Below are positions 1 to 64,000 of a stretch of DNA of 64,000 bases, piece by piece. Both the position numbers and the translations under genes were made by a program. The notes below the pieces were generated by a model. That model saw only the letters and a list, made by a program, of their open reading frames with translations. It had not been told where the DNA came from and ran no database searches. The first letter of the stretch is position 1, and each line of letters begins with the position of its first letter. This DNA is from Stenotrophomonas sp. SY1 (GTDB lineage Bacteria > Pseudomonadota > Gammaproteobacteria > Xanthomonadales > Xanthomonadaceae), in assembly GCF_021202945.1 (NCBI RefSeq), contig NZ_JAJOYR010000001.1, positions 2,523,543-2,587,542 of the forward strand, in the 5' to 3' direction.

Positions 1-697
1 CCACCGTGCCAACGGCCACGAGATCCAGCAGAACCAGCAGGTCCGGCTCGGGTTGTTCGGCAAACACGCCCTGGTCGCGCAGATGCCGGCGCAGCGCCAT
101 CAGCACGTAGAAAATCACCCCGACACCGGCCAGTGATTTGCTCGGGAACGCATCGCCGTCAACGTTCGGATCGACGATGGCATCGGCCGGCGGCAGCTTC
201 TCGCCCGGCAGATGGTGGTCGGTCACCAGCACCTGCCAACCCAACGCCTTGGCCGCGTTGACGCCGGCATGACAGGCGATGCCGTGATCCACCGTCACCA
301 GCAGGTCCGGCTTCAATGCGGCGAGTTCTTCCACCAGCGACGGTGACAGGCCGTAACCATGCACCATGCGATTGGGCACCGCATGCACCACATCGCGCGC
401 GCCCAGCAGGCGCAGGCCGCGCACGCCGACCGCGCAGGCGGTGGCGCCATCGCAATCGAAATCACCGACGATCAGGATGCGCTTATTGGAAGCAATCGCC
501 GCAGCCAGCAGCTCGACCGCTGACTGCATGCCGCCCAGCAGTTCAGGCGCGTGCAGCTGACCAAGCTTGGGCTGTGCCTGTGCGGCCGAGCCGGCCCCGC
601 GCGCGGCGTAGATACGCTGCAGCAATGGCAGGGTCTGCGCATCCCACTGCCCGGCATCGATCACCTCGCGCCGGACAATCTTCAATTGATCACTCAT
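1..697 (-). CDS. recJ: RecJ single-strand 5'-3' exonuclease, N-terminal part (runs off left edge)
   Basis: Reading leftward from the ATG at 697 gives an open frame of about 232 codons to the window edge with no stop. It contains the DHH-family motif VGDFDCDGATA (about residues 77-87) and a DHH motif in VTDHHLPG (about residue 160), which bind the catalytic Mn/Mg ions in RecJ. RecJ degrades 5'-ended single strands in RecF-pathway recombination and mismatch repair. The start ATG lies inside the end of rpfE (8-nt overlap, ATGAGTGA), so the two are translationally coupled. The recJ-rpfE-greA order is the one known from the Xanthomonas rpf region. The C-terminal DHHA1/OB part is outside the window. 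Confidence 0.95.
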   Translation of the reverse strand, partial: MSDQLKIVRREVIDAGQWDAQTLPLLQRIYAARGAGSAAQAQPKLGQLHAPELLGGMQSAVELLAAAIASNKRILIVGDFDCDGATACAVGVRGLRLLGARDVVHAVPNRMVHGYGLSPSLVEELAALKPDLLVTVDHGIACHAGVNAAKALGWQVLVTDHHLPGEKLPPADAIVDPNVDGDAFPSKSLAGVGVIFYVLMALRRHLRDQGVFAEQPEPDLLVLLDLVAVGTV

Positions 698-1613
698 CGC
701 CGAGGGTCGCCACCGGCTTCTTCCAGAAGCGCCAACGTTGGCCCCGGTCGATGCGGTAATGCGTGCCGTCCTCAAAATCCAGACGCAGCTCTTTCAGTTC
801 ACCGCGCTGGATCGCATCCAGCAGTGGCAGGATGGCATCGCGGCCGAACTGCTCAAGCGAACGCAGCTGGCGCAGGTCGACCAATGCATCCACGGTCTGC
901 TCGCCCCCCACTCGCACGCCGGCCATCTTGGCCAGGCCTTGCAGCAGGGCATCACGGCTGCGCACCTGCGCATGCGCGGTGCGTACCGACTCCGGCAACC
1001 GGCCCGCGCCCCAGAACCACAGCGAATTCACCGCGCGTTTGCCCTGCGCGATGCGCTTCTCGTTCCAGGAGTGCTGATGCAGCAGCACCTGCGCTTCGGT
1101 CATCAGGGCGCGCCATTGGCGCCCCGCCTCACCGTCAGGCAGGTGCAGGAAGAGATCATCACCCAGCGCCACGTCAGGGTCGACGAAGGTGGGCAACGGA
1201 GTGTCTTCGGGCAGACGCAGGTACCAGCGCGAAGGCGTGGGTGCATCCAGCTGGAAGCCGAAACCGGCGAACAGGGGCTGCAGCGAAGGCAGCAACACGT
1301 CCACGTCGATCTGGTCCAGGCGCAGGGTTTCGGCCGACGCCATCATCCGCGCGCCCTGCATGTCCGGAACGATGTTGGCCGGATCGGCGCGCAACCACAG
1401 CGCGCCCTCCGCATCGCCGGCATCGGCGTGGCGGCTCAACGCCGCCGCCGACCAGACATCCGGGGCGATACTGAAATGCCGGCGCAGCTGCGCCGACTCA
1501 CCCGCATCGGCGAGGCCGCGCTCGGCGCGGCCCAGCGCGGCGGCCACCTGTGCCGGCAATGCGCCAGCCGGAAAACGGCTGCGCGCAGGCAGCAGCAGCG
1601 TGGCCTTGGCCAT
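690..1613 (-). CDS. rpfE: RpfE-type phosphoglycerate mutase-like protein
   Basis: A 307-aa cytoplasmic protein without signal peptide or membrane segments. It matches what I know as the RpfE family of xanthomonads, annotated as a regulatory protein or cofactor-independent phosphoglycerate mutase-like protein. The name comes from the Xanthomonas rpf (regulation of pathogenicity factors) cluster. The start ATG at 1613 lies 2 nt after the greA stop, and the end overlaps the recJ start by 8 nt. Recognition rests on context plus family resemblance (for example the LHQHSWNEKRIAQGKRAVNSLW stretch near the middle, quoted only as a landmark at about residues 177-198). I see no obvious metal-binding catalytic motif, so enzyme activity is unproven. 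Confidence 0.8.
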   Translation of the reverse strand: MAKATLLLPARSRFPAGALPAQVAAALGRAERGLADAGESAQLRRHFSIAPDVWSAAALSRHADAGDAEGALWLRADPANIVPDMQGARMMASAETLRLDQIDVDVLLPSLQPLFAGFGFQLDAPTPSRWYLRLPEDTPLPTFVDPDVALGDDLFLHLPDGEAGRQWRALMTEAQVLLHQHSWNEKRIAQGKRAVNSLWFWGAGRLPESVRTAHAQVRSRDALLQGLAKMAGVRVGGEQTVDALVDLRQLRSLEQFGRDAILPLLDAIQRGELKELRLDFEDGTHYRIDRGQRWRFWKKPVATLGDE

Positions 1614-1615
1614 CG

Positions 1616-2088
1616 TCAGTCGAGATATTCGACGCTGACGATTTCGTACTCGCGCAGGCCGGCCGGCGCGTCGATGGCGATGCTGTCGCCTTCGTTCTTG
1701 CCGATCATTGCGCGTGCCACCGGCGAGGAAATGGCGATCAAGCCCAGCTTGATATCCGCTTCCAGGTCACCAACGATCTGGTAACGCTTCTCCTCGTCCG
1801 ATTCCACATCGGCCAACGTCACCGTGGCGCCGAACACCACCTTGCTGCCGGCGTTGAGCTTGCTGATGTCGATGATCTCGGCATGCGACAACTCGCCTTC
1901 CAGCTGCTTGATGCGGCCTTCGATGAAGCCCTGTTCCTCGCGCGCGGCGTGGTACTCGGCGTTCTCCTTCAGGTCGCCGTGCTCGCGTGCTTCGGCGATG
2001 GCAGCGATGACCTTCGGGCGCTTGTCCGACTTCAGGTGTTCCAGCTCATCGCGAAGACGCTGGGCGCCCTTCATCGTGATGGGAGCTC

Positions 2089-2092
<4 letters not shown>
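1616..2092 (-). CDS. greA: Transcription elongation factor GreA
   Basis: A 158-aa protein, the usual GreA length. GreA enters the secondary channel of RNA polymerase and stimulates transcript cleavage in backtracked complexes. The N-terminal coiled coil carries the acidic tip signature [16 protein letters not shown] (about residues 38-53), including the D and E that hold the catalytic Mg. The C-terminal FKBP-like domain ends in [12 protein letters not shown] chose the ATG at 2092 ([11 protein letters not shown]) over an upstream in-frame start at 2128. It gives the family length and overlaps the carB stop as ATGA, a typical coupling. Confidence 0.97.
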
Positions 2093-5331
<3,239 letters not shown>

Positions 5332-5385
5332 TGTCTTCTCTAAGTCAGTACAGCGTGTCTGGGGGAAGTGATCGCACGCTGTCGA

Positions 5386-5943
5386 TCAGGAAATCTGTTC
5401 CGGGTCCAACGCGACTTGGCACTCGCGCTGAAGCACCTCGGCCAACTGCTGGCCAATGTCTTCGGGCAACTGGCTGTCATCGCCAAACCCGCCAATGAAC
5501 TGTTCAAATGCAGGAGTGCCCATGAAAGCGGCAATCTTCTCCTTGCTGGCTTCACCCGGCTCGAAGCCGGCCGCGCTGTCGTCGCCACTCATCTCGGCGG
5601 CCGATGCCTGGAAAGTACGTGCCATGTCGCCGCCGGCGGGCGTGGCCAAGAAGGCCTTCCACTCATCGATCAGCGTCTGGCCATCCGCGCCAAGCTTGTC
5701 CACGACGATCTGCTGGAACTGCGTGTCCATCAGTGCTGAAGCCTGGGTGGCCGCACAGGCCTGGGCCTTGGCATCCAGCCCCTGCAGCTGCGGCACATTG
5801 CCGACCAGCGTGGTGGCTGCATCCTGGCCCAACCGGCCCATGCCCAGTTCCTGCATGATCCGGCCGACATCGGCGCGGCTGGCCGGTGCGGCATTCGCAC
5901 CAGCGGCCAGCAGCAGACCCAGCGTCAGCGCGATGCCACGCAT
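5386..5943 (-). CDS. Secreted protein of unknown function between carA and carB
   Basis: A 185-aa protein with a clear signal peptide ([18 protein letters not shown], cleavage near residue 18-20). The mature part is mostly helical and acidic, with a DUF2059-like layout (MDTQFQQIVVDKLG, FEQFIGG), but I do not recognise the family with certainty. The ATG overlaps the carA stop as ATGA, so it should be co-translated with carA, and carB begins 54 nt downstream. An exported protein inside the carbamoyl-phosphate operon is unexpected. Nothing in the sequence suggests a role in carbamoyl phosphate synthesis. It may simply have been inserted here in this lineage. Confidence 0.85.
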   Translation of the reverse strand: MRGIALTLGLLLAAGANAAPASRADVGRIMQELGMGRLGQDAATTLVGNVPQLQGLDAKAQACAATQASALMDTQFQQIVVDKLGADGQTLIDEWKAFLATPAGGDMARTFQASAAEMSGDDSAAGFEPGEASKEKIAAFMGTPAFEQFIGGFGDDSQLPEDIGQQLAEVLQRECQVALDPEQIS

Positions 5944-7070
5944 CAGGCCTTGGCCCCTTCCATCAGGGTGATGAAGCGGTCGAACAGCGGCGCCACGTCG
6001 TGCGGGCCGGGCGAGGCTTCCGGGTGGCCCTGGAAGGAGAACGCCGGTGCGTCGGTCAGCTCGATGCCCTGGATGGTCTGGTCGAACAGCGAACGGTGGG
6101 TGACGCGGACATTGGCCGGCAGCACGCTTTCGTCGATGGCGAAGCCGTGGTTCTGCGAGGTGATCATCACCCGGCCACTGTCGATGTCCTGCACCGGATG
6201 GTTGGCACCGTGGTGGCCGTGGCCCATCTTCATGGTCTTGGCGCCCGAGGCCAGGCCCAGCAGCTGGTGGCCCAGGCAGATGCCGAAGGTCGGCACCTTC
6301 TTGGCGACGAACTCCTTGATCGCGGCGATCGCGTAGTCGCACGGTTCCGGGTCACCCGGGCCGTTGGACAGGAACACGCCGTCCGGATTCATCGCCAGCA
6401 CTTCGGCGGCCGGGGTCTGCGCCGGCACCACGGTCAGCTCGCAGCCGCGTTCGGCCAGCATGCGCAGGATGTTGGTCTTCACGCCGAAGTCGTAAGCCAC
6501 AACCTTGAACTTCGGTTCGGCGCGGACAAATTCGTTGCGGTCCAGGTCCAGCTGGCCATCGGCCCAGCCGTAAGGCTTGTCGGTGGACACCACCTTGGCC
6601 AGGTCCATGCCCTTCAGGCCGGGGAACTTGCGGGCCGCTTCCAGCGCCTTTTCAACATCGATATCGCCAGCCATCAGCGCACCGTTCTGGGCGCCGCGCT
6701 CACGCAGGATGCGGGTCAGCTTGCGGGTATCGATATCGGAGATGGCGACAACACCGCGCTGGATCAGCCAATCCTGCAGCGAGACCTGGTTGCGCCAGCT
6801 GCTCGGGCGGCGCGGCACGTCACGCACGATCAGGCCGGCGGACCACACCTTGGCGGCTTCGTCGTCCTGGTCGTTCATACCGGTGTTGCCGATATGCGGG
6901 TACGTCAGGGTGATCATCTGCCGGGCGTAGGACGGATCGGTCAGCATCTCCTGATAACCGGTCATGGCGGTGTTGAACACCACCTCACCCACGGACAGGC
7001 CGGGCGCGCCTACGGATTCGCCCTCGAATACGGTGCCGTCTTCGAGCACGAGGATTGCGGCTTGGGTCAC
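5943..7070 (-). CDS. carA: Carbamoyl-phosphate synthase small chain (glutaminase)
   Basis: A 375-aa protein (E. coli 382). It hydrolyses glutamine and channels ammonia to CarB. The N-terminal domain begins [20 protein letters not shown]. The C-terminal class I amidotransferase domain shows the nucleophile elbow [13 protein letters not shown], and the catalytic His-Glu pair sits in [11 protein letters not shown] chose the GTG at 7070 because it gives the family N-terminus. An in-frame ATG at 7208 would add 46 residues of low-complexity sequence. The leader upstream holds a hairpin followed by a T run (7138-7170), a possible attenuator. The stop overlaps the next gene as ATGA. Confidence 0.96.
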
Positions 7071-7137
7071 GGGAATCTCACTTTGGCTACCGGGGGACTC
7101 CGAAGCCACGCCTGCGTCCACGGCAAAAACCGGTTGC

Positions 7138-7170
7138 AAAAAAGCGCGGACGGCGGTCTGTGACCGGTCC
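7138..7170 (-). promoter_or_regulatory. Attenuator-like hairpin in the carA leader
   Basis: On the minus strand, 7170 to 7148 can fold into a nine-pair stem (GGACCGGTC / GACCGCCGTCC, with a two-base bulge and ACA loop). GCGC and then a run of six T (7143-7138) follow. It lies between a possible -10 element (TACAAT, 7201-7196) and the carA GTG at 7070, so it would sit in the transcript leader. This shape fits transcription attenuation of a pyrimidine gene, but no anti-terminator was worked out and the promoter is only a guess. Confidence 0.4.
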
Positions 7171-7308
7171 GGCTGACGTGTTTCGGCGAGCGGGAATTGT
7201 ACTGGCATGGGGGGCGCCAGCGCCAGCGTCCCGTAAGGCTTTCCTTCAGCCCGCGATGCGGACAGGAATCAGGGGAAGGCGCCAGGCACCTCCCCCATTC
7301 AGCCGCGC

Positions 7309-8040
7309 TCAGGGGGTGACGGCCAGCCCGACCAGATCCCGCACCCGGTAACGCCCCGGAGCGCGCCCGTTCAGCTGACGTGCCACGTGCAGAGCACCGC
7401 GGGCGAAGATATCGCGATTGGAGGCGCGATGGACCAGTTCCACCCGTTCGCCCAGCCCGGTGAACTGGACGAAATGCTCACCGATGATGTCGCCGGCACG
7501 CAGGCTGGCATAGCGCGGCTCGGCCCCGCCCTGCACTGCCGATTCACCCAGGGTCAACGCGGTGCCCGAAGGCGCGTCCTTCTTGTGCACATGGTGGGCC
7601 TCGACGATGTCGCAGTCCCAACCCGGCAGCGCCGCAGCGGCGCGTTCGACCAGATCGGCCAGCACGGCCACGCCCAGGCTGAAGTTGGTGGCCCATACCA
7701 GCGCAATCCGCTCGGCCGCCGCCGACACAGCGGCCTGCTGGGCATCACTGATGCCGGTGGTACCGGAGACAAACCCGGCACCGCGCTCGGCGCAGAGCGC
7801 CAGCACCGGATCAAATCCTTCCGGCAGGCTGAAGTCGATGGCCACATCAAACGCCGGCACGCCAGCCAGCTCACTGGCGGCAAAGTGCGGTATGCCGTCG
7901 ACCACGCGCTGCGCCGGCAGTTTGCGCACGACGGCGGCCACCACCTGCAACGAAGGATCTTCCGCTGCCAGGCGCAGCAAAGCCTGGCCCATGCGGCCGG
8001 AGGCACCGTGAATCAATAAACGTGTGGGAGTGTTGTTCAT
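7309..8040 (-). CDS. dapB: 4-hydroxy-tetrahydrodipicolinate reductase
   Basis: A 243-aa cytoplasmic enzyme of lysine and diaminopimelate synthesis that reduces hydroxy-tetrahydrodipicolinate with NAD(P)H. The nucleotide-binding loop is LIHGASGRMGQALL at the N-terminus. FVSGTTGI and the active-site block VEAHHVHKKDAPSGTALTLGE (quoted in parts: HHVHKKDAPSGT) carry the catalytic His and Lys. I chose the ATG at 8040 (MNNTPTRLL). An ATG three codons earlier (8049) is also possible, and neither has a strong ribosome binding site. It lies 51 nt downstream of a small anchored-protein gene and 238 nt before carA on the same strand. Confidence 0.96.
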   Translation of the reverse strand: MNNTPTRLLIHGASGRMGQALLRLAAEDPSLQVVAAVVRKLPAQRVVDGIPHFAASELAGVPAFDVAIDFSLPEGFDPVLALCAERGAGFVSGTTGISDAQQAAVSAAAERIALVWATNFSLGVAVLADLVERAAAALPGWDCDIVEAHHVHKKDAPSGTALTLGESAVQGGAEPRYASLRAGDIIGEHFVQFTGLGERVELVHRASNRDIFARGALHVARQLNGRAPGRYRVRDLVGLAVTP

Positions 8041-8091
8041 GGGGCGCAAGCTACCGCTTCAACCTTGGCGCAGACAAGCGCCGCGTCGGGC

Positions 8092-8592
8092 TCACTGTGT
8101 GCCACCGGCATGAACCACACCCACGCTGCTGACCAACTGGGTGCGCCAGCGGCGTCGCTCGATCGTGTCCCGATTGCGGCTGACCAGGCGCATGCCGGCC
8201 ATGTCCAGGGTCGAGGTCATCTCGACCTTGGCCTGCTCGCCATCTTCAAACAGGGTGATGCGTTTGATCTGCTGTTCATAGCGGATCGGCGAATAGCCGC
8301 CCATCGCCTCGCGCAGCTGCTGCATGGCCTTGGTGGTCTGAGCCACCTCCTCGCAGTAACGCTGCTTGTCCACGTCCTGCTCGATCTGCCCGGCTTCGGT
8401 CTTGAGCACGGACGCCTGCCGATAGCCATCGGCCAACATGTCGCACAAGGCCTCGTCATCGCCTTCCAGCAGCGCCTGCTCGGCCTGAGCATAGAACGCG
8501 CGCACCTGCCTCTCATCCAATGAGTTGCCACCCCAGCAGTAGATCCCGCCTGCAACCAGCAACAGCACAAACAGCGACAAAAGAACCTTCAT
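8092..8592 (-). CDS. Small membrane-anchored or secreted protein of unknown function
   Basis: A 166-aa protein starting MKVLLSLFVLLLVAGGIYCW, which is either an uncleaved N-terminal membrane anchor or a lipobox-less signal peptide with a Cys near residue 19. The rest is soluble and rich in Glu and Gln (SLDERQVRAFYAQAEQALLEGDD). The end of the protein resembles a small NTF2-like fold with repeated charged strands (EQQIKRITLFEDGEQAKVEM), but I cannot assign a family. The start at 8592 was chosen because the hydrophobic segment begins there. The longer frame upstream has no coding character. It probably heads the dapB-car operon. Confidence 0.8.
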   Translation of the reverse strand: MKVLLSLFVLLLVAGGIYCWGGNSLDERQVRAFYAQAEQALLEGDDEALCDMLADGYRQASVLKTEAGQIEQDVDKQRYCEEVAQTTKAMQQLREAMGGYSPIRYEQQIKRITLFEDGEQAKVEMTSTLDMAGMRLVSRNRDTIERRRWRTQLVSSVGVVHAGGTQ

Positions 8593-8680
8593 CCAAGACT
8601 CCCTCCTTGCTTCCTGCAATGTCGCCGAGTGTATAGCGGCTGCTACCCTGCCCGCACCCGATGTCCCTTCCCGGTTCTGC

Positions 8681-9442
8681 ATGAAAATTTCCGACCAGCT
8701 TGTCCTCGTCACTGGCGCCAGCCGCGGCCTTGGCGCTGCACTGGCCCGCGCATTCGTGCGCGAAGGCGCCAGCGTCATCATCAATTACTGCAACAGCCAG
8801 GCTGCCGCCGAGAAGCTGGCCGCCGAATTGGGCCAGCGCGCGCTGGCCCTGCGTGCCGATATCCGTGAACGGCCCCAGGTTGACGCCATGGTCGCGGCAG
8901 CCGGCGCTCACTTCGGCAAGCCGGTCAGCAGCGTGGTCAACAACGCGCTGGTGGATTTCTCATTCAACGGCGACGCCCGCGCCAAGGCGGACAGCATCCT
9001 CTGGCAGGATTTCAGCCGCCAGTTCGAAGGCAGCGTGCGCGGTGCATTGAACACGGTGCAGGCGGCCCTGCCGGGCATGCGCACCCAGAGATTTGGTCGC
9101 GTCATCAACATCGGCACCAACCTGTTCCAGAACCCGGTCGTGCCTTACCACGACTACACCGCCGCCAAGGCCGCACTGCTCTCGCTGACCCGCACCCTGG
9201 CCGGCGACCTTGGGCCGGACGGCATCACCGTCAACATGCTCTCCGGCGGCCTGCTGCGCACCACCGATGCCAGTGCCGCGACGCCCGAAGCGGTGTTCGA
9301 CTACATCGCCGCCAATACGCCATTGCGCGAAGTCACCACGCCCGAGCAATTCGCCGATGCGGCGCTGTTCTTCGCCTCACCCTGGTCGCGCGCGGTGACC
9401 GGACAGAACCTGGTTGTCGATGGCGGCCTGGTCCGCGACTGA
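8681..9442 (+). CDS. SDR family oxidoreductase (FabG-like) with atypical active site
   Basis: A 253-aa Rossmann-fold short-chain dehydrogenase. The cofactor loop VTGASRGLGAALAR (about residues 10-23) and the Tyr-Lys pair in YTAAK are present, and the C-terminus VTGQNLVVDGGLV is typical of 3-oxoacyl-ACP reductases. Two family positions differ. The residue 13 before the catalytic Tyr is Thr (NIGTNLFQ) instead of Ser, and the usual NNAG is NNAL. It is a single gene, divergent from the dapB run and convergent with feo genes, with a terminator hairpin after the stop. Substrate unknown. Confidence 0.9.
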   Translation: MKISDQLVLVTGASRGLGAALARAFVREGASVIINYCNSQAAAEKLAAELGQRALALRADIRERPQVDAMVAAAGAHFGKPVSSVVNNALVDFSFNGDARAKADSILWQDFSRQFEGSVRGALNTVQAALPGMRTQRFGRVINIGTNLFQNPVVPYHDYTAAKAALLSLTRTLAGDLGPDGITVNMLSGGLLRTTDASAATPEAVFDYIAANTPLREVTTPEQFADAALFFASPWSRAVTGQNLVVDGGLVRD

Positions 9443-9478
9443 CGCAGCGACCGACGCACTTGCCCGGCACCAACAAAA

Positions 9479-9508
9479 ACCCCGCGCTCAAATGGGCGCG
9501 GGGTTCTT
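9479..9508. terminator. Bidirectional intrinsic terminator between SDR and feo genes
   Basis: A perfect 9-bp stem, ACCCCGCGC (9479-9487) with GCGCGGGGT (9496-9504), and an 8-nt loop. TCTT follows on the plus strand, and the A run before the stem gives TTTTTG on the minus strand. It sits between two converging genes. Confidence 0.8.
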
Positions 9509-9514
9509 GGATAG

Positions 9515-9547
9515 AACAGGAACGCCGGCAATGCCGGCGCTCTTGTT
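9515..9547 (-). terminator. Long hairpin directly after the feo operon
   Basis: A 15-bp stem with two mismatches and an AAT loop (core CGCCGGC-AAT-GCCGGCG) begins next to the stop codon of the small Cys-rich feo gene. It lacks its own T run, so it may act together with the neighbouring hairpin or protect the mRNA 3' end. Confidence 0.5.
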
Positions 9548-9802
9548 TCAATGTTGCTTGGGCGGGGTGGGCCCGCAGCTGCTGCAGCCGCCGCAGGCAC
9601 CTGCGTCACCCGACGGCGGCGGCGCCAGCTTCCGCCCCCACGCCTGCATCCGTGGCGAGCGCTGCGGCTTCACCAGCCACAGCGCCAGCGCGCCGCGCAC
9701 GCGGCGCACAAAACCGGGGAACTGCTTCTTCAGCACCACCCATGCACTGACCAGCACGGCCAACGCGATCAGCAGATATTGAAGCAGCAGGCCCTTGTCC
9801 AT
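9548..9802 (-). CDS. FeoB-associated small Cys-rich membrane protein
   Basis: An 84-aa protein with one N-terminal membrane helix (LLLQYLLIALAVLVSAWVV), a basic stretch (FVRRVRGALALWLVKP) and a C-terminal cysteine cluster ACGGCSSCGPTPP. It occupies the FeoC position of the operon and looks like the DUF6587 / FeoB-associated Cys-rich protein type, not the winged-helix FeoC of enterobacteria. The ATG at 9802 overlaps the feoB stop as ATGA. The Cys cluster could bind iron or an Fe-S cluster on the cytoplasmic side, which is inference. Confidence 0.85.
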   Translation of the reverse strand: MDKGLLLQYLLIALAVLVSAWVVLKKQFPGFVRRVRGALALWLVKPQRSPRMQAWGRKLAPPPSGDAGACGGCSSCGPTPPKQH

Positions 9803-11658
9803 CAGCCCGCCCCCAGCGCCACAGCCACCTGATAGGTGACCAGCGCAGCAAGATAGGCCGCCGCGAACAGGTACACGGTGGCAAAGGCCATCTGCTTCCA
9901 CGAGTTGGTCTCGCGCTTGATGGTGGCCAGCGTCGAGATGCACATCGGCGCGTAGATGAACCACACCATCAGCGACAGTCCCGTGGCCAGCGTCCAGCCA
10001 TCACTGATCACCGGGGTCAGCGCCTGGATGGCCGCATCATCGTCCGCAGCCGAAAGCGCGTAGATGGTCGCCAGCGAGGACACCGCCACTTCGCGTGCGC
10101 CCATGCCGGGAATCAGCGCAATGCAGATCTGCCAGTTGAACCCCAGCGGCGCGAAGATCACCGCCATCGCATGACCGATCTGGCCAGCGAAGCTGTAATC
10201 GATGGCCGGCATGGTTGCGTTCTCCGGTGCCCCCGGGAACGAGAGCAGGAACCACAGCAGGATGGTCAGCGCCAGGATGATGCCGCCCACGCGCTTGAGG
10301 AAGATCATGCCGCGCTCGTACAGGCCCACGGCCAGATCACGCGGGTGCGGCATGCGGTAGGACGGCAGTTCCAGCATCAACGGATGCTCGCTCTTGTCAC
10401 GACGGAACTTCTTCATCGTCCACGACATGATCAGCGCACTGGCGATGCCCGCCACATACAGGCCGAACAGCACCAGTCCCTGCTGGTTGAACATGCCCCA
10501 CACGGTCTTCTCAGGAATGAACGCGCCGATCAGCAGCGCGTATACCGGCAGGCGTGCCGAACATGTCATCAGCGGCGCCACCAGGATGGTGGCCAGCCGA
10601 TCACGCGGGTCCTGGATCGAACGGGTGGACATGATGCCCGGCACCGCGCAGGCGAAGCTGGACAGCAGCGGGATGAACGAACGCCCCGACAAACCCGCCG
10701 CCGCCATCATGCGATCGAGCAGGAACGCAGCGCGCGGCAGGTAGCCGGACTCTTCCAGCGCGAGGATGAAGAAGAACAGGATCAGGATCTGCGGCAGGAA
10801 CACGATCACGCCGCCGACGCCGGCAATGATGCCGTCCACCAGCAGACTGCTCAGCGGACCTTCCGGCAACGCGGTGCCGACGGTTGTACCCAGCCAGCCG
10901 AACAGCGCTTCAATGCCATCCATCAACGGTGTGGCCCAGGCATACACCGCCTGGAAAATCAGGAACATCACCACCGCCAGCGTCAACAGGCCGAACACCG
11001 GATGCAGCAGCCAGCGGTCCAGCGTGTCGTCGATCTTGCCGGTGCGGGCCGGCATCTGTACGGCGGCGGCCAGGATTTCGCGGACCTGCGCGTGATGGTC
11101 CTCACCTGCAACGGGCGCAGGCACCGGCAGTGATGCCAGGTGCGGCACCAGCGCGTCGATCCGCTCGACCAGCGCCTTGGCACCATTGCGCTGCACGGCA
11201 ACGGTTTCCACCACCGGCACGCCCAGCGCCTGCTCAAGCGCGGGCACATCGATCTCGATGCCACGACGACGCGCGGCATCGACCATGTTCAGGGCCACGA
11301 TCATCGGCTTGCCCAGCTCGCGCACTTCCAGCGCGAAACGCAGGTGCAGCCGCAGATTGGTGGCGTCGATCACGCACACCAGCGCATCAGGCGCGGGCTC
11401 GCCCGGGTAGAAACCCCGGCACAGGTCGCGGGTGATGGCCTCATCCAGGCTGGCCGGCTGCAGGCTGTAGGCACCCGGCAGATCCAGCACCGCGTACTCG
11501 CGTCCGGACGGGGCACGCATGCGGCCCTCCTTTCGCTCCACGGTCACGCCGGTGTAGTTGGCCACCTTCTGGCGACTGCCGGTCAGCTGGTTGAACAACG
11601 CGGTCTTGCCGCTGTTGGGATTGCCGACCAACGCCAGACGTGCGATCGATTCACTCAT
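9802..11658 (-). CDS. feoB: Ferrous iron transporter FeoB
   Basis: A 618-aa inner-membrane iron(II) transporter, shorter than the E. coli protein (773). The N-terminal G domain shows G1 VGNPNSGKT (residues 11-19), G3 DLPGAYSL and G4 NMVD. Two Gate domains follow, with many membrane helices and the conserved SFACAVPGIMSTR and GMGAREVAVSSLATIYAL segments. The start overlaps the feoA stop as ATGA and the end overlaps the small Cys-rich gene. The shortening appears to be in the G-domain to membrane linker and the C-terminus. Confidence 0.97.
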   Translation of the reverse strand: MSESIARLALVGNPNSGKTALFNQLTGSRQKVANYTGVTVERKEGRMRAPSGREYAVLDLPGAYSLQPASLDEAITRDLCRGFYPGEPAPDALVCVIDATNLRLHLRFALEVRELGKPMIVALNMVDAARRRGIEIDVPALEQALGVPVVETVAVQRNGAKALVERIDALVPHLASLPVPAPVAGEDHHAQVREILAAAVQMPARTGKIDDTLDRWLLHPVFGLLTLAVVMFLIFQAVYAWATPLMDGIEALFGWLGTTVGTALPEGPLSSLLVDGIIAGVGGVIVFLPQILILFFFILALEESGYLPRAAFLLDRMMAAAGLSGRSFIPLLSSFACAVPGIMSTRSIQDPRDRLATILVAPLMTCSARLPVYALLIGAFIPEKTVWGMFNQQGLVLFGLYVAGIASALIMSWTMKKFRRDKSEHPLMLELPSYRMPHPRDLAVGLYERGMIFLKRVGGIILALTILLWFLLSFPGAPENATMPAIDYSFAGQIGHAMAVIFAPLGFNWQICIALIPGMGAREVAVSSLATIYALSAADDDAAIQALTPVISDGWTLATGLSLMVWFIYAPMCISTLATIKRETNSWKQMAFATVYLFAAAYLAALVTYQVAVALGAG

Positions 11659-11903
11659 GCGGGCACTCCTTCCTGGCGGATCTGCACACGACCAGCCTCA
11701 CTGCGACGCAGCGCAAAACGGGTGAAGCCCACCTGGCACAGCAGCGGCTCGCCGCCGACCGGGCCACGCGCCACCAGGCGCACTTCTTCACCGTTTACGA
11801 ACCCCAGCTCCCGCAACCTGCGGGCGATGGCGTCATTGGGGTGCAGATCCTGTACGTTCTCCACGCGGGCGGAGACATGCAGCGGCAAATCTGACAACGT
11901 CAC
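11655..11903 (-). CDS. feoA: Ferrous iron transport protein FeoA
   Basis: An 82-aa SH3-like cytoplasmic protein that assists FeoB. The pattern LRELGFVNGEEVRLVARGPVGG (landmarks: RLRELGF, GPVGGEP) is characteristic. I chose the GTG at 11903 (VTLSDLPLHVSARV) because it gives the family length and lies just after the Fur-like site and -10 element. The long upstream open frame is non-coding. The stop overlaps the feoB start. Confidence 0.93.
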   Translation of the reverse strand: MTLSDLPLHVSARVENVQDLHPNDAIARRLRELGFVNGEEVRLVARGPVGGEPLLCQVGFTRFALRRSEAGRVQIRQEGVPA

Positions 11904-11924
11904 TGAATGGGCCCCTACGATGAG

Positions 11925-11949
11925 TTGATAAGAATGGTTATCAATTCTA
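11925..11949 (-). promoter_or_regulatory. Fur-like operator overlapping the feoA promoter
   Basis: A perfect 7-bp inverted repeat TTGATAA-GAATGG-TTATCAA (11925-11944) resembles a Fur box. On the minus strand a -10 element TAGAAT (11949-11944) abuts it, so bound Fur-iron would block polymerase. The match to the 19-bp Fur consensus is only moderate, but position and neighbouring genes fit iron repression of feoAB. Confidence 0.65.
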
Positions 11950-12027
11950 GCATCGCCGCGCCGCGTCATGGCGTCCTGCCCTGGTAACGCTATGATTCGG
12001 CGGATTTTCCGTGAACAGGCTTTACCA

Positions 12028-12816
12028 ATGAGCGACGCACTGCTCGTGCAACACCAGGGCGCAGTCGCGACCCTGTCCCTGAACCGGCCGGAACTGCACA
12101 ACGCGTTCGATGCCGAACTTATCCGGAACCTGACCGATGCATTGCAGGCGCTGGGCGCCGATCCCGCTGTGCGTGCCGTGGTACTGGCCGGCACCGGCGC
12201 TTCATTCTCCGCTGGCGCCGACCTGCAATGGATGCGCGCCATGGCCAGCGCCACGCAGGACGAGAACCGCCTGGACTCGCTGGCACTGGCCCGGCTGATG
12301 CGCACCCTGGACGAACTGCCCAAGCCGACCATCGCCCGCGTGCATGGCGCCGCCTTCGGTGGTGGTGTCGGTTTGGTGGCCTGTTGCGATATCGCCATTG
12401 CCGCCGAAGGCGCGCGCTTCGGTTTGACCGAAAGCCGGCTGGGCCTGCTGCCTGCGGTGATCTCACCTTATGTGATCGCTGCCATTGGCCCGCGCCAGGC
12501 GCGGCGCTGGTTTGCGACCGGCGAGCATTTCGATGCGGCCACAGCGGGGCAGATCGGTCTGGTGCACCAGGTGGTGGCTGCCGACGCGCTGGACGCCGCC
12601 GTGCAGGCGCAGTTGAACCTGCTGGGCAAGGCCGGGCCGGTTGCTGCGGCCTCGGCCAAGGTACTGGTCCGGGAAGTCTGTGCTGCCGCCGGCGATCGCG
12701 ATGGACTGGACCGCGCCAACGCCGGCCTGATCGCCGCGCTGCGTGCATCCGACGAGGGCCGCGAGGGCCTGTCGGCCTTCCTGGAAAAGCGCGCGCCCGT
12801 CTGGGCCAGCAAGTAA
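12028..12816 (+). CDS. liuC: Enoyl-CoA hydratase family protein, probable methylglutaconyl-CoA hydratase
   Basis: A 262-aa crotonase-fold enzyme. The oxyanion-hole segments [16 protein letters not shown] and [20 protein letters not shown] and the active-site [15 protein letters not shown] are present. The sequence pattern and the following HMG-CoA lyase gene point to LiuC of leucine degradation, which hydrates methylglutaconyl-CoA to HMG-CoA. The ATG at 12028 was chosen over an upstream frame start because the domain begins there. A -10 like TATGAT (11991-11996) lies 30 nt upstream. The other liu genes (liuR, A, B, D) are not in the window. Confidence 0.9.
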
Positions 12817-12844
12817 TCCCGCCTACGCACTGCCCAGGAACCCC

Positions 12845-13738
12845 ATGAACGATTTCGTCCGTATCGTCGAAGTAGGCCCACGTGATGGCCTGCAGAATGA
12901 AAAACAGATGGTCGCCACTGCCGACAAGATCGAGCTGATCGACCGGCTTTCGGCCACCGGCCTGCGCAGCATCGAGGCCACCAGCTTCGTCAGCCCCAAG
13001 TGGGTCCCGCAACTGGCCGACGCCGCCGAGGTGTTCAGCGGCATCCAGCGCCGCGCCGGCATCAGCTACCCGGTGCTGGTCCCCAATGAGCAGGGCTACG
13101 AACGCGCCCTGGCCGTTGGGGTGCAGGAAGTGGCGGTATTCACTGCCGCTTCGGAGCAGTTCAACCGCACCAATACCAATGCCGGGATCGACGAGTCGCT
13201 GCAGCGTTTCGAGCCGATCCTGGCAAGGGCCAAGGCCGATGGCATCAAGGTGCGCGGTTATGTCTCCACGGTGCTGGGCTGCCCCTACCAGGGCCAAGTG
13301 CCGCTGGCCGACGTGGTCCGGGTGGCCGTCCGCCTGCACGCAATGGGCTGTTACGAAGTATCGCTGGGCGACACCATCGGCGTCGGCACTCCGCTCAAAG
13401 CCCGCGCCATGCTCCAGGCGGTCGCCGCGGAAGTGCCGGTCGCCGCGCTGGCCGTCCATTTTCACGATACCTACGGGCAGGCTCTGGCAAACATAGCCAC
13501 CTGCCTGGAGGCTGGTGTGCGCGTGGTCGACTCGGCGGTGGCCGGCACCGGCGGCTGCCCCTATGCGCGCGGTGCAAGTGGTAATGTCGCCAGCGAGGAC
13601 GTCGTGTACATGTTGCATGGAATGGGGATCAGCACCGGCATCGATCTGCCGGCGCTGGCCGCCACAGGGAACTGGCTGGCCGAACGGCTGGGCCGGCAGA
13701 CAGGCAGCAAGACCGCAAGGGCATTGACGGTGTCATGA
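12845..13738 (+). CDS. liuE: Hydroxymethylglutaryl-CoA lyase
   Basis: A 297-aa TIM-barrel lyase (also called MvaB) that splits HMG-CoA into acetoacetate and acetyl-CoA at the end of leucine degradation. The N-terminal [12 protein letters not shown], the metal-binding [13 protein letters not shown], and the active-site loop [19 protein letters not shown] with the catalytic Cys are all visible. The ATG at 12845 lies 28 nt after liuC. The stop codon overlaps the ATG of the following GGDEF-EAL gene. Confidence 0.96.
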
Positions 13739-16302
13739 CAGGGTCCGGCCAGCGCATAGTCCACGACGAGGGCGAGCATCCTGCTGCCCATGTCGATGCG
13801 CTCGCCGGTCTTGAGCACGCCCTGCACCAGCCGTTGCCACTGCACCTGCAGCCCGTGCTGCAGGCCGCCCATGACGCCCTGCGCGAGGCAATGAACGAAC
13901 GCCAGTCCGCGCAGCGGCGCTACGAAGCCCTGTTCGACGCGGTGCCGGACCCGGTCAGCATTCTCAGCGCCACCGGCCAGGTACTGGATGTCAACGCTGC
14001 CGGCGTGCACGCCTACGGCCGCAGCCGTGAGGAAATCGTCGGCCAACCGATCGAACTGCTCAACCCGGACCTGCCGGCCGACCACCTGGAGCCGGTCTGG
14101 GAAACCCTCAAGCGCGGCCAGACCTACGTGGTCGAAGTCACCAACATGCGCGGGGACGGCAGCCGCTTCCCGGTGGAAGTCCATTCGGCCGCCTTCGAAC
14201 ACGATGGCCAGCCCTGCATCGTGGCCGTGGCCCGTGACCTCAGCCGACGCTGGCAGGCCGAAACCCGCTATCGCCTGCTGCTCGAATCCATCGACAAGGG
14301 GGTGATGCTGTTTGACCGCAACCTGGGCATCGTCTCGGCCAACCCGGCCGCGCACCGCATTTTCAACACCGGCATCACCTCCCCCCGCAAGCTGCCGCGT
14401 GATACCGAAGAATGGATCACCGTGGACGAACACGGCCGCCGCCTGAGCATCGAGCAATGGCCGGTGTCGCGTGCCTTCCGCGACGGGCGGATCATCCCCA
14501 GCACCATCATCGGCCTGTTCCACCGGCCCCAGGGGCGCATGATCTGGATATCGATCACCACCGTGCCGGTGTTCTCCTCCGACTGCGCCCTGCCCGACCA
14601 TGTGTTTTCGCTGTTCAGCGACATCACCGAACTCAAGCGCGACCACGCCCTGTTCGACCGTGCGCAGTCACTGGCACATATCGGCGGCTGGGAATGGGAC
14701 CGGGGCCAGCAACGTCTGTACCTGACCGGCGAGGCACAGCGCATCCTCGGCCAGCAGCATCCCCCCGAAGACCTGGAGCAGCTGCTGGCCTGCCTCAACA
14801 CCACCTCACGCCAGCAACTGAGCCTGGCCATGGAGCGGGTCGTCGAGCAACGCAGTGGTTTCGAACTGGAGCTGCAGGGCCAGCACGCCGATGGGCACAG
14901 CTTCTGGATCCGGATGATCGGTGAAGTGGAACAGGCCGATGTCGCATCCAACCGCATCGCCGGCACCCTGCAGGACATCACCGAGCCAAAGCACGCGGAA
15001 GAAACCCTGAAGACCCAGGCGCGCACCGATCCGCTGACCGGCATCATGAACCGCGACGCCGCGCTGACCGACCTGGAAGCACGCCTGAGCAACCCTTCGC
15101 ACGCCGAAGTGGCGGTGCTGTACATCGACCTGGACCGTTTCAAGACCGTCAACGATGTGCTCGGCCACAACGCCGGCGACCAGCTGCTGATCGAAGCCAC
15201 CCGCCGCATCCGTGACGCCGTGGGCACCGAAGGCCTGCTGGCACGTTTTGGCGGCGACGAGTTCGTGGTGATCTGTGATGCACGCGATCAACCCCAGCGC
15301 CCCGAACAGCTTGCCGAAGCCATCACCGAAGCCTTCACCACGCTGTTCCAGTTCGGCCAGGACGAGTTCCCCGTCACCACCAGCATCGGCATCGCCCGCG
15401 CGCCCCGGCATGGGCAACGGCCACAACAGCTGATCCAGAATGCCGACCTGGCCATGTACGAATGCAAGCGCCGCAACCGCAATGGCTGGCTGGTGTTCTC
15501 GCCCGACATGGCACGGCGCCAGCGTGACCGGCTGCAGATCGAGAGACGCCTGCGCAAGGCACTGGAGCGCAATGAGTTCCGGCTGGTTTACCAACCGCAG
15601 GTTGAGCTGCAAAGCGGCCGGATCATCGCCTGCGAAGCCCTGATCCGCTGGCGCAACCGCCAGCTTGGCGAACTGCGCCCGGACATCTTCATCAGCCACG
15701 CCGAGAACACCGGCGACATCGTGCGCATCGGTGACTGGGTCCTGCACCAGGCCTGCCAGCAGGTACGTCGCTGGCAGGACCAGGGTCTGGGGCTGATCCG
15801 CGTGGCAATCAATGTGTCCTACCGGCAGTTCAACGGCGACCGCCTGGCCCGCCAGGTGCGCGACGTATTGGACGAATACGGCCTGCCCGGCGCGGCCCTG
15901 GAGCTGGAATTCACCGAACGGGTGCTGATCGAGGATGCACCTTCCACCCTGCGCACCTTCGCCGAGCTGCGGCAGATGGGCGTGGTGCTGACCATCGACG
16001 ACTTCGGCGAGGGCTACAGCGCGCTCAATTACCTGCGCAATCTGCCCATTCACGGACTCAAACTCAGCAAGCTGTTCATCAGTGGCGTGCCCCACAACCG
16101 TTCCGACGTCGCCGTCTGCGAAGCGGTCTGCGGCATCGCCCGCAGCCTCGGCCTGGGGCTGGTAGCCGAGGGCATCGAGTCCGAGGCACAGCGCCAGTTC
16201 CTGCTCGGGCTGGGAGTGCCGGTGGGACAAGGCTTCCTGTTCGCCCCCGGGATGTGCCCGGGCGAGTTCGCCCACACCCTACCCCGCCAGCCGCAGGTCT
16301 GA
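13735..16302 (+). CDS. PAS-GGDEF-EAL cyclic-di-GMP turnover protein
   Basis: An 855-aa soluble protein. Order: short helical N-terminus, about three PAS/PAC sensor domains (residues 55-430, with PAC-like ends such as [13 protein letters not shown] and [13 protein letters not shown]), then GGDEF (intact FGGDEF near residue 505), then EAL (ACEALIRW near residue 635). The EAL part keeps [30 protein letters not shown] and AEGIES, so phosphodiesterase activity is plausible. The cyclase inhibitory site (RxxD) before GGDEF is GTEG, so feedback inhibition is probably lost. The ATG overlaps the liuE stop. Starts further in (13891) are possible. Confidence 0.92.
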
Positions 16303-16368
16303 TCGGCCGCGTTCCCGGCAGCGGCCATCGGCTAGAATCGGCGGCTCATTTTTCGCGGGATCGTTCCA

Positions 16369-17139
16369 ATGCAGCTGTCCTCCGTTCGTGCCGTCATCAC
16401 CGGCGGCGTCTCCGGCCTTGGCCTGGGCGTGGCCCAGTTCCTCGTCGCCAATGGCGGCAAGGTCGCCCTGTTTGATCTCAACGACGAGAAAGGCGCCGCT
16501 GCCGTGGCCGAACTCGGCGCCGACAACGCCCGTTACTTCACCACCAACGTCACCGACGAAGCCGGCGTGGCCGCCAACCTGGCCGCTGCCAAGGAATTCC
16601 TGGGCGGCTTGAACGTGGTGATGAACTGCGCCGGCATCCTCGGCGCCGGCCGCGTGCTGGGCCGCGAGGCCGCCATGCCGCTGGCCAACTTCCAGACCAC
16701 GGTGATGGTCAACCTGGTCGGCAGCTTCAACGTGGCCAAGGCCGCCGCCGACCTGATGCAGCACAACGAAGCCAACGCCGACGGCGAGCGTGGCGTGATC
16801 ATCAACACCGCCTCGGTGGCCGCCTATGAAGGCCAGATCGGCCAGGCCGCCTATTCCGCCTCCAAGGGCGGCGTGGTCGGCATGACCCTGCCGATGGCGC
16901 GCGAACTGTCCCGCTTCGGCATCCGCGTGCTGACCATTGCCCCGGGCGTGTTCTGGACGCCGATGGTCGATGGCATGCCGCAGAACGTTCAGGAGTCGCT
17001 GGCCGCCTCCATCCCATTCCCCTCGCGCCTGGGCCAGCCGTCGGACTTCGCCAGCCTGGTCGGCCATATCATTGGCAATACCTACCTCAACGGTGAGACT
17101 ATTCGCCTTGACGGTGCCGTGCGTCTGGCACCGAAGTGA
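16369..17139 (+). CDS. SDR oxidoreductase, 3-hydroxyacyl-CoA dehydrogenase type II-like
   Basis: A 256-aa short-chain dehydrogenase. It has [13 protein letters not shown] at the N-terminus, NCAG, and a full Ser-Tyr-Lys set (NTAS, then YSASK 13 residues later). The pattern resembles the HSD17B10-like 3-hydroxyacyl-CoA dehydrogenases used in branched-chain amino acid and fatty acid breakdown. That would fit the liu genes nearby, but the substrate cannot be read from the sequence. A -10 like TAGAAT (16333-16338) precedes the ATG. efpL follows after 59 nt. Confidence 0.9.
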
Positions 17140-17198
17140 TCCAGCTGCGGGCGCCCACAAGGCGCCCGCCTCCGTTTACCCCAACCGACTTTCCAAGC

Positions 17199-17765
17199 AT
17201 GAAAGCCAACGACATCAAGAAAGGCAACGTCGTCGAGTACAACAACGGCGTCTATCAGATCCGCGACATCGAGCGCAGCTCGCCGCAGGGTCGCGGCGGC
17301 AACGTCCGCTTCCGTTTCATCATGTACAGCGTGCCGGGCGGCAACAAGCTCGATGCCAGCTTCGACGCCGACGACAACCTGCCGGAAGTCGAACTGCTGC
17401 GCCGTCAGTCCACCTATTCGTACATGGACGGCGATGCCTTCGTGTTCATGGATGACGAGGACTACACCCCGTACACGCTGGACGCCGAAGTGATCGGCGA
17501 TGACGCCGGCTACATCACCGAAGGCCTGACCGGCATCTACGTGCAGGTGATCGACGACCAGCCGGTGGCGATCCAGATGCCGCAGCACGTCACCCTGGAA
17601 GTGGTCGAGACTCCGCCGGAACTGAAGGGCGGCACCGCCACCAAGCGCCCGAAGCCGGCCAAGCTCAACACCGGCATCGAGATCATGGTTCCGGAGTACA
17701 TCACCAACGGTGAGCGCATCCTGGTCAACACCACGACCGGCGAGTTCGGCGGTCGCGCCGACTGA
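17199..17765 (+). CDS. efpL: Elongation factor P-like protein EfpL (YeiP)
   Basis: A 188-aa three-domain EF-P paralogue: KOW-like N-terminal domain ([17 protein letters not shown]), central OB domain with [15 protein letters not shown], and C-terminal OB domain ending GEFGGRAD. The loop that carries a modified Lys or Arg in EF-P reads RSSPQGRGG, the arginine-tipped form of the EfpL subfamily. EfpL helps ribosomes stalled at proline and some other motifs. The ATG at 17199 was chosen from the family start. An intrinsic terminator follows. Confidence 0.95.
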
Positions 17766-17779
17766 TTGCCCAACCAAAG

Positions 17780-17810
17780 CAGCCCCGCCATCACGCGGGG
17801 CTGTTTCGTT
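17780..17810 (+). terminator. Intrinsic terminator after efpL
   Basis: A 9-bp stem CAGCCCCGC (17780-17788) with GCGGGGCTG (17795-17803), loop CATCAC, followed by TTTCGTT. Confidence 0.85.
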
Positions 17811-17854
17811 GCAGAAGCCGTTCCCTTGTAGGAACAGCTTCGGGGCTGTTTTTT

Positions 17855-17970
17855 TGTAGGAGCGGCTTCAGCCGCAAAGCTGTTGATGCAACCGCTGGCG
17901 GGATCTGCTCAATTGCAGGCACCCCGCGACCGGTAGTCTGGGGCAGCTTCGCGGCTGAAGCCGCTCCTAC
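17855..17970. repeat. Inverted pair of REP-like palindromes
   Basis: Two copies of a GTAGGAGCGGCTTCAGCCGC-type element in opposite orientation (17855-17880 and 17946-17970) enclose about 65 nt. Each can fold on its own (GCGGCTTCAGCCGC) and the two can pair with each other. The right copy includes the TAG stop codon of the histidine kinase gene. The same family recurs at 27655-27770 and 36865-37166. Confidence 0.85.
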
Positions 17971-19106
17971 GACACGCCAGCGGCGTGGCTTGCCAGCGCC
18001 GGGAAATACATCGACACCGCAGCACCGCCCATGGCGGACGTGCCGATCGCGGCAACGCCACCGGACTGTGCGGCAAAGCCCTGCACCTGGCTCAAGCCAA
18101 GCCCACTGCCCTCTTCCACGTCCTTGGTGGTGAAGAACGGCTCGAACACGCTGTGCTGGATCTCCGGCTGGATGCCAGGGCCGCTGTCGCCGACGCTCAC
18201 GCGGACAAACTCCGCAGCTTCCGCGCCGTGCAGCGACAGGGTTTCCACGCCCACCTCCAGCATCACCCGGCCTACGCCATGCATGGCGTCGCGGCTGTTG
18301 CTCAACAGGTTCAACAATGCAGCCTCCAACTGCCCCACATCAACCAGAACCGGCGGCAGCCCCTGCTCGACGTGGATCCGCAGGTCGATGCTGTCGCCAC
18401 ACACACTCTGATACAGCTCCATTGAACCCTGCATCAGCTCGCCCACATCACTGACCTGCGGCACAAGCGTCGTGCCGCGGCCAAAGGCCAGCATCTGCCG
18501 GGTCAACTGGGTGCCACGCTCCACCGCGCGCTGGGCGATGTCCAGGATGCGGCGGGCGCTCTCATCACTGGTGCGACGTGCGGCGAGCATTTCCAGGCTG
18601 TTGCCGATCACGGACAGCAGGTTGTTGAAGTCGTGCGACAGATCCAGTGTCAGCTTGCCCATCGCGTCCAGACGTTGCGCGCCCAGGCTGACTTCGCGCG
18701 CCTCGCGCACACGTTTCTGTGTATGGAAGAAGCCGGTGATGTCACGGACCACTGCCATCACCCGCGGCGCGGCGCCATCGTGCACCCGCTCCAGCATCAA
18801 TGAGGCACGGAACCGTTCACCATCCTTGCGCACCATCGCCAGCCCGACCTGCTCAAAGGTCTGCGTAAGTGCCTGGGCAAGTGCCTGTCGGTCCGCGCCA
18901 CGCTCCAGGTCAGGCTCACTGAAAAGACAGGCGTAGTTGAGTCCACGCAGTTCATCGACGCGGTAACCGCAAACCGCTTCCACACCGGCATTGCAGCCCA
19001 GCACCAAGCCTTCAGCATTCAGCTGAAGCACGGCGTAGGAGCGCAGTTGCATCAGATCCTGCAACAACGCTGTTTCGTCCTGCATATACGGGTTACTGCT
19101 CGTCAT
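17967..19106 (-). CDS. Soluble PAS-domain sensor histidine kinase
   Basis: A 379-aa protein without membrane segments. A PAS domain (YAVLQLNAEGLVLGCNAG, PAC end VMAVVRDITGFFHTQKR) is followed by a dimerisation/phosphoacceptor helix LTLDLSHDFNNLLSVIGNSL. The ATPase domain has N box LLNLLSNSRDAM, G1 VGDSGPGI and G2 GSGLGLSQV. No receiver domain and no response-regulator gene lie next to it, so it is an orphan kinase here. I chose the ATG at 19106, with AAAGAG 11 nt upstream, over a GTG at 19118. The stop codon is supplied by a REP-like repeat. Confidence 0.9.
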   Translation of the reverse strand: MTSSNPYMQDETALLQDLMQLRSYAVLQLNAEGLVLGCNAGVEAVCGYRVDELRGLNYACLFSEPDLERGADRQALAQALTQTFEQVGLAMVRKDGERFRASLMLERVHDGAAPRVMAVVRDITGFFHTQKRVREAREVSLGAQRLDAMGKLTLDLSHDFNNLLSVIGNSLEMLAARRTSDESARRILDIAQRAVERGTQLTRQMLAFGRGTTLVPQVSDVGELMQGSMELYQSVCGDSIDLRIHVEQGLPPVLVDVGQLEAALLNLLSNSRDAMHGVGRVMLEVGVETLSLHGAEAAEFVRVSVGDSGPGIQPEIQHSVFEPFFTTKDVEEGSGLGLSQVQGFAAQSGGVAAIGTSAMGGAAVSMYFPALASHAAGVS

Positions 19107-19121
19107 GCCCAAACACACTCT

Positions 19122-20969
19122 TTACAGATGGCTACTGCCGCCGGCCGCACGGCCCGGCACCAGGGCCGTACCGTGGTGCAAGCGTAACTGTTGCCGCAGA
19201 TGATCAAGGTTTGCCTCGGTAGCGGCAACCCGTTTGCGCTGGTCGGCACCCAGCAGATCCAGTGCGCGTGCGCGCAACGCCTGCCATTGGCCGCTGGCCA
19301 TATCGCTGTCATCGACAACCTGCCGGCGCAGCGCCTCGCGCTCACCGGCCACAGGGATTCCGTAGCCGTCCGCAGCCCAACTACCCGGTGCCAGCAGCAG
19401 ACCCGCCTGCTCCATCAACGCCTTGAACTGCGCAAGCTCCGCAGCCATGCCGGCGCCACTGAGCAACCGCCGCTTCAACACTTCGCGCGCCTCCAGCTCC
19501 TGGCGCCGCCATGCCGCCTGCTCCAACAGCAGCATCGCCGCCAGCACCTGCGTGTCGGCCTGCTGCATCCACGCACGGCGACTGTCCGGCGGCAACGCCA
19601 GCCATTGTTCGACCGACGTCGCGGGCAGAGAGGGCAATGCATGCCGCATCACCTCGAACACCTGGGCGTAATGACCCGCTGCCGATTCGAAGTAATAACC
19701 CGCACTGATGGCCTGTTGCCGCTGCTCGGGCACCTGCGCCAGCAACGACTGCCGGCGCAACCGTCGCAGCAGACCGGTCGGCGTGATCGAACTCAACTGT
19801 GCCTGGGCCAGGCGCGGCACACCGTCGTTGAGCAGCTTCCAGGTCTCCACCGCGCAGTTGTTGCTGACAAAGAAATAGCGGCCGTCATAACTCCAGTGCA
19901 GTCGCGCTGCCTGCTGCAGTAACTGCTCGATTTCCCGGGGCTGCAATGCCAACGGCGTGGACGAGAGCCCGCGCAGCTCAACCTTGGTGTACTCCTCCAC
20001 CACCCGGTTCAGTGGCAGCACGAACAGGCGCGAGGGATAGGAGCCGGTAAGCCCGCGCCAGCTGGAAATCTGTACGTCACCGACGAACGCGCGGAATGAG
20101 AGCACCCGGTGATGCTGCAGGTCCATCCGGCACGCCGGGCCCGGCGTGCGCCCCGGTGCACAGATCACCAGGCGCAGCATGCTGTGACCCCAGCGACTCA
20201 TCAGCTTGTCGTTGCCTTCGGCCAGCAGATAGTCGACCTGGTAGACGCGTGCCGGGTCCAGTTCCAGCAGCTCGGCCATGCCGTCGCGCTCGCCCGCCTG
20301 CAGGAAGGGCAGGCCGCCGTCACAGCGGGACGCCGGCAGCGCTGGGGCTGCGCCAAACTGCGATTGGTACCAGGCATGCAAGGCCGGACGACGGCAAAGG
20401 AAGTCCGCGTCTAGGAGATAGTGTTCGAAGTTGACCGCGAAGAACTCGACCGGGCTGTGCAGCTCGTAGCGATCAGGGCTGCGCAGCGAAAACGCATTGC
20501 GCCCCCGGCCTGGCAACAACGGCCGTTGCTGCCAGCCGGCCACATCAAGGAAACGCGACTGCCCGGACCAACCGCCGGCGCCGGAACGATCCAGCGCATG
20601 CGCCAGTTCGTGGATCAGCGCCGCACGTGCATCGTGCCAGGCGGCATCCCGGCTGGAATCTGCCGAAGCCAAAGCGGATAACAGGCGACGGTCCAAACCC
20701 AGCGTTTGCCCGCGCGCCCTGCCCCGCACATGTTCGGGCAGGTCCTGCCGCCAACGCAGTTGCAGTTGCAGCGGCACGCGCTGGCGCAGCTCCGCGGGAA
20801 AACGGTCGAGCACGTCACTGATCAGCTGCTGGCTGAGCTGGGCCTCGGCTGTCGTCAGCCCCTGTTCCGGTACGTCCAGCTGCAGGGCGGCATGGGCTGG
20901 CCACGCCGCGATCAGGCCGAACAGCGGCGCCAACAGCCGCACTCGCGGCGGCCGGCGCACTGCGGTCAC
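19122..20969 (-). CDS. DUF4105 (Lnb N-terminal-like) periplasmic protein with HExxH motif
   Basis: A 615-aa exported protein. The GTG at 20969 gives a signal peptide (RLLAPLFGLIAAWPAHA, cleavage near residue 28) and overlaps the upstream gene stop as GTGA. The N-terminal part carries HELAH (residues 120-124), a zinc-metalloprotease-like signature. The central part (about 290-420) matches the DUF4105 pattern with MSRWGHSMLRLVIC and NNCAVETWKLLNDG, where His and Cys residues could form a papain-like site. The C-terminal 200 residues are helical. Function unknown. Pairing with DUF2388 is also seen in pseudomonads. Confidence 0.85.
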   Translation of the reverse strand: MTAVRRPPRVRLLAPLFGLIAAWPAHAALQLDVPEQGLTTAEAQLSQQLISDVLDRFPAELRQRVPLQLQLRWRQDLPEHVRGRARGQTLGLDRRLLSALASADSSRDAAWHDARAALIHELAHALDRSGAGGWSGQSRFLDVAGWQQRPLLPGRGRNAFSLRSPDRYELHSPVEFFAVNFEHYLLDADFLCRRPALHAWYQSQFGAAPALPASRCDGGLPFLQAGERDGMAELLELDPARVYQVDYLLAEGNDKLMSRWGHSMLRLVICAPGRTPGPACRMDLQHHRVLSFRAFVGDVQISSWRGLTGSYPSRLFVLPLNRVVEEYTKVELRGLSSTPLALQPREIEQLLQQAARLHWSYDGRYFFVSNNCAVETWKLLNDGVPRLAQAQLSSITPTGLLRRLRRQSLLAQVPEQRQQAISAGYYFESAAGHYAQVFEVMRHALPSLPATSVEQWLALPPDSRRAWMQQADTQVLAAMLLLEQAAWRRQELEAREVLKRRLLSGAGMAAELAQFKALMEQAGLLLAPGSWAADGYGIPVAGEREALRRQVVDDSDMASGQWQALRARALDLLGADQRKRVAATEANLDHLRQQLRLHHGTALVPGRAAGGSSHL

Positions 20970-21265
20970 AGCGCCAGGATTTTCCGGGCCAGTTCCATGT
21001 CCGAAGCCTGGCGTGCGCCAGCGTCGTTCTCGCGCAGGTGGATCAACGCCGCCTCCAGCCATGCGCCACGAATGGCACCGTTGCTGGCGACAAAGCCGGC
21101 GGCATCTTCGCGGGCATCCAGCACCACCTTGTCATCACCGGACGAGCTGCCGGATGAATTGGAAGAAGCACCGGACGCGGAGCCGGCCGAGGTCCCGGCA
21201 AAGCTGGAAGCAAACACCGAGATCGGCAGGGCGAACAGGGCACAGAGCAGGATCGAACGGATCAT
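20966..21265 (-). CDS. DUF2388 small secreted protein
   Basis: A 99-aa protein with a signal peptide (MIRSILLCALFALPISVFA). A low-complexity Ser/Gly stretch (about residues 24-43) is followed by the family core DDKVVLDAREDAAGFVAS and GAIRGAWLEAAL, which matches DUF2388 as I know it from Pseudomonas. Function unknown. It is translationally coupled to the DUF4105 gene by a 4-nt overlap, suggesting the products act together in the periplasm. Confidence 0.88.
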   Translation of the reverse strand: MIRSILLCALFALPISVFASSFAGTSAGSASGASSNSSGSSSGDDKVVLDAREDAAGFVASNGAIRGAWLEAALIHLRENDAGARQASDMELARKILAL

Positions 21266-21356
21266 CGGCAGGTCGGCGTGGCGTGGAAAGATGCGCAAGA
21301 GTAGCCGGCCACGGGTTTCAGGTCGAACAGTGAGACCGCGCGCATGAGCCGCATGT

Positions 21357-24300
21357 TCAGCTTCCGTGCGGCTCTGCGCCCCCCAGCCCGGCAGCGCCAA
21401 CGGCGCCGCGCTTGCGCCGCAGCCGTTGCTGCACCTTCTGCACCACCACATAGAACACCGGCACGAAGAACACCGCCAGTACGGTCGCGCTGACCATGCC
21501 GCCGAACACACCGGTACCGATGGCCTGCTGGGTTTCCTTCGACGCGCCCTGCGCCAGCATCAGCGGTACCACGCCCAGCGCGAAGGCCAGCGAGGTCATC
21601 ACGATGGGGCGCAGACGCAGACGCGCCGCTTCCAGTGCCGCATCCACCGTGTCACGCCCCTGCAGCTGCAGCTGCCGGGCGAACTCGACGATCAGGATCG
21701 CGTTCTTGGCCGACAGGCCGATCACCGTGATCATGCCCACCTTGAAGAACACATCGTTGGGCATGTCACGCAGCAGCACCGCCGCCACCGCGCCCAGCAG
21801 GCCCAGCGGCACCACCAGCATCACCGCCAGCGGGATCGACCAGCTCTCGTACAGCGCGGCCAGCACCAGGAACACCACCAGCATCGACAACAGCAGCAAC
21901 CACGGTGCCTGGGCGCCGGACTGACGCTCCTGCAACGATTGGCTGGTCCACTGCACCGCAAAGCCAGGTGGCAGCTGCGCGGCCAGACGCTCCATCTCGG
22001 CCATCGCCTGCCCGGTGGAAACGCCCTCGGCCGGTGAGCCGGACAGGTTCATCGCGGGGAAGCCCAGATAGCGCTGAAGCTGCAGCGGCGCCTTGACCCA
22101 TTCGGTACCGACCAGTTCGGACAGCGCCACCATGCCGCCGTCGGCATTGCGAACGTACAGACGCAGCACGTCTTCGATTTCCATGCGGTGCGCGGCGTCG
22201 GCCTGCAGGATCACCTGCTGCAAGCGTCCAGCATTGGGAAAATCGTTGACGTATTGCGAACCCAGCGCCGCCGACAGCGTGTTGCTGATGTCGGTGAACG
22301 CAACGCCCATCGCCTCGGCCTTGGCACGGTCGATGTCCAGCCGGATGCTGCTGCCCGAAGGCAGCCCGTCGGCGCTCACTTCCGACAGCAACGGACTTGC
22401 CTTGGCCAGCTTCAGCAGCTGTTGCAGGGCGGCGTCCAGCTGCGCCTGGTTCTGCCCGGTGCGCGCCTGCAGCACCAGGCTGAAGCCCGACGAGGTTCCA
22501 AGGCTGTCGATGGCCGGTGGCATCACGCTCATCACCTCGCCCTCGGCCACCGTTGCCATCGCCTTCTGTGCCGCCGCTACTTCCGCCGCCACGGTCGCCC
22601 CGGTGCGCTCGCTCCAGTCCTTGAGCATGGTGTACGCCATCGCCGCGCTCGGGCCGGAGCCGGCAAAGCTGTAACCCATGATCGATTGGTTGGAAGCAAT
22701 GTCCGGCCGTGAGGCGACATGCGCCTCGTAGGCCTCAACCACCGCCAGCGTACGCTCGGCAGTGGCTTCGGCCGGCAACTGGATCGAGGTCATGAAGTAG
22801 CCCTGATCTTCTTCCGGCAGGAACGCACCCGGCAACCAATACAGGCCCAGCAGCAAGGCCAGCACCAATGCAGCGAACACGCCCATCACCCGTCCGGCAC
22901 GACGCAACACCATGGCAACGCCGCGCTCGTAACGGCCGGTCATGCGTTCGAAGCCACGGTTGAACATGCCAAACAGTCCGCCGCGATCATGATGACCGCG
23001 CGTGCTCGGGCGCAGCAGGCTGGCACACAGTGCCGGCGTCAGGCTAAGCGCCAGCACCGCCGAGAACAGGATCGACACCGCCATCGACACGGTGAACTGG
23101 CGGTAGATCGCCCCCACCGAACCGCTGGCGAACGCCATCGGGATGAACACGGCAGTCAGCACCAGGGTGATGCCGATCACCGCGCCGGTCAGCTCACGCA
23201 TCGCCTTGACCGTTGCATCGCGCGGCGACAGCCCTTCCTCGGCCATGATCCGCTCCACGCCTTCCACCACCACGATGGCGTCGTCAACGATGATGCCGAT
23301 CGCCAGCACCATGCCAAACATCGTCAGCACGTTGATCGAGAAACCCGCCGCCAGCATCACCGCGAACGTGCCCAGCAACGCGATCGGCGCCACCAGCGCC
23401 GGGATCAGCGTGTAGCGCCAGTTCTGCAGGAACAGGAACATCACCGCGAACACCAGCGCCATTGCTTCCAGCAGCGTCTGCAACACCTTCTGGATGGAGA
23501 TCTTGACGAACGGCGCGGTGTCGAACGGTATGCTGGACTCCACCCCGCGTGGCAGCAGCGGCTGCAACTCCGCCATCCGCTCGCGCACCGCCGCTGCGGT
23601 TCGCACGGCATTGGCGCCCGGGCGCAGCTGCACACCGGCGGCTGTCGCCGGATGGCCATCCTCGCGCGTTCCCCATGCGTAGCTTTGTGCACCCAGCTCC
23701 ACGCGGGCGACGTCGCCCAGCAACACCCGTGAACCATCGGCACCGGCGCGCAGCACGATGTTGCTGAACTGCTCGGGCGTGGACAGCTGACCGTCGGCAT
23801 TCAACGGCACGGTCATGCGCTGACCAGGCACGCTGGGTGAGTCACCGATGCGACCGGGAGCGATTTCCAGATTCTGCTGTTCGATGGCATTGGCCACGTC
23901 GGTCACGGTCAGGCCGTAACCGTTCAGTTGCGACGGGTCGAGCCAGATACGCATCGCCTGCTCGGCACCGAACAACTGCACGCGGCCGACGCCGTCGATG
24001 CGACGCAATTCCTCGATGATGTTGCGGGCCATGAAGTCGCTGAGACCGGCTTCATCGATGCTGCCATCCGGCGATTTCAGGCCCACCAGCATCAGGAAGC
24101 CGGAGTCGGCCGCTTCGACGTACAGCCCGTTCTGGCGCACGCTGCGCGGCAGCCGCGGCTCGATCGCCTTGATCCGGTTCTGCACGTCCACCTGCGCCAT
24201 CTCCGGATCGGTGCCGGGCACGAAGGTGGCGGTGATCGAGGCCTCGCCGGAGGTATCCACCGACGATTCGAAGTACAGCAGATGCTTGACGCTGGACAGC

Positions 24301-24503
24301 TCGCGCTCGATCAGCCCCACCACCGCATCATTGAGCGTCTGCGGGCTGGCACCGGGATAGCTGGCGTAGATGCTGACGCTCGGCGGCGCCACCGCCGGGT
24401 AGCGTTCGACCGCCAGACGCGGAATGGCCAGCACGCCGGCCAGGACAATGAAGATCGCCAGCACCCAGGCGAATACCGGGCGATCAATGAAGAAACGTGC
24501 CAT
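21357..24503 (-). CDS. RND multidrug efflux permease (HAE1 family), SmeZ/MexB-like
   Basis: A 1048-aa inner-membrane proton-driven pump. The N-terminus MARFFIDRPVFAWVLAIF and the twelve-helix plan with two large periplasmic loops are those of AcrB/MexB. The proton relay is intact: paired Asp in IGIIVDDAIVVVEGVER (helix 4) and Lys in GLSAKNAILIVEFA (helix 10). The adaptor gene ends 18 nt upstream and no outer-membrane channel gene is adjacent, so it would borrow a TolC-type protein. The arrangement with a divergent two-component system resembles smeYZ with smeRySy of S. maltophilia. That assignment is from layout, not from a search. Confidence 0.95.
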   Translation of the reverse strand: MARFFIDRPVFAWVLAIFIVLAGVLAIPRLAVERYPAVAPPSVSIYASYPGASPQTLNDAVVGLIERELSSVKHLLYFESSVDTSGEASITATFVPGTDPEMAQVDVQNRIKAIEPRLPRSVRQNGLYVEAADSGFLMLVGLKSPDGSIDEAGLSDFMARNIIEELRRIDGVGRVQLFGAEQAMRIWLDPSQLNGYGLTVTDVANAIEQQNLEIAPGRIGDSPSVPGQRMTVPLNADGQLSTPEQFSNIVLRAGADGSRVLLGDVARVELGAQSYAWGTREDGHPATAAGVQLRPGANAVRTAAAVRERMAELQPLLPRGVESSIPFDTAPFVKISIQKVLQTLLEAMALVFAVMFLFLQNWRYTLIPALVAPIALLGTFAVMLAAGFSINVLTMFGMVLAIGIIVDDAIVVVEGVERIMAEEGLSPRDATVKAMRELTGAVIGITLVLTAVFIPMAFASGSVGAIYRQFTVSMAVSILFSAVLALSLTPALCASLLRPSTRGHHDRGGLFGMFNRGFERMTGRYERGVAMVLRRAGRVMGVFAALVLALLLGLYWLPGAFLPEEDQGYFMTSIQLPAEATAERTLAVVEAYEAHVASRPDIASNQSIMGYSFAGSGPSAAMAYTMLKDWSERTGATVAAEVAAAQKAMATVAEGEVMSVMPPAIDSLGTSSGFSLVLQARTGQNQAQLDAALQQLLKLAKASPLLSEVSADGLPSGSSIRLDIDRAKAEAMGVAFTDISNTLSAALGSQYVNDFPNAGRLQQVILQADAAHRMEIEDVLRLYVRNADGGMVALSELVGTEWVKAPLQLQRYLGFPAMNLSGSPAEGVSTGQAMAEMERLAAQLPPGFAVQWTSQSLQERQSGAQAPWLLLLSMLVVFLVLAALYESWSIPLAVMLVVPLGLLGAVAAVLLRDMPNDVFFKVGMITVIGLSAKNAILIVEFARQLQLQGRDTVDAALEAARLRLRPIVMTSLAFALGVVPLMLAQGASKETQQAIGTGVFGGMVSATVLAVFFVPVFYVVVQKVQQRLRRKRGAVGAAGLGGAEPHGS

Positions 24504-24521
24504 GTCGATGTTTCCCGGGAC

Positions 24522-25661
24522 TCAGCCGATCTTTCCGGTGGCAACGGCAGTTGCCGGTTGCTTCCAGTCCTGCGCCTGCACCGCCACGCCTTCCTGCAGC
24601 CGTTCCTGCCCTTCCACCACTACCCGCTCACCACTACGCAGACCGCTGCGCACCAGCCAGTTGCCGCTGACGCTGCCGTCCAGCTCCAACGTGCGGATCA
24701 CCGCCTTGTCGCCCTGGCCGATCACCCATGCGTACGCCTGACCGCCGGCACTGCGCAGGACTGCCTGCTGCGGGACCAGCAATGCGCTGGAAGGCGCTCC
24801 ACGCGGCACTCGCGCCCGCACGAACATGCCCGGCAACAACTGGCGCTGCGGGTTGTCCACGAGGATGCGCAGGATCACATCGCCAGTGCGCGCATCCACG
24901 TTGATGCCGGAAAACAGCAGCCGGCCACGCTCGGCGTGAAGCTTGCCGTTGGGGCCGATGATGCCAACCGTCACGCCCTCCCCGTCGGCCGCACCACGCT
25001 GCAGCAGCTCCAGCTGCGATGCGGGTCGGCGCACGTCCACATAAACCTGGTCGATCTGCTGCACCACCGCCATCGGCTCGGCATCGGCAACGCCGACCAG
25101 GGCGCCTTCGCTGACCAGCGTCTGGTCGATGCGCCCGGATATCGGGGCACTGACCGTTGCATAGTTCAGATCAAGCTGGCGTCGCACCAGGATCGCCCGC
25201 GCCTCGGCCACAGCTGCCCGCGCCTGCTGATATTCGGCGTTGGCATCGTCGCGATGCTGGTGGCTGACCGCCTGTGCATCGGCCAGCGTCTGCAGGCGCT
25301 GCCACTGCACCCGACTGCGGGTCATTGCCGCCTCGCTGCGCTGCAGGGCCGCCAAGGCCGAATCGACATCGGCGCGGAAGGCTGCCGGATCGATCTGGAA
25401 CAGCGGCTGGCCTGCCTGCACCTCCGCGCCCTGATCGAACTGACGCTTGAGTACGATGCCGCCCACCTGCGCACGTATCTGCGCGGTGCGGACCGCAGCC
25501 ACGCGCCCCTGCAGCTCATCGTCGCGCTGCACCACCTGCGCGCCCACGGCCACGACACTGACCCGGGGCGGCTCCGGCGGGGGCGGAGTGGGTGTTGAAC
25601 AGGCCGTCATGGTCAAGGCAAAGGCTGCGACCAGCGCAACCGGGGTCCTGAAGGTTCTCAT
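24522..25661 (-). CDS. RND efflux periplasmic adaptor lipoprotein, SmeY/AcrA-like
   Basis: A 379-aa membrane fusion protein. The signal peptide ends in a lipobox (LTMTAC), so the mature protein is a lipoprotein starting at Cys. Then follow the lipoyl halves (TAQIRAQVGGIVLKRQFDQG and LNYATVSAPISGRIDQ), a helical hairpin between them rich in Ala/Gln/Arg, and the beta-barrel and membrane-proximal domains. I chose the ATG at 25661 from the signal peptide. An ATG at 25697 is also in frame. It is the first gene of the pump operon and divergent from the regulator pair. Confidence 0.93.
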   Translation of the reverse strand: MRTFRTPVALVAAFALTMTACSTPTPPPPEPPRVSVVAVGAQVVQRDDELQGRVAAVRTAQIRAQVGGIVLKRQFDQGAEVQAGQPLFQIDPAAFRADVDSALAALQRSEAAMTRSRVQWQRLQTLADAQAVSHQHRDDANAEYQQARAAVAEARAILVRRQLDLNYATVSAPISGRIDQTLVSEGALVGVADAEPMAVVQQIDQVYVDVRRPASQLELLQRGAADGEGVTVGIIGPNGKLHAERGRLLFSGINVDARTGDVILRILVDNPQRQLLPGMFVRARVPRGAPSSALLVPQQAVLRSAGGQAYAWVIGQGDKAVIRTLELDGSVSGNWLVRSGLRSGERVVVEGQERLQEGVAVQAQDWKQPATAVATGKIG

Positions 25662-25789
25662 TGCTGCACACAGGGCCGCAGACGCGGCGCGATTCATGAA
25701 GCGCGCAGTGTGCGTGGCGATGATGGGGTTTCGATGGAGGAAGTGTGGAGATACGATGGAGGCAAGCACCTTACGGCCCACTGCCCTGC

Positions 25790-26536
25790 ATGACCGCACC
25801 CGACCCTGCCGCCAACGCGGCTTCGTGGGATCGCTCCCACGACGCACTTGTCCTGATCGTCGAGGACGAACCCGAAATTACCGACATCATCGCCGCCTAC
25901 CTGGAGCGTGAAAAGCTGCGCACCCTGCGTGCGCTTGATGGCCACACTGCATTGGACCTGCACCGCAGCGCGCGCCCGGACCTGGTGCTGCTCGATGTGC
26001 AGCTGCCCGGCCTGGACGGCTGGGGCGTGCTCAGCCAGCTGCGCCAGCGCGGCGATACCCCGATCATCATGCTCACCGCGCTCGACCAGGATCTGGACAA
26101 GCTCACCGCGCTGCGCATGGGTGCCGACGACTATGTGGTCAAGCCATTCAACCCGGCCGAGGTGGCCGCACGGGTACGCGCGGTACTGCGCCGCACCCTG
26201 CGCACGCAGCGTCAGGATGCCCCTTCGGCACTGCGGGCTGGCCCGCTGGTGATCGACGCACTCACCCACACCGTCCACGTCGAGGGCGAAGGCTACAGCC
26301 ACGAGCTGCTGCTCACCCTCACCGAATTCAAACTGTTGCACTGCATGGCGCTGGCGCCGGTACGCATCTTCAGCCGCAGCGAACTGATGCACGAATGCCT
26401 GCCCGAAAGCGAGGCGCTGGAGCGCACCGTGGACAGCCACGTCAGCAAGCTGCGGCGCAAGCTCGACGAGGTCGGCCTGACCAATGTGCCGGCCAGCGTG
26501 CGTGGTGTCGGCTATCGACTGATGGCGGACCGCTGA
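25790..26536 (+). CDS. OmpR-family response regulator of the efflux pump
   Basis: A 248-aa regulator. The receiver domain has the acidic pair IVEDEP, phospho-acceptor Asp in LVLLDVQLPGLDGWG, and VKPF with the conserved Lys. The C-terminal winged helix has SRSELMHECLPESEALERTVDSHVSKLRRKL (landmark: RTVDSHVSKLRRKL) and VRGVGYRL. It lies divergent from the RND operon with 128 nt between them and overlaps the kinase start as TGATG. In layout it corresponds to SmeRy/BaeR. Confidence 0.94.
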   Translation: MTAPDPAANAASWDRSHDALVLIVEDEPEITDIIAAYLEREKLRTLRALDGHTALDLHRSARPDLVLLDVQLPGLDGWGVLSQLRQRGDTPIIMLTALDQDLDKLTALRMGADDYVVKPFNPAEVAARVRAVLRRTLRTQRQDAPSALRAGPLVIDALTHTVHVEGEGYSHELLLTLTEFKLLHCMALAPVRIFSRSELMHECLPESEALERTVDSHVSKLRRKLDEVGLTNVPASVRGVGYRLMADR

Positions 26537-27603
26537 TGCGTCGCACCGGACTCAGCCGCCACATCATCGTGTCGATGTCGATGATGGTGCTCAGCGTCAT
26601 CGTGATGATGATCCTGTCCTCCTATCTGCTGTACGCCATCCTGGTGGAGTTCTACCCGGCCAGCACGCTGGAGCCGGAAGGCTGGATGCCCACCAGCCCC
26701 GAGCTGGCCTGGATGCTGGGAGTGACGCTGATCGGCCTGACCCTGGCCATTGCTGCCGCCATCCGTCTGGCCCATCGCATCCTGTCGCCGCTGAACTCGC
26801 TGCTGGACAGCATCCGCGCCCTGGCCGACGGCGACCTCGGCGTCCGCGCCGCCGTCAGTGACGACTCGCCCGACGAGGTGGCATTGCTTGCGGAGGACTT
26901 CAATGCCATGGCCGCGCGGCTGCAGCACATGGAGAACGAGCGCGCCATGTGGCACGCGGCCATCGCCCATGAGCTGCGCACGCCGATGACCATCCTGCGC
27001 GGGCGCCTGCAAGGCCTGGCCGAAGGCGTGTTCCAGCCCGATGAAGCGCAGTTCCACAGCCTGTTGTCGCAGGTGGAGGGACTGTCACGGTTGATCGAGG
27101 ACCTGCGTGTGCTGAGCTTGGCCGACAACAGCCGCCTGGACGTGCGTCGCGCCCGCAGTGACGTCGTGCAGGAGGTGCACTCGGTGATGACGCTGGTGGA
27201 CCCTGCGTTCCGCACCGCCGGTTTCGTGCTGGAGCTGGAAACCAGCCGCGATGAACACCCCGCGTACTGCGATCCGACCCGCCTGCGCCAGGCGCTGCTT
27301 GCACTGCTGGAAAATGCCCGTCGCTATGCGAGCCCCGGCCGGGTGCGCATCGCAGTGCACGACACGCTGGAGCACGTGCAGCTGTCCATCGAAGACGAAG
27401 GCCCCGGCATCGATCCGTCATTGCAGACGCATATCTTCAACCCCTTCATGCGCGGCGACAGCTCGCGCTCGCGCCAGGGTGGCGGCAGCGGGCTTGGCCT
27501 GGCGGTGGTCAAGGCGATTGTCGATGCGCACGGCGGGACAGTCCGCTGCATACCCGGTGACAACGGCGGCAGCCGCTTCGTGCTGGAACTGCCGCGCCAG
27601 TAG
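26536..27603 (+). CDS. Membrane sensor histidine kinase of the efflux pump
   Basis: A 355-aa kinase with two membrane helices (VSMSMMVLSVIVMMILSSYLL and LAWMLGVTLIGLTLAIAAAI) flanking a very short periplasmic loop of about 25 residues. A HAMP domain, the phosphoacceptor helix IAHELRTPMTILRGRL, and an ATPase domain with LLALLENARRYA, EDEGPGI and GSGLGLAVVKAIVDAHGG follow. The short loop suggests sensing in or at the membrane. The start ATG overlaps the regulator stop. A degenerate REP-like element follows the stop. Confidence 0.94.
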   Translation: MRRTGLSRHIIVSMSMMVLSVIVMMILSSYLLYAILVEFYPASTLEPEGWMPTSPELAWMLGVTLIGLTLAIAAAIRLAHRILSPLNSLLDSIRALADGDLGVRAAVSDDSPDEVALLAEDFNAMAARLQHMENERAMWHAAIAHELRTPMTILRGRLQGLAEGVFQPDEAQFHSLLSQVEGLSRLIEDLRVLSLADNSRLDVRRARSDVVQEVHSVMTLVDPAFRTAGFVLELETSRDEHPAYCDPTRLRQALLALLENARRYASPGRVRIAVHDTLEHVQLSIEDEGPGIDPSLQTHIFNPFMRGDSSRSRQGGGSGLGLAVVKAIVDAHGGTVRCIPGDNGGSRFVLELPRQ

Positions 27604-27654
27604 CGGGCAGCGCATCTGTAGAGACGGTTTCTGCCGCGAAGCCGGGTATCCACA

Positions 27655-27770
27655 GTAGGAGCGGCGTAAGCCGCGAGGCCGTTGATCCATCCACCAGGCA
27701 AGAGCATGCAATTGCGTGCAGTCACTCTGATCGGAGCCTGTGCCAGCTTCGCGGCTGAAGCCGCTCCTGC
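27655..27770. repeat. Inverted pair of REP-like palindromes
   Basis: Copies at 27655-27679 (GTAGGAGCGGCGTAAGCCGC form) and 27746-27770 (reverse orientation) lie between two convergent genes. A more degraded copy starts near 27616. The 182-nt gap holds nothing else that I can see, and the palindromes may serve as terminators for both sides. Confidence 0.8.
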
Positions 27771-27785
27771 ATAAGCAAGCCAGCC

Positions 27786-29174
27786 TTACAGATCGAACAA
27801 CTTGCCCGGATTCATCAAGCCCTTCGGGTCGAACGCGCGCTTGACCCCGCGCATCAACGCGATCTCCGCCGCATCACGGGTGCTGTCCAGATAAGCCTTC
27901 TTGACCAGGCCGATACCGTGCTCGGCCGAGATGCTGCCGTTGAAACGGTGCAGCACCTGCGCCAGCAGTTTGGTGACGTGCTCGCATTGGGACAGGAACT
28001 CGGCGTCGGAAGTGTCGTCAGGCTTGAGCACATTGATGTGCAGGTTGCCGTCGCCGATGTGGCCGAACCACACCACCTCGAAATGCGGATACGCGCCATT
28101 GATCAGCGCCTGCGATTCGGCCAGGAATGCCGGCATCGCCGAGATCCGTACCGACACGTCGTTCTTGTACGGCTTGTAGCGCGCGACCGCCTCGGTGATG
28201 CCTTCGCGCAGGCGCCACAGCTGCTGCGCCTGCGCGTCGCTGGTGCTGATCACGCCGTCCAGCACCCAGCCCTGCTCCATGCAGTGCTCGAACGCGGCCA
28301 TTGCCGCCGCCTCGCCCGCTTCATCGGCCGACGCATATTCGGTGACCACGTAGTACGGGTGGATTTCCTCGAACGGATACTGCGCGCCATGCGCAGTGAC
28401 ATGCTTTACCGCCAGGTCGGTGAAGAACTCGAACGCCTCCAGTTGCAGGCGCTCACGGAATGCCGAGAACACCTGCATCAACACTTCAAACGATGGCAAC
28501 GCCAGCAGCATCACATTGGTGGTCGGCGGCGGATCGGTCAGCTTGACCGTCGCCTCGACCACGATGCCCAACGTGCCTTCCGAGCCGATCATCAGCTGGC
28601 GGAAGTCGTAGCCGCTGGAGTTCTTGATCAGGCCCTTGTTGAGCTCCAGCAGCTCACCGTTGCCGGCCACCACCTTGAGTCCGGCGATCCATTCGCGGGT
28701 GTTGCCATAGCGGATCACTCGGATACCGCCAGCGTTGGTGGCGATGTTGCCGCCGATCGAGCACGAACCGCGCGCGGCGAAATCCACCGGGTAGATCAGA
28801 CCCTGGTCCTTTGCCGCGTTGTGCAGCGCTTCCAGCGGCATGCCGGCCTGCACGGTCAGGGTGCGGTCCACCGCATCAAAGCCCAGCACCTTGTTCATGC
28901 GTTCCAGGCTCAGCACCAGCTCGCCGTTGGCCGCAACAGCGCCGCCGGACAAACCAGTACGGCCGCCGGACGGCACCACCGCCACGTCGTTGGCATTGGC
29001 CCAGCGCACTACCGCCTGCACTTCCTCGACCGTCGCCGGCAAGGCGATGGCCAGCGGATTCGGCGTCCAGCGGCGGGTCCAGTCGCGCCCGTAGTGTTCC
29101 AGGTCGGCCGCCTCGGTCTTCAGGCGCAGGCCCGGGCAGGACTGTTGCAGGGAGTGCAGGCGCGGGTCGGTCAT
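27786..29174 (-). CDS. FAD-linked D-2-hydroxyglutarate dehydrogenase
   Basis: A 462-aa flavoprotein of the VAO/FAD_binding_4 family. The FAD-binding segments VVPSGGRTGLSGGAV and GSCSIGGNIATNAGGIRVI are clear, and the C-terminal catalytic domain has FGHIGDGNLHINVL, SAEHGIG and DPKGLMNPGKLF. D-lactate and D-2-hydroxyglutarate dehydrogenases look alike. The divergent serA gene decides for the second: SerA makes D-2-hydroxyglutarate as a side reaction, and this enzyme removes it and helps pull serine synthesis forward, as known from Pseudomonas. I chose the ATG at 29174 (MTDPRLHSL). Confidence 0.88.
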   Translation of the reverse strand: MTDPRLHSLQQSCPGLRLKTEAADLEHYGRDWTRRWTPNPLAIALPATVEEVQAVVRWANANDVAVVPSGGRTGLSGGAVAANGELVLSLERMNKVLGFDAVDRTLTVQAGMPLEALHNAAKDQGLIYPVDFAARGSCSIGGNIATNAGGIRVIRYGNTREWIAGLKVVAGNGELLELNKGLIKNSSGYDFRQLMIGSEGTLGIVVEATVKLTDPPPTTNVMLLALPSFEVLMQVFSAFRERLQLEAFEFFTDLAVKHVTAHGAQYPFEEIHPYYVVTEYASADEAGEAAAMAAFEHCMEQGWVLDGVISTSDAQAQQLWRLREGITEAVARYKPYKNDVSVRISAMPAFLAESQALINGAYPHFEVVWFGHIGDGNLHINVLKPDDTSDAEFLSQCEHVTKLLAQVLHRFNGSISAEHGIGLVKKAYLDSTRDAAEIALMRGVKRAFDPKGLMNPGKLFDL

Positions 29175-29377
29175 GGCGATGCGTGGGCAGGACGAAGCCA
29201 GCAAGCGTGCCAGCCCGGCCGCGTGTCGTCCAGTCGCCAGCGGAAGCGGGTCGATACGCCGGGTAAATTCAGGTGAAACCTTTTTCCATCAATGCTTTGC
29301 CGCATTGCGCAGCGCACCAAACCGGCCCCGGTTCTGGCATAGTGGGCGCCCCTTCCACCTGTGCCGTCGTAACCGAC

Positions 29378-30619
29378 ATGTCGCCCAAGAAGACCTCGTT
29401 CCCGAAGCAGGACATCCGCGTTTTGTTGCTTGAGGGGGTCAGCCAGACCGCCGTGGACACGTTCAAGGCGGCGGGGTACTCGCAGATCGAGCAGCACACC
29501 AAGTCGCTGCCCGAGGACGAGCTGAAGGCGCGCATCGCCGAAGCCCACATCATCGGCATCCGCTCGCGCACCCACCTCGATGCCGAGGTGCTGGCCCATG
29601 CCAAGCGCCTGATCGCGGTGGGCTGCTTCTGCATCGGCACCAACCAGGTGGACCTGGAAGCAGCTGAACTGGCCGGCATCCCGGTGTTCAACGCGCCCTA
29701 TTCCAACACCCGTTCGGTGGCCGAACTGGTCATCGCCGAAGCGATCATGCTGACCCGTGGCATCCCGCAGAAGAACGCCGAATGCCACCGCGGCGGCTGG
29801 TCCAAGTCGGCCGCCGGCAGCCATGAGGTGCGCGGCAAGACGCTGGGCATCATCGGCTACGGCCATATCGGCACCCAGGTGGGCGTGCTGGCCGAGGCGA
29901 TGGGCATGCATGTGATCTTCCACGACATCGAAACCAAGCTCTCGCTGGGCAACGCCCACCCGGCAGCCGGCCTGGATGACCTGCTGGCGCGCGCTGACAT
30001 CGTCACCCTGCATGTCCCGGAAAACGCCTCCACCCAGTGGATGATCGGCGCCACCCAGTTGGCCAAGATGAAGCCGGGCGCACACCTGATCAACGCAGCG
30101 CGCGGCACCGTGGTCGATATCGACGCGCTGGACGCCGCCCTGCGCTCGGGCCACGTCGGCGGCGCGGCGGTGGACGTATTCCCGGTCGAGCCCAAGGGCA
30201 ATGGCGATGCCTTCCAGTCGCCGCTCATCGCACACGACAACGTGATCCTGACCCCGCACGTGGGCGGCTCCACGCTCGAAGCCCAGGACAACATCGGCAT
30301 CGAAGTGGCGGCCAAGCTGGTGCGCTACAGCGACAACGGCTCGACCCTGTCGGCGGTCAACTTCCCGGAAGTGACCCTGCCCGAACACGAACAGAGCCTG
30401 CGTCTGCTGCACATCCATCGCAACGTGCCAGGCGTTCTGTCCAAGATCAACGAGATCTTCTCCCGTCACAACCTCAACATCGACGGCCAGTTCCTGCGCA
30501 CCGATCCCAAGGTCGGCTACGTGGTCATCGACATCACCGCGACCGAGGAACAGGCCGCCGCCATCCGTGACGACCTGGCGGTGATTCCGGGCACGCTGCG
30601 CACCCGCATCCTTTATTGA
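29378..30619 (+). CDS. serA: D-3-phosphoglycerate dehydrogenase
   Basis: A 413-aa enzyme, first step of serine synthesis. The substrate domain contains IGIRSRTHLDAEVL, the NAD domain GIIGYGHIGTQVG, and the catalytic set NAARGTVVD (Arg), FPVEP (Glu) and LTPHVGGST (His). A C-terminal ACT domain (HIHRNVPGVLSKINEIF) suggests serine feedback, as in the E. coli type. The ATG at 29378 was chosen from family length. The 203-nt region to the divergent D-2-hydroxyglutarate dehydrogenase should hold both promoters, but I see no convincing motif. Repeats follow the stop. Confidence 0.97.
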   Translation: MSPKKTSFPKQDIRVLLLEGVSQTAVDTFKAAGYSQIEQHTKSLPEDELKARIAEAHIIGIRSRTHLDAEVLAHAKRLIAVGCFCIGTNQVDLEAAELAGIPVFNAPYSNTRSVAELVIAEAIMLTRGIPQKNAECHRGGWSKSAAGSHEVRGKTLGIIGYGHIGTQVGVLAEAMGMHVIFHDIETKLSLGNAHPAAGLDDLLARADIVTLHVPENASTQWMIGATQLAKMKPGAHLINAARGTVVDIDALDAALRSGHVGGAAVDVFPVEPKGNGDAFQSPLIAHDNVILTPHVGGSTLEAQDNIGIEVAAKLVRYSDNGSTLSAVNFPEVTLPEHEQSLRLLHIHRNVPGVLSKINEIFSRHNLNIDGQFLRTDPKVGYVVIDITATEEQAAAIRDDLAVIPGTLRTRILY

Positions 30620-30631
30620 GACCTCGCGGCA

Positions 30632-30696
30632 GTGCCGAGCAATGCTCGGCACCCGCTTACACAATGGCCCCTTGCCGAGCATGGCTCGGCACTACC
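30632..30696. repeat. Two SMAG-like palindromic repeats
   Basis: GTGCCGAGC-AAT-GCTCGGCAC (30632-30652) and TGCCGAGCATGGCTCGGCA followed by CTACC (30673-30696). CTACC is the complement of the GTAG head typical of Stenotrophomonas SMAG elements. The repeats lie between the converging serA and NUDIX genes and may terminate both transcripts. Confidence 0.85.
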
Positions 30697-30706
30697 GGCG
30701 GGCCGC

Positions 30707-31273
30707 TTACAGCGCTCCTGCCTGCGTGCCGGCCAACCAGCGCGTGGCCATCCGGCGCATGGATTCATCCTGTTCGCTGGCGATGTCCATGATCGGCCGC
30801 CACGCCAGCTCCAGTGATTCCTCGCTGACCGCGAAACGTTCGTCCTCACCAGCCACCACTACATAGCGCACGTCGTAATGCCAATGCCCAGGCACTTCGC
30901 CACGCTCGGGAATCCAGTGCCGATCCAGGTCGAAGATCGTCCCAGTCTGCAGCGCCAGGACGGGCAACCCGGACTCCTCCTCGGCCTCGCGCAGCGCCAC
31001 CGCCGCCAGGTTGCGGTCTCCGTCGGCATGCCCGCCCAACTGCAGCCAGCGCTGCAACTTGCGATGGTGGGTCAACAGCGCCCGCTTGCCATCGGCACTG
31101 ACCAACCAGGCACTGCCGGTGAAGTGGCCCGCCAACCGCTCGCGGCTGAACGGGTCCTGCGCACCGTCTTCGTCCAGCAGCGCCAGGAACAGCGCCGCCA
31201 CATCCGCTTGTGCGGGGAAGGCCTGCGCGTACGCCTGCAAACCCAGGCGCAAGCTCCGATCCAGTTCATGCAT
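30707..31273 (-). CDS. NUDIX hydrolase
   Basis: A 188-aa protein. A NUDIX box of the form G-x5-R-x7-REAEEESGL is visible around the middle (GHADGDR, then REAEEESGL). The metal-binding REUxEE part is complete, but the first conserved Glu is Arg. The N-terminal 60 residues are helical. Substrate unknown; relatives clean up oxidised or modified nucleotides. I chose the ATG at 31273 (MHELDRSLRLG). An in-frame ATG at 31312 would add 13 residues. Divergent from the first APC permease. Confidence 0.85.
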   Translation of the reverse strand: MHELDRSLRLGLQAYAQAFPAQADVAALFLALLDEDGAQDPFSRERLAGHFTGSAWLVSADGKRALLTHHRKLQRWLQLGGHADGDRNLAAVALREAEEESGLPVLALQTGTIFDLDRHWIPERGEVPGHWHYDVRYVVVAGEDERFAVSEESLELAWRPIMDIASEQDESMRRMATRWLAGTQAGAL

Positions 31274-31460
31274 GACTGTCAGCACATCCCATCCGTTCAA
31301 TCCAGCCACCATTATCGCTGCCGATGTTGCACCTGCGCTTGTCGAGTTTGTCCGCCTTTGGCAAGGTAGCGACGTTGCCGATCGTTCAGCTTGCGGCGTC
31401 ATTCATCCTCCCCGACGCCCTTGGCGTCCGGGTGCACTACACAGTTCGGGAATCCGCGGA

Positions 31461-32936
31461 ATGCTCAAAACACTGTTGAGGGTCAAACCAATCGAACCCA
31501 CCGCGCACGTCGATGCCGGGGAGCCGATTGAAGGCAGCCTGCAAGGCGAAGCCACGCTCAAGCGAACCCTCACAGCCAAGCATCTTGTCCTGCTGGGCAT
31601 GGGGGCGGTGATCGGCGCGGGCATCTTCGTCATCACCGGCCAGGCGGCCGCCCACCATGCGGGCCCGGCCATCATGCTTTCCTTCGTCCTGGCTGGCCTG
31701 GCCTGTGCCTTCGCCGGCCTGTGCTATGCCGAGTTCGCGGCGATGATGCCGGTGTCCGGCAGCGCCTACTCCTACTCCTACGCAACGCTCGGCGAAGGCA
31801 TGGCGTGGTTCATTGGCTGGTGCCTGGTGCTGGAGTACCTGTTCGCTTCCGCCTCGGTGGCCGTGGGCTGGTCCGCGTACCTGATCAGCTTCGTCACCAC
31901 CACCTTGCACCTTCCCTTCCCCGAAGCCCTCAGTGCCGCTCCCATCGCATGGGAGAACGGCGAGTTCGTCGTTTCGGGCAAGCTGCTCAATCTGCCTGCG
32001 GTGCTGATCGTGGCCGCCATCTCGGGCCTGCTGTATGTGGGCGTCACACAGTCCACCTTCGTCAACGCGGTCATCGTGGCGATCAAGGTGGCGGTGATCT
32101 GTCTGTTCGTGGGCTTCGGTGCGATGTACGTGGACCCGGCAAACTGGACGCCGCTCATCCCCGAGAACACCGGCACCTTTGGCGAGTTCGGCTGGAGCGG
32201 TGTCCTGCGCGCAGCCTCCATCGTGTTCTTCGCCTACATCGGCTTCGATGCGGTCTCCACCGCCGCCGGCGAAACCAAGGATCCCCAGCGCAACATGCCG
32301 CGCGGCCTGCTGGGCTCGCTGGCGGTCTGCACGATCATCTACATCATCGTCTGCGCGGTACTCACCGGCCTGCTGCCCTACCACCTTCTGGGTACCGACA
32401 AGCCGGTTGCCACGGCGCTGGAACCCTATGCCAACCTGTCCTGGCTCAAGACCTGGGTCGAGGTGGGCGCCATTGCAGGCCTGTCCTCGGTGGTGCTGGT
32501 GATGATGATGGGGCAGACCCGCGTGGCCTACACCATCTCCCGCGACGGCCTGTTGCCGCCGATCTTCGGCAAGGTCCATCCGAAGTTCCGCACGCCTTAC
32601 CTGAGCACCATCATCGTCGGTGCAATCGCTGCCCTGCTGGCCGGCCTGGTGCCGCTCAACGTGCTTGGCGAACTGGTGGCCATGGGCACCCTCCTGGCAT
32701 TCGCCACGGTCTGCATCGGCGTGCTGGTCCTGCGCCGTACCAAGCCGGACATGCCACGTCCCTTCCGGGTACCGGCCGTATGGCTCATTGCCCCCCTCGG
32801 CGCGCTGATCTGTCTGGGCCTGTTCGCGATGGCATTTGCCGCCCACTGGCTTGTGTTCGTGCTGTGGACGTTGCTCGGCGTATGCATCTACTTCGGCTAC
32901 GGCATCCGTCACAGCAAGCTCAACAAGACGCCCTGA
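31461..32936 (+). CDS. APC-family amino acid permease (first of tandem pair)
   Basis: A 491-aa inner-membrane transporter with about twelve membrane helices. The helix 1 signature MGAVIGAGIFVITGQAAAHHAGPA is typical of the cationic amino acid transporter/YfnA branch (landmark: GAVIGAGIFVITG), as is the later FFAYIGFDAVSTAAGE. The C-terminus IYFGYGIRHSKLN is shared with the next gene. The ATG at 31461 was chosen from the soluble N-terminal length, and an Asp/Glu-rich linker precedes helix 1. A strong terminator separates it from its neighbour, so the two can be expressed independently. Substrate not determined. Confidence 0.93.
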   Translation: MLKTLLRVKPIEPTAHVDAGEPIEGSLQGEATLKRTLTAKHLVLLGMGAVIGAGIFVITGQAAAHHAGPAIMLSFVLAGLACAFAGLCYAEFAAMMPVSGSAYSYSYATLGEGMAWFIGWCLVLEYLFASASVAVGWSAYLISFVTTTLHLPFPEALSAAPIAWENGEFVVSGKLLNLPAVLIVAAISGLLYVGVTQSTFVNAVIVAIKVAVICLFVGFGAMYVDPANWTPLIPENTGTFGEFGWSGVLRAASIVFFAYIGFDAVSTAAGETKDPQRNMPRGLLGSLAVCTIIYIIVCAVLTGLLPYHLLGTDKPVATALEPYANLSWLKTWVEVGAIAGLSSVVLVMMMGQTRVAYTISRDGLLPPIFGKVHPKFRTPYLSTIIVGAIAALLAGLVPLNVLGELVAMGTLLAFATVCIGVLVLRRTKPDMPRPFRVPAVWLIAPLGALICLGLFAMAFAAHWLVFVLWTLLGVCIYFGYGIRHSKLNKTP

Positions 32937-32950
32937 TCCCGCTTCCAACG

Positions 32951-32976
32951 CCGGCGCCACCCGCGCCGGTTTTTTT
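32951..32976 (+). terminator. Intrinsic terminator between the two APC permease genes
   Basis: Stem CCGGCGC (32951-32957) with GCGCCGG (32963-32969), loop CACCC, then seven T (32970-32976). Confidence 0.93.
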
Positions 32977-33013
32977 GCGCGCGCGCTGCGCATCGACGAG
33001 CAAAGACCGAAAC

Positions 33014-34459
33014 ATGTTCAAGCAACTGTTGGCGACCAAGCATCCCCATGCCGCACATGAAGAAGCCAATGGCCTGAGCCTGCGGCGCACCCTCGGCCCA
33101 TGGGGCCTGACCGCGCTGGGCATCGGCGCGGTGATTGGCGGCGGCATCTTCGTCATCACCGGACAGGCGGCGGCCAACCATGCCGGCCCGGCGATCATGC
33201 TGTCCTTCGTACTGGCGGCCATCTGCTGCGCGTTCTGTGCCATGGCCTACGCCGAGTTCGCCTCGATGGTGCCGGTTGCGGGCAGCGCCTACACCTACAC
33301 CTACGCCACCTTCGGCGAACTGTCGGCCTGGTTCATCGGCTGGATGCTGGTGCTCGAGTACGGCGTCTCCGCATCGGCCGTGGCAGTGAGCTGGACCGGC
33401 TACTTCCTCAGCTTCCTCAACCATTTCGACATCCACCTGCCGGCCGCGCTGGTCAGCGCACCGCTGGATGCGCAACTTCGCCCCACCGGCGCCATCGCCA
33501 ACCTGCCGGCCGCCGCGCTGGTGCTGCTGCTGACCTGGCTGTGCTACGTGGGCATCAGCAAGTCCTCGGCGATGAACATGGCCATGGTGATCCTCAAGAC
33601 CGGCCTGATCCTGCTGGTCATCATTGCCGGCTGGAAGTACGTGGACCCGAGCAACTGGACGCCCTTCATCCCGGCCAACGAAGGACCGGGCAAGTACGGC
33701 TTTGACGGCGTGCTGCGTGGCGCGGCGATGGTGTTCTTCGCCTACATCGGCTTTGAAGCGGTGTCCGTGGCCGCACAGGAATCGCACCGGCCGCAGCGCG
33801 ACCTGCCGATCGGCATGCTGCTGTCGCTGGTGATCTGCACCGTGCTGTACATCGCCATGGCAGCGGTGATGACCGGCCTGGTGCCCTACCAGCTGCTGGG
33901 TACCGCGGAGCCGGTGGTGACCGCCGTTGCCGCGCATCCGCAGTTGGACTGGCTGCGCATCATCGTCGAAGTCGGCGCGCTGATCGGCCTGGCCTCGGTG
34001 GTGCTGGTGATGGTGATCGGCCAGCCGCGCATCTTCATGATCATGGGCCGCGATGGTCTGCTGCCGCCGGTATTCACCAAGATCCACCCCAAGTACCGCA
34101 CCCCGCACATCAACACCGTCATCACCGGCATCGGCATCGCACTGCTGGCCGCGCTGTTCCCCCTGGACATCCTGGGCGAGCTGACCTCGATGGGCACGCT
34201 GATCGCCTTCGCCGCTGTCTGTGCCGGCGTGCTGGTACTACGCCGCACCCAGCCCGACCTGCCGCGCCCATTCCGCATTCCGATGGCCTGGCTGATCTGC
34301 TCGCTGGGTGTCTTCAGCTGCATCGCGCTGCTGACCGCCATGACCCTGCACAACTGGATGCTGATGGGGCTGTGGACCGCCACCGGCTTCATCATCTACT
34401 TCTGCTACGGCATCCGGCACAGCAAGCTCAACGCGGCCAACAAGGCCAAGAAGGGCTGA
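33014..34459 (+). CDS. APC-family amino acid permease (second of tandem pair)
   Basis: A 481-aa paralogue of the preceding permease. The two share long blocks such as GIFVITGQAAA, HAGPAIMLSFVLA, VFFAYIGF and YGIRHSKLN, so this is a tandem duplication with later divergence. Differences concentrate in the N-terminal tail and the helix 4-5 region. The ATG at 33014 gives a short cytoplasmic N-terminus (MFKQLLATKHPHAAHEEANG). Only about 40 nt separate the upstream terminator from this ATG, so its promoter must overlap the terminator or lie inside the first gene. Substrate not determined. Confidence 0.93.
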   Translation: MFKQLLATKHPHAAHEEANGLSLRRTLGPWGLTALGIGAVIGGGIFVITGQAAANHAGPAIMLSFVLAAICCAFCAMAYAEFASMVPVAGSAYTYTYATFGELSAWFIGWMLVLEYGVSASAVAVSWTGYFLSFLNHFDIHLPAALVSAPLDAQLRPTGAIANLPAAALVLLLTWLCYVGISKSSAMNMAMVILKTGLILLVIIAGWKYVDPSNWTPFIPANEGPGKYGFDGVLRGAAMVFFAYIGFEAVSVAAQESHRPQRDLPIGMLLSLVICTVLYIAMAAVMTGLVPYQLLGTAEPVVTAVAAHPQLDWLRIIVEVGALIGLASVVLVMVIGQPRIFMIMGRDGLLPPVFTKIHPKYRTPHINTVITGIGIALLAALFPLDILGELTSMGTLIAFAAVCAGVLVLRRTQPDLPRPFRIPMAWLICSLGVFSCIALLTAMTLHNWMLMGLWTATGFIIYFCYGIRHSKLNAANKAKKG

Positions 34460-34484
34460 ACCCCCGCAACAGATGAATGACCAG

Positions 34485-34515
34485 AGCCCGGGCGCAAGCG
34501 TCCGGGCTTTTTTTA
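34485..34515 (+). terminator. Strong intrinsic terminator after the second APC permease
   Basis: A ten-pair stem AGCCCGGGCG (34485-34494) with CGTCCGGGCT (34499-34508), one G-U pair and CAAG loop, followed by TTTTTTTATT. Confidence 0.95.
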
Positions 34516-34658
34516 TTGCCCGGCCAGCCTGCGTAGACTGGGATGCAGCAACTGCGGGAAATCATTCCCAACCGATGACGCTGCCGTCTCGCCATTGCCC
34601 GGGACGCGGCAAAGCCGCCCCCAGCCCAAGGCATCCCCTACGAAAGCCCCCGGCTTAG

Positions 34659-34672
34659 TAGAATGCCGCCCA
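34659..34672 (+). promoter_or_regulatory. -10 element giving a probable leaderless mtnB transcript
   Basis: TAGAAT (34659-34664) lies 7 nt before the A of the mtnB ATG at 34672, where a transcription start is expected. No clear -35 element is visible. If used, the mRNA would begin at or next to the start codon. Confidence 0.4.
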
Positions 34673-35319
34673 TGAACGCGCCTTCCGTCCCCTACGACAG
34701 CGAGCGGCTGAGCCAGCTGGCCCAGCTGCTGATCGACAACATCCGCGAACTGGCCCAGTCCGGCTGGACACCCGCCACCAGCAGCAACTTCTCCCACCGC
34801 CTGGATGACCGCCATGCCGCGATCACCGTGTCGGGCAAGGACAAGGGCCGGCTGATCGAAAGCGACATCATGGTCGTGGATTTCGATGGCAAGGCCGTCG
34901 GCCGCCCATTGCGCCCATCAGCCGAAACCTTGCTGCACACCCAGCTGTACGCCCGTTTCCCGGAAGTAGGCTGCGTGCTGCACACCCATTCACCGACGCA
35001 GACCATCGCCTCGCGCCTGTACGGCAGCCAGGGCCATATCCGCCTGGAAGGCTATGAGCTGCTCAAGGCCCTGCACGGCAACTCCACCCACGAAACCGCG
35101 GTGGACCTGAAGGTGTTCCCGAACACCCAGGACATGGACGTGCTGGCCGCCCAGGTCGAAGCCGAGCTGGACAAGGGCCCGATGTGGGGCTACCTGATCG
35201 ATGGACACGGCCTGTACGCATGGGGCCGCGACATGGCCGAGGCACGCCGCCACCTGGAAGCCTTCGAATTCCTGCTCCACTGCGAACTGGAGCTGCGCAA
35301 GCTGCGCGCCATTTCCTGA
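34672..35319 (+). CDS. mtnB: Methylthioribulose-1-phosphate dehydratase
   Basis: A 215-aa class II aldolase-fold zinc enzyme of methionine salvage. The [12 protein letters not shown] segment and the zinc-binding [10 protein letters not shown] and [11 protein letters not shown]is residues are visible. It dehydrates methylthioribulose 1-phosphate to the diketone used by MtnC. I chose the ATG at 34672 ([10 protein letters not shown]). An ATG at 34663 overlaps the likely -10 element. mtnD follows after 86 nt and mtnC after that, forming a compact salvage operon. mtnA and mtnP are not in the window. Confidence 0.94.
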
Positions 35320-35405
35320 TTTCGAATTTCCTGATTCCGATTCCGCACGGGCCGGCCTTGGCCCGTGCTGATACGCTCCCCACCCCCACCGTGGAGTCCA
35401 CCGCC

Positions 35406-35960
35406 ATGAGCCGACTGCGCATTTTCAACGACACCGCCCCGGACGCACCGCTGCTGGACAGCCGCGACGGCGAGGTCATCGCTGCCGAACTGAAGAAGAT
35501 CGGTGTCACCTTCGAGCGCTGGCAGGCCAAGCATCCGGTCAGCCCGGGCGCCAGCCAGGAAGAAGTGTTCACCGCCTACCGCGAGGACATCGACCGCCTG
35601 GTCGCCGCGCACGGTTTCAAGAGCGTTGACGTGGCCTCCATCGCCCCGGACAACCCCAACCGCGCCGAGATCCGCAAGAAGTTCCTCGACGAGCACTATC
35701 ACAAGGAAGACGAAGTGCGTTTCTTCGTCGCCGGCTCGGGCCTGTTCACCCTGCACGTGGACGACAAGGTCTACGAAATCGAATGCGTGAAGGACGACCT
35801 GATCGCGGTGCCCGACGGTGTCACCCACTGGTTTGACATGGGTGAGGAACCCAGCTTCGCCGCCATCCGCTTCTTCACCGAGCCGGACGGCTGGGTGGGT
35901 CATTTCACCGGCACGGATATCGCCCAGCGCTTCCCGCGCTACGAGCCCAGCGCCGTTTGA
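35406..35960 (+). CDS. mtnD: Acireductone dioxygenase
   Basis: A 184-aa cupin. The metal ligands stand in [12 protein letters not shown] (two His and a Glu) and GVTHWFD (His). With iron it forms the methionine precursor ketomethylthiobutyrate and formate. With nickel the family makes a dead-end product plus CO. The ATG at 35406 begins the family N-terminus [10 protein letters not shown] hairpin (35971-36000) follows the stop, then mtnC after 135 nt. Confidence 0.96.
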
Positions 35961-35970
35961 TCTGCTCTTC

Positions 35971-36000
35971 AACCCCTCTCCCGCCAGCGGCAGAGGGGTT
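35971..36000 (+). other. Hairpin between mtnD and mtnC
   Basis: AACCCCTCT (35971-35979) pairs perfectly with AGAGGGGTT (35992-36000), with a smaller GCC-AGC-GGC pairing inside. There is no T run, so it looks like an mRNA-stability or partial-termination element. It resembles the CCCCTCTCCC repeat family seen at 39241-39363. Confidence 0.6.
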
Positions 36001-36095
36001 CGGGTGAGGCCAGCCTCATGCAGGCAAGCCGCCCCCGATACCCAGACCGCAAACCCGTCAGTAACCGGCCAGCCCGGCGCAGGAATCCCCACCGC

Positions 36096-36794
36096 ATGAC
36101 CATCAAAGCCATCCTCACCGACATCGAGGGCACCACGTCCAGTATCTCCTTCGTCAAGGAAGTGCTGTTTCCCTATGCCCGCAACGCGCTGCCGGGCTTC
36201 GTCCGCGCCCACGGCAACGAGCCGCAGGTGCGTCACTGGCTGGATGCGGTCGCCACCGAAATCTCCGCCAGCGCCTGCCAGGACGAGGTCATCGTCGAAA
36301 CCCTGCAGGGCTGGATCGACCAAGACCGCAAGCACACCGCGCTCAAGGCATTGCAGGGGATGATCTGGGACGTGGGCTATCGCAACGGCGATTACACCGC
36401 GCACATGTATCCGGAAGTGGCCGCCGTACTGCGTGGCTGGCATGCGGCCGGCCTGCCGCTGTACGTGTACTCCTCCGGCTCGGTACCTGCGCAGAAACTG
36501 TTCTTCGGCTTCAGTGACGCCGGCGACCTCAACGGCTTGTTCTCCGGCAACTTCGACACCGAGATCGGTGGCAAGCGCGAAGCCGGCAGCTATGCCCGCA
36601 TCGCCGAGGCCATCGCCATCGCACCGCACGAAATCCTGTTCCTGTCCGACATCGTCGAAGAACTGGATGCCGCCCGCGACGCCGGCCTGCAGACCGTGCT
36701 GCTGGATCGTCTCAGCGATTATCCGATGCCCCGCACCGGTGAAGCCACGCACGGCCACACCCGCGTGGAAAACTTCCAGCAGATCACGCTCTGA
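36096..36794 (+). CDS. mtnC: Enolase-phosphatase E1 (2,3-diketo-5-methylthiopentyl-1-phosphate)
   Basis: A 232-aa HAD-superfamily enzyme. Motif I is [14 protein letters not shown], motif II is [15 protein letters not shown], and motifs III/IV lie around KREAGSY and [12 protein letters not shown]. It enolises and dephosphorylates the diketone to acireductone, the MtnD substrate. The ATG at 36096 (MTIKAILTD) is the family start. A UUCG-type terminator follows. Confidence 0.96.
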
Positions 36795-36816
36795 TCCCAT
36801 CCGGCAGCGTGGTGAC

Positions 36817-36839
36817 AACGGCCCTTCGGGGCCGTTTTT
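36817..36839 (+). terminator. Intrinsic terminator of the mtn operon
   Basis: Stem AACGGCCC (36817-36824), TTCG loop, GGGCCGTT (36829-36836), running into a T tract to 36839. Confidence 0.93.
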
Positions 36840-36864
36840 GTTTGTGGGTGACGCAGGCCCCACC

Positions 36865-37166
36865 TGTAGGAGCGGCTTCGGCCGCGAAGCTGGCATTCCT
36901 TCCGTTCGCCGGAATACCGGCCATTGCAGAACGCTGGTCGATCCTGTTTGCCGAGCACGGCTCGACACTACCAAAGGCCAAACGCCGATCGGTTCCGCTT
37001 GCCGAGCATGGCTCGGCACTACCGGGCGCCGCGCGTAGGAGCGGCTTCAGCCGCGAAGCTGGCAGGCTTTCCGTTTGCGGCCAAGGTTGCGATTGCAATA
37101 TCCGGCCAGGCCGCGTTGTGCTGATGCCGGACGACTCACCGGCTTCGCGGCTGAAGCCGCTCCTAC
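36865..37166. repeat. Cluster of REP-like and SMAG-like palindromes
   Basis: The 542-nt gap between mtnC and the MgtC-like gene is filled mainly by repeats. REP-like copies lie at 36865-36890, 37035-37059 and, inverted, 37142-37166. SMAG-like copies (TGCCGAGC-GCTCG-CACTACC) lie at 36949-36972 and 37000-37023. Both families are interleaved in one island. Between about 37170 and 37325 I see nothing recognisable. Confidence 0.85.
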
Positions 37167-37336
37167 AGCGACATGCAGACCGACCTCAGGCCGATCTTCG
37201 GCCGACATCGTCCAATTGCGCGGCCATCACCTGTGCCGGATCGCGGTGGTGCTATTTTGCCGCTGCACCAACAGGCACCAATCTTCAGCGTACCCGGCTC
37301 CGCAGTCGCATCTCCCCGTCGCATTGGAGGCAGGCA

Positions 37337-37825
37337 ATGAGCATCACTTCGCAGGTAGGCGAAGCACTGTCCACCGAGTTCGCGCTCCCTGACGTGGACA
37401 CATTGACCGTCACCGCCTCGCGCCTGCTGGTCGCGATCGTGCTCGGCGGTCTGCTGGGGCTGGAGCGCGAAAGCAAACGCCGTGCGGCTGGACTGAAAAC
37501 CTACATCCTGGTTTCAGTCGGTTCGGCACTGTTCGTGCTGGCACCGTTGCAGATGGGCATAAACGCAAGCGACGTCACCCGGGTGATGCAGGGCATCGTC
37601 TCCGGCATCGGCTTCCTGGGCGCGGGTGCCATCCTCAAACTCGGCACCGAGGAACGCATCCAGGGGCTGACCACCGCCGCCGGCATCTGGATGACTTCGG
37701 CCATCGGCATGGCGGCCGGCATGGGCATGCACCTGGCAGCCATCGCTACCACCGTCGCTGCATTGGCGATCGTGAGCACGCTGCCGCACCTGATGCCGGA
37801 CAAGAAGGACGGTCCGGCTGCATAG
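37337..37825 (+). CDS. MgtC/SapB family membrane protein
   Basis: A 162-aa protein with four or five membrane helices. The conserved blocks LLGLERESKRRAAGLKTY, GIVSGIGFLGAGAILK and GLTTAAGIWMTSAIGMAAG identify the MgtC N-terminal domain. It lacks the C-terminal ACT-like domain of Salmonella MgtC. In the family, MgtC acts in adaptation to low magnesium and inside macrophages and can modulate the F-ATPase; the role here is unknown. GGAGG at 37326-37330 supports the ATG at 37337. Confidence 0.92.
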   Translation: MSITSQVGEALSTEFALPDVDTLTVTASRLLVAIVLGGLLGLERESKRRAAGLKTYILVSVGSALFVLAPLQMGINASDVTRVMQGIVSGIGFLGAGAILKLGTEERIQGLTTAAGIWMTSAIGMAAGMGMHLAAIATTVAALAIVSTLPHLMPDKKDGPAA

Positions 37826-37893
37826 ACGCAGCCCTGCATCCCGATTCACCACGCTCGCCCGGGTTGTATTACCGAAGCCGAGCGCTCCGGAAC

Positions 37894-39051
37894 TCAGCCT
37901 GCCGGACTGCGCAGTACCAGCACTTCGATCCGGGCCGGCACACCCAGCCGCGCGGTGAAGCCATCCCACTGGCCAGCGCCGCTGCTGACGAACAGCGTCA
38001 TGTCCCGCACCTTGTACTCGCCACGCACGTAGCCGTGGTTGGCCGGCGCCACCACCCAACGGTCGAAGCCCCACATGTGGCCACCATGGGTATGGCCTGA
38101 AATCTGAAGGTCCACCGCCCCGCTCGCTGCCGACTCACGCGCCTGCTTGGGCTGGTGCGCAAGCAGGATGTGGGTGTCACTGCCCTTGGCCGCGGCGATG
38201 ACTGCCGGCAGGTCCGGTGCAAGCCCGCCGCGCATGTAGGAACTGGGCTTGAGCGCGGCCAGGTCACCCACGCCCGATATCGCCAACGTGCGTCCGTTGA
38301 TCGCCAGCCGCGCGGTCTGGTTCTCCAGCACGCCCAGGCCCATCTGCCGGAAGTGCGCCATCCAGCGTTGATAGCCGTGGTAATACTCGTGGTTGCCTGG
38401 CGACACCCACACGCCATGCGGCGCTGCCAACTGCGCCAGCGGCGTGACAAAGCGCGCCGTATCGGCGACTTCACCATCGACCATGTCGCCCGGCAGCACG
38501 ATTACATCTGGTTTGGTTGCCATCACCGTGTCGACGATGCGCTGCGTACGCCAGCTGCGCTTGACCGGGCTGACATGCAGATCCGCCAGCACCGCCATGC
38601 GCAGGCCATCCAGCTCGACCGGCAGGTTCGGCACCACCAGTTCACGCTCATGCAACTGCGGCGGCTTCAGGCCGTTGTAGATGCCCAGCGTCGCCAATAC
38701 AGCGATCACCGCCGAGGCAGCGTGATTCAAGCCGCGTCCGTGCCATGCACCGGCCACCATCGATGAGCGTGGGGCCCAGCGCGTGAGCAGCCATCCCAGC
38801 GTGCGCAGCAGCAGGAATGCCAGCAGCAGGATGAACATCACCATCACCCAGCCGAACAGCAGCTGCACCCAGGCTTCGACCGCATAGGTAAAGATGTCCA
38901 TGCGCCAGAGCGTGGCCGACAGCAGGCCGATCAAGGCGAGCACCAGGGTGATACCGATATGCCAACGGCGACCACGCTTGGACAAGCCGGCAACCGGCCA
39001 CCAGAGCCACAGTGCAAGCAACGGCAGGATCAGGGAAACAAATAGGGTCAT
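37894..39051 (-). CDS. Membrane-anchored metallophosphoesterase
   Basis: A 385-aa protein. The first 130 residues hold four membrane helices (for example LFVSLILPLLALWLWWPVAG and LLFGWVMVMFILLLAFLLL). The rest is a calcineurin-like phosphoesterase with the metal motifs LADLHVS, LPGDMVDG, SPGNHEYY and SGHTHGGHMWG in order. Close relatives (YaeI/YkuE type) act on lipid-linked phosphates or UDP-diacylglucosamine-like substrates. The substrate here is not known. The ATG at 39051 is the only good start before the first helix. Confidence 0.92.
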   Translation of the reverse strand: MTLFVSLILPLLALWLWWPVAGLSKRGRRWHIGITLVLALIGLLSATLWRMDIFTYAVEAWVQLLFGWVMVMFILLLAFLLLRTLGWLLTRWAPRSSMVAGAWHGRGLNHAASAVIAVLATLGIYNGLKPPQLHERELVVPNLPVELDGLRMAVLADLHVSPVKRSWRTQRIVDTVMATKPDVIVLPGDMVDGEVADTARFVTPLAQLAAPHGVWVSPGNHEYYHGYQRWMAHFRQMGLGVLENQTARLAINGRTLAISGVGDLAALKPSSYMRGGLAPDLPAVIAAAKGSDTHILLAHQPKQARESAASGAVDLQISGHTHGGHMWGFDRWVVAPANHGYVRGEYKVRDMTLFVSSGAGQWDGFTARLGVPARIEVLVLRSPAG

Positions 39052-39240
39052 GTTCGTTGGCAGCAGCTGTGCGGCGCGGGTGTCACCCGCTTTCGGGGCC
39101 GCGGGGAAGGTTTACTCGGGAGTGCCACGTACTCTGACACACGCTGTGTTGCCAGACGGGCATCGCTGGTTGGATCGGTGCGTTCCTGTTTTGCGCGGTT
39201 GGGAATGCTGCGATTTCCGATGGGTAGTGGGGCTTCGCTT

Positions 39241-39363
39241 CCCCTCTCCCCAACCCCTCTCCCGCAAGGGGAGAGAGGCTTTGAAGCTGCAGTCGCCGAC
39301 GCCGTTTCAACGCGTCATGACCGAGCCCCTCTCCCCTTGCGGGAGAGGGGTTGGGGAGAGGGG
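39241..39363. repeat. Large inverted repeat of CCCCTCTCCCC-type elements
   Basis: A 38-nt arm (39241-39278) and its reverse complement (39326-39363) agree at 37 of 38 positions and are separated by 47 nt. Each arm also folds on itself around GCAA/TTGC. It lies in the 389-nt gap between two leftward genes (DUF885 stop and metallophosphoesterase start side). The remainder of this gap shows no gene. Confidence 0.85.
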
Positions 39364-39440
39364 AAACGGCCCTCTCTCTCCACCTCAAAGCACCAAAATG
39401 CGCCCAACAGGCAGGGTGCATCTTCCATCCACTTGACCGC

Positions 39441-41261
39441 TTACTTGCCCTTGCTGGCAATCCAGCCGTTGATCTTCTCGTCCAGCACATCCAGCGGCAC
39501 CGAGCCGTCCTTCAGCACTTCGGCGTGGAATTCACGGATGTCGAACTTGTCGCCCAGCTTCTCCTGCGCACGCTTGCGCAGCTCCTGGATCTTCAGCTCA
39601 CCGGTCTTGTAGGCCAGTGCCTGTCCCGGCCAGGCGATGTAACGCTCGGCTTCGGCAATGGCATCAGGCTCGCTCACCGAGGAGTTGGCGAACATGTAGT
39701 CCAGCACCTGCTGGCGGCTCCAGCCCTTGGAATGCAGGCCGGTATCGACCACCAGACGCACCGCACGCCATAGCTCGCCCTGCAGGCGACCGAAGTAGCT
39801 GTACGGGTCGGTGTACACGCCCAGATCCTTGCCCAGGCTTTCGGCGTACAGGCCCCAACCTTCAATGAACGCGGTCTCGCCACCGAAGCGACGGAACGCC
39901 GGCACACCCTTCAACTCCTGCTGCAGCGCCAGCTGGAAGTGATGGCCCGGAATGGCTTCGTGCAGGAACAGGTCCTCCGCGTCCCAGGTCTTGCGGGTCG
40001 GCAGGTCGTAGGTGTTGACATAGAAGATGCCAGGGCGGGTGCCATCTTCGCTCGGGGTCATATATGAACCGCCGGCTGCGGACTTGGCACGGAACGCTTC
40101 CACCGGACGGATCTCAAAACCGGCCTTGGGAGTCAGTGAGAACAGCTTGCCGACGCTGGCGTTGACCTTGGTTTCCAGCCCACGGTAATGCTCCAGCAGC
40201 TCCGGTTCGGACTTGAACTCGAACTGCTTGTCGTTCTGCATGAACTTGAAGAAATCCTGCAGCGAACCCTTGAAGCCCACCTGCTCCATCACCGTGCGGA
40301 TCTCGCCGTGGATGCGCTCCACTTCCTTCAGGCCGATCTCATGGATCTGCTCCGGGGTCTGCGCGGTGGTGGTGCTTTCCTTGGCGTTGAAGGCGTACCA
40401 CGCCTTGCCGTCCGGCAGCGAATCCAGGCCGAACGTGTCGCGTGTGGCCGGCAGGTACTCGTCGGCAATGAAGTCACGCTGCTTCTTGATCGACGGCAGC
40501 AGCTGCTCGGCGATCAGTGCACGATAGGCCGCGGTCAGGCGATCCTTGTCGGCCTGCGGAAAATCAGCCGGCATCGCCTTGATCGGGCCCCAGAACTGGC
40601 TGTCCTCGGCCTTGGCCGCCAGGATCTCGTCGAACTGCGGCACCACCTTTTCCATCAGCACGCGCGGCTGCACCACGCCGGCCTTCATGCCTTCACGCAT
40701 GTTGGCGATCTCGGTATCCACCAGCACCGGGATGCGCCCGGCACGTGCCAGCCAATTGTCGTAGTCCTTCACCGTCTTGAACGGCTGCGCCACCTGGCCC
40801 GAGCCCAGCATCACCGCGTAGCTCACGGTCGAGGCCATCTGGTTGACCGGCATCATCCAGTTGGGGAACTTCTCCCCTTCCAGCGCCTGCTTCTGTTCCT
40901 CGACGAAGATGCGATAGCTCAGCAAGTCCTGACCGCTCAGACCGGCGTCACCGATCTTTTCCACCTTGCCCAGCCATTCGGTGGCGAAGTCGTGGCTCTG
41001 CTTGCGGAATTCGGCCGAGCCGAAGTCCGGCAGCTGGTCGTTGTAACGGTTGTCGCCCTGGAAAGTGGCCTGCAACGGGTTCAGCTTGAGCACGCCCTCC
41101 CAATAGTCGGCGTACAGCTGGTTCAGCTGCGCGGCCTTGTCGGCCTGGGGCGCCTGGCCCGTCGTCGCATCGGCGCCGTTCGGCTGCGAGGACGGCGAAC
41201 AGGCGGTCAGCACGGTGGCCAGAGACAACGAAACGGCAAATGCCAGCGGACGAAGCGTCAT
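39441..41261 (-). CDS. DUF885 family lipoprotein, probable metallopeptidase
   Basis: A 606-aa exported protein. The signal peptide ends in the lipobox VLTAC, so it should be a lipoprotein. The C-terminal half carries LHEAIPGHHFQLALQQ and ETAFIEGWGLYAESLG, which together form the HExxxGH...E zinc site seen in DUF885 proteins. These are thought to be carboxypeptidase- or M3-like peptidases. Substrate unknown. It is a single gene with the usual length of the family. The ATG at 41261 is directly before the basic signal-peptide start MTLRPLAFAV. Confidence 0.92.
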   Translation of the reverse strand: MTLRPLAFAVSLSLATVLTACSPSSQPNGADATTGQAPQADKAAQLNQLYADYWEGVLKLNPLQATFQGDNRYNDQLPDFGSAEFRKQSHDFATEWLGKVEKIGDAGLSGQDLLSYRIFVEEQKQALEGEKFPNWMMPVNQMASTVSYAVMLGSGQVAQPFKTVKDYDNWLARAGRIPVLVDTEIANMREGMKAGVVQPRVLMEKVVPQFDEILAAKAEDSQFWGPIKAMPADFPQADKDRLTAAYRALIAEQLLPSIKKQRDFIADEYLPATRDTFGLDSLPDGKAWYAFNAKESTTTAQTPEQIHEIGLKEVERIHGEIRTVMEQVGFKGSLQDFFKFMQNDKQFEFKSEPELLEHYRGLETKVNASVGKLFSLTPKAGFEIRPVEAFRAKSAAGGSYMTPSEDGTRPGIFYVNTYDLPTRKTWDAEDLFLHEAIPGHHFQLALQQELKGVPAFRRFGGETAFIEGWGLYAESLGKDLGVYTDPYSYFGRLQGELWRAVRLVVDTGLHSKGWSRQQVLDYMFANSSVSEPDAIAEAERYIAWPGQALAYKTGELKIQELRKRAQEKLGDKFDIREFHAEVLKDGSVPLDVLDEKINGWIASKGK

Positions 41262-41487
41262 GGGCGGGTTTCCAGGTGAGGAGTTCGAGCCTCGCAGACT
41301 CCGGGCAAGCGGTGCCAGGAAAAAGGGCCAAAGGTCATTAAACCGGGCCGCCGTCGCAGGCTGTTCGGTAAACCGTCATAATTCGCCCCCGTCCGCATCC
41401 GCCCGCTCGGGCAGCTGCCTCCCCCGCTTTCCGGCCCCGCCCGGTGCCCCCGGCACCTGCGCCGCGCCCTCTGCCGTTGCTGTTTCT

Positions 41488-42756
41488 ATGACTAATTCAC
41501 GCCGCCCGCTGGGCTTCTGGTCCGCCACTGCCCTGGTCGTGGGCAGCATGATCGGCTCGGGCACGTTCCTGCTGCCGGCCACGCTGGCACCTTATGGTGC
41601 CGCCACCCTGATCGGCTGGGGCATCACCCTGTGCGGCGCGCTGCTGCTGGCCATCACCTTCGCCCAGCTGGCAAAACGCTGGCCACAGACCGGCGGCCCG
41701 TATGTGTTCGCCCGCAACGCCTTTGGCGAGCTGCCCGGCTTCATGGTGGCCTGGAGTTACTGGATCTCGATGTGGTGTGCCATCGCCGCGATCGCGGTGG
41801 CCTTTGCCGGCAGCATCGGCGCCATTTTCCCCTCGCTGACCGCCACCCCGGTACGCGCCGCGGCCTGTGGCTTGGTTGCGCTGTGGCTGTGTGCCGGTGT
41901 GAACCTGCTCGGCGTGCGCGAAGCCGGACGCCTGCAGTTGCTGACCACCGTATTGAAAGTGGTGCCGCTGCTGCTGTTCGGACTGGTCGCACTGTGGTTC
42001 ATCGACACCAGCCACTACGTGCCATTCAACCCCAGCGGTGAAAGCCTGGGCAGCGTGGCCGGCGCCACCGTGGCGCTGACGCTGTGGGCGATGATCGGAC
42101 TGGAAGCGGCCACGGTTCCGGCCGAATCGGTGGACGACGCGCCACGCACCGTGGCCCGGGCCACGGTCACCGGCACGGCCATCGCCGGTGTCGCCACGGT
42201 CTTGGCCTGCACCACCGTGCTGGGCCTGCTGCCAGCCGATGTGCTGGCCAATTCCGGCGCGCCGATGGCCGATGCTGCCGCAGCGCTGTGGGGCCCGACC
42301 GCAGGCAAGCTGCTGGCGGTAGTGATGGCCATTTCCTGCGTTGGCGCACTCAACGGCTGGACCCTGCTGTCGGCGCAATTGCCGATGGCCGCCGCACGCG
42401 ACCACGTCCTGCCGCGCGCCTTCGCCCATGAGAACAAGCGCGGCGCTCCCGCCTTTGGCGTCATCGTCAGCTGCCTGCTGGCCACCGTATTGGTGATCTG
42501 CAACTACAACCGCTCGCTGGTGGACCTGTTCAAGTTCTCGGTGCTGCTGTCCACCGCCGCCACCCTGCTGCCCTATGTGGCCGGCGCAGCGGCCTGGCTG
42601 TGGCGTGGCAGCGGTGCCGCTTCGCGCACCGCCGCCGCCGGCGCGCTGGCTTTCAGCCTCTACGCGGTGGGCGGGATCGGCAGCGAAGCGCTGTTGTGGG
42701 GCGTGGCGCTGATCATCGGCGGTTTGCCGATCTATTTCTGGCTGCGCCGCCGCTGA
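41488..42756 (+). CDS. APC-family transporter, AdiC/arginine-agmatine antiporter-like
   Basis: A 422-aa permease with about twelve helices. Helix 1 reads VVGSMIGSGTFLLPATLAPYG, the APC substrate-binding GSG motif, and the compact size (422 aa) and WSYWISMWCAIAAIAVAF region resemble AdiC/PotE-type antiporters. It is unlike the tandem pair at 31-34 kb, which belongs to another APC branch. No decarboxylase gene is adjacent, so an acid-resistance role is not supported. The ATG at 41488 gives the usual short N-terminus. The first 117 codons of the longer frame are not coding. Confidence 0.9.
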   Translation: MTNSRRPLGFWSATALVVGSMIGSGTFLLPATLAPYGAATLIGWGITLCGALLLAITFAQLAKRWPQTGGPYVFARNAFGELPGFMVAWSYWISMWCAIAAIAVAFAGSIGAIFPSLTATPVRAAACGLVALWLCAGVNLLGVREAGRLQLLTTVLKVVPLLLFGLVALWFIDTSHYVPFNPSGESLGSVAGATVALTLWAMIGLEAATVPAESVDDAPRTVARATVTGTAIAGVATVLACTTVLGLLPADVLANSGAPMADAAAALWGPTAGKLLAVVMAISCVGALNGWTLLSAQLPMAAARDHVLPRAFAHENKRGAPAFGVIVSCLLATVLVICNYNRSLVDLFKFSVLLSTAATLLPYVAGAAAWLWRGSGAASRTAAAGALAFSLYAVGGIGSEALLWGVALIIGGLPIYFWLRRR

Positions 42757-42869
42757 GCGGTCGCGCAGATCCGTAGCGGCAACTTCCGCCGGGGCGCACG
42801 CCCGGCAACGCTCCGTAAGCCGGAAAGATGCTCGTTGACCTCACCCGAGGCGGCCGTTTGTTGCGCCGC

Positions 42870-43208
42870 CTAACAGGGCGGCAGGCGTTTGAACGCGGCC
42901 GCGACCATCCAGCGGCTGCTCGCACGGGCCACCCACAAGGCGGCGATCAAGGCAGGAATGAAAGTGATCCATGGCAGCACGGTGATATCGCCGACCACCA
43001 GGGATGGGCCAAACATCACCAACCAGAAACACAGCAACGCCAGCGAACAGCTGGTCACGATACCGAGCAGGGCGACCCACATCGCCCTGCCCCTGCCAAG
43101 CCGGCGCTGCTCCAGTGCCGCCCGCCTGCGCAGGTTTGCCGATTCAAACGGCAACAGCAGCAACACCACGGCGGCACCCATCAGGCTCAACCCCACCCAA
43201 GCATCCAT
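42870..43208 (-). CDS. Small membrane protein of unknown function
   Basis: A 112-aa protein with three predicted helices (VGLSLMGAAVVLLLLPFE, LLGIVTSCSLALLCFWLVMF, LPWITFIPALIAALWVA). I do not recognise the family. It is the last gene of a leftward three-gene set (44263 to 42870) with short gaps. Base composition and codon use look like the neighbours. Confidence 0.75.
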   Translation of the reverse strand: MDAWVGLSLMGAAVVLLLLPFESANLRRRAALEQRRLGRGRAMWVALLGIVTSCSLALLCFWLVMFGPSLVVGDITVLPWITFIPALIAALWVARASSRWMVAAAFKRLPPC

Positions 43209-43261
43209 CGGGTTTCTCTCTCATCCAACCTGATCGCAATCCGTGTTGCGAACGCAAACCC

Positions 43262-43552
43262 TCAGCTGGTACGCGACCTGCCACGCAGCCAGAGCACGCC
43301 CCAACCCATTGCCGCGCCCGCCAGCGCACCATAGACAAGGCCGCCACCCAGCTGCTGGTCCAGCCAATACGCAGCCACCGCCCCGACGCCTGTGCCTGCC
43401 AAAGCAAACCAGGCAACTTGCCGCTTCCGATGCAGCCACTGCGCCTGAGCGGCCCGCCGGCGACGGATGTCTTCCCGCGCCTCCGTCCTCGGCTCCAGCA
43501 TCGCCCGGGCGATTGCATCGGCTTGCGTCTTCTCCATTTGTGTTCTTTCCAT
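43262..43552 (-). CDS. Small membrane protein of unknown function
   Basis: A 96-aa protein. The N-terminal half is charged and helical (AREDIRRRRAAQAQWLHRKR), followed by two short helices (WFALAGTGVGAVAAYWL, GGLVYGALAGAAMGWGVLWL). Start at 43552 or at 43537 (MEKTQ). It lies 21 nt after the secreted-protein gene and 53 nt before the next small membrane protein, so the three are probably cotranscribed. Function unknown. Confidence 0.75.
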   Translation of the reverse strand: MERTQMEKTQADAIARAMLEPRTEAREDIRRRRAAQAQWLHRKRQVAWFALAGTGVGAVAAYWLDQQLGGGLVYGALAGAAMGWGVLWLRGRSRTS

Positions 43553-43573
43553 CGTCCTGTCAGTGGATTGCCA

Positions 43574-44263
43574 TCAACGCTGTTTGAGATCCCGCTCCGG
43601 GGCCATTACATGGACCACCTTGCCCGCCGCATCGAGGAACTCGATCGCGCCATAGCCTTCCCCGGTTACCGTCATCCGCACGCGCGGCTGGTTGCCGGCA
43701 TCGGCCAGCGCGATGGCCGGGGTGCCGTCGGCGGCGACACTCAACTTTATCCGGGTCGGTGATTCCACGCTCGGTACCAGCCGGTTGCCCAGCGCAGGCT
43801 CGCGGATCAACGGTGGCGCCTGGTTGATGACGAACATCACCGAGCCATCCGGTGATACCCGCCAGCCCGCCGCATCCATTGCCGGATGGTCCAGCGCCAG
43901 TACCGCTGCCGTACCGGCAGGCGTGTCGGCCACGCCGAAGCCGCCGCGCTCGCTGCCCTTGGCGTCGTAGAGGATCATGCCTGCCACGTCGAATGCGCGC
44001 TTGTACTGAAGCCCGTCGATGATCGGCGGCGTGTTGGCCGAGAGCGTCATGCGGATGGTGCCGTCGTCACCGACGATATCGATGCGCTTTGCGGTGATCC
44101 GTTCGTGATCAACCGTATCCACGCGCAGCTGCGGCGACTCGTCGCTGATGATCTTCTGCAAGGTGGCCAGTGACGGGCGCTTGGGCTCAGCTGCCGCCAG
44201 CGGTGCAACGGCCAGCAGCGCGGCAACAAGCGTGCAACCGCGATCGAACGAACGCTTCTTCAT
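43574..44263 (-). CDS. Secreted protein of unknown function
   Basis: A 229-aa protein with a signal peptide (MKKRSFDRGCTLVAALLAVAPLAAA). The mature part is built of repeated beta-strand units (IDIVGDDGTIRMTLS, ILYDAKGSERGGFGV, IALADAGNQPRVRMTV, IEFLDAAGKVVHVM), each of the form strand-DxxGxxR-strand, like a small beta-propeller or beta-helix. It carries no catalytic motif that I recognise. The start at 44263 was chosen from the signal peptide. It is first in the leftward set with two small membrane proteins. Confidence 0.8.
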   Translation of the reverse strand: MKKRSFDRGCTLVAALLAVAPLAAAEPKRPSLATLQKIISDESPQLRVDTVDHERITAKRIDIVGDDGTIRMTLSANTPPIIDGLQYKRAFDVAGMILYDAKGSERGGFGVADTPAGTAAVLALDHPAMDAAGWRVSPDGSVMFVINQAPPLIREPALGNRLVPSVESPTRIKLSVAADGTPAIALADAGNQPRVRMTVTGEGYGAIEFLDAAGKVVHVMAPERDLKQR

Positions 44264-44533
44264 CAATATGTCCCCGGCATGGATACCGCCCTGTGATCGG
44301 ATGCAATCGGCCGCTTCGCAGCCTCTGACAACGCTGCGGCAATGATAGGAACAACGACGTTCGGCGGAAGGGGGTGTGTTGGCAGTTCTGGCCAGCCAAG
44401 GCAAGGACAACACCATGCTGCAACGCACTAGATCACGATGACCCGCCTCTAGCGCGGCCTGTGCTATGGATGACGCCGGGCAAAACACTGACCCGCCACA
44501 GGCCGGTCGCCCTTCGACACAGGGAGAACTGCG

Positions 44534-45013
44534 ATGACCCGCAAGAACACAATCTGCCTCTGGTACGACGGCACCGCGCTGGACGCAGCAACCTTCTACG
44601 CCGCCACCTTTCCCGACAGCAGGGTGGAAGCCGTGCACCGCGCGCCTGGGGATTATCCGGCCGGCAAACAAGGCGATGTGCTGACCGTTGATTTCACCCT
44701 GATGGGCGTTCCCTGCCTGGGTTTGAACGGTGGCGCGGCGTTCAGACACAGCGAAGCGTTTTCGTTCCAGGTGGCCACCGACGATCAAATCGAAACCGAC
44801 CGTCTGTGGCACGCGATCATCGACAATGGCGGCCAGGAAAGCGCCTGTGGCTGGTGCAAGGACAAGTGGGGCCTGTCCTGGCAGATCACCCCTCGTGCGC
44901 TGACTGCTGCGATCACCGACCCGGACCCGGCAGCGGCCAAACGCGCGTTCGAGGCAATGATGCAGATGACCAAGATCGACATCGCGGTGATCGAGGCGGC
45001 GCGGCGCGGCTGA
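44534..45013 (+). CDS. VOC superfamily protein (PhnB-like)
   Basis: A 159-aa protein of the PhnB / 3-demethylubiquinone methyltransferase-like VOC type: WYDGTALDAATFYAATFPDS, GDVLTVDFTLMGVPCLGLNGG, and CGWCKDKWGLSWQITP near the C-terminus. The name of this Pfam group is historical and does not mean ubiquinone methylation. No function can be assigned. GGGAGA just before the ATG at 44534 is a good ribosome binding site. It precedes the cm-ubiT gene but is separated by the FNR-like promoter region. Confidence 0.88.
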   Translation: MTRKNTICLWYDGTALDAATFYAATFPDSRVEAVHRAPGDYPAGKQGDVLTVDFTLMGVPCLGLNGGAAFRHSEAFSFQVATDDQIETDRLWHAIIDNGGQESACGWCKDKWGLSWQITPRALTAAITDPDPAAAKRAFEAMMQMTKIDIAVIEAARRG

Positions 45014-45146
45014 GTCCGGCCCTGCTCCGGCTCTGAACGCAACCGCCGCCTCTTGAGCGGCATGTCGCCTGGGGTGGGTGTTCCTGCCCGCTGGCGCATG
45101 CAGCACCACGGGCTATGTCGTACCAGCGGAACAGACATGCACTGAC

Positions 45147-45188
45147 TTGATCTGAGTCAAGTGCATCGCAACGGCCTCTGCCTAGGAT
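45147..45188 (+). promoter_or_regulatory. FNR/ANR-type class II promoter of the cm-ubiT-nadA-nadB operon
   Basis: TTGAT-CTGA-GTCAA (45147-45160) matches the FNR/ANR consensus TTGAT-N4-ATCAA at 9 of 10 positions. A -10 like TAGGAT lies at 45183-45188, so the predicted start near 45195 is about 41.5 nt from the dyad centre, the classic activating position. The 256-nt gap after the VOC gene contains this promoter and the short leader. Confidence 0.75.
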
Positions 45189-45269
45189 GCGCAATGTCGC
45201 TCATCCGCAGGCCGTCTGCATGACCACCGCCCCCATCGCACCTTCCGTCCACCCGCCGGTCCGCTCCCT

Positions 45270-46112
45270 GTGCACGCCGACCCGCTGAACCAGTGGATGC
45301 TGTCCGGCACCCGTCATGCCATCGACTGGGTCGATGACGGGATGGTGCGTCTGCTTTTCCGGCGCCAGCAGCTGGCCAGCATCGCCGGCCGTATCAAACG
45401 CCATGCCGGCATCCCACAGTCCGATCCCGATCGCGAGTCCGGTGTTCAACGGCGCGCGCGTCATCTCGCGTTACGCCGCGGCTTGTCCACCGACAGCGTC
45501 GCCAGACTGATGGCCTTGCTCATCGAAGAGGCGCATCGCCAGCAGAGCGCGATGAAGCCCGACTCCTCCCACTTCGCAGGCCCCAGCATGCCTTCCTCTC
45601 CCGAGCGTGACCGGCGTTTTCCACTGTGGCGATTGCTGCCCCCTCCGCAACGCTGGCGCCCGCTGGTATCGCGCCTGCCCACACCACTGCAGCAGGCACT
45701 CGCACTACGCCTGCTCGCACCGGCCATTGCTTCATCGCAGGCCATGCAGACATTGCAGCCGATCAGGGGGCGTCGTTTGGGTATCCGCGTCGATGACCTG
45801 GGCCTTGAATGGGTGTTCGAACTGCATGAGCGTGGCCTGCAACTGAGCCGTGCACCGGCCGAGGCCACGGTCAGCGGCAGCTTCACTGACCTGCTGCGGC
45901 TGGCCAGCCGGTTGGAGGACGCGGACACGTTGTTCTTCCAGCGCAAGCTGACATTGACCGGCGATACCGAACTCGGCCTGACCCTGCGCAACCTGCTGGA
46001 CCGGTTGCCATGGGAATCGCTGCCGTTGGGACAACGCATCCTGCTGCAGCGCGGTGCGCGGCTGGCGTGCCGTGCGCGGCAGGCGTATCGGGACGCACAG
46101 GGGGCGGCGTGA
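45270..46112 (+). CDS. Chorismate mutase (AroQ)-UbiT fusion protein
   Basis: A 280-aa protein from a GTG start. Residues 6-95 are a type II chorismate mutase domain. Against E. coli AroQ the active-site residues line up without gaps (offset +4): Arg15, Arg32, Lys43, Asp52, Arg55, Glu56 and Gln92. Residues about 115-275 are an SCP2 domain (PLVSRLPTPLQQALALRLL, then a beta/alpha lipid-binding unit), as in UbiT, the lipid carrier of O2-independent ubiquinone synthesis. UbiU and UbiV genes lie 2.5 kb downstream. E. coli UbiT has no mutase part. Start uncertain: a 22-codon frame (45220-45288) overlaps it. nadA overlaps the stop as GTGA. Confidence 0.88.
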   Translation: MHADPLNQWMLSGTRHAIDWVDDGMVRLLFRRQQLASIAGRIKRHAGIPQSDPDRESGVQRRARHLALRRGLSTDSVARLMALLIEEAHRQQSAMKPDSSHFAGPSMPSSPERDRRFPLWRLLPPPQRWRPLVSRLPTPLQQALALRLLAPAIASSQAMQTLQPIRGRRLGIRVDDLGLEWVFELHERGLQLSRAPAEATVSGSFTDLLRLASRLEDADTLFFQRKLTLTGDTELGLTLRNLLDRLPWESLPLGQRILLQRGARLACRARQAYRDAQGAA

Positions 46113-47128
46113 ACGCGCAGGAGTTCCGCCCCGCATGGTCGCCGGACCTGGAAGAGCGTTACAGCGCACGAATCGCACGCGCAGGCAACGCAGTCCCGTG
46201 CCTGGAATGGCCGCTGCATCTGCCCTGGATAGACGCCATCGAACGCCTCAAGCGTCATCGCAACGCAATCATCATGGCGCACAGCTACCAGTCGCCGGAG
46301 ATCTTCCACGGCGTGGCCGACATCACCGGCGATTCGCTGGCCCTTGCCCAGGCCGCCGCCGATTGCGACGCCGAGGTGATCGTGTTGTGCGGCGTCCACT
46401 TCATGGCTGAAACCGCGAAGATCCTCGCCCCGGACCGCACCGTGCTGATCCCGGACCCTGAAGCAGGCTGTTCGCTTGCCGCATCCATCACCGCCGAGGA
46501 TGTGCGTTACCTGCGTGCGCTCCACCATGGCGCCCCGGTGGTCAGCTATGTCAACACGAGCGCGGCGGTGAAGGCCGAATCCGATGCCTGCTGTACATCG
46601 GCCAATGCGTTGCAGGTGGTCGAAGCGATGGGAGCGGACAAGGTGATCTTCCTGCCTGACCAGTACCTGGGCCAGCATGTCGCATCACGCACCGCTGTGG
46701 AGCTGGTGCTGTGGGATGGCCGCTGCGAAGTCCATGAGCAGTTCACCGCACAGCAGGTCCGGCACACGCGCGAGCAGTTCGATGCGCTCGTCGTGGCCCA
46801 TCCCGAATGCTCGCCGGAGGTGTTGGCCGAAGCAGACTTCGTGGGCTCCACCACGGCAATGGGAAACTGGTTGAAAGAAAAGCAGCCGCCACGTGTTGCG
46901 CTGGTCACCGAGTGCTCGATGGCCGACAACCTGCGCAGCCAGTTCCCGCAGATCGAGATCATCAAACCCTGCAATCTTTGCCCGCACATGAAGCGGATCA
47001 CCCTGCCCAACATCCACGCCTGCCTGGCCGACCTCCGGCATCCGGTGCAGGTTCCCGGACGCGTGGCCGCGCGGGCACGCAATTCGCTGCAACGGATGCT
47101 GGCCATCGGGCGCCGGGATGCGGTGTGA
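46109..47128 (+). CDS. nadA: Quinolinate synthase
   Basis: A 339-aa [4Fe-4S] enzyme that condenses iminoaspartate with dihydroxyacetone phosphate to quinolinate in NAD synthesis. Visible landmarks are IIMAHSYQSPEIFHGVAD, VLCGVHFMAETAKIL, VSYVNTSAAVKAESDACCTSANA (in parts), FLPDQYLG and the C-terminal CNLCPHMKRITL. These contain the three cluster Cys positions. The GTG start overlaps the cm-ubiT stop and the stop overlaps nadB, so the three are translated as a coupled set. Its placement between ubi genes under an FNR-like promoter is unusual. Confidence 0.96.
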   Translation: MNAQEFRPAWSPDLEERYSARIARAGNAVPCLEWPLHLPWIDAIERLKRHRNAIIMAHSYQSPEIFHGVADITGDSLALAQAAADCDAEVIVLCGVHFMAETAKILAPDRTVLIPDPEAGCSLAASITAEDVRYLRALHHGAPVVSYVNTSAAVKAESDACCTSANALQVVEAMGADKVIFLPDQYLGQHVASRTAVELVLWDGRCEVHEQFTAQQVRHTREQFDALVVAHPECSPEVLAEADFVGSTTAMGNWLKEKQPPRVALVTECSMADNLRSQFPQIEIIKPCNLCPHMKRITLPNIHACLADLRHPVQVPGRVAARARNSLQRMLAIGRRDAV

Positions 47129-48567
47129 GCGGTGACGCCGCGCCATTGGTGGTCGTGGGCTGTGGTGTCGCCGGACTGGCGACCGCCCTGTCTGCCGCAC
47201 CACGACCGGTACTGCTGGTCGGGCGTGCCGCCGATGGCGACGACGGCAGCACTGCATTGGCACAGGGTGGCATTGCCGCTGCGATGGCTAGTGGCGACAG
47301 CGCTCTGGCGCATGCGTGGGACACGCAGCAGGCCGGTGCCGGTTACAACCATCCAGCAGCGGTGCGTTACCTGACCGAAACTGCTGCTTCGGCGATCCAC
47401 TGGCTGCAGTTGCAGGGAGTCGGCTTCGACACGCAGCAGGGGCGATTGCAGCTCGGGCATGAAGGCGGCCATCACTGCGCCCGCATCGTCCACGCCGGAG
47501 GTGACGCAAGTGGTCGCGTGTTGCTGCACGCCTTGCAGGATGCCGCTCGGCGCAGCGCTCATATTCGTTGGCACCGGCCCGCAACACTGGAAGCGATGCT
47601 GTTGCGTCGCGGCCAGGTCGCTGGCGTAGGCCTGCGGGCCATCGGTACGCAGACGATCGAGCATTTGGACTGCGCCGAACTGGTACTGGCAACCGGGGGT
47701 TGCGGTGCGCTGTTCGCCGCCAGCACCAATCCCTCGGGTGCCGATGGCAATGGACTGGCATTGGCCCAGGCAGCCGGCGCGACTTTGCGTGACCTGGAAT
47801 TCATCCAGTTTCATCCAACTGCACTGGATGTGCGCAACTCTGGTCCGTTGCCGCTCATCACCGAAGCGCTGCGCGGCGCCGGCGCAACCCTGGTGGATAC
47901 TGACGGCGAGCGCATCATGCAGGGCCTGCACCCCGATGGCGAACTGGCGCCGCGCGACCACGTTGCGCGTCAGGTCTGGCAGCACCGGCAAGCGGGTCAC
48001 CAGGTCTGGCTGGATGCCACCTCGCTGCAGGGTGACTGGCTGCAACGCTTCCCGACCGTCGCCAACATCTGCAGACAACATGGCATCGATCCGCGCCGCC
48101 AACGCATGCCGGTAACTCCGGCCGCGCACTTCCACATGGGCGGCATCGCAGTGGACCTGGAGGGCCGCACGTCCCTGCCGGGCCTGTTGGCCGTGGGCGA
48201 AGTGGCCTGCAACCGGGTGCATGGCGCCAATAGGCTGGCGAGCAATTCGCTGCTGGAGGGCGTGGTGTTCGGACGTCGCCTGGGGCATCGGCTGTCGCGA
48301 ATGGCCCGCAGCCTGCCTGCGGCCGGCCCGGAACGCTGGGTGCAACGATCAGCCAACGCCGACGGAGATGCCCTCAACCAGTTGCGCTGTCTTGCGTGGC
48401 AATCGCTCGGCCCACTGCGTAGTCGTCATGGCATGCACATCGCCCTGCAGCAGATACAGCAGCAGCCTTCATCGGAAACATGGCAGTGCAGACTGATCGC
48501 CGCCATGCTGGAGGCCGCCCTGCAGCGCCGGCACAGCCTCGGCGCGCATTGCCTGCGCGCCGATTGA
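47125..48567 (+). CDS. nadB: L-aspartate oxidase
   Basis: A 480-aa flavoprotein of the succinate dehydrogenase/fumarate reductase family that makes iminoaspartate for NadA. It shows VVVGCGVAGLATALSA (FAD loop), STALAQGGIAAAM, EFIQFHPTAL, EALRGAGATLVD, RDHVARQVW, and TPAAHFHMGGIAVD with GEVACNRVHGANRLASNSLLEG. It is shorter than E. coli NadB (about 540) mainly in the C-terminal helical domain. In the family, fumarate can replace oxygen as acceptor, which fits anaerobic use. The GTG at 47125 overlaps the nadA stop. Confidence 0.95.
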   Translation: MSGDAAPLVVVGCGVAGLATALSAAPRPVLLVGRAADGDDGSTALAQGGIAAAMASGDSALAHAWDTQQAGAGYNHPAAVRYLTETAASAIHWLQLQGVGFDTQQGRLQLGHEGGHHCARIVHAGGDASGRVLLHALQDAARRSAHIRWHRPATLEAMLLRRGQVAGVGLRAIGTQTIEHLDCAELVLATGGCGALFAASTNPSGADGNGLALAQAAGATLRDLEFIQFHPTALDVRNSGPLPLITEALRGAGATLVDTDGERIMQGLHPDGELAPRDHVARQVWQHRQAGHQVWLDATSLQGDWLQRFPTVANICRQHGIDPRRQRMPVTPAAHFHMGGIAVDLEGRTSLPGLLAVGEVACNRVHGANRLASNSLLEGVVFGRRLGHRLSRMARSLPAAGPERWVQRSANADGDALNQLRCLAWQSLGPLRSRHGMHIALQQIQQQPSSETWQCRLIAAMLEAALQRRHSLGAHCLRAD

Positions 48568-48621
48568 CCCACCACGCCAACGCTTCCCCTCGCCGGCGCC
48601 ACGCGACGCCCGCTTCCCGCA

Positions 48622-49497
48622 TCAATCCGCAAGCGACGCCTTGCCGGGATTGCCGCTCCAATAGCCATTGCGCGCACCCACGCGCGGCGGCAACTGGGCC
48701 GAGCCCAGCATGTCCCGGAAGCGTGCCACTACGCCTGCCATGTCGGCGTGCTGCGGACTGAGCCGCAGAATGTCCACGCCGCACGCGGCCAGTTCGTCGC
48801 GCTCCGGGGCCATGTCCACCACATCCATCCCCTGCACCTGGATACCGTTGATGACCATGAACGGCTCACCTTCGCGGGTAGCCAGCGGCAGTCCATCAGG
48901 ATGATCAATGCAGCGGAATCCGCATTCGTCCTTGGGCACGTCCAGCGCCCGCGCGGTGAAGCAGCGCGCCGAATAGGCCAGCGGCAAACGTCCCCACGCC
49001 AGCACCTCCAGTTCCGGCATCGGCTGGCCTGCCGTCGCCATGCCGGCGCGGATGTCGTCCAGCAGTTCGCGGCCATGCTCGACGCCGGCTACCCAGCGCT
49101 GCAGGCCGTCTTCGATCAGCAGTTGCAGGGTGCGGTGGTTGTAGATGTTGAGCGTCGGCCCGGCAATGAACGGAAGGCCCCGCTCGCGGCACAACTGGAC
49201 GGCGGATAGATCATTCGCCTCCAGCAGGAAGCGCCCATTGTCGACCAGGCGTTGTATTCCCCCCAGTTCCGATTCGGCCTCGACCAACGCCAGGGACGAC
49301 AGCACGATCTGCTTGCCACTGGCCGCAAGTTCATCAGCCAAGGCCAACCAATCACGGGGACGCAGCTCGCGCCGCTTGCTGCATACCGTTTCGCCCAGAT
49401 ACAGAGTGTCCAGCGGCCAGCGCACCGCCTCCCGATAGAACGACAGCACACGCTCGCGCGGCCAGAAGTACTGCAGCGGTCCAAGACTGAGTTTCAT
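48622..49497 (-). CDS. ubiV: Ubiquinone biosynthesis protein UbiV (O2-independent hydroxylation)
   Basis: A 291-aa U32-family protein. It acts with UbiU in the oxygen-independent hydroxylation steps of ubiquinone synthesis. The four Cys expected to hold its [4Fe-4S] cluster are present: ETVCSKRREL near residue 40, then YSARCF, KDECGF and FRCIDH. I chose the ATG at 49497 (MKLSLGPLQYFWPRE), the usual start, 4 nt after the ubiU stop. It converges on nadB with a 54-nt gap. Confidence 0.95.
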   Translation of the reverse strand: MKLSLGPLQYFWPRERVLSFYREAVRWPLDTLYLGETVCSKRRELRPRDWLALADELAASGKQIVLSSLALVEAESELGGIQRLVDNGRFLLEANDLSAVQLCRERGLPFIAGPTLNIYNHRTLQLLIEDGLQRWVAGVEHGRELLDDIRAGMATAGQPMPELEVLAWGRLPLAYSARCFTARALDVPKDECGFRCIDHPDGLPLATREGEPFMVINGIQVQGMDVVDMAPERDELAACGVDILRLSPQHADMAGVVARFRDMLGSAQLPPRVGARNGYWSGNPGKASLAD

Positions 49498-49501
49498 GGT
49501 G

Positions 49502-50500
49502 TCAATGCCAGGCACGGTGATAAGGCCCCAGAGTGGTCTGCTGCCCTTCGGCGTGGGCTGCCAGCGCGTTGTTCCAGTTTTCGCGAAGGCGCCACTGCTG
49601 GGCGCTGCGTGCGTACTCGTCGATGGCCTGTCGCCACACGCCAGCGACAGTTCGCACATAGGCGACACCGCGCTGACGCCCCTCGACCTTCAGCGCAACC
49701 ACGCCGGCCTGCGCCAGTTGCGGCAGAAGTTCCAGGGTGTTGAGGCTGGTGGGCTCCTCCAGCGCATGGAAGACCTCTTCGCCAACGCGATAACGCCCCT
49801 TGCAGACGGTGGGATACCCCGCAGGTTCATCTGGACTGAACCGATCAATCAGAACGCCGTTCAAACGTACGTTGCGACTGTTGTCTGCCAGCTCCTCCCA
49901 GCGTACGAAGCTGGCAGGGGAACACACGCCGTGCCGATTGGGTGACTTGCCGGTGACATAGCTGGAAAGATGACAACGTCCTTCAACCATGATGCACAGG
50001 CTGCCGAAAGCGAACACCTCCAGCGGCACCGGCGAGGTCTGGCAGAGGCGCTGTACCTGCTGCAGCGACAACACCCGCGGCAATACCGCGCGGGAAATCC
50101 CGAAACGTTCATGTGCGTACCGCAACGCTGCCGCCGTGGTGGCGGAACCCTGTACCGAAAGATGGCGGGCCATGTCGGGATGATGCCTGCACGCATGGTC
50201 CAGCACCGCCATCTCCGCCGCGATGATGGCGTCGGCGCCCAGTTCGGCCGCCTGATCGACCGCACGGAACCACGCGTCCAGCCGTGCGCTGTCCGGATAG
50301 GTATTCAGTGCCAGATAGATCTTGCGACTGCGCGCATGTGCATAGGCAATTCCATCGCGCAGCTCCTGCATGTCAAAGTTCAGGCCAGGAAAGGCGCGCG
50401 CGTTGGTCTGATCTCGGAATCCCACATAGACCGCATCGGCACCGGCGTCGATCGCCGCGTGCAGGGCTGGCAGGTTGCCTGCCGGACATACCAGTTGCAT
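49502..50500 (-). CDS. ubiU: Ubiquinone biosynthesis protein UbiU (O2-independent hydroxylation)
   Basis: A 332-aa U32-family protein and partner of UbiV. The TIM-barrel N-terminus MQLVCPAGNLPALHAAIDAGADAVYVG is typical (landmark: CPAGNLPAL). The cluster Cys appear in FGSLCIMVEGRCHLSS, RHGVCSPASF and TVCKGRYRV. U32 relatives TrhP and RlhA hydroxylate RNA and depend on prephenate. The gene is preceded by ubiD (54-nt gap) and followed by ubiV (4-nt gap), so the three form one leftward operon. Confidence 0.95.
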   Translation of the reverse strand: MQLVCPAGNLPALHAAIDAGADAVYVGFRDQTNARAFPGLNFDMQELRDGIAYAHARSRKIYLALNTYPDSARLDAWFRAVDQAAELGADAIIAAEMAVLDHACRHHPDMARHLSVQGSATTAAALRYAHERFGISRAVLPRVLSLQQVQRLCQTSPVPLEVFAFGSLCIMVEGRCHLSSYVTGKSPNRHGVCSPASFVRWEELADNSRNVRLNGVLIDRFSPDEPAGYPTVCKGRYRVGEEVFHALEEPTSLNTLELLPQLAQAGVVALKVEGRQRGVAYVRTVAGVWRQAIDEYARSAQQWRLRENWNNALAAHAEGQQTTLGPYHRAWH

Positions 50501-50554
50501 CTGTTTTCTCCACTACGAAGCAGGGTGATTGACCAGGACATCTGCCATCGATGC

Positions 50555-52045
50555 TCACGGGTCGTCATCCGCTTGCGCATGCGCGCGACTGATCGCCTCC
50601 CAGAGCACATCCACCCGTTGCTCCACCCGCCGATCAAGAGTGATGGGGCGGCCCCACTCGCGACTGCTTTCCCCCGGCCATTTGCGCGTGGCGTCCAGCC
50701 CGAGCTTGGAGCCCAGACCGGGGACGGGCGAAGCGAAATCCAGATAATCGATGGGCGTGTTCTCCACCAGCATGCTGTCGCGCGCCGGATCCACGCGGGT
50801 GGAGATCGCCCAGACCACCTGTGACCAGTCACGCACGTCGATATCCTCATCGGTGACGATGACGAACTTGGTGTACGTGAACTGCCGCAGGTACGACCAG
50901 ATGCCCATCATGATCCGTCGCGCATGGCCGGCGTACTGCTTGCGGATGCTCACCACCGCCACGCGATAGGAGCAGGCTTCCGGCGGCAGGAAGAAATCGA
51001 TGATCTCCGGAAACACCTTGCGCAGAATCGGCACGAATACATCGTTGAGCGCACGCGCCAGCACCGACGGCTCATCGAAGGGTGCGCGCCCCATGTAACT
51101 GCCGTGATAGATCGCACCGGCACGCAGCCGCATGCATTCGATGGTGAGCACAGGGAATTGCCCCTGCCCGTTGTAATAGCCGGTGTGGTCACCAAACGGC
51201 CCTTCCAGTGCGGTATCGCCGGGATGGATGAATCCTTCCAGCACGATCTCCGCACCGGCCGGCACATCCAGCCCGGTCAGTTCGCTTCGCCACACGCGCG
51301 ATCGTGCGCCACGCAGCAGCCCGGCGAACTCGTATTCGGAAAGCGTATCGGGTACTGGCGCCACCGCCGCCAGCAGAGTGGCGGGGTCCGCGCCGATGGC
51401 CACCACGACTGGAAATGGCTTGCCCGGGTGGGCGGCCTGCCAACCGGCGAAATCCAGCGCGCCGCCACGATGGGGCAACCAGCGCATGATCACCCTGTTG
51501 CGGCCGATCACCTGCTGCCGATAGATGGCCACGTTCTGCCTTGCCTGATGCACGCCGCGTGTAACCACCAAACCGAAGGTGATCAGGCGGTCAACATCCT
51601 CCGGCCAGCATCGTTGGATGGGCAAGGCAGCCAGGTCGACCGCTTCCCCTTCGAGCACGTGCGCATTGACCTCGGCCTGATGTACCCGTCGGGGGGCCAC
51701 GTGCAGCAACTGTCCCCATTCCGGCCATTGCGACAATGCATCGCGCAGATTGGCGGGCCAACGCGGCTCCTTGACCGCCGCAAGCAGCTCACCCAGTTCA
51801 CGCAACGATGCCAGTGGCCGGCCATCGAGCGCCATCTCGATCCGCCGCGGATGCCCGAACAGGTTGCCCAGCAGCGGATGTTCCGAACCGGTGTTGTTCA
51901 TCAGCAATGCCGGCCCGCCGGCACGCAACGCGCGCAGGCTCAGCGACGTGCTTTCCAGTTGCGGCGCGACTGCGGCATCCATCCGGCACAAGTCACCGCG
52001 CGCATCCAGGTGCTGCAGGAACTGGCGAAGATCATGAAAGGCCAT
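50555..52045 (-). CDS. ubiD: UbiD-type 4-hydroxy-3-polyprenylbenzoate decarboxylase
   Basis: A 496-aa prenylated-FMN decarboxylase (E. coli UbiD 497). The N-terminus [19 protein letters not shown] and blocks [20 protein letters not shown] and [24 protein letters not shown] (in parts) are characteristic. It removes the carboxyl group of the octaprenyl-hydroxybenzoate ring in ubiquinone synthesis and needs UbiX, not in the window. The ATG at 52045 was chosen over an upstream start at 52126 by family N-terminus. First gene of the leftward ubiD-ubiU-ubiV operon with an FNR-like site upstream. Confidence 0.95.
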
Positions 52046-52190
52046 GATCGCTCCGACACAGGGCAGCGGAGGCGACGGAATGGAGTGCCTGCCGTGTGCC
52101 ACGGCAACGCCGAATCGCGCGCCCATGCCTGCGGATTTCCATCGGCCGGATGGAAGGCTTCATCAACAGCTCCCCTGTCATCGAGCGGCC

Positions 52191-52232
52191 ATTGTGGGGA
52201 GCGGCCACCTGCGGAGTCTTGACTTGCATCAA
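52191..52232 (-). promoter_or_regulatory. FNR/ANR-type promoter of the ubiD-ubiU-ubiV operon
   Basis: Read leftward, TTGAT-GCAA-GTCAA (52232-52219) matches the FNR/ANR consensus at 9 of 10 positions. A -10 like CACAAT lies at 52196-52191, giving a predicted start near 52184 and a centre distance of about 41.5. The leader to ubiD would be about 139 nt. Confidence 0.7.
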
Positions 52233-52297
52233 GCCCGGCACAGTCCATCGCCAGCCAGCCATTAGGCGGCCGTTCGCCGAAGCGATGTGCTCCGCGC

Positions 52298-52338
52298 TTG
52301 ACCTGCGTCAGGGAAGACCCGCCGGCCGGCAATAGGAT
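52298..52338 (+). promoter_or_regulatory. Weaker FNR/ANR-like promoter of the DGC-domain gene
   Basis: TTGAC-CTGC-GTCAG (52298-52311) matches the FNR/ANR consensus at 7 of 10 positions. A TAGGAT -10 (52333-52338), identical to that of the cm-ubiT promoter, puts the start about 41 nt from the centre. Together with the leftward site at 52219-52232 it accounts for most of the 389-nt gap between ubiD and the DGC gene. Confidence 0.5.
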
Positions 52339-52434
52339 GCGTTGTGGCCGCAGTGCCTTCAGAGGCACACGCGCGCCGGCCACATGCGCCGTCGCAAACG
52401 CGGCCACGCACCGTCTCCGCTGAGGGTCATCACC

Positions 52435-52827
52435 ATGAAACCATCAAAGCCGCTGGTGTACTCGTGTTCGGGCTGCTCCAGTGCGGCGCAGATGGCCAAT
52501 CAGATGGCGCTGTGGCTGGACCGGCAAGGCGTGGCGGAGATGTCATGCATCGCAGGCGTGGGCGGCAACGTGCATGCACTGGTGCGTACGGCCACCTCCG
52601 GCCGGCCAATCATTGCGCTGGACGGCTGCATCCTGCATTGCGTGAAGGCATGCCTGGCGAAGGTAAACACCGAAGCAACCCTGCATGTCACGCTTTCCAA
52701 TCATGGCGTCAGGAAGCGCAGGCATGCTGATTTCGACGCGCAACAGGCCGAAGAGGTATACAGGCACCACGTGCTGCCGCAGATTCAGGCCTTGGCGCGG
52801 AACGGGATGGCCGAGCCCGATGGCTGA
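52435..52827 (+). CDS. DGC-domain putative zinc-binding protein
   Basis: A 130-aa protein with YSCSGCSSAAQMANQMA at the N-terminus, MSCIAGVGGN in the middle, and ALDGCILHCVKACL carrying the Asp-Gly-Cys triplet that names the DGC domain. Its Cys pairs suggest zinc or an Fe-S cluster, but no biochemical function is known to me. Proteins of this family often accompany anaerobic respiration genes, consistent with its FNR-like promoter and the ubi neighbours. The ATG at 52435 begins the family N-terminus. Confidence 0.88.
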   Translation: MKPSKPLVYSCSGCSSAAQMANQMALWLDRQGVAEMSCIAGVGGNVHALVRTATSGRPIIALDGCILHCVKACLAKVNTEATLHVTLSNHGVRKRRHADFDAQQAEEVYRHHVLPQIQALARNGMAEPDG

Positions 52828-52978
52828 TCCCGGGCCGACGGGCTGTGGGGTGACCTTTGTTGCTTCGCCTGGCCGTCCTTCCCGCCCCGGCGGAAATGAC
52901 GCGCAGGAACCATGAAACCAGATCCTGCGCCAGGAACGATTCAAGGCAAGGAACCGTAGCGTCACGGCCCCACCACAC

Positions 52979-54097
52979 TCAACCCGGTTCGGCCGCAACC
53001 AGCGGACGCTCCGGCGCAGGTTTGCTCGGGAACGCATGGCGCAGGATGCGCCATGCCACCTGGCCAAACTGGCGCGGCAACGAACCGGTGTTGTAGTGCT
53101 GGCCGTAGCGCGCGCAGATCTGCTTCACGTCCACCGCCATCGCCGCATAGCGGTTGGCTGGAATGTCCGGGTAGAAGTGATGTTCGATCTGGTGGCTGAG
53201 GTTGCCGGTCATCACGTCCATCCACTTGCCACCGGTGATGTTGGACGAACCGCGCAACTGGCGCAGGTACCAATGTCCACGGCTTTCATTGCGGATGCAG
53301 TCCTTGGGGAAGGTTTCGGCATCGGCGGTGAAATGGCCACAGAAGATCACCACGTAGGTCCACACATTGCGGATGACATTGGCAGCCACGTTGCCCAGCA
53401 GCACCGGCAGGAAGAACGGGCCTGCAAGCGCGGGAAACAGCACGTAATCCTTCAACACCTGCTTGAGCGCCTTGCGTCGTACCGGCTTGGCCTGACGCCA
53501 CAGCTGCCGCAGCGTCACCTTGCCGTTGAGCAGGCGGCCCACGCGCAGATCCTGTATTGCGATGCCCCATTCGAACAGCAGGGCGAACACCACCGCCACC
53601 AGCGGCTGCAACAGGAAGAACGGCTGCCAGCGCTGCTCCGGGAAGATCCGCAGCAGGCCGTAGCCGATGTCATCGTCCAGGCCGCGCACATTGGTGTAGG
53701 TGTGGTGACGGAAGTTGTGGGTCTTGCGCCAGCTTTCAGCGGTGCCAGCGATGTCCCATTCGTAATTCTTGCCCTGCAGCGACGGGTCGCCCATCCAGTC
53801 GTACTGTCCATGGATGACGTTGTGTGCCAGTTCCATGTTCTCCAGGATCTTGGACAGGCCCAGCAGCACCACGCCGGCAATCCACGCCGGCACCAGCACG
53901 CTGTGCACGAACGCACCCAGGAACAGCAGCGCACGGCCGGCAACACCGGTCCAGCGCACCGCCGCGACAACCCTGCGGATGTAGCGCGCATCACTGGCGC
54001 CCAGCGTGGCCTGGTGTTTGGCGCGCACCGCGTCAAGTTCATCACCAAAGGCCTGCAACTGCGCCGCCGACAGGGTGCGGTTGTTCGAGGAAGACAT
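52979..54097 (-). CDS. desB: Membrane fatty acyl desaturase, DesB-like
   Basis: A 372-aa membrane di-iron desaturase. The three histidine boxes are HNVIH (near residue 91), HNFRHH (near 127) and HQIEHH (near 310). Two pairs of membrane helices lie between them. In Pseudomonas, DesB introduces a cis double bond into acyl-CoA taken from outside, with electrons from DesC. The ATG at 54097 lies 3 nt after the desC stop, and a divergent TetR gene completes the desCB/desT layout. It needs oxygen, unlike the neighbouring ubiUV module. Confidence 0.9.
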   Translation of the reverse strand: MSSSNNRTLSAAQLQAFGDELDAVRAKHQATLGASDARYIRRVVAAVRWTGVAGRALLFLGAFVHSVLVPAWIAGVVLLGLSKILENMELAHNVIHGQYDWMGDPSLQGKNYEWDIAGTAESWRKTHNFRHHTYTNVRGLDDDIGYGLLRIFPEQRWQPFFLLQPLVAVVFALLFEWGIAIQDLRVGRLLNGKVTLRQLWRQAKPVRRKALKQVLKDYVLFPALAGPFFLPVLLGNVAANVIRNVWTYVVIFCGHFTADAETFPKDCIRNESRGHWYLRQLRGSSNITGGKWMDVMTGNLSHQIEHHFYPDIPANRYAAMAVDVKQICARYGQHYNTGSLPRQFGQVAWRILRHAFPSKPAPERPLVAAEPG

Positions 54098-54100
54098 TGC

Positions 54101-55162
54101 TTACAGCTCCAGGACGAGATCGGTACTGGCGCTGTTGACGCACAGTTTGAGCAGGGTGGAAGGCTCATCGGCGTAGTCGCCGGTGAGCGTATGCCGGGTA
54201 ACGCCGGAGACCTTGCCGCAGACGCAGGTATTGCAGATGCCCATGCGGCAACCGCTGGCCGGCTGAATGCCTTCGGCTTCGAGCGCCGGCAGCAATGCGG
54301 CGCCGCGCGGCACGATGAGCGTGCGACCGCTGTTGAGCAGTTGCACCTGCACGCTGCCTTGTTCCTGCGCGTGCAGCTGCGGCGGGCTGAAGGCCTCGCT
54401 CTGGAAGCTGGCCACCTGCCCTTGCAGACGCTGCTGTGCCGCCTGCACAAAGCCGGCCGGGCCACAGGCAAGTACGCGCGCCGTTTCAAGCAGGGCGACA
54501 TCGGAAAACTCGTGTGCATCCACCCGCGCCGCCGGTTGTGCCGGGTCGCGTGTGGTCAGCAGCTGCAGACCAAACGCTGGATGGTGATCAGCCAGTGCCT
54601 GCAGTTCGTCCACGAAGCACAGCTCCAGCCGGTGGCGCGCCCAGTACAACAGGTCCACCTTCACCGGCATGCCCTGCCCGGCCAGCTCGCGCAGCAGCGC
54701 GCGCATCGGCGTGACGCCACTGCCGGCCGCCAACAGCAGCAGGCGCTGCGCCGGTTGCGCCGGCAGCACCATCTCGCCGAAGGCCTGCCCCAGCGCGAAC
54801 ACCTCGCCGATGCGGGCCTGATGCGCGAGGTGATTGCTGACCTTGCCACCGGCAATGGCCTTGACGGTGATCGCCAGGCGCCCATTGGGCAGCGCCGTCG
54901 GGCTGTAGCTGCGGGTGGTCAGGCGGCCTTCCACCTCCACGCCAAGGTTCACGTGCTGGCCCGCGGCCAAGCCGCCAAAGTGGCGATTTGGCTGCAATTC
55001 CAGGGTGAATGCGTCGGCACTGGCCCGGGTTCGGGCGACCAGCCGCGCCAACGGCCGACGCAGCGTCCACAGCGGATGTACGCGGGTGGACCAGAAATCG
55101 AAGAAGCCTTCACTCAACCACGGAATCGGCGGCGGCGTGGCATTGCGGTAAGCGGTACTCAT
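54101..55162 (-). CDS. desC: Ferredoxin reductase-type electron donor, DesC-like
   Basis: A 353-aa three-part reductase: flavin-binding barrel (TTRSYSPTALPNGRLAI), NAD(P)H domain (LLLAAGSGVTPMRALLREL, VLACGPAGFVQAA), and a C-terminal plant-type [2Fe-2S] domain with GCRMGICNTCVC and a distal Cys (LKLCVNS). It supplies electrons to the desaturase encoded next. I chose the ATG at 55162 (MSTAYRNATPP) over a TTG three codons earlier. Divergent from desT across 94 nt. Confidence 0.93.
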   Translation of the reverse strand: MSTAYRNATPPPIPWLSEGFFDFWSTRVHPLWTLRRPLARLVARTRASADAFTLELQPNRHFGGLAAGQHVNLGVEVEGRLTTRSYSPTALPNGRLAITVKAIAGGKVSNHLAHQARIGEVFALGQAFGEMVLPAQPAQRLLLLAAGSGVTPMRALLRELAGQGMPVKVDLLYWARHRLELCFVDELQALADHHPAFGLQLLTTRDPAQPAARVDAHEFSDVALLETARVLACGPAGFVQAAQQRLQGQVASFQSEAFSPPQLHAQEQGSVQVQLLNSGRTLIVPRGAALLPALEAEGIQPASGCRMGICNTCVCGKVSGVTRHTLTGDYADEPSTLLKLCVNSASTDLVLEL

Positions 55163-55256
55163 GGGACGCAACTATACGGGCGAGCATACAGCTGTGTATA
55201 CAGTCGTATATACGCAACACAGGCTATGATTCATCGATCCAACTCCCCGAGCCGTG
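55163..55256. promoter_or_regulatory. Shared desC/desT control region
   Basis: The 94-nt gap is AT-richer than its surroundings and contains imperfect repeats of GTATAC/ATACAG type between about 55186 and 55213, centred on the palindrome ACAGCTGT. It should hold both promoters and a TetR operator. It does not match the Pseudomonas DesT site as I remember it, so the exact operator is unresolved. Confidence 0.4.
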
Positions 55257-55919
55257 ATGAGCACCCGCGACCAGCCCGCTTCCGCACCAGACGACCTGCA
55301 CCCCGCGCGCAAGGCTTCGATCTCGCGTGACGACCTGCTGGCCGCCGCCCTCGCCCTGATCGGCCCACACCGCAGCGTCTCCACGCTGAGCCTGCGCGAA
55401 GTGGCCCGCGAGGCGGGCATCGCCCCCAATTCGTTCTATCGCCAGTTCCGCGACATGGATGAACTGACGGTAGCGCTGATCGATCTGGCCGGGCGGTCGC
55501 TGCGCACCATCATCGGCCAGGCACGCCTGCGCGCAGCCGACAACAATCGGGGCGTGATCCGTCTGTCCGTGGAAACGTTCATGGAGCAGCTGCGCGCCGA
55601 TGACCGGCTGATGCACGTGCTGCTGCGCGAAGGCACCGCCGGCTCGGATGCGTTCAAGCAGGCAGTGGACCGCGAGCTGGGTTACTTCGAAGAAGAACTG
55701 AAGGGCGACCTGGTGCGGCTGGCCGCACTGGACGGCGCCACCCTGTACGAGCCGGCGCTCGCGGCAAAGGCCATCACCCGCCTGGTCTTCGCCATGGGCG
55801 GCAGCGCGATGGACCTGCCGGAAGAGAAAGACCCCGAGTTGATCGAACAGATGTCGCAGATGATCCGCATGATCATCACCGGCGCGCGCGCCCTGTCCAG
55901 GCACCCGCCCAGAAGCTGA
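55257..55919 (+). CDS. desT: TetR-family regulator, DesT-like
   Basis: A 220-aa repressor. The helix-turn-helix lies around residues 40-60 (TLSLREVAREAGIAPNSFYRQF), and the C-terminal domain is the ligand-sensing type (VLLREGTAGSDAFKQAVDREL). In Pseudomonas, DesT senses the saturation of acyl-CoA and controls desCB. The divergent layout here supports the same role. I chose the ATG at 55257; a GTG directly before it is also in frame. It converges on modE with a 30-nt gap. Confidence 0.88.
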   Translation: MSTRDQPASAPDDLHPARKASISRDDLLAAALALIGPHRSVSTLSLREVAREAGIAPNSFYRQFRDMDELTVALIDLAGRSLRTIIGQARLRAADNNRGVIRLSVETFMEQLRADDRLMHVLLREGTAGSDAFKQAVDRELGYFEEELKGDLVRLAALDGATLYEPALAAKAITRLVFAMGGSAMDLPEEKDPELIEQMSQMIRMIITGARALSRHPPRS

Positions 55920-55949
55920 CGCGCTTCATCGCCGAGCACAGCGCGGCGT

Positions 55950-56759
55950 TTATTCCGGCACGCCGACGATGACGCTGGACGCTTTGAACAGCACGGTCGC
56001 CCGCCCGCCTTCGACCAGTTCCAATGCGGACGTACTGGCCTGGGTGATGATGGCCACGACGCTGACGCCGTTGCCGACATCCACCACGATTTCATCGTTC
56101 ACCGCGCCGGTGGTAATGCGGCTGATGTCGCCGGCAAAACAATTGCGGGCCGAATAGCGCGCGCCCGTCACCTCGTTGGCCAATACCACCGACGACGCCT
56201 TGACCAGTGCATACGCCTGGGCGCCAATTTCAAGACCAAGTTCCGACAAGCTGCCGTGGGTGATGGTAGCTACCACCTGCACGCCGGGTGCGACCTCGAT
56301 CTGCACCTCGTCATTGACGGCTCCGGGCACGATCTGGCTGACCCTGCCGTGGAACTGATTGCGCGCGCTGGTGACCATGCTGATTCTCCGGATCAGGGCC
56401 AGGTCTTCGCCCAGCCCGGGATGTGCCTGCAATGCCTGCAGAAAGGCGCGATGTTCGCGTTCGATCTGCTCGAAGTGCCGGATCAGGCTGCGGCCACGCT
56501 CGGTCAACCGCGCCCCACCGCCACCGCGGCCGCCCACGCTGCGGGTCACCAGTGGCTCGCCGGCAACGGTGTTCATCGCGTCCACCGCGTCCCAGGCATT
56601 CTTGTACGTCATGCCCATGCGCCGCGCGGCCTGGCTGATCGAGCCACAGGCATCGATCAGTGCCAGCAACGCGAAACGACCTTTCCCGCCCAGGCTCTGG
56701 CCAGCCACGCTCATCCATAAATGGCCTTGCAGCTCCACCGGTGTCGAAGCCTCGGTCAT
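55950..56759 (-). CDS. modE: Molybdate-responsive transcriptional regulator ModE
   Basis: A 269-aa protein. The N-terminal winged helix (GGKGRFALLALIDACGSISQAARRMGMTYKNAWDAVDAMN, with the recognition helix around residues 38-60, and GGRGGGGARLT) matches E. coli ModE. Two TOBE/MOP molybdate-binding domains follow (SARNQFHGRVSQIVPGAVNDEVQIEV and SARNCFAGDISRITTGAVNDEIVVDV). Mo-bound ModE represses uptake and activates some molybdoenzyme genes. It is divergent from a TonB-receptor operon with a ModE-type site in the gap, so it is very likely the local regulator. Confidence 0.96.
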   Translation of the reverse strand: MTEASTPVELQGHLWMSVAGQSLGGKGRFALLALIDACGSISQAARRMGMTYKNAWDAVDAMNTVAGEPLVTRSVGGRGGGGARLTERGRSLIRHFEQIEREHRAFLQALQAHPGLGEDLALIRRISMVTSARNQFHGRVSQIVPGAVNDEVQIEVAPGVQVVATITHGSLSELGLEIGAQAYALVKASSVVLANEVTGARYSARNCFAGDISRITTGAVNDEIVVDVGNGVSVVAIITQASTSALELVEGGRATVLFKASSVIVGVPE

Positions 56760-56818
56760 GCCTTTTCCATCCGCACAGGTCTGCCCGAAGTGTACGGCGC
56801 AACGCGAGTGACCCGCGC

Positions 56819-56860
56819 TTGATATCAGTCAAGGCCGTGCTGGCGTGCCAGCCACAGAAT
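56819..56860 (+). promoter_or_regulatory. FNR/ANR-type promoter of the TonB receptor-mol operon
   Basis: TTGAT-ATCA-GTCAA (56819-56832) matches the FNR/ANR consensus at 9 of 10 positions. A -10 like CAGAAT lies at 56855-56860, giving a start near 56867 and a centre distance of about 41.5, the same geometry as the ubi promoters. The start lies about 28 nt before the ModE-type operator. Confidence 0.7.
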
Positions 56861-56894
56861 GCTGGCGTCGATCACGAAGTCGACACATTCCAAC

Positions 56895-56918
56895 CGTTAT
56901 ATCAACTTGGATATAACG
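56895..56918. promoter_or_regulatory. ModE-binding site
   Basis: A perfect 8-bp inverted repeat CGTTATAT-N8-ATATAACG, the core of the known ModE box, ends 3 nt before the ATG of the TonB receptor gene. Being downstream of the predicted transcription start, it is placed for repression by molybdate-loaded ModE. The site covers the ribosome binding region, so no normal Shine-Dalgarno sequence is visible. Confidence 0.9.
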
Positions 56919-56921
56919 AAC

Positions 56922-58931
56922 ATGAGGACCGTCTGGATGCGCGCCTGCCGTTTCGTTGTCCCGCTCACTGCCCTGCTGCTGCCAATCCCATCGATCGCCG
57001 CCGAGGCCTCTGGCGCTCCCGCCCAGGCACCGGTGTTCACCCTGGGCAGTGTCGATGTCCATGCCAGGCGCGGCACATCGCCGGTAGTCGCCGAAACCGT
57101 GCTGGACGCCGAACAGATCCAGTCACTGGACCGCAACACCGTCGGCGAGGCCGTCAACGTACTGCCGGGGGTGAGCCTGGCACGCAACTCCCGCAACGAG
57201 GACATGGTGTACCTGCGGGGCTTCGATGCCCGTCAGGTCCCGGTATTCCTGGATGGCATCCCGCTGTACGTCCCTTATGACGGCTACGTGGACTTCGCCC
57301 GTTTCACCACGTTCGACCTGGCCCAGATCCAGGTCGCCAATGGCGGTGCCTCGCTGCTCTACGGCCCGAACATCCTTGGCGGTGCGATCAACCTGGTCAG
57401 CCGACGGCCGCAGCAGCCGTTTGAAGGCGACATGCGCGTGGGCATGGCCGACGGCGGCGAGCGCAAGGCCGCGATCAACCTCGGCGGGCGCCACGGCGAC
57501 TGGTACTACCAGTTGGGCTGGTCGCTGCTGAAGGCCGACGACTTCCCCTTGCCCGATGGTTTTCAGGACTACAAGCGCACGCCCACCGATACCGGCAGCG
57601 CTCGCCAGAATGCCGATCGCGAGGACCGCCGGTTCTCGGTCAAGCTGGGCTACACGCCACGCGAGGGCGACGAGTACGCGCTCGGTTATGCCCGCCAGGA
57701 TGGACGCAAGGGCAACCCGGTCTACACGGGCACGGCACGCAGCGGCATCCGCTACTGGCGCTGGCCCTACTGGGACAAGGACAGCCTGTACTTCATCGGC
57801 AACACCCAGCTGGGTGCGAACACCACGCTGCGCACGCGGGCGTATCGGGATACCTATGGCAATCGTCTGGAGGCCTACACCGATGGCAGCTACTCGGTGC
57901 CGCTGGAGAACAGCAGCTTCCCGAGCATCTACGACGACCGCACGCTCGGCGCATCGCTGACACTGGCCAACACGAGCTTGCAGCGGCATGCACTGCAACT
58001 GGCCGTTCACTACAAGCAGGACGAGCACGAGGAACGCAATCCACGCTCTCCCACCAAGGACTACCGTGACGTCACCACCTCGGTCGCACTTGAAGATCGC
58101 ATCGCATTGACGGCAACCTCCGACCTGCGGGTGGGTATCGGCCATGATCGTCGCGAGGCCCGGCGTGTCTATCAATGGCCCACCGGCAGCGCCGATGCGA
58201 CCAATGCGGTGCTGGAGTATGTGCAGCAGATCGCACCTGACCAGCAGTGGTACGCAAGCGCCGCACGCCGCACCCGCTTCCCGACCATCAAGGACCGCTA
58301 CTCCGCGCGCATGGGCGCGGCCCTGCCCAATCCGGATCTCAAACCAGAGCATGCCAACCACCTGGAACTGGGCCTGCGCGGCCAGTGGTGGGCGGGCAGC
58401 CAGCTGCAGGCCTCGCTGTTCCACAGCCGCATCGACGACCTGATCCAGAACGCGGTAGTGGCCTCGAACACATGCGGTGGCTCAACCTGCAACCAGGCGC
58501 AGAACATCGGCCGCGCGCGCCATGTCGGCGTTGAACTGGGCCTGCATCAGCAGTTGGGTGATCGCTGGAACCTGGAAGGCAGCTACACGTGGCTGCGCCG
58601 CACCAACCTGGAGAACCCAGACGTCGCGTTGCTCGACAGCCCCCGTCAGCGCCTGTTTCTGGCCGCGGACTGGCAGATGCTGCCAGAGCTGCGCCTGCAG
58701 GCAACGCTGGAAGCCGAACAGGGCCGCAAGGTCAGCTATGCGGATACAAGCCGCCCGGTACGCGCCCTGCCTGGCTTCGGCGTGCTGGGCCTGAAAGCGA
58801 ACTGGATGCCCCGCGCTGACCTGGGCTTCGACCTGGGGGTCCGCAACGTCGGTGACAAATGGTACGAGCTGGCCGATGGCTATCCCATGCCCGGGCGCAC
58901 CTGGTTTGCGAACGCCAGCTGGAGCTTCTAG
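56922..58931 (+). CDS. TonB-dependent outer-membrane receptor, candidate molybdate/tungstate or Mo-chelate receptor
   Basis: A 669-aa receptor with a signal peptide (CRFVVPLTALLLPIPSIAA), a possible TonB box (VFTLGSVDVHA), a plug domain (VGEAVNVLPGVSLARNSRNED, VFLDGIPLYVPYDGYVD, GASLLYGPNILGGAINLVSRRP in parts) and a beta barrel ending in ...NASWSF with a terminal Phe. A Cys pair (NTCGGSTCN) sits in a barrel loop near residue 520. Substrate is inferred from the ModE site in front and the ABC importer genes behind, not from the receptor itself. Iron or cobalamin remain alternatives. Confidence 0.9.
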   Translation: MRTVWMRACRFVVPLTALLLPIPSIAAEASGAPAQAPVFTLGSVDVHARRGTSPVVAETVLDAEQIQSLDRNTVGEAVNVLPGVSLARNSRNEDMVYLRGFDARQVPVFLDGIPLYVPYDGYVDFARFTTFDLAQIQVANGGASLLYGPNILGGAINLVSRRPQQPFEGDMRVGMADGGERKAAINLGGRHGDWYYQLGWSLLKADDFPLPDGFQDYKRTPTDTGSARQNADREDRRFSVKLGYTPREGDEYALGYARQDGRKGNPVYTGTARSGIRYWRWPYWDKDSLYFIGNTQLGANTTLRTRAYRDTYGNRLEAYTDGSYSVPLENSSFPSIYDDRTLGASLTLANTSLQRHALQLAVHYKQDEHEERNPRSPTKDYRDVTTSVALEDRIALTATSDLRVGIGHDRREARRVYQWPTGSADATNAVLEYVQQIAPDQQWYASAARRTRFPTIKDRYSARMGAALPNPDLKPEHANHLELGLRGQWWAGSQLQASLFHSRIDDLIQNAVVASNTCGGSTCNQAQNIGRARHVGVELGLHQQLGDRWNLEGSYTWLRRTNLENPDVALLDSPRQRLFLAADWQMLPELRLQATLEAEQGRKVSYADTSRPVRALPGFGVLGLKANWMPRADLGFDLGVRNVGDKWYELADGYPMPGRTWFANASWSF

Positions 58932-58933
58932 GC

Positions 58934-59506
58934 ATGTCCATGACAGCTGACGTGTTGACCTCCGTTTCGCCCATCGCCGCCATCGTCCACGACGAGCATG
59001 GTGAACCCGACGCCATCCTTGCCGCCTTCGCGGCCAGGCAACTTGCACGCGGATGTCGTGTCCGCGGACTGGTAAGCCTTCCGCATGCACCCGCAGCCAA
59101 TGGCAAGCGCATGGTGCTGATGGACGTCACCGACCCCGGCAAGCACTACCCGATCAGCCAGGCGCTGGGACCCGCTGCCTGTGGCTGCAATCTCGACCCA
59201 GGCGGCATCGCCGACGCCAGCATCGTGCTGCGTCGCGCGCTGCAGGAGCAGGCTGAACTGGCCATCGCCAATCGCTTCGGCACGCTCGAATCGCAGGGAC
59301 GGGGAATGGCCGACGAGATGCTGGCCTTGATGCTGGCGGGCATTCCGCTGCTCACCGTGGTGAATCAGCGCTACCAGCAGAACTGGCGCGACTTCACCGG
59401 AGGGCTCGCCTGTGAACTACCGGCCGACGCCGCGGCGCTGGATTCGTGGTGGCACGCCTGTCGCTCCACCAATGCGATCTCCACCAACGAGGTGATGGAT
59501 ACATGA
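58934..59506 (+). CDS. DUF2478 protein of the molybdate uptake operon
   Basis: A 190-aa cytoplasmic protein (IAAIVHDEHGEPDAILAAFAARQLARG, NRFGTLESQGRGMADEML). It matches DUF2478, a family I know from molybdate transport and ModE neighbourhoods. The fold recalls small NTP-binding proteins, but the P-loop GxxxxGKS is not intact. Function unknown; a role in handling Mo inside the cell is a guess. It begins 2 nt after the receptor stop and overlaps the next gene as ATGA. An in-frame ATG at 58940 is possible. Confidence 0.85.
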   Translation: MSMTADVLTSVSPIAAIVHDEHGEPDAILAAFAARQLARGCRVRGLVSLPHAPAANGKRMVLMDVTDPGKHYPISQALGPAACGCNLDPGGIADASIVLRRALQEQAELAIANRFGTLESQGRGMADEMLALMLAGIPLLTVVNQRYQQNWRDFTGGLACELPADAAALDSWWHACRSTNAISTNEVMDT

Positions 59507-60540
59507 ATCGACGTTCGTTGTTGCTTGCTCTGGCGGCGGCCCCGTTGCTTGCTTCCACCGCAGGCCGTGCGATCGCGTTGCCAGCAAGCCGTGTGCTGCG
59601 GTTGGGCGCACCCAGCACACCACCACGTCGGGTGTTTGCTGCTGGCGCGCCGGCGGCAGTGCTGATGGCGGCACTGGCACCGGAGCGCCTGCTGGGCTGG
59701 CCGATGCGCGTCTCCGACGCTGCGCTGGCGCAGTTGCCCCCGATCCTCGCCCGCCTACCTTTCGTTGGTCGCTTGGCCGGGCGCGGTAGTACTGTCGGGC
59801 TCGAGAAGCTGCTCGCATTGCAACCCGATCTGGTGCTGGATGCGGGCGATTTCGATGCCACCTATCGCTCCTCCGCCGAACAAGTCTGGAAGCAGACCGG
59901 GATTCCCTTCGAACTGGTTGCCGGACGCATCACCGAGCATCCAGCGCAGCTGCGCCATGTCGCTCGTCTGCTCGACGTACAGCCGCGTGGCGAGCTGCTC
60001 GCCAATGCCGCCGATGCGCAACTGGCACTGGTCGCACGCGTGCTGCGCAAAGTGCCCGTCAACGCACGTCCCAGCGTCTACTACGGGCGCGGCAGCGACG
60101 GACTTGAAAGCGGACTGGCCGGTTCGATCAACACCGAACTGATCGAATTCTGCGGTGGCCGCAATGTCGTCGCCGCAGCCGGCGCTGGCGGCCTGGCCCG
60201 TGTCTCGCCCGAACAACTGCTGGCCTGGGACCCGGATGTCATCCTCACCCAGGACCCAGGTTTCGCTGCACGGGCGAAGCAGGATCCGCGTTGGAAAAAC
60301 CTGCGTGCGGTGCGCAGTGGGCGACTGCATTGCGCTCCCAGTCTTCCGTTCGGCTGGCTCGATGCGCCCCCTGGCATCAACCGCCTGCTGGGTATCAGCT
60401 GGTTGCTGGCACGCCTTCACCCAGCGGCCGATCCGGCACTGGCCGCGCCGGCGGTGCGGGCCAGCACCGGACAGCTTTACCAGCAGCTGTGGGGTCGTCC
60501 GCTGCCGTCGGCACTGGCTGGGGAGTTGGAGCGCGGATGA
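59503..60540 (+). CDS. molA: Periplasmic binding protein of a type II ABC importer, MolA-like
   Basis: A 345-aa exported protein. The start MNRRSLLLALAAAPLLASTAGRA has a twin-Arg-like beginning and a signal peptide. It is a cluster A-III (FecB/BtuF/MolA) binding protein: VGRLAGRGSTVGLEKLLALQPDLVL, then the long linker helix, then VSPEQLLAWDPDVILTQDPG. Haemophilus MolA of this fold binds molybdate and tungstate. Here the Mo link comes from ModE control. Cobalamin or Fe-siderophore binding proteins look similar. Overlaps both neighbours by 4 nt. Confidence 0.85.
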   Translation: MNRRSLLLALAAAPLLASTAGRAIALPASRVLRLGAPSTPPRRVFAAGAPAAVLMAALAPERLLGWPMRVSDAALAQLPPILARLPFVGRLAGRGSTVGLEKLLALQPDLVLDAGDFDATYRSSAEQVWKQTGIPFELVAGRITEHPAQLRHVARLLDVQPRGELLANAADAQLALVARVLRKVPVNARPSVYYGRGSDGLESGLAGSINTELIEFCGGRNVVAAAGAGGLARVSPEQLLAWDPDVILTQDPGFAARAKQDPRWKNLRAVRSGRLHCAPSLPFGWLDAPPGINRLLGISWLLARLHPAADPALAAPAVRASTGQLYQQLWGRPLPSALAGELERG

Positions 60541-61559
60541 TCGCGTATCGCCCGGGACGCAAGTTGACTTGGATGCTCGCCATGTTGGTGCTGTTGCTGG
60601 CGATGATGCTCCTGGCATTTTCAGTCGGGCAGTTTCCGATTGCGCCCTCCACTGTGTTGAAGGTAGCCGGCTGGCGCCTGTTCGGCATCGGCCAGCCCAG
60701 CCCAGCCGCCGTGGAAGCAGCGCTCTGGAACATCCGGCTCCCACGCGTGCTGGCTGCCGTGCTGATCGGCGCCGCACTTTCCTCCGCCGGCGCGGCCTAT
60801 CAGGCCATGTTCCGCAACCCGCTGGTGTCGCCGGACATTCTTGGCGTCTCTGCCGGTGCCGGGCTCGGCGCGGCACTGGCCATCTTCTTCGGGCTGCCGA
60901 TGCTGCTGGTCCAGGGCATCGCCTTTCTTGGTGGCCTGATTGCGGTGGCCATGGTGTGCGTGGTCGCGGCGCTGGTACGCCGCCACGAGCCAACACTGGT
61001 TCTGGTGCTGGCCGGCGTGGCGGTATCGGCGTTGCTGGGGGCAGGCATTTCCTTGTTGAAGCTGCTTGCCGACCCCTACACACAGTTGCCCACCATCACC
61101 TTCTGGCTGCTGGGTGGGCTCAACACCATCGTCGGCAGTGATCTGCTGACTGCCACCCCGCTGCTGGTTGCCGGTTTGCTTCCCTTGGTACTGCTGCGCT
61201 GGCGCATCAACCTGCTCAGTCTCGGTGACGAGGAAGCAGCCTCGCTGGGCATCGCCGTTGCGCCCATGCGCTGGACGTTGATCGCTGCGGCAACGCTGTG
61301 CACCGCAGCGGCCGTGTCGCTGGCCGGAATCATTGGCTGGGTCGGGCTGGTGGTTCCGCACATCGCACGCCTGCTGGTGGGCCCCGATTTCCGGCAGTTG
61401 CTGCCCGCCAGCCTGTTGCTGGGAGGGAGTTTTCTTCTAGCCGCAGATACCCTGGCACGCACTCTGGCACCCATCGAACTGCCGCTCGGCATCCTCACCG
61501 CTTTCGTCGGCGTGCCGTGTTTCCTGCTGGTGCTGGCCCGCCACGGAGCCGAACGCTGA
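60537..61559 (+). CDS. molB: FecCD-type ABC permease, MolB-like
   Basis: A 340-aa inner-membrane permease with about ten helices. FecCD landmarks are LPRVLAAVLIGAALSSAGAAYQAMFRNPLVSPDILGVSAGAGLGA (in parts: RNPLVSPDILGVSAGAG), LGDEEAASLGIAV (the ATPase-coupling loop) and GIIGWVGLVVPHIARLLVG. It belongs to type II importers (BtuCD, MolBC), which differ from the classical ModB. The ATG overlaps the molA stop and its stop overlaps the ATPase start. Confidence 0.92.
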   Translation: MIAYRPGRKLTWMLAMLVLLLAMMLLAFSVGQFPIAPSTVLKVAGWRLFGIGQPSPAAVEAALWNIRLPRVLAAVLIGAALSSAGAAYQAMFRNPLVSPDILGVSAGAGLGAALAIFFGLPMLLVQGIAFLGGLIAVAMVCVVAALVRRHEPTLVLVLAGVAVSALLGAGISLLKLLADPYTQLPTITFWLLGGLNTIVGSDLLTATPLLVAGLLPLVLLRWRINLLSLGDEEAASLGIAVAPMRWTLIAAATLCTAAAVSLAGIIGWVGLVVPHIARLLVGPDFRQLLPASLLLGGSFLLAADTLARTLAPIELPLGILTAFVGVPCFLLVLARHGAER

Positions 61560-62341
61560 TGGCAACGCGGACGCCTCCGCTGCTGGAAGCACGCGCGCTG
61601 TGCATCGGCCATGACAGGAAAGCGCTGGGGCAACCGATTGATCTGGCGCTGCATGAAGGCGAGATCCTGTGCCTGCTCGGCCCGAACGGCTGCGGCAAGA
61701 CCACGCTGTTCCGCACGCTGCTGGGCCTGCTTCCCGCGCTCGGTGGCCAGATCGCACTACATGGCACGGCGCTACATGCGACCGACCGCGCCACGCGTGC
61801 ACGCCTGATCGGCTATGTCCCGCAGGCCGCACCGATGCCCTTTGCGTACCGGGTACTGGATCTGGTGGCCATGGGCCGCGCAGCACATCTGGGCCTGCTG
61901 GCAACACCAACCGGCAAGGACATGGCCATCGCCCACGCGTGCCTGGAGCAATTGGGTATCGCTGGCCTTGCCGCGCGGACAGTAACGACACTCAGTGGCG
62001 GCGAACGACAGCTCGTACTGGTAGCCCGTGCCCTTGCGCAACAGCCACGCCTGCTGGTGATGGACGAACCCACCGCCAGCCTCGATTTCGGCAACCAGCT
62101 GCGCATTCTGGATGTGGCCAGGGCGCTGGCCGACACCGGCATCTGCATCCTCATTTCCACCCACCAGCCGCAGCATGCCCTGCAGGTTGCAGACCGCATC
62201 GCACTGATGGCCGAGGGTGGTCTGCTGGCGGTCGGCCCGGCCACGCAGGTCGCCACGGCCACGCGCTTGTCGCAACTGTACGGGGTGGATGTCACCCGCA
62301 TCAGCGCCGCCCTTCCCGCCTCCTGCCTGGAACCCCGATGA
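61559..62341 (+). CDS. molC: ABC importer ATPase, MolC-like
   Basis: A 260-aa ATPase. Walker A LLGPNGCGKTTLFRTLLG, Q-loop VPQAAPMPFAYRVLD, signature TLSGGERQLVLVARAL, Walker B LLVMDEPTASLD and the switch His ISTHQPQHAL are all intact. It powers the permease encoded just upstream. The start ATG overlaps the molB stop and the stop overlaps the methyltransferase start, so all six genes of the operon are packed without gaps. Confidence 0.94.
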   Translation: MATRTPPLLEARALCIGHDRKALGQPIDLALHEGEILCLLGPNGCGKTTLFRTLLGLLPALGGQIALHGTALHATDRATRARLIGYVPQAAPMPFAYRVLDLVAMGRAAHLGLLATPTGKDMAIAHACLEQLGIAGLAARTVTTLSGGERQLVLVARALAQQPRLLVMDEPTASLDFGNQLRILDVARALADTGICILISTHQPQHALQVADRIALMAEGGLLAVGPATQVATATRLSQLYGVDVTRISAALPASCLEPR

Positions 62342-63135
62342 CCGCACTGCCCACCGCCATAGATCACGCCGCACGCTATCGCCAACACCTGGCCGCCTGC
62401 GGTTATCAGGCCAAACCCGCGACCGAATGGGATGCACGCGCGGCGCAGTCCAGCTGGCGGCGCCGCCATGACGACTACACCGAGGCGTTCCTGGCCCGCC
62501 TTGACCTGCGCAACGTAGCCAGCGTGCTCGACGTCGGCTGCGGGCCAGGCTTGCTGACCTTGCCGATCGCCAGGCAGGTTGCCGAGGTGCATGCGCTGGA
62601 CTACAGCGCGGGTATGCTCGCCGGCCTGCGAGCTGCGGCCAGCGCTGAAGGCGTGCACAACGTGCACAGCTGGCAGCGCTCCTGGGAAGAGGATTGGGAT
62701 GACATTCCGAACTGCGACGTCGCCATCGCCTCGCGCTCACTGATGGTGCCGGACCTGGCGGCCGCGCTGGCCAAACTTGACGGCCATGCACGGCAACGTG
62801 CCTGCATCACCTTCTCAACCGGACCACGCAGCGGTGTCCCTGAACTGGCTGCATTGCTGGGAAGGCACTGGACACCCATGCCCGACCACCGCTATCCGAT
62901 CAACCTGCTGCTGGACATGGGCCGCGAGCCACATGTCGACTATCTGCCGGTCTCGGTGCGCGATTCATCGCAGGACGTCGATGACCTGCTGCGTCAGGCG
63001 GCAGGGTTGTTCGATGCGCTCGATGCGCGCGATGAAGGCCGCATACGCGACTGGCATGCCGCCTCACCCTCGCACCGGTTGGGCTTGGCACCGACCCGGC
63101 GCTGGGCGTTCATCAGCTGGCAGACCGGCGACTGA
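62338..63135 (+). CDS. Class I SAM-dependent methyltransferase at the end of the mol operon
   Basis: A 265-aa protein with the SAM-binding motif SVLDVGCGPGLLTLPIA (near residue 63), acidic loop VHALDYSAGML and post-motif CDVAIASRSLMVPDLAAAL. The rest is not specific enough to name a substrate. The 4-nt overlap with molC places it in the uptake operon, so it might modify a metal ligand or chelate taken up by the system, which is inference. It converges on the DUF1615 gene. Confidence 0.87.
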   Translation: MTALPTAIDHAARYRQHLAACGYQAKPATEWDARAAQSSWRRRHDDYTEAFLARLDLRNVASVLDVGCGPGLLTLPIARQVAEVHALDYSAGMLAGLRAAASAEGVHNVHSWQRSWEEDWDDIPNCDVAIASRSLMVPDLAAALAKLDGHARQRACITFSTGPRSGVPELAALLGRHWTPMPDHRYPINLLLDMGREPHVDYLPVSVRDSSQDVDDLLRQAAGLFDALDARDEGRIRDWHAASPSHRLGLAPTRRWAFISWQTGD

Positions 63136-63148
63136 GAACAGCCGACGG

Positions 63149-64000
63149 CTAGCGCTGCAGGCATTGCCGGTAACGTTCGTCCACCCGGTTGGCGAACCAC
63201 TCGGTGGTCAACTCGCGGGTGATCTTGGGGCTGTCCAGGCGGATGCCGGGAATCACGGCACGCGGCAACGGCGTGCCCGAGCGTGATTCGGCAATGGCGA
63301 ACACCCTTGTGTGGATGTCACTGCTGCTGAAGTCCAGCTGGTCGGCCTGCTCCAGGGCACGGCGGATCTGGGCATCGTCCATGCGCAGTTCGCCACCGAG
63401 CTGGCGCACCGCGCGTTCGGTCTGGCCGGGTTTGTCCAACGGCGCGCCCGGCACCAGCAGGTCGCCATCCAACGCCAGCGTGACGCCGGTGGCCACGCTT
63501 GCCGCATTCTGGAACGCCGCATTGCGGCTGGCATACCAGCCAGCGTTGTAATCGGCGAAGCGGTGCACCTTGCGCGTATACGGCGTCTGGTAGCCCAGCA
63601 GATGCATGGTGCCGAAGTAGATGCCACCGCGCCGGCTGAACACCTCCTCGCGGATGCTGCCACGCACCGGATACGGATAGCCCTGCGCGTGCTCCTGTGC
63701 GAACGGAATGCTCACCTGCATCGCGCCACCGGTCTGTACCGGATTCTGGCCGGCGAACAGACGCCGCCCCATCGGCACACGATCAATGATTTCCTCATAC
63801 AGCCGGCTCAGATCGTGCTCGGTGCGTACGGCAGCCAGTTTTTCCGAATAACTGCGGCCATCGGCTGCCTTGATCCTGAGCCCGGCATCCACCAGCAGGG
63901 CCGGAACGCGTTTGGCCGAGGCACGGCGGTCGATCTCACGCCTGGCAATGCGCGGCAGGTTGGCAACTTCCGGGTCGGCACGATAACCGGTCTCCTGTTC
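63149..64000 (-). CDS. DUF1615 protein, C-terminal part (runs off right edge)
   Basis: 283 codons are visible and the frame stays open to the window end. EQETGYRADPEVANLPRIAR at the right edge and the LQCR-type C-terminus fit DUF1615, a family of predicted outer-membrane or periplasmic lipoproteins, often with a lysozyme-like look. The GTG at 63892 is only an internal codon, because the frame continues upstream into sequence that matches the family. The N-terminus and lipobox are outside the window. Function unknown. Confidence 0.8.
   Translation of the reverse strand, partial: EQETGYRADPEVANLPRIARREIDRRASAKRVPALLVDAGLRIKAADGRSYSEKLAAVRTEHDLSRLYEEIIDRVPMGRRLFAGQNPVQTGGAMQVSIPFAQEHAQGYPYPVRGSIREEVFSRRGGIYFGTMHLLGYQTPYTRKVHRFADYNAGWYASRNAAFQNAASVATGVTLALDGDLLVPGAPLDKPGQTERAVRQLGGELRMDDAQIRRALEQADQLDFSSSDIHTRVFAIAESRSGTPLPRAVIPGIRLDSPKITRELTTEWFANRVDERYRQCLQR

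What the first reader, a model, noticed from the sequence alone, without database searches (positions are those of the whole stretch)
45270..46112. Chorismate mutase fused to UbiT in an O2-independent ubiquinone locus
Seen: residues 6-95 align with E. coli AroQ without gaps, and all seven active-site residues (Arg11, Arg28, Lys39, Asp48, Arg51, Glu52, Gln88 in E. coli numbering) are conserved at offset +4. The rest is a UbiT-type SCP2 domain. Known: chorismate mutase makes prephenate, and the U32-family hydroxylases TrhP and RlhA, relatives of UbiU/UbiV, depend on prephenate in vivo. Inference: the fused mutase makes prephenate next to the lipid-bound ubiquinone precursor, as the hydroxyl donor for UbiU-UbiV. 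I do not know of a description of this fusion.
Basis: partly seen in the sequence, partly recalled or inferred. Interest (0 to 1): 0.93.

Follow-up and report, generated by a model that had tools for sequence, protein, structure and literature searches.

The report
Mutase fused to anaerobic ubiquinone carrier
One gene here encodes a chorismate mutase-type domain joined to the lipid carrier UbiT, in the gene cluster for oxygen-free ubiquinone synthesis; the mutase likely makes prephenate, the reported oxygen donor of that pathway, where it is needed, and other bacteria keep chorismate mutase-family genes right beside ubiT.

Summary
Window 45270-46112 is one open frame with a type II (AroQ) chorismate mutase domain (Pfam E 3e-12) and a UbiT domain (NCBIfam 117.8 bits, cut-off 46.9), near ubiD-ubiU-ubiV; the seven E. 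coli active-site residues are present at offset +4. In 299 genomes of the order, 41 carry the full fusion and all 41 have UbiU; none of 219 genomes without a UbiU match has it. In Pseudoxanthomonas sangjuensis the gene is split: the mutase part, all seven residues kept, lies beside ubiV, and ubiT lacks it. In three other orders, chorismate mutase-family genes of a mostly separate lineage lie beside ubiT. Prephenate as oxygen donor is already reported (PNAS 2024, seen here only through a review), so the chemistry is known; the fusion and neighbour genes as a dedicated prephenate supply were not found described in the library searched. Catalysis and local delivery are untested. Against: one genome keeps ubiTUV without the domain, 72 of 77 unfused ubiT loci had no linked mutase in the flanks held, and 16 of 17 stand-alone neighbours lack Gln88. 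New variant of a known kind.

The parts
45147..45160 (.). FNR/ANR-like box TTGATCTGAGTCAA (one mismatch to TTGAT-N4-ATCAA, consensus recalled), about 110 bases ahead of the GTG
   Evidence: 15 of 77 upstream regions of related fusions hold such a box (<=1 mismatch) against 69 of 2413 control stretches; four other such boxes in the 64 kb, so weak alone
45270..46112 (+). CM-UbiT fusion gene, 280 aa
   Evidence: open frame; both Pfam domains over cut-off; AlphaFold2 mean pLDDT 90.1, pTM 0.65
45312..45545 (+). type II (AroQ) chorismate mutase domain, residues 15-92, all seven cited active-site residues
   Evidence: Foldseek to E. coli chorismate mutase 1ecm_A rmsd 0.8 over 82 columns, 30% identity, E 0.015
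45555..45620 (+). low-confidence linker, about residues 96-117
   Evidence: pLDDT falls to about 50-74 there; length varies among relatives
45621..46109 (+). UbiT part with SCP2 domain (Pfam residues 155-244)
   Evidence: best fold match UbiJ SCP2 6h6o_A, E 1.3e-5
46109..47128 (+). nadA, quinolinate synthase; the GTG chosen as its start overlaps the fusion's stop (GTGA)
   Evidence: nadA follows directly in 53 of 80 related loci
48622..49497 (-). ubiV (start placed at the Met where the family model begins); Cys39, 179, 192, 196 align with E. coli UbiV Cys39, 180, 193, 197
   Evidence: NCBIfam UbiV 346 bits over 275
49502..50500 (-). ubiU; Cys169, 176, 193, 233 align with E. coli UbiU Cys169, 176, 193, 232
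   Evidence: NCBIfam UbiU 528.6 bits over 440
50555..52126 (-). ubiD-family decarboxylase, upstream of ubiU on the same strand
   Evidence: Pfam UbiD domains; NCBIfam TIGR00148 over cut-off, PRK10922 707.6 bits under its 788
52219..52232 (.). FNR/ANR-like box TTGACTTGCATCAA (one mismatch) ahead of ubiD-ubiU-ubiV
   Evidence: position only, no test of function

Best explanation
The 280-residue product of window 45270-46112 is a chorismate mutase-type (AroQ) domain fused to UbiT, and it is predicted to turn chorismate into prephenate beside UbiU-UbiV, which likely use that prephenate as the oxygen donor to hydroxylate ubiquinone precursors without O2. Shown: both domains, the full set of seven active-site residues, the ubiD-ubiU-ubiV neighbours with their Fe-S cysteine positions, co-occurrence with UbiU, and conservation of the arrangement. 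Inferred: catalysis; that UbiT holds the lipid precursor (as proposed for UbiJ and UbiT in print); that the fusion makes a local prephenate pool independent of PheA, whose prephenate is consumed by its own dehydratase and is expected to be controlled by phenylalanine (recalled). UbiU-UbiV are thought to carry out all three ring hydroxylations (recalled), so a dedicated supply would help when anaerobic respiration starts while amino acids are plentiful.
For: (1) Active site: in 78 related loci plus the window, R11, R28, K39, R51 and E52 (E. coli numbers) are in 79 of 79, Q88 in 78 (one His) and D48 in 74 (five Asn); the 120 listed proteins (of 1571 matched; loci and proteins overlap) have all seven. 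Five of the seven fully invariant positions among 85 are active-site residues, p 1e-5 by hypergeometric, relatedness ignored, although the mutase domain evolves faster than the UbiT part. In the 25 closest DNA pairs its dN/dS is 0 to 0.27. (2) Co-occurrence: 41 of 299 genomes of the order carry the full fusion, all 41 have a UbiU match (E <= 1e-60; partial in two), and 0 of the 219 genomes without one have the fusion. (3) Split: P. sangjuensis has UbiT without the domain beside nadA, and a separate mutase ORF with all seven residues right behind ubiV, ending by eye in a UbiT remnant. G291 has a separate intact mutase ORF and an unfused ubiT. G012, with no UbiU match, has such an ORF with Lys39 changed to Arg. 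(4) Recurrence: mutase-family genes lie beside or fused to ubiT in 12 of the 12 genomes with a hit (19 searched) in one order, 6 of 6 with a hit (9 searched; two are fused frames) in a second, and the 1 of 2 with a hit in a third; the profile was built from five of these, three in the first order and one in each other. On the tree, 15 of 17 such rows form one group (99/95), apart from the window's fusion family (94/99). (5) Prephenate as donor in print.
Against: No assay. G255 has UbiU, UbiV and UbiT with the mutase part deleted, and the only mutase hit in its genome (E <= 0.001) is a PheA-type frame, so the domain can be lost. 72 of 77 unfused ubiT loci in the class sample show no mutase gene in the flanks held, some cut by contig ends, and 36 UbiU-positive genomes of other families in the order have no full fusion. 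So the chemistry does not need a linked mutase. 16 of 17 ubiT-adjacent stand-alone proteins lack Gln88 and 16 of 17 lack Asp48, so they may not be full mutases, though E. coli TyrA also lacks both (Glu, Val). Ser84 is Ala in 73 of 79 fusions. The PheA-type protein of the same genome could supply prephenate. The FNR-like box is found in only 15 of 77 related upstream regions, exact in 2 of 77 against 11 of 2413 controls.
Confidence: 0.72

Rival explanations
1. The fused domain is an ordinary second chorismate mutase that feeds phenylalanine and tyrosine synthesis; the fusion is a historical accident without a role in ubiquinone synthesis.
For: It has the full mutase residue set, and mutases fused to other enzymes are known (PheA, TyrA).
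Against: A PheA-type frame with its own mutase is present. The full fusion is in 0 of 219 genomes of the order without a UbiU match, and the mutase stays by ubiUV after the split in P. sangjuensis. A second lineage became linked to ubiT.
Confidence: 0.1
2. The AroQ-type domain is mainly a ligand-binding or dimerising module: it binds chorismate or prephenate, or pairs UbiT subunits, and catalysis is secondary or absent.
For: AroQ domains are intertwined dimers (recalled). In the ubiT-adjacent stand-alone proteins five pocket residues are in 17 of 17 but Gln88 is in 1 of 17, which fits binding without full catalysis.
Against: In the fusions of the window's family group Gln88 is kept in 78 of 79 and Lys39 in 79 of 79, more than binding or dimerisation would need.
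Confidence: 0.12
3. The mutase supplies prephenate to other users: the U32 hydroxylases of RNA (TrhP, RlhA) or CmoA.
For: TrhP and RlhA depend on prephenate, and CmoA uses it, in E. coli (PMC6599085, passages).
Against: The gene tracks UbiU and lies in the ubiquinone locus; whether it also tracks trhP, rlhA or cmoA was not tested.
Confidence: 0.04
4. The AroQ-fold domain is a lyase that makes 4-hydroxybenzoate (chorismate lyase-like) or acts on isochorismate, feeding the start of ubiquinone synthesis.
For: AroQ-fold isochorismate-pyruvate lyase exists (recalled); the domain matches the NCBIfam isochorismate lyase model weakly (20.6 bits, cut-off 126).
Against: It matches mutase models better (41 bits, also under their cut-offs) and has the mutase set including E52 and Q88. 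The genome has a chorismatase-family match that could make 4-hydroxybenzoate (209 bits, under the cut-off of 325).
Confidence: 0.02

Closest known systems
UbiT (YhbT) of the O2-independent ubiquinone pathway, E. coli
   Same: SCP2 lipid-binding domain, NCBIfam UbiT equivalog, locus with ubiU and ubiV
   Different: E. coli ubiT is 525 bases, SCP2 making up its major part (PMC6747719, passage): no N-terminal mutase domain
PheA and TyrA of E. coli (mutase fused to prephenate dehydratase or dehydrogenase)
   Same: AroQ-type mutase at the N-terminus of a fused protein; pocket residues
   Different: the partner here is a lipid carrier, not an enzyme that consumes prephenate for amino acids
ubiT-ubiU fusion of Zymomonas mobilis (PMC6747719, passages)
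   Same: a fusion that links UbiT to its pathway partner
   Different: joins UbiT to the hydroxylase, not to a source of the donor
Prephenate-dependent hydroxylation by U32 proteins (UbiU-UbiV, TrhP, RlhA; PMC11574389, PMC6599085, passages)
   Same: the same presumed use of prephenate
   Different: no dedicated mutase in the passages read; in E. coli PheA and TyrA make prephenate

Membership tests
UbiT | passes the curated UbiT model | tested here: met
   NF047962 117.8 bits, cut-off 46.9
UbiT | genomic company of ubiU and ubiV | tested here: met
   UbiV and UbiU equivalogs over cut-off, beginning about 2.5 and 3.4 kb away on the opposite strand
UbiT | binds ubiquinone precursors, needed for anaerobic ubiquinone | not testable with these tools
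   -
AroQ-class chorismate mutase | Pfam CM_2 over the gathering score | tested here: met
   46.9 bits, cut-off 27
AroQ-class chorismate mutase | R11, R28, K39, D48, R51, E52, Q88 (E. coli numbers) | tested here: met
   all at +4; Ser84 is Ala
AroQ-class chorismate mutase | three-helix AroQ fold | tested here: met
   model pLDDT 86-97 by blocks over residues 1-90; 1ecm_A rmsd 0.8 over 82 columns, E 0.015; monomer only, dimer not modelled
AroQ-class chorismate mutase | a named NCBIfam mutase equivalog | tested here: not met
   best 41 bits against cut-offs of 120 and 77: outside the named subclasses
AroQ-class chorismate mutase | turns chorismate into prephenate | not testable with these tools
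   -
O2-independent ubiquinone locus (ubiTUV) | UbiU and UbiV with four Fe-S cysteines each | tested here: met
   all eight positions align with E. coli cysteines; which cysteines are ligands is recalled
O2-independent ubiquinone locus (ubiTUV) | FNR-type control | tested here: inconclusive
   boxes with one mismatch at 45147 and 52219; three more elsewhere in the 64 kb

The most novel reading that the evidence does not exclude
Anaerobic ubiquinone synthesis has a previously unrecognised prephenate-supply subunit: an AroQ-type protein that joined UbiT at least twice independently (as a fusion in Xanthomonadales/Lysobacterales and as a neighbour gene in three other orders), channels prephenate straight into UbiU-UbiV within one complex, and in the stand-alone lineage, having lost Gln88, has turned from a mutase into a prephenate-binding delivery factor.
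Probability: 0.27. Interest if true: 0.92.

Novelty: new variant of a known kind. Interest (0 to 1): 0.82.

Why it matters
[quoted passage not shown] A natural protein that ties a prephenate-making type of domain to the presumed carrier of the hydroxylation substrate gives independent, evolutionary support for prephenate as the donor, and a ready-made reagent for rebuilding the reaction in vitro. The P. sangjuensis split and the G255 loss give natural comparisons of fused, separate and absent mutase. The ubiT-adjacent AroQ-type genes are new candidate members of the anaerobic ubiquinone machinery.

Tried and rejected
Frameshift or assembly artefact: rejected, 78 of 80 loci from other genomes show one frame. 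Recent copy of PheA: not supported; the mutase of the same genome's PheA-type frame scores 25 bits against the fusion's mutase profile, the window's own domain (itself a row of that profile) 111, and the tree separates them. Fusion present everywhere: rejected; the full fusion is in 2 of 321 class genomes and 3 of 349 phylum genomes, all in the window's family (the samples overlap). The first-look filter scored only 7-8 candidates per genome, and long match lists were cut, so PheA was often missed; but the 41 full fusions score at E 1.4e-84 or better and head the list. Long UbiT frames in the class sample: no mutase hit in them; seven were printed and read. Median dN/dS over all 2288 selected pairs (0.43 mutase, 0.32 UbiT) is saturated and not used. 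L243 (G967) is identical to the fused frame of L082 and sits in a genome placed outside the window's order: transfer or mis-binning, so I do not take it as an independent fusion. L244 (G971) is a distant fused frame in a 65%-complete genome with a long branch: candidate only. A protein search with one stand-alone neighbour gave 3 relatives and no names. A first count of nadA neighbours used wrong columns and was redone. In one search the row 'G000_PheA' used the wrong frame; the right one is. The tree and held 16 of the 17 stand-alone neighbours found (L232 left out); one search tallied all 17.

Full report
OBSERVATION. The frame at 45270-46112 (+) is open and carries Pfam CM_2 (residues 15-92) and SCP2 (155-244), both over their cut-offs. 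NCBIfam names it UbiT (117.8 bits, cut-off 46.9), and no named chorismate-mutase equivalog passes. AlphaFold2 gives mean pLDDT 90.1 with a three-helix N-terminal domain, a loose linker around residues 95-115 and an SCP2-like part. Foldseek finds UbiJ SCP2 (E 1.3e-5) and E. coli chorismate mutase 1ecm_A (rmsd 0.8 over 82 columns; E 0.015).

SURROUNDINGS. Downstream, nadA, read from its likely GTG, overlaps the fusion's stop codon by four bases. On the other strand lie ubiV (346 bits, cut-off 275), ubiU (528.6, cut-off 440) and a ubiD-family gene. All four Fe-S cysteine positions of each U32 protein align with E. coli. FNR-like boxes with one mismatch precede the fusion (45147) and ubiD (52219). 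Related fusions have such a box in 15 of 77 upstream regions against 69 of 2413 control stretches (odds ratio 8.2, p 1.6e-8). The own genome has one other mutase hit, a PheA-type frame of 407 codons, and one other SCP2 hit.

HOW FAR THE FUSION REACHES. A protein search matched 1571 proteins; the 120 listed carry both Pfam domains. A scan of named genomes kept 80 of 353 related loci: Pseudoxanthomonas, Stenotrophomonas, Lysobacter, Luteimonas, Thermomonas, Arenimonas, Dyella, Rhodanobacter, Frateuria, Dokdonella and others, two records named Xanthomonas, and MAGs, one of them labelled Erythrobacter. Two of these genera were looked up and lie in the order Lysobacterales, families Lysobacteraceae and Rhodanobacteraceae (Xanthomonadales in older use, recalled). 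78 of the 80 have both domains in one frame; UbiU or UbiV lies inside 60 of the 80 loci, and many of the rest are cut by contig or flank ends. In 299 genomes of the window's order, 41 have the full fusion and 80 have a UbiU match. All 41 fusions are in UbiU genomes and none in the 219 others. The fusion is confined to four of the sampled families, where 41 of 44 UbiU genomes have it; 36 UbiU genomes of other families in the order do not. The class sample (321 genomes) and the phylum sample (349; overlapping) show full fusions in the window's family only, 2 and 3 genomes.

THE THREE EXCEPTIONS OF 44. G291 keeps a separate mutase frame with all seven residues 35 kb from an unfused ubiT next to ubiUV. 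G255 has UbiU, UbiV and UbiT, but the mutase part is gone and the frame runs into other sequence; the only mutase hit in the genome is a weak PheA-type one. That counts against strict need. In G033 no UbiT was found in the genome search or next to ubiUV in the 5 kb held. Two genomes without a UbiU match show decay: G184 has a UbiT frame without the domain and G012 a lone mutase frame with Lys39 changed to Arg.

A NATURAL SPLIT. In Pseudoxanthomonas sangjuensis (L073, L110) ubiT without a mutase domain lies beside nadA, and 8 kb away a separate mutase frame lies right behind ubiV, convergent to it. It keeps all seven residues, and its C-terminal end resembles the end of UbiT by eye. The simplest reading (inference) is duplication of the fused gene followed by complementary loss: both functions kept, the covalent link not needed.

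A SECOND LINKAGE. I fetched all 77 unfused ubiT loci of the class sample (63 of 77 show UbiU or UbiV in the flanks held). Five of the 77 hold a mutase-type gene (E <= 1e-3), each directly beside ubiT, and no other mutase hit occurs in the 809 kb. All five pass Pfam CM_2. A profile of these five, three of them from the order of G341 and one each from two others, was then searched. In the order of G341 it hits 12 of 19 genomes, and in all 12 the gene lies next to ubiT. In the order of G534, 6 of 9 genomes have hits: four neighbours and two fused frames, one of them of doubtful origin. In the order of G449, 1 of 2. On a tree of 53 mutase domains, the window's fusion family with its split forms is one group (94/99), 15 of 17 ubiT-linked rows from other orders are another (99/95), and two (L233, L244) fall elsewhere (16 of the 17 stand-alone neighbours plus L244). 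So the linkage arose at least twice if these branches hold; an 80-residue domain with three long branches gives limited certainty. The 17 stand-alone neighbours keep R11, R28, K39, R51 and E52 in 17 of 17, but Asp48 in 1 and Gln88 in 1. They may be weakened mutases or binding proteins; E. coli TyrA, a mutase, also lacks both.

MECHANISM. Print: U32 hydroxylases of RNA need prephenate in E. coli (PMC6599085, passages). A 2024 review says that the hydroxyl group of anaerobic ubiquinone derives from prephenate, citing Kazemzadeh Ferizhendi et al. 2024, and that the exact chemistry is unproven (PMC11574389, passages). UbiT is thought to hold the lipid intermediates (PMC10470549, PMC6747719, passages). 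Together with the above, the best reading is a dedicated prephenate source tied to the carrier of the hydroxylation substrate. Catalysis, delivery and need are inferred.

NOVELTY. Searches of the held library found no paper with 'chorismate mutase' and 'UbiT'. The one paper with 'chorismate mutase' and 'SCP2' is on mandelic acid production (listing). Among papers with at least two of 'chorismate mutase', UbiU, UbiUV, YhbT and YhbU, only the tRNA study has the first, and there the mutase is PheA. One paper holds both 'aroQ' and 'UbiT', a Pseudomonas transcriptome in which they stand in separate tables and no mutase or fusion is named in the passages found. One search found none. The ISME J 2024 survey of ubiTUV does not contain 'mutase', 'fusion' or 'fused' in its main text, nor does the 2026 mSystems survey contain 'chorismate', 'fusion' or 'fused'. 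The PNAS 2024 paper is not held and may mention the fusion. Some sources already label members by both domains. I therefore call it a new variant of a known kind.

Noticed in passing
L233 (G953) 935-1797: A mutase-type ORF lies between ubiT and ubiV, has Gln88, and groups with E. coli TyrA on the tree: perhaps a third separate recruitment beside ubiT.
   Followed up: partly
L244 889-1773 (G971): A second, distant CM-UbiT fused frame (295 aa, 34% identical to the window's, Val at Gln88) in another order, in a 65%-complete genome; both Pfam domains over cut-off.
   Followed up: partly
L243 (G967) and L082: Identical fused frame in a genome placed in the order of G534, whose genus-mate G966 has a stand-alone mutase beside ubiT: transfer of the locus, or mis-binning.
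   Followed up: no
L040 and L043 (CP007444, Dyella jiangningensis): Two copies of the fusion locus in one chromosome record, with the same match identities and distances: large duplication or assembly redundancy.
   Followed up: no
L110 12479-12859; window about 52342-52827: A DGC-domain gene (PF08859) lies beside the split mutase in P. sangjuensis; a similar frame (by eye) lies upstream of ubiD in the window.
   Followed up: partly
window 46109 and 53 of 80 related loci: nadA follows the fusion directly, with overlapping stop and start here; why an NAD gene is coupled to ubiT is unexplained.
   Followed up: partly
L090, L091, L092 (family f8): In another family of the order the gene order is ubiU-ubiV-ubiD-ubiT on one strand, with no mutase gene in the stretch held.
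   Followed up: no
PheA-type frames of the own genome and five relatives: The mutase domain of PheA in these six genomes has Arg in place of Asp48, a variant pocket.
   Followed up: no
window 44534-45013: PF06983 protein ('3-demethylubiquinone-9 3-methyltransferase' family, 157.5 bits) next to the ubiquinone locus; the Pfam name alone does not tie it to the pathway.
   Followed up: no
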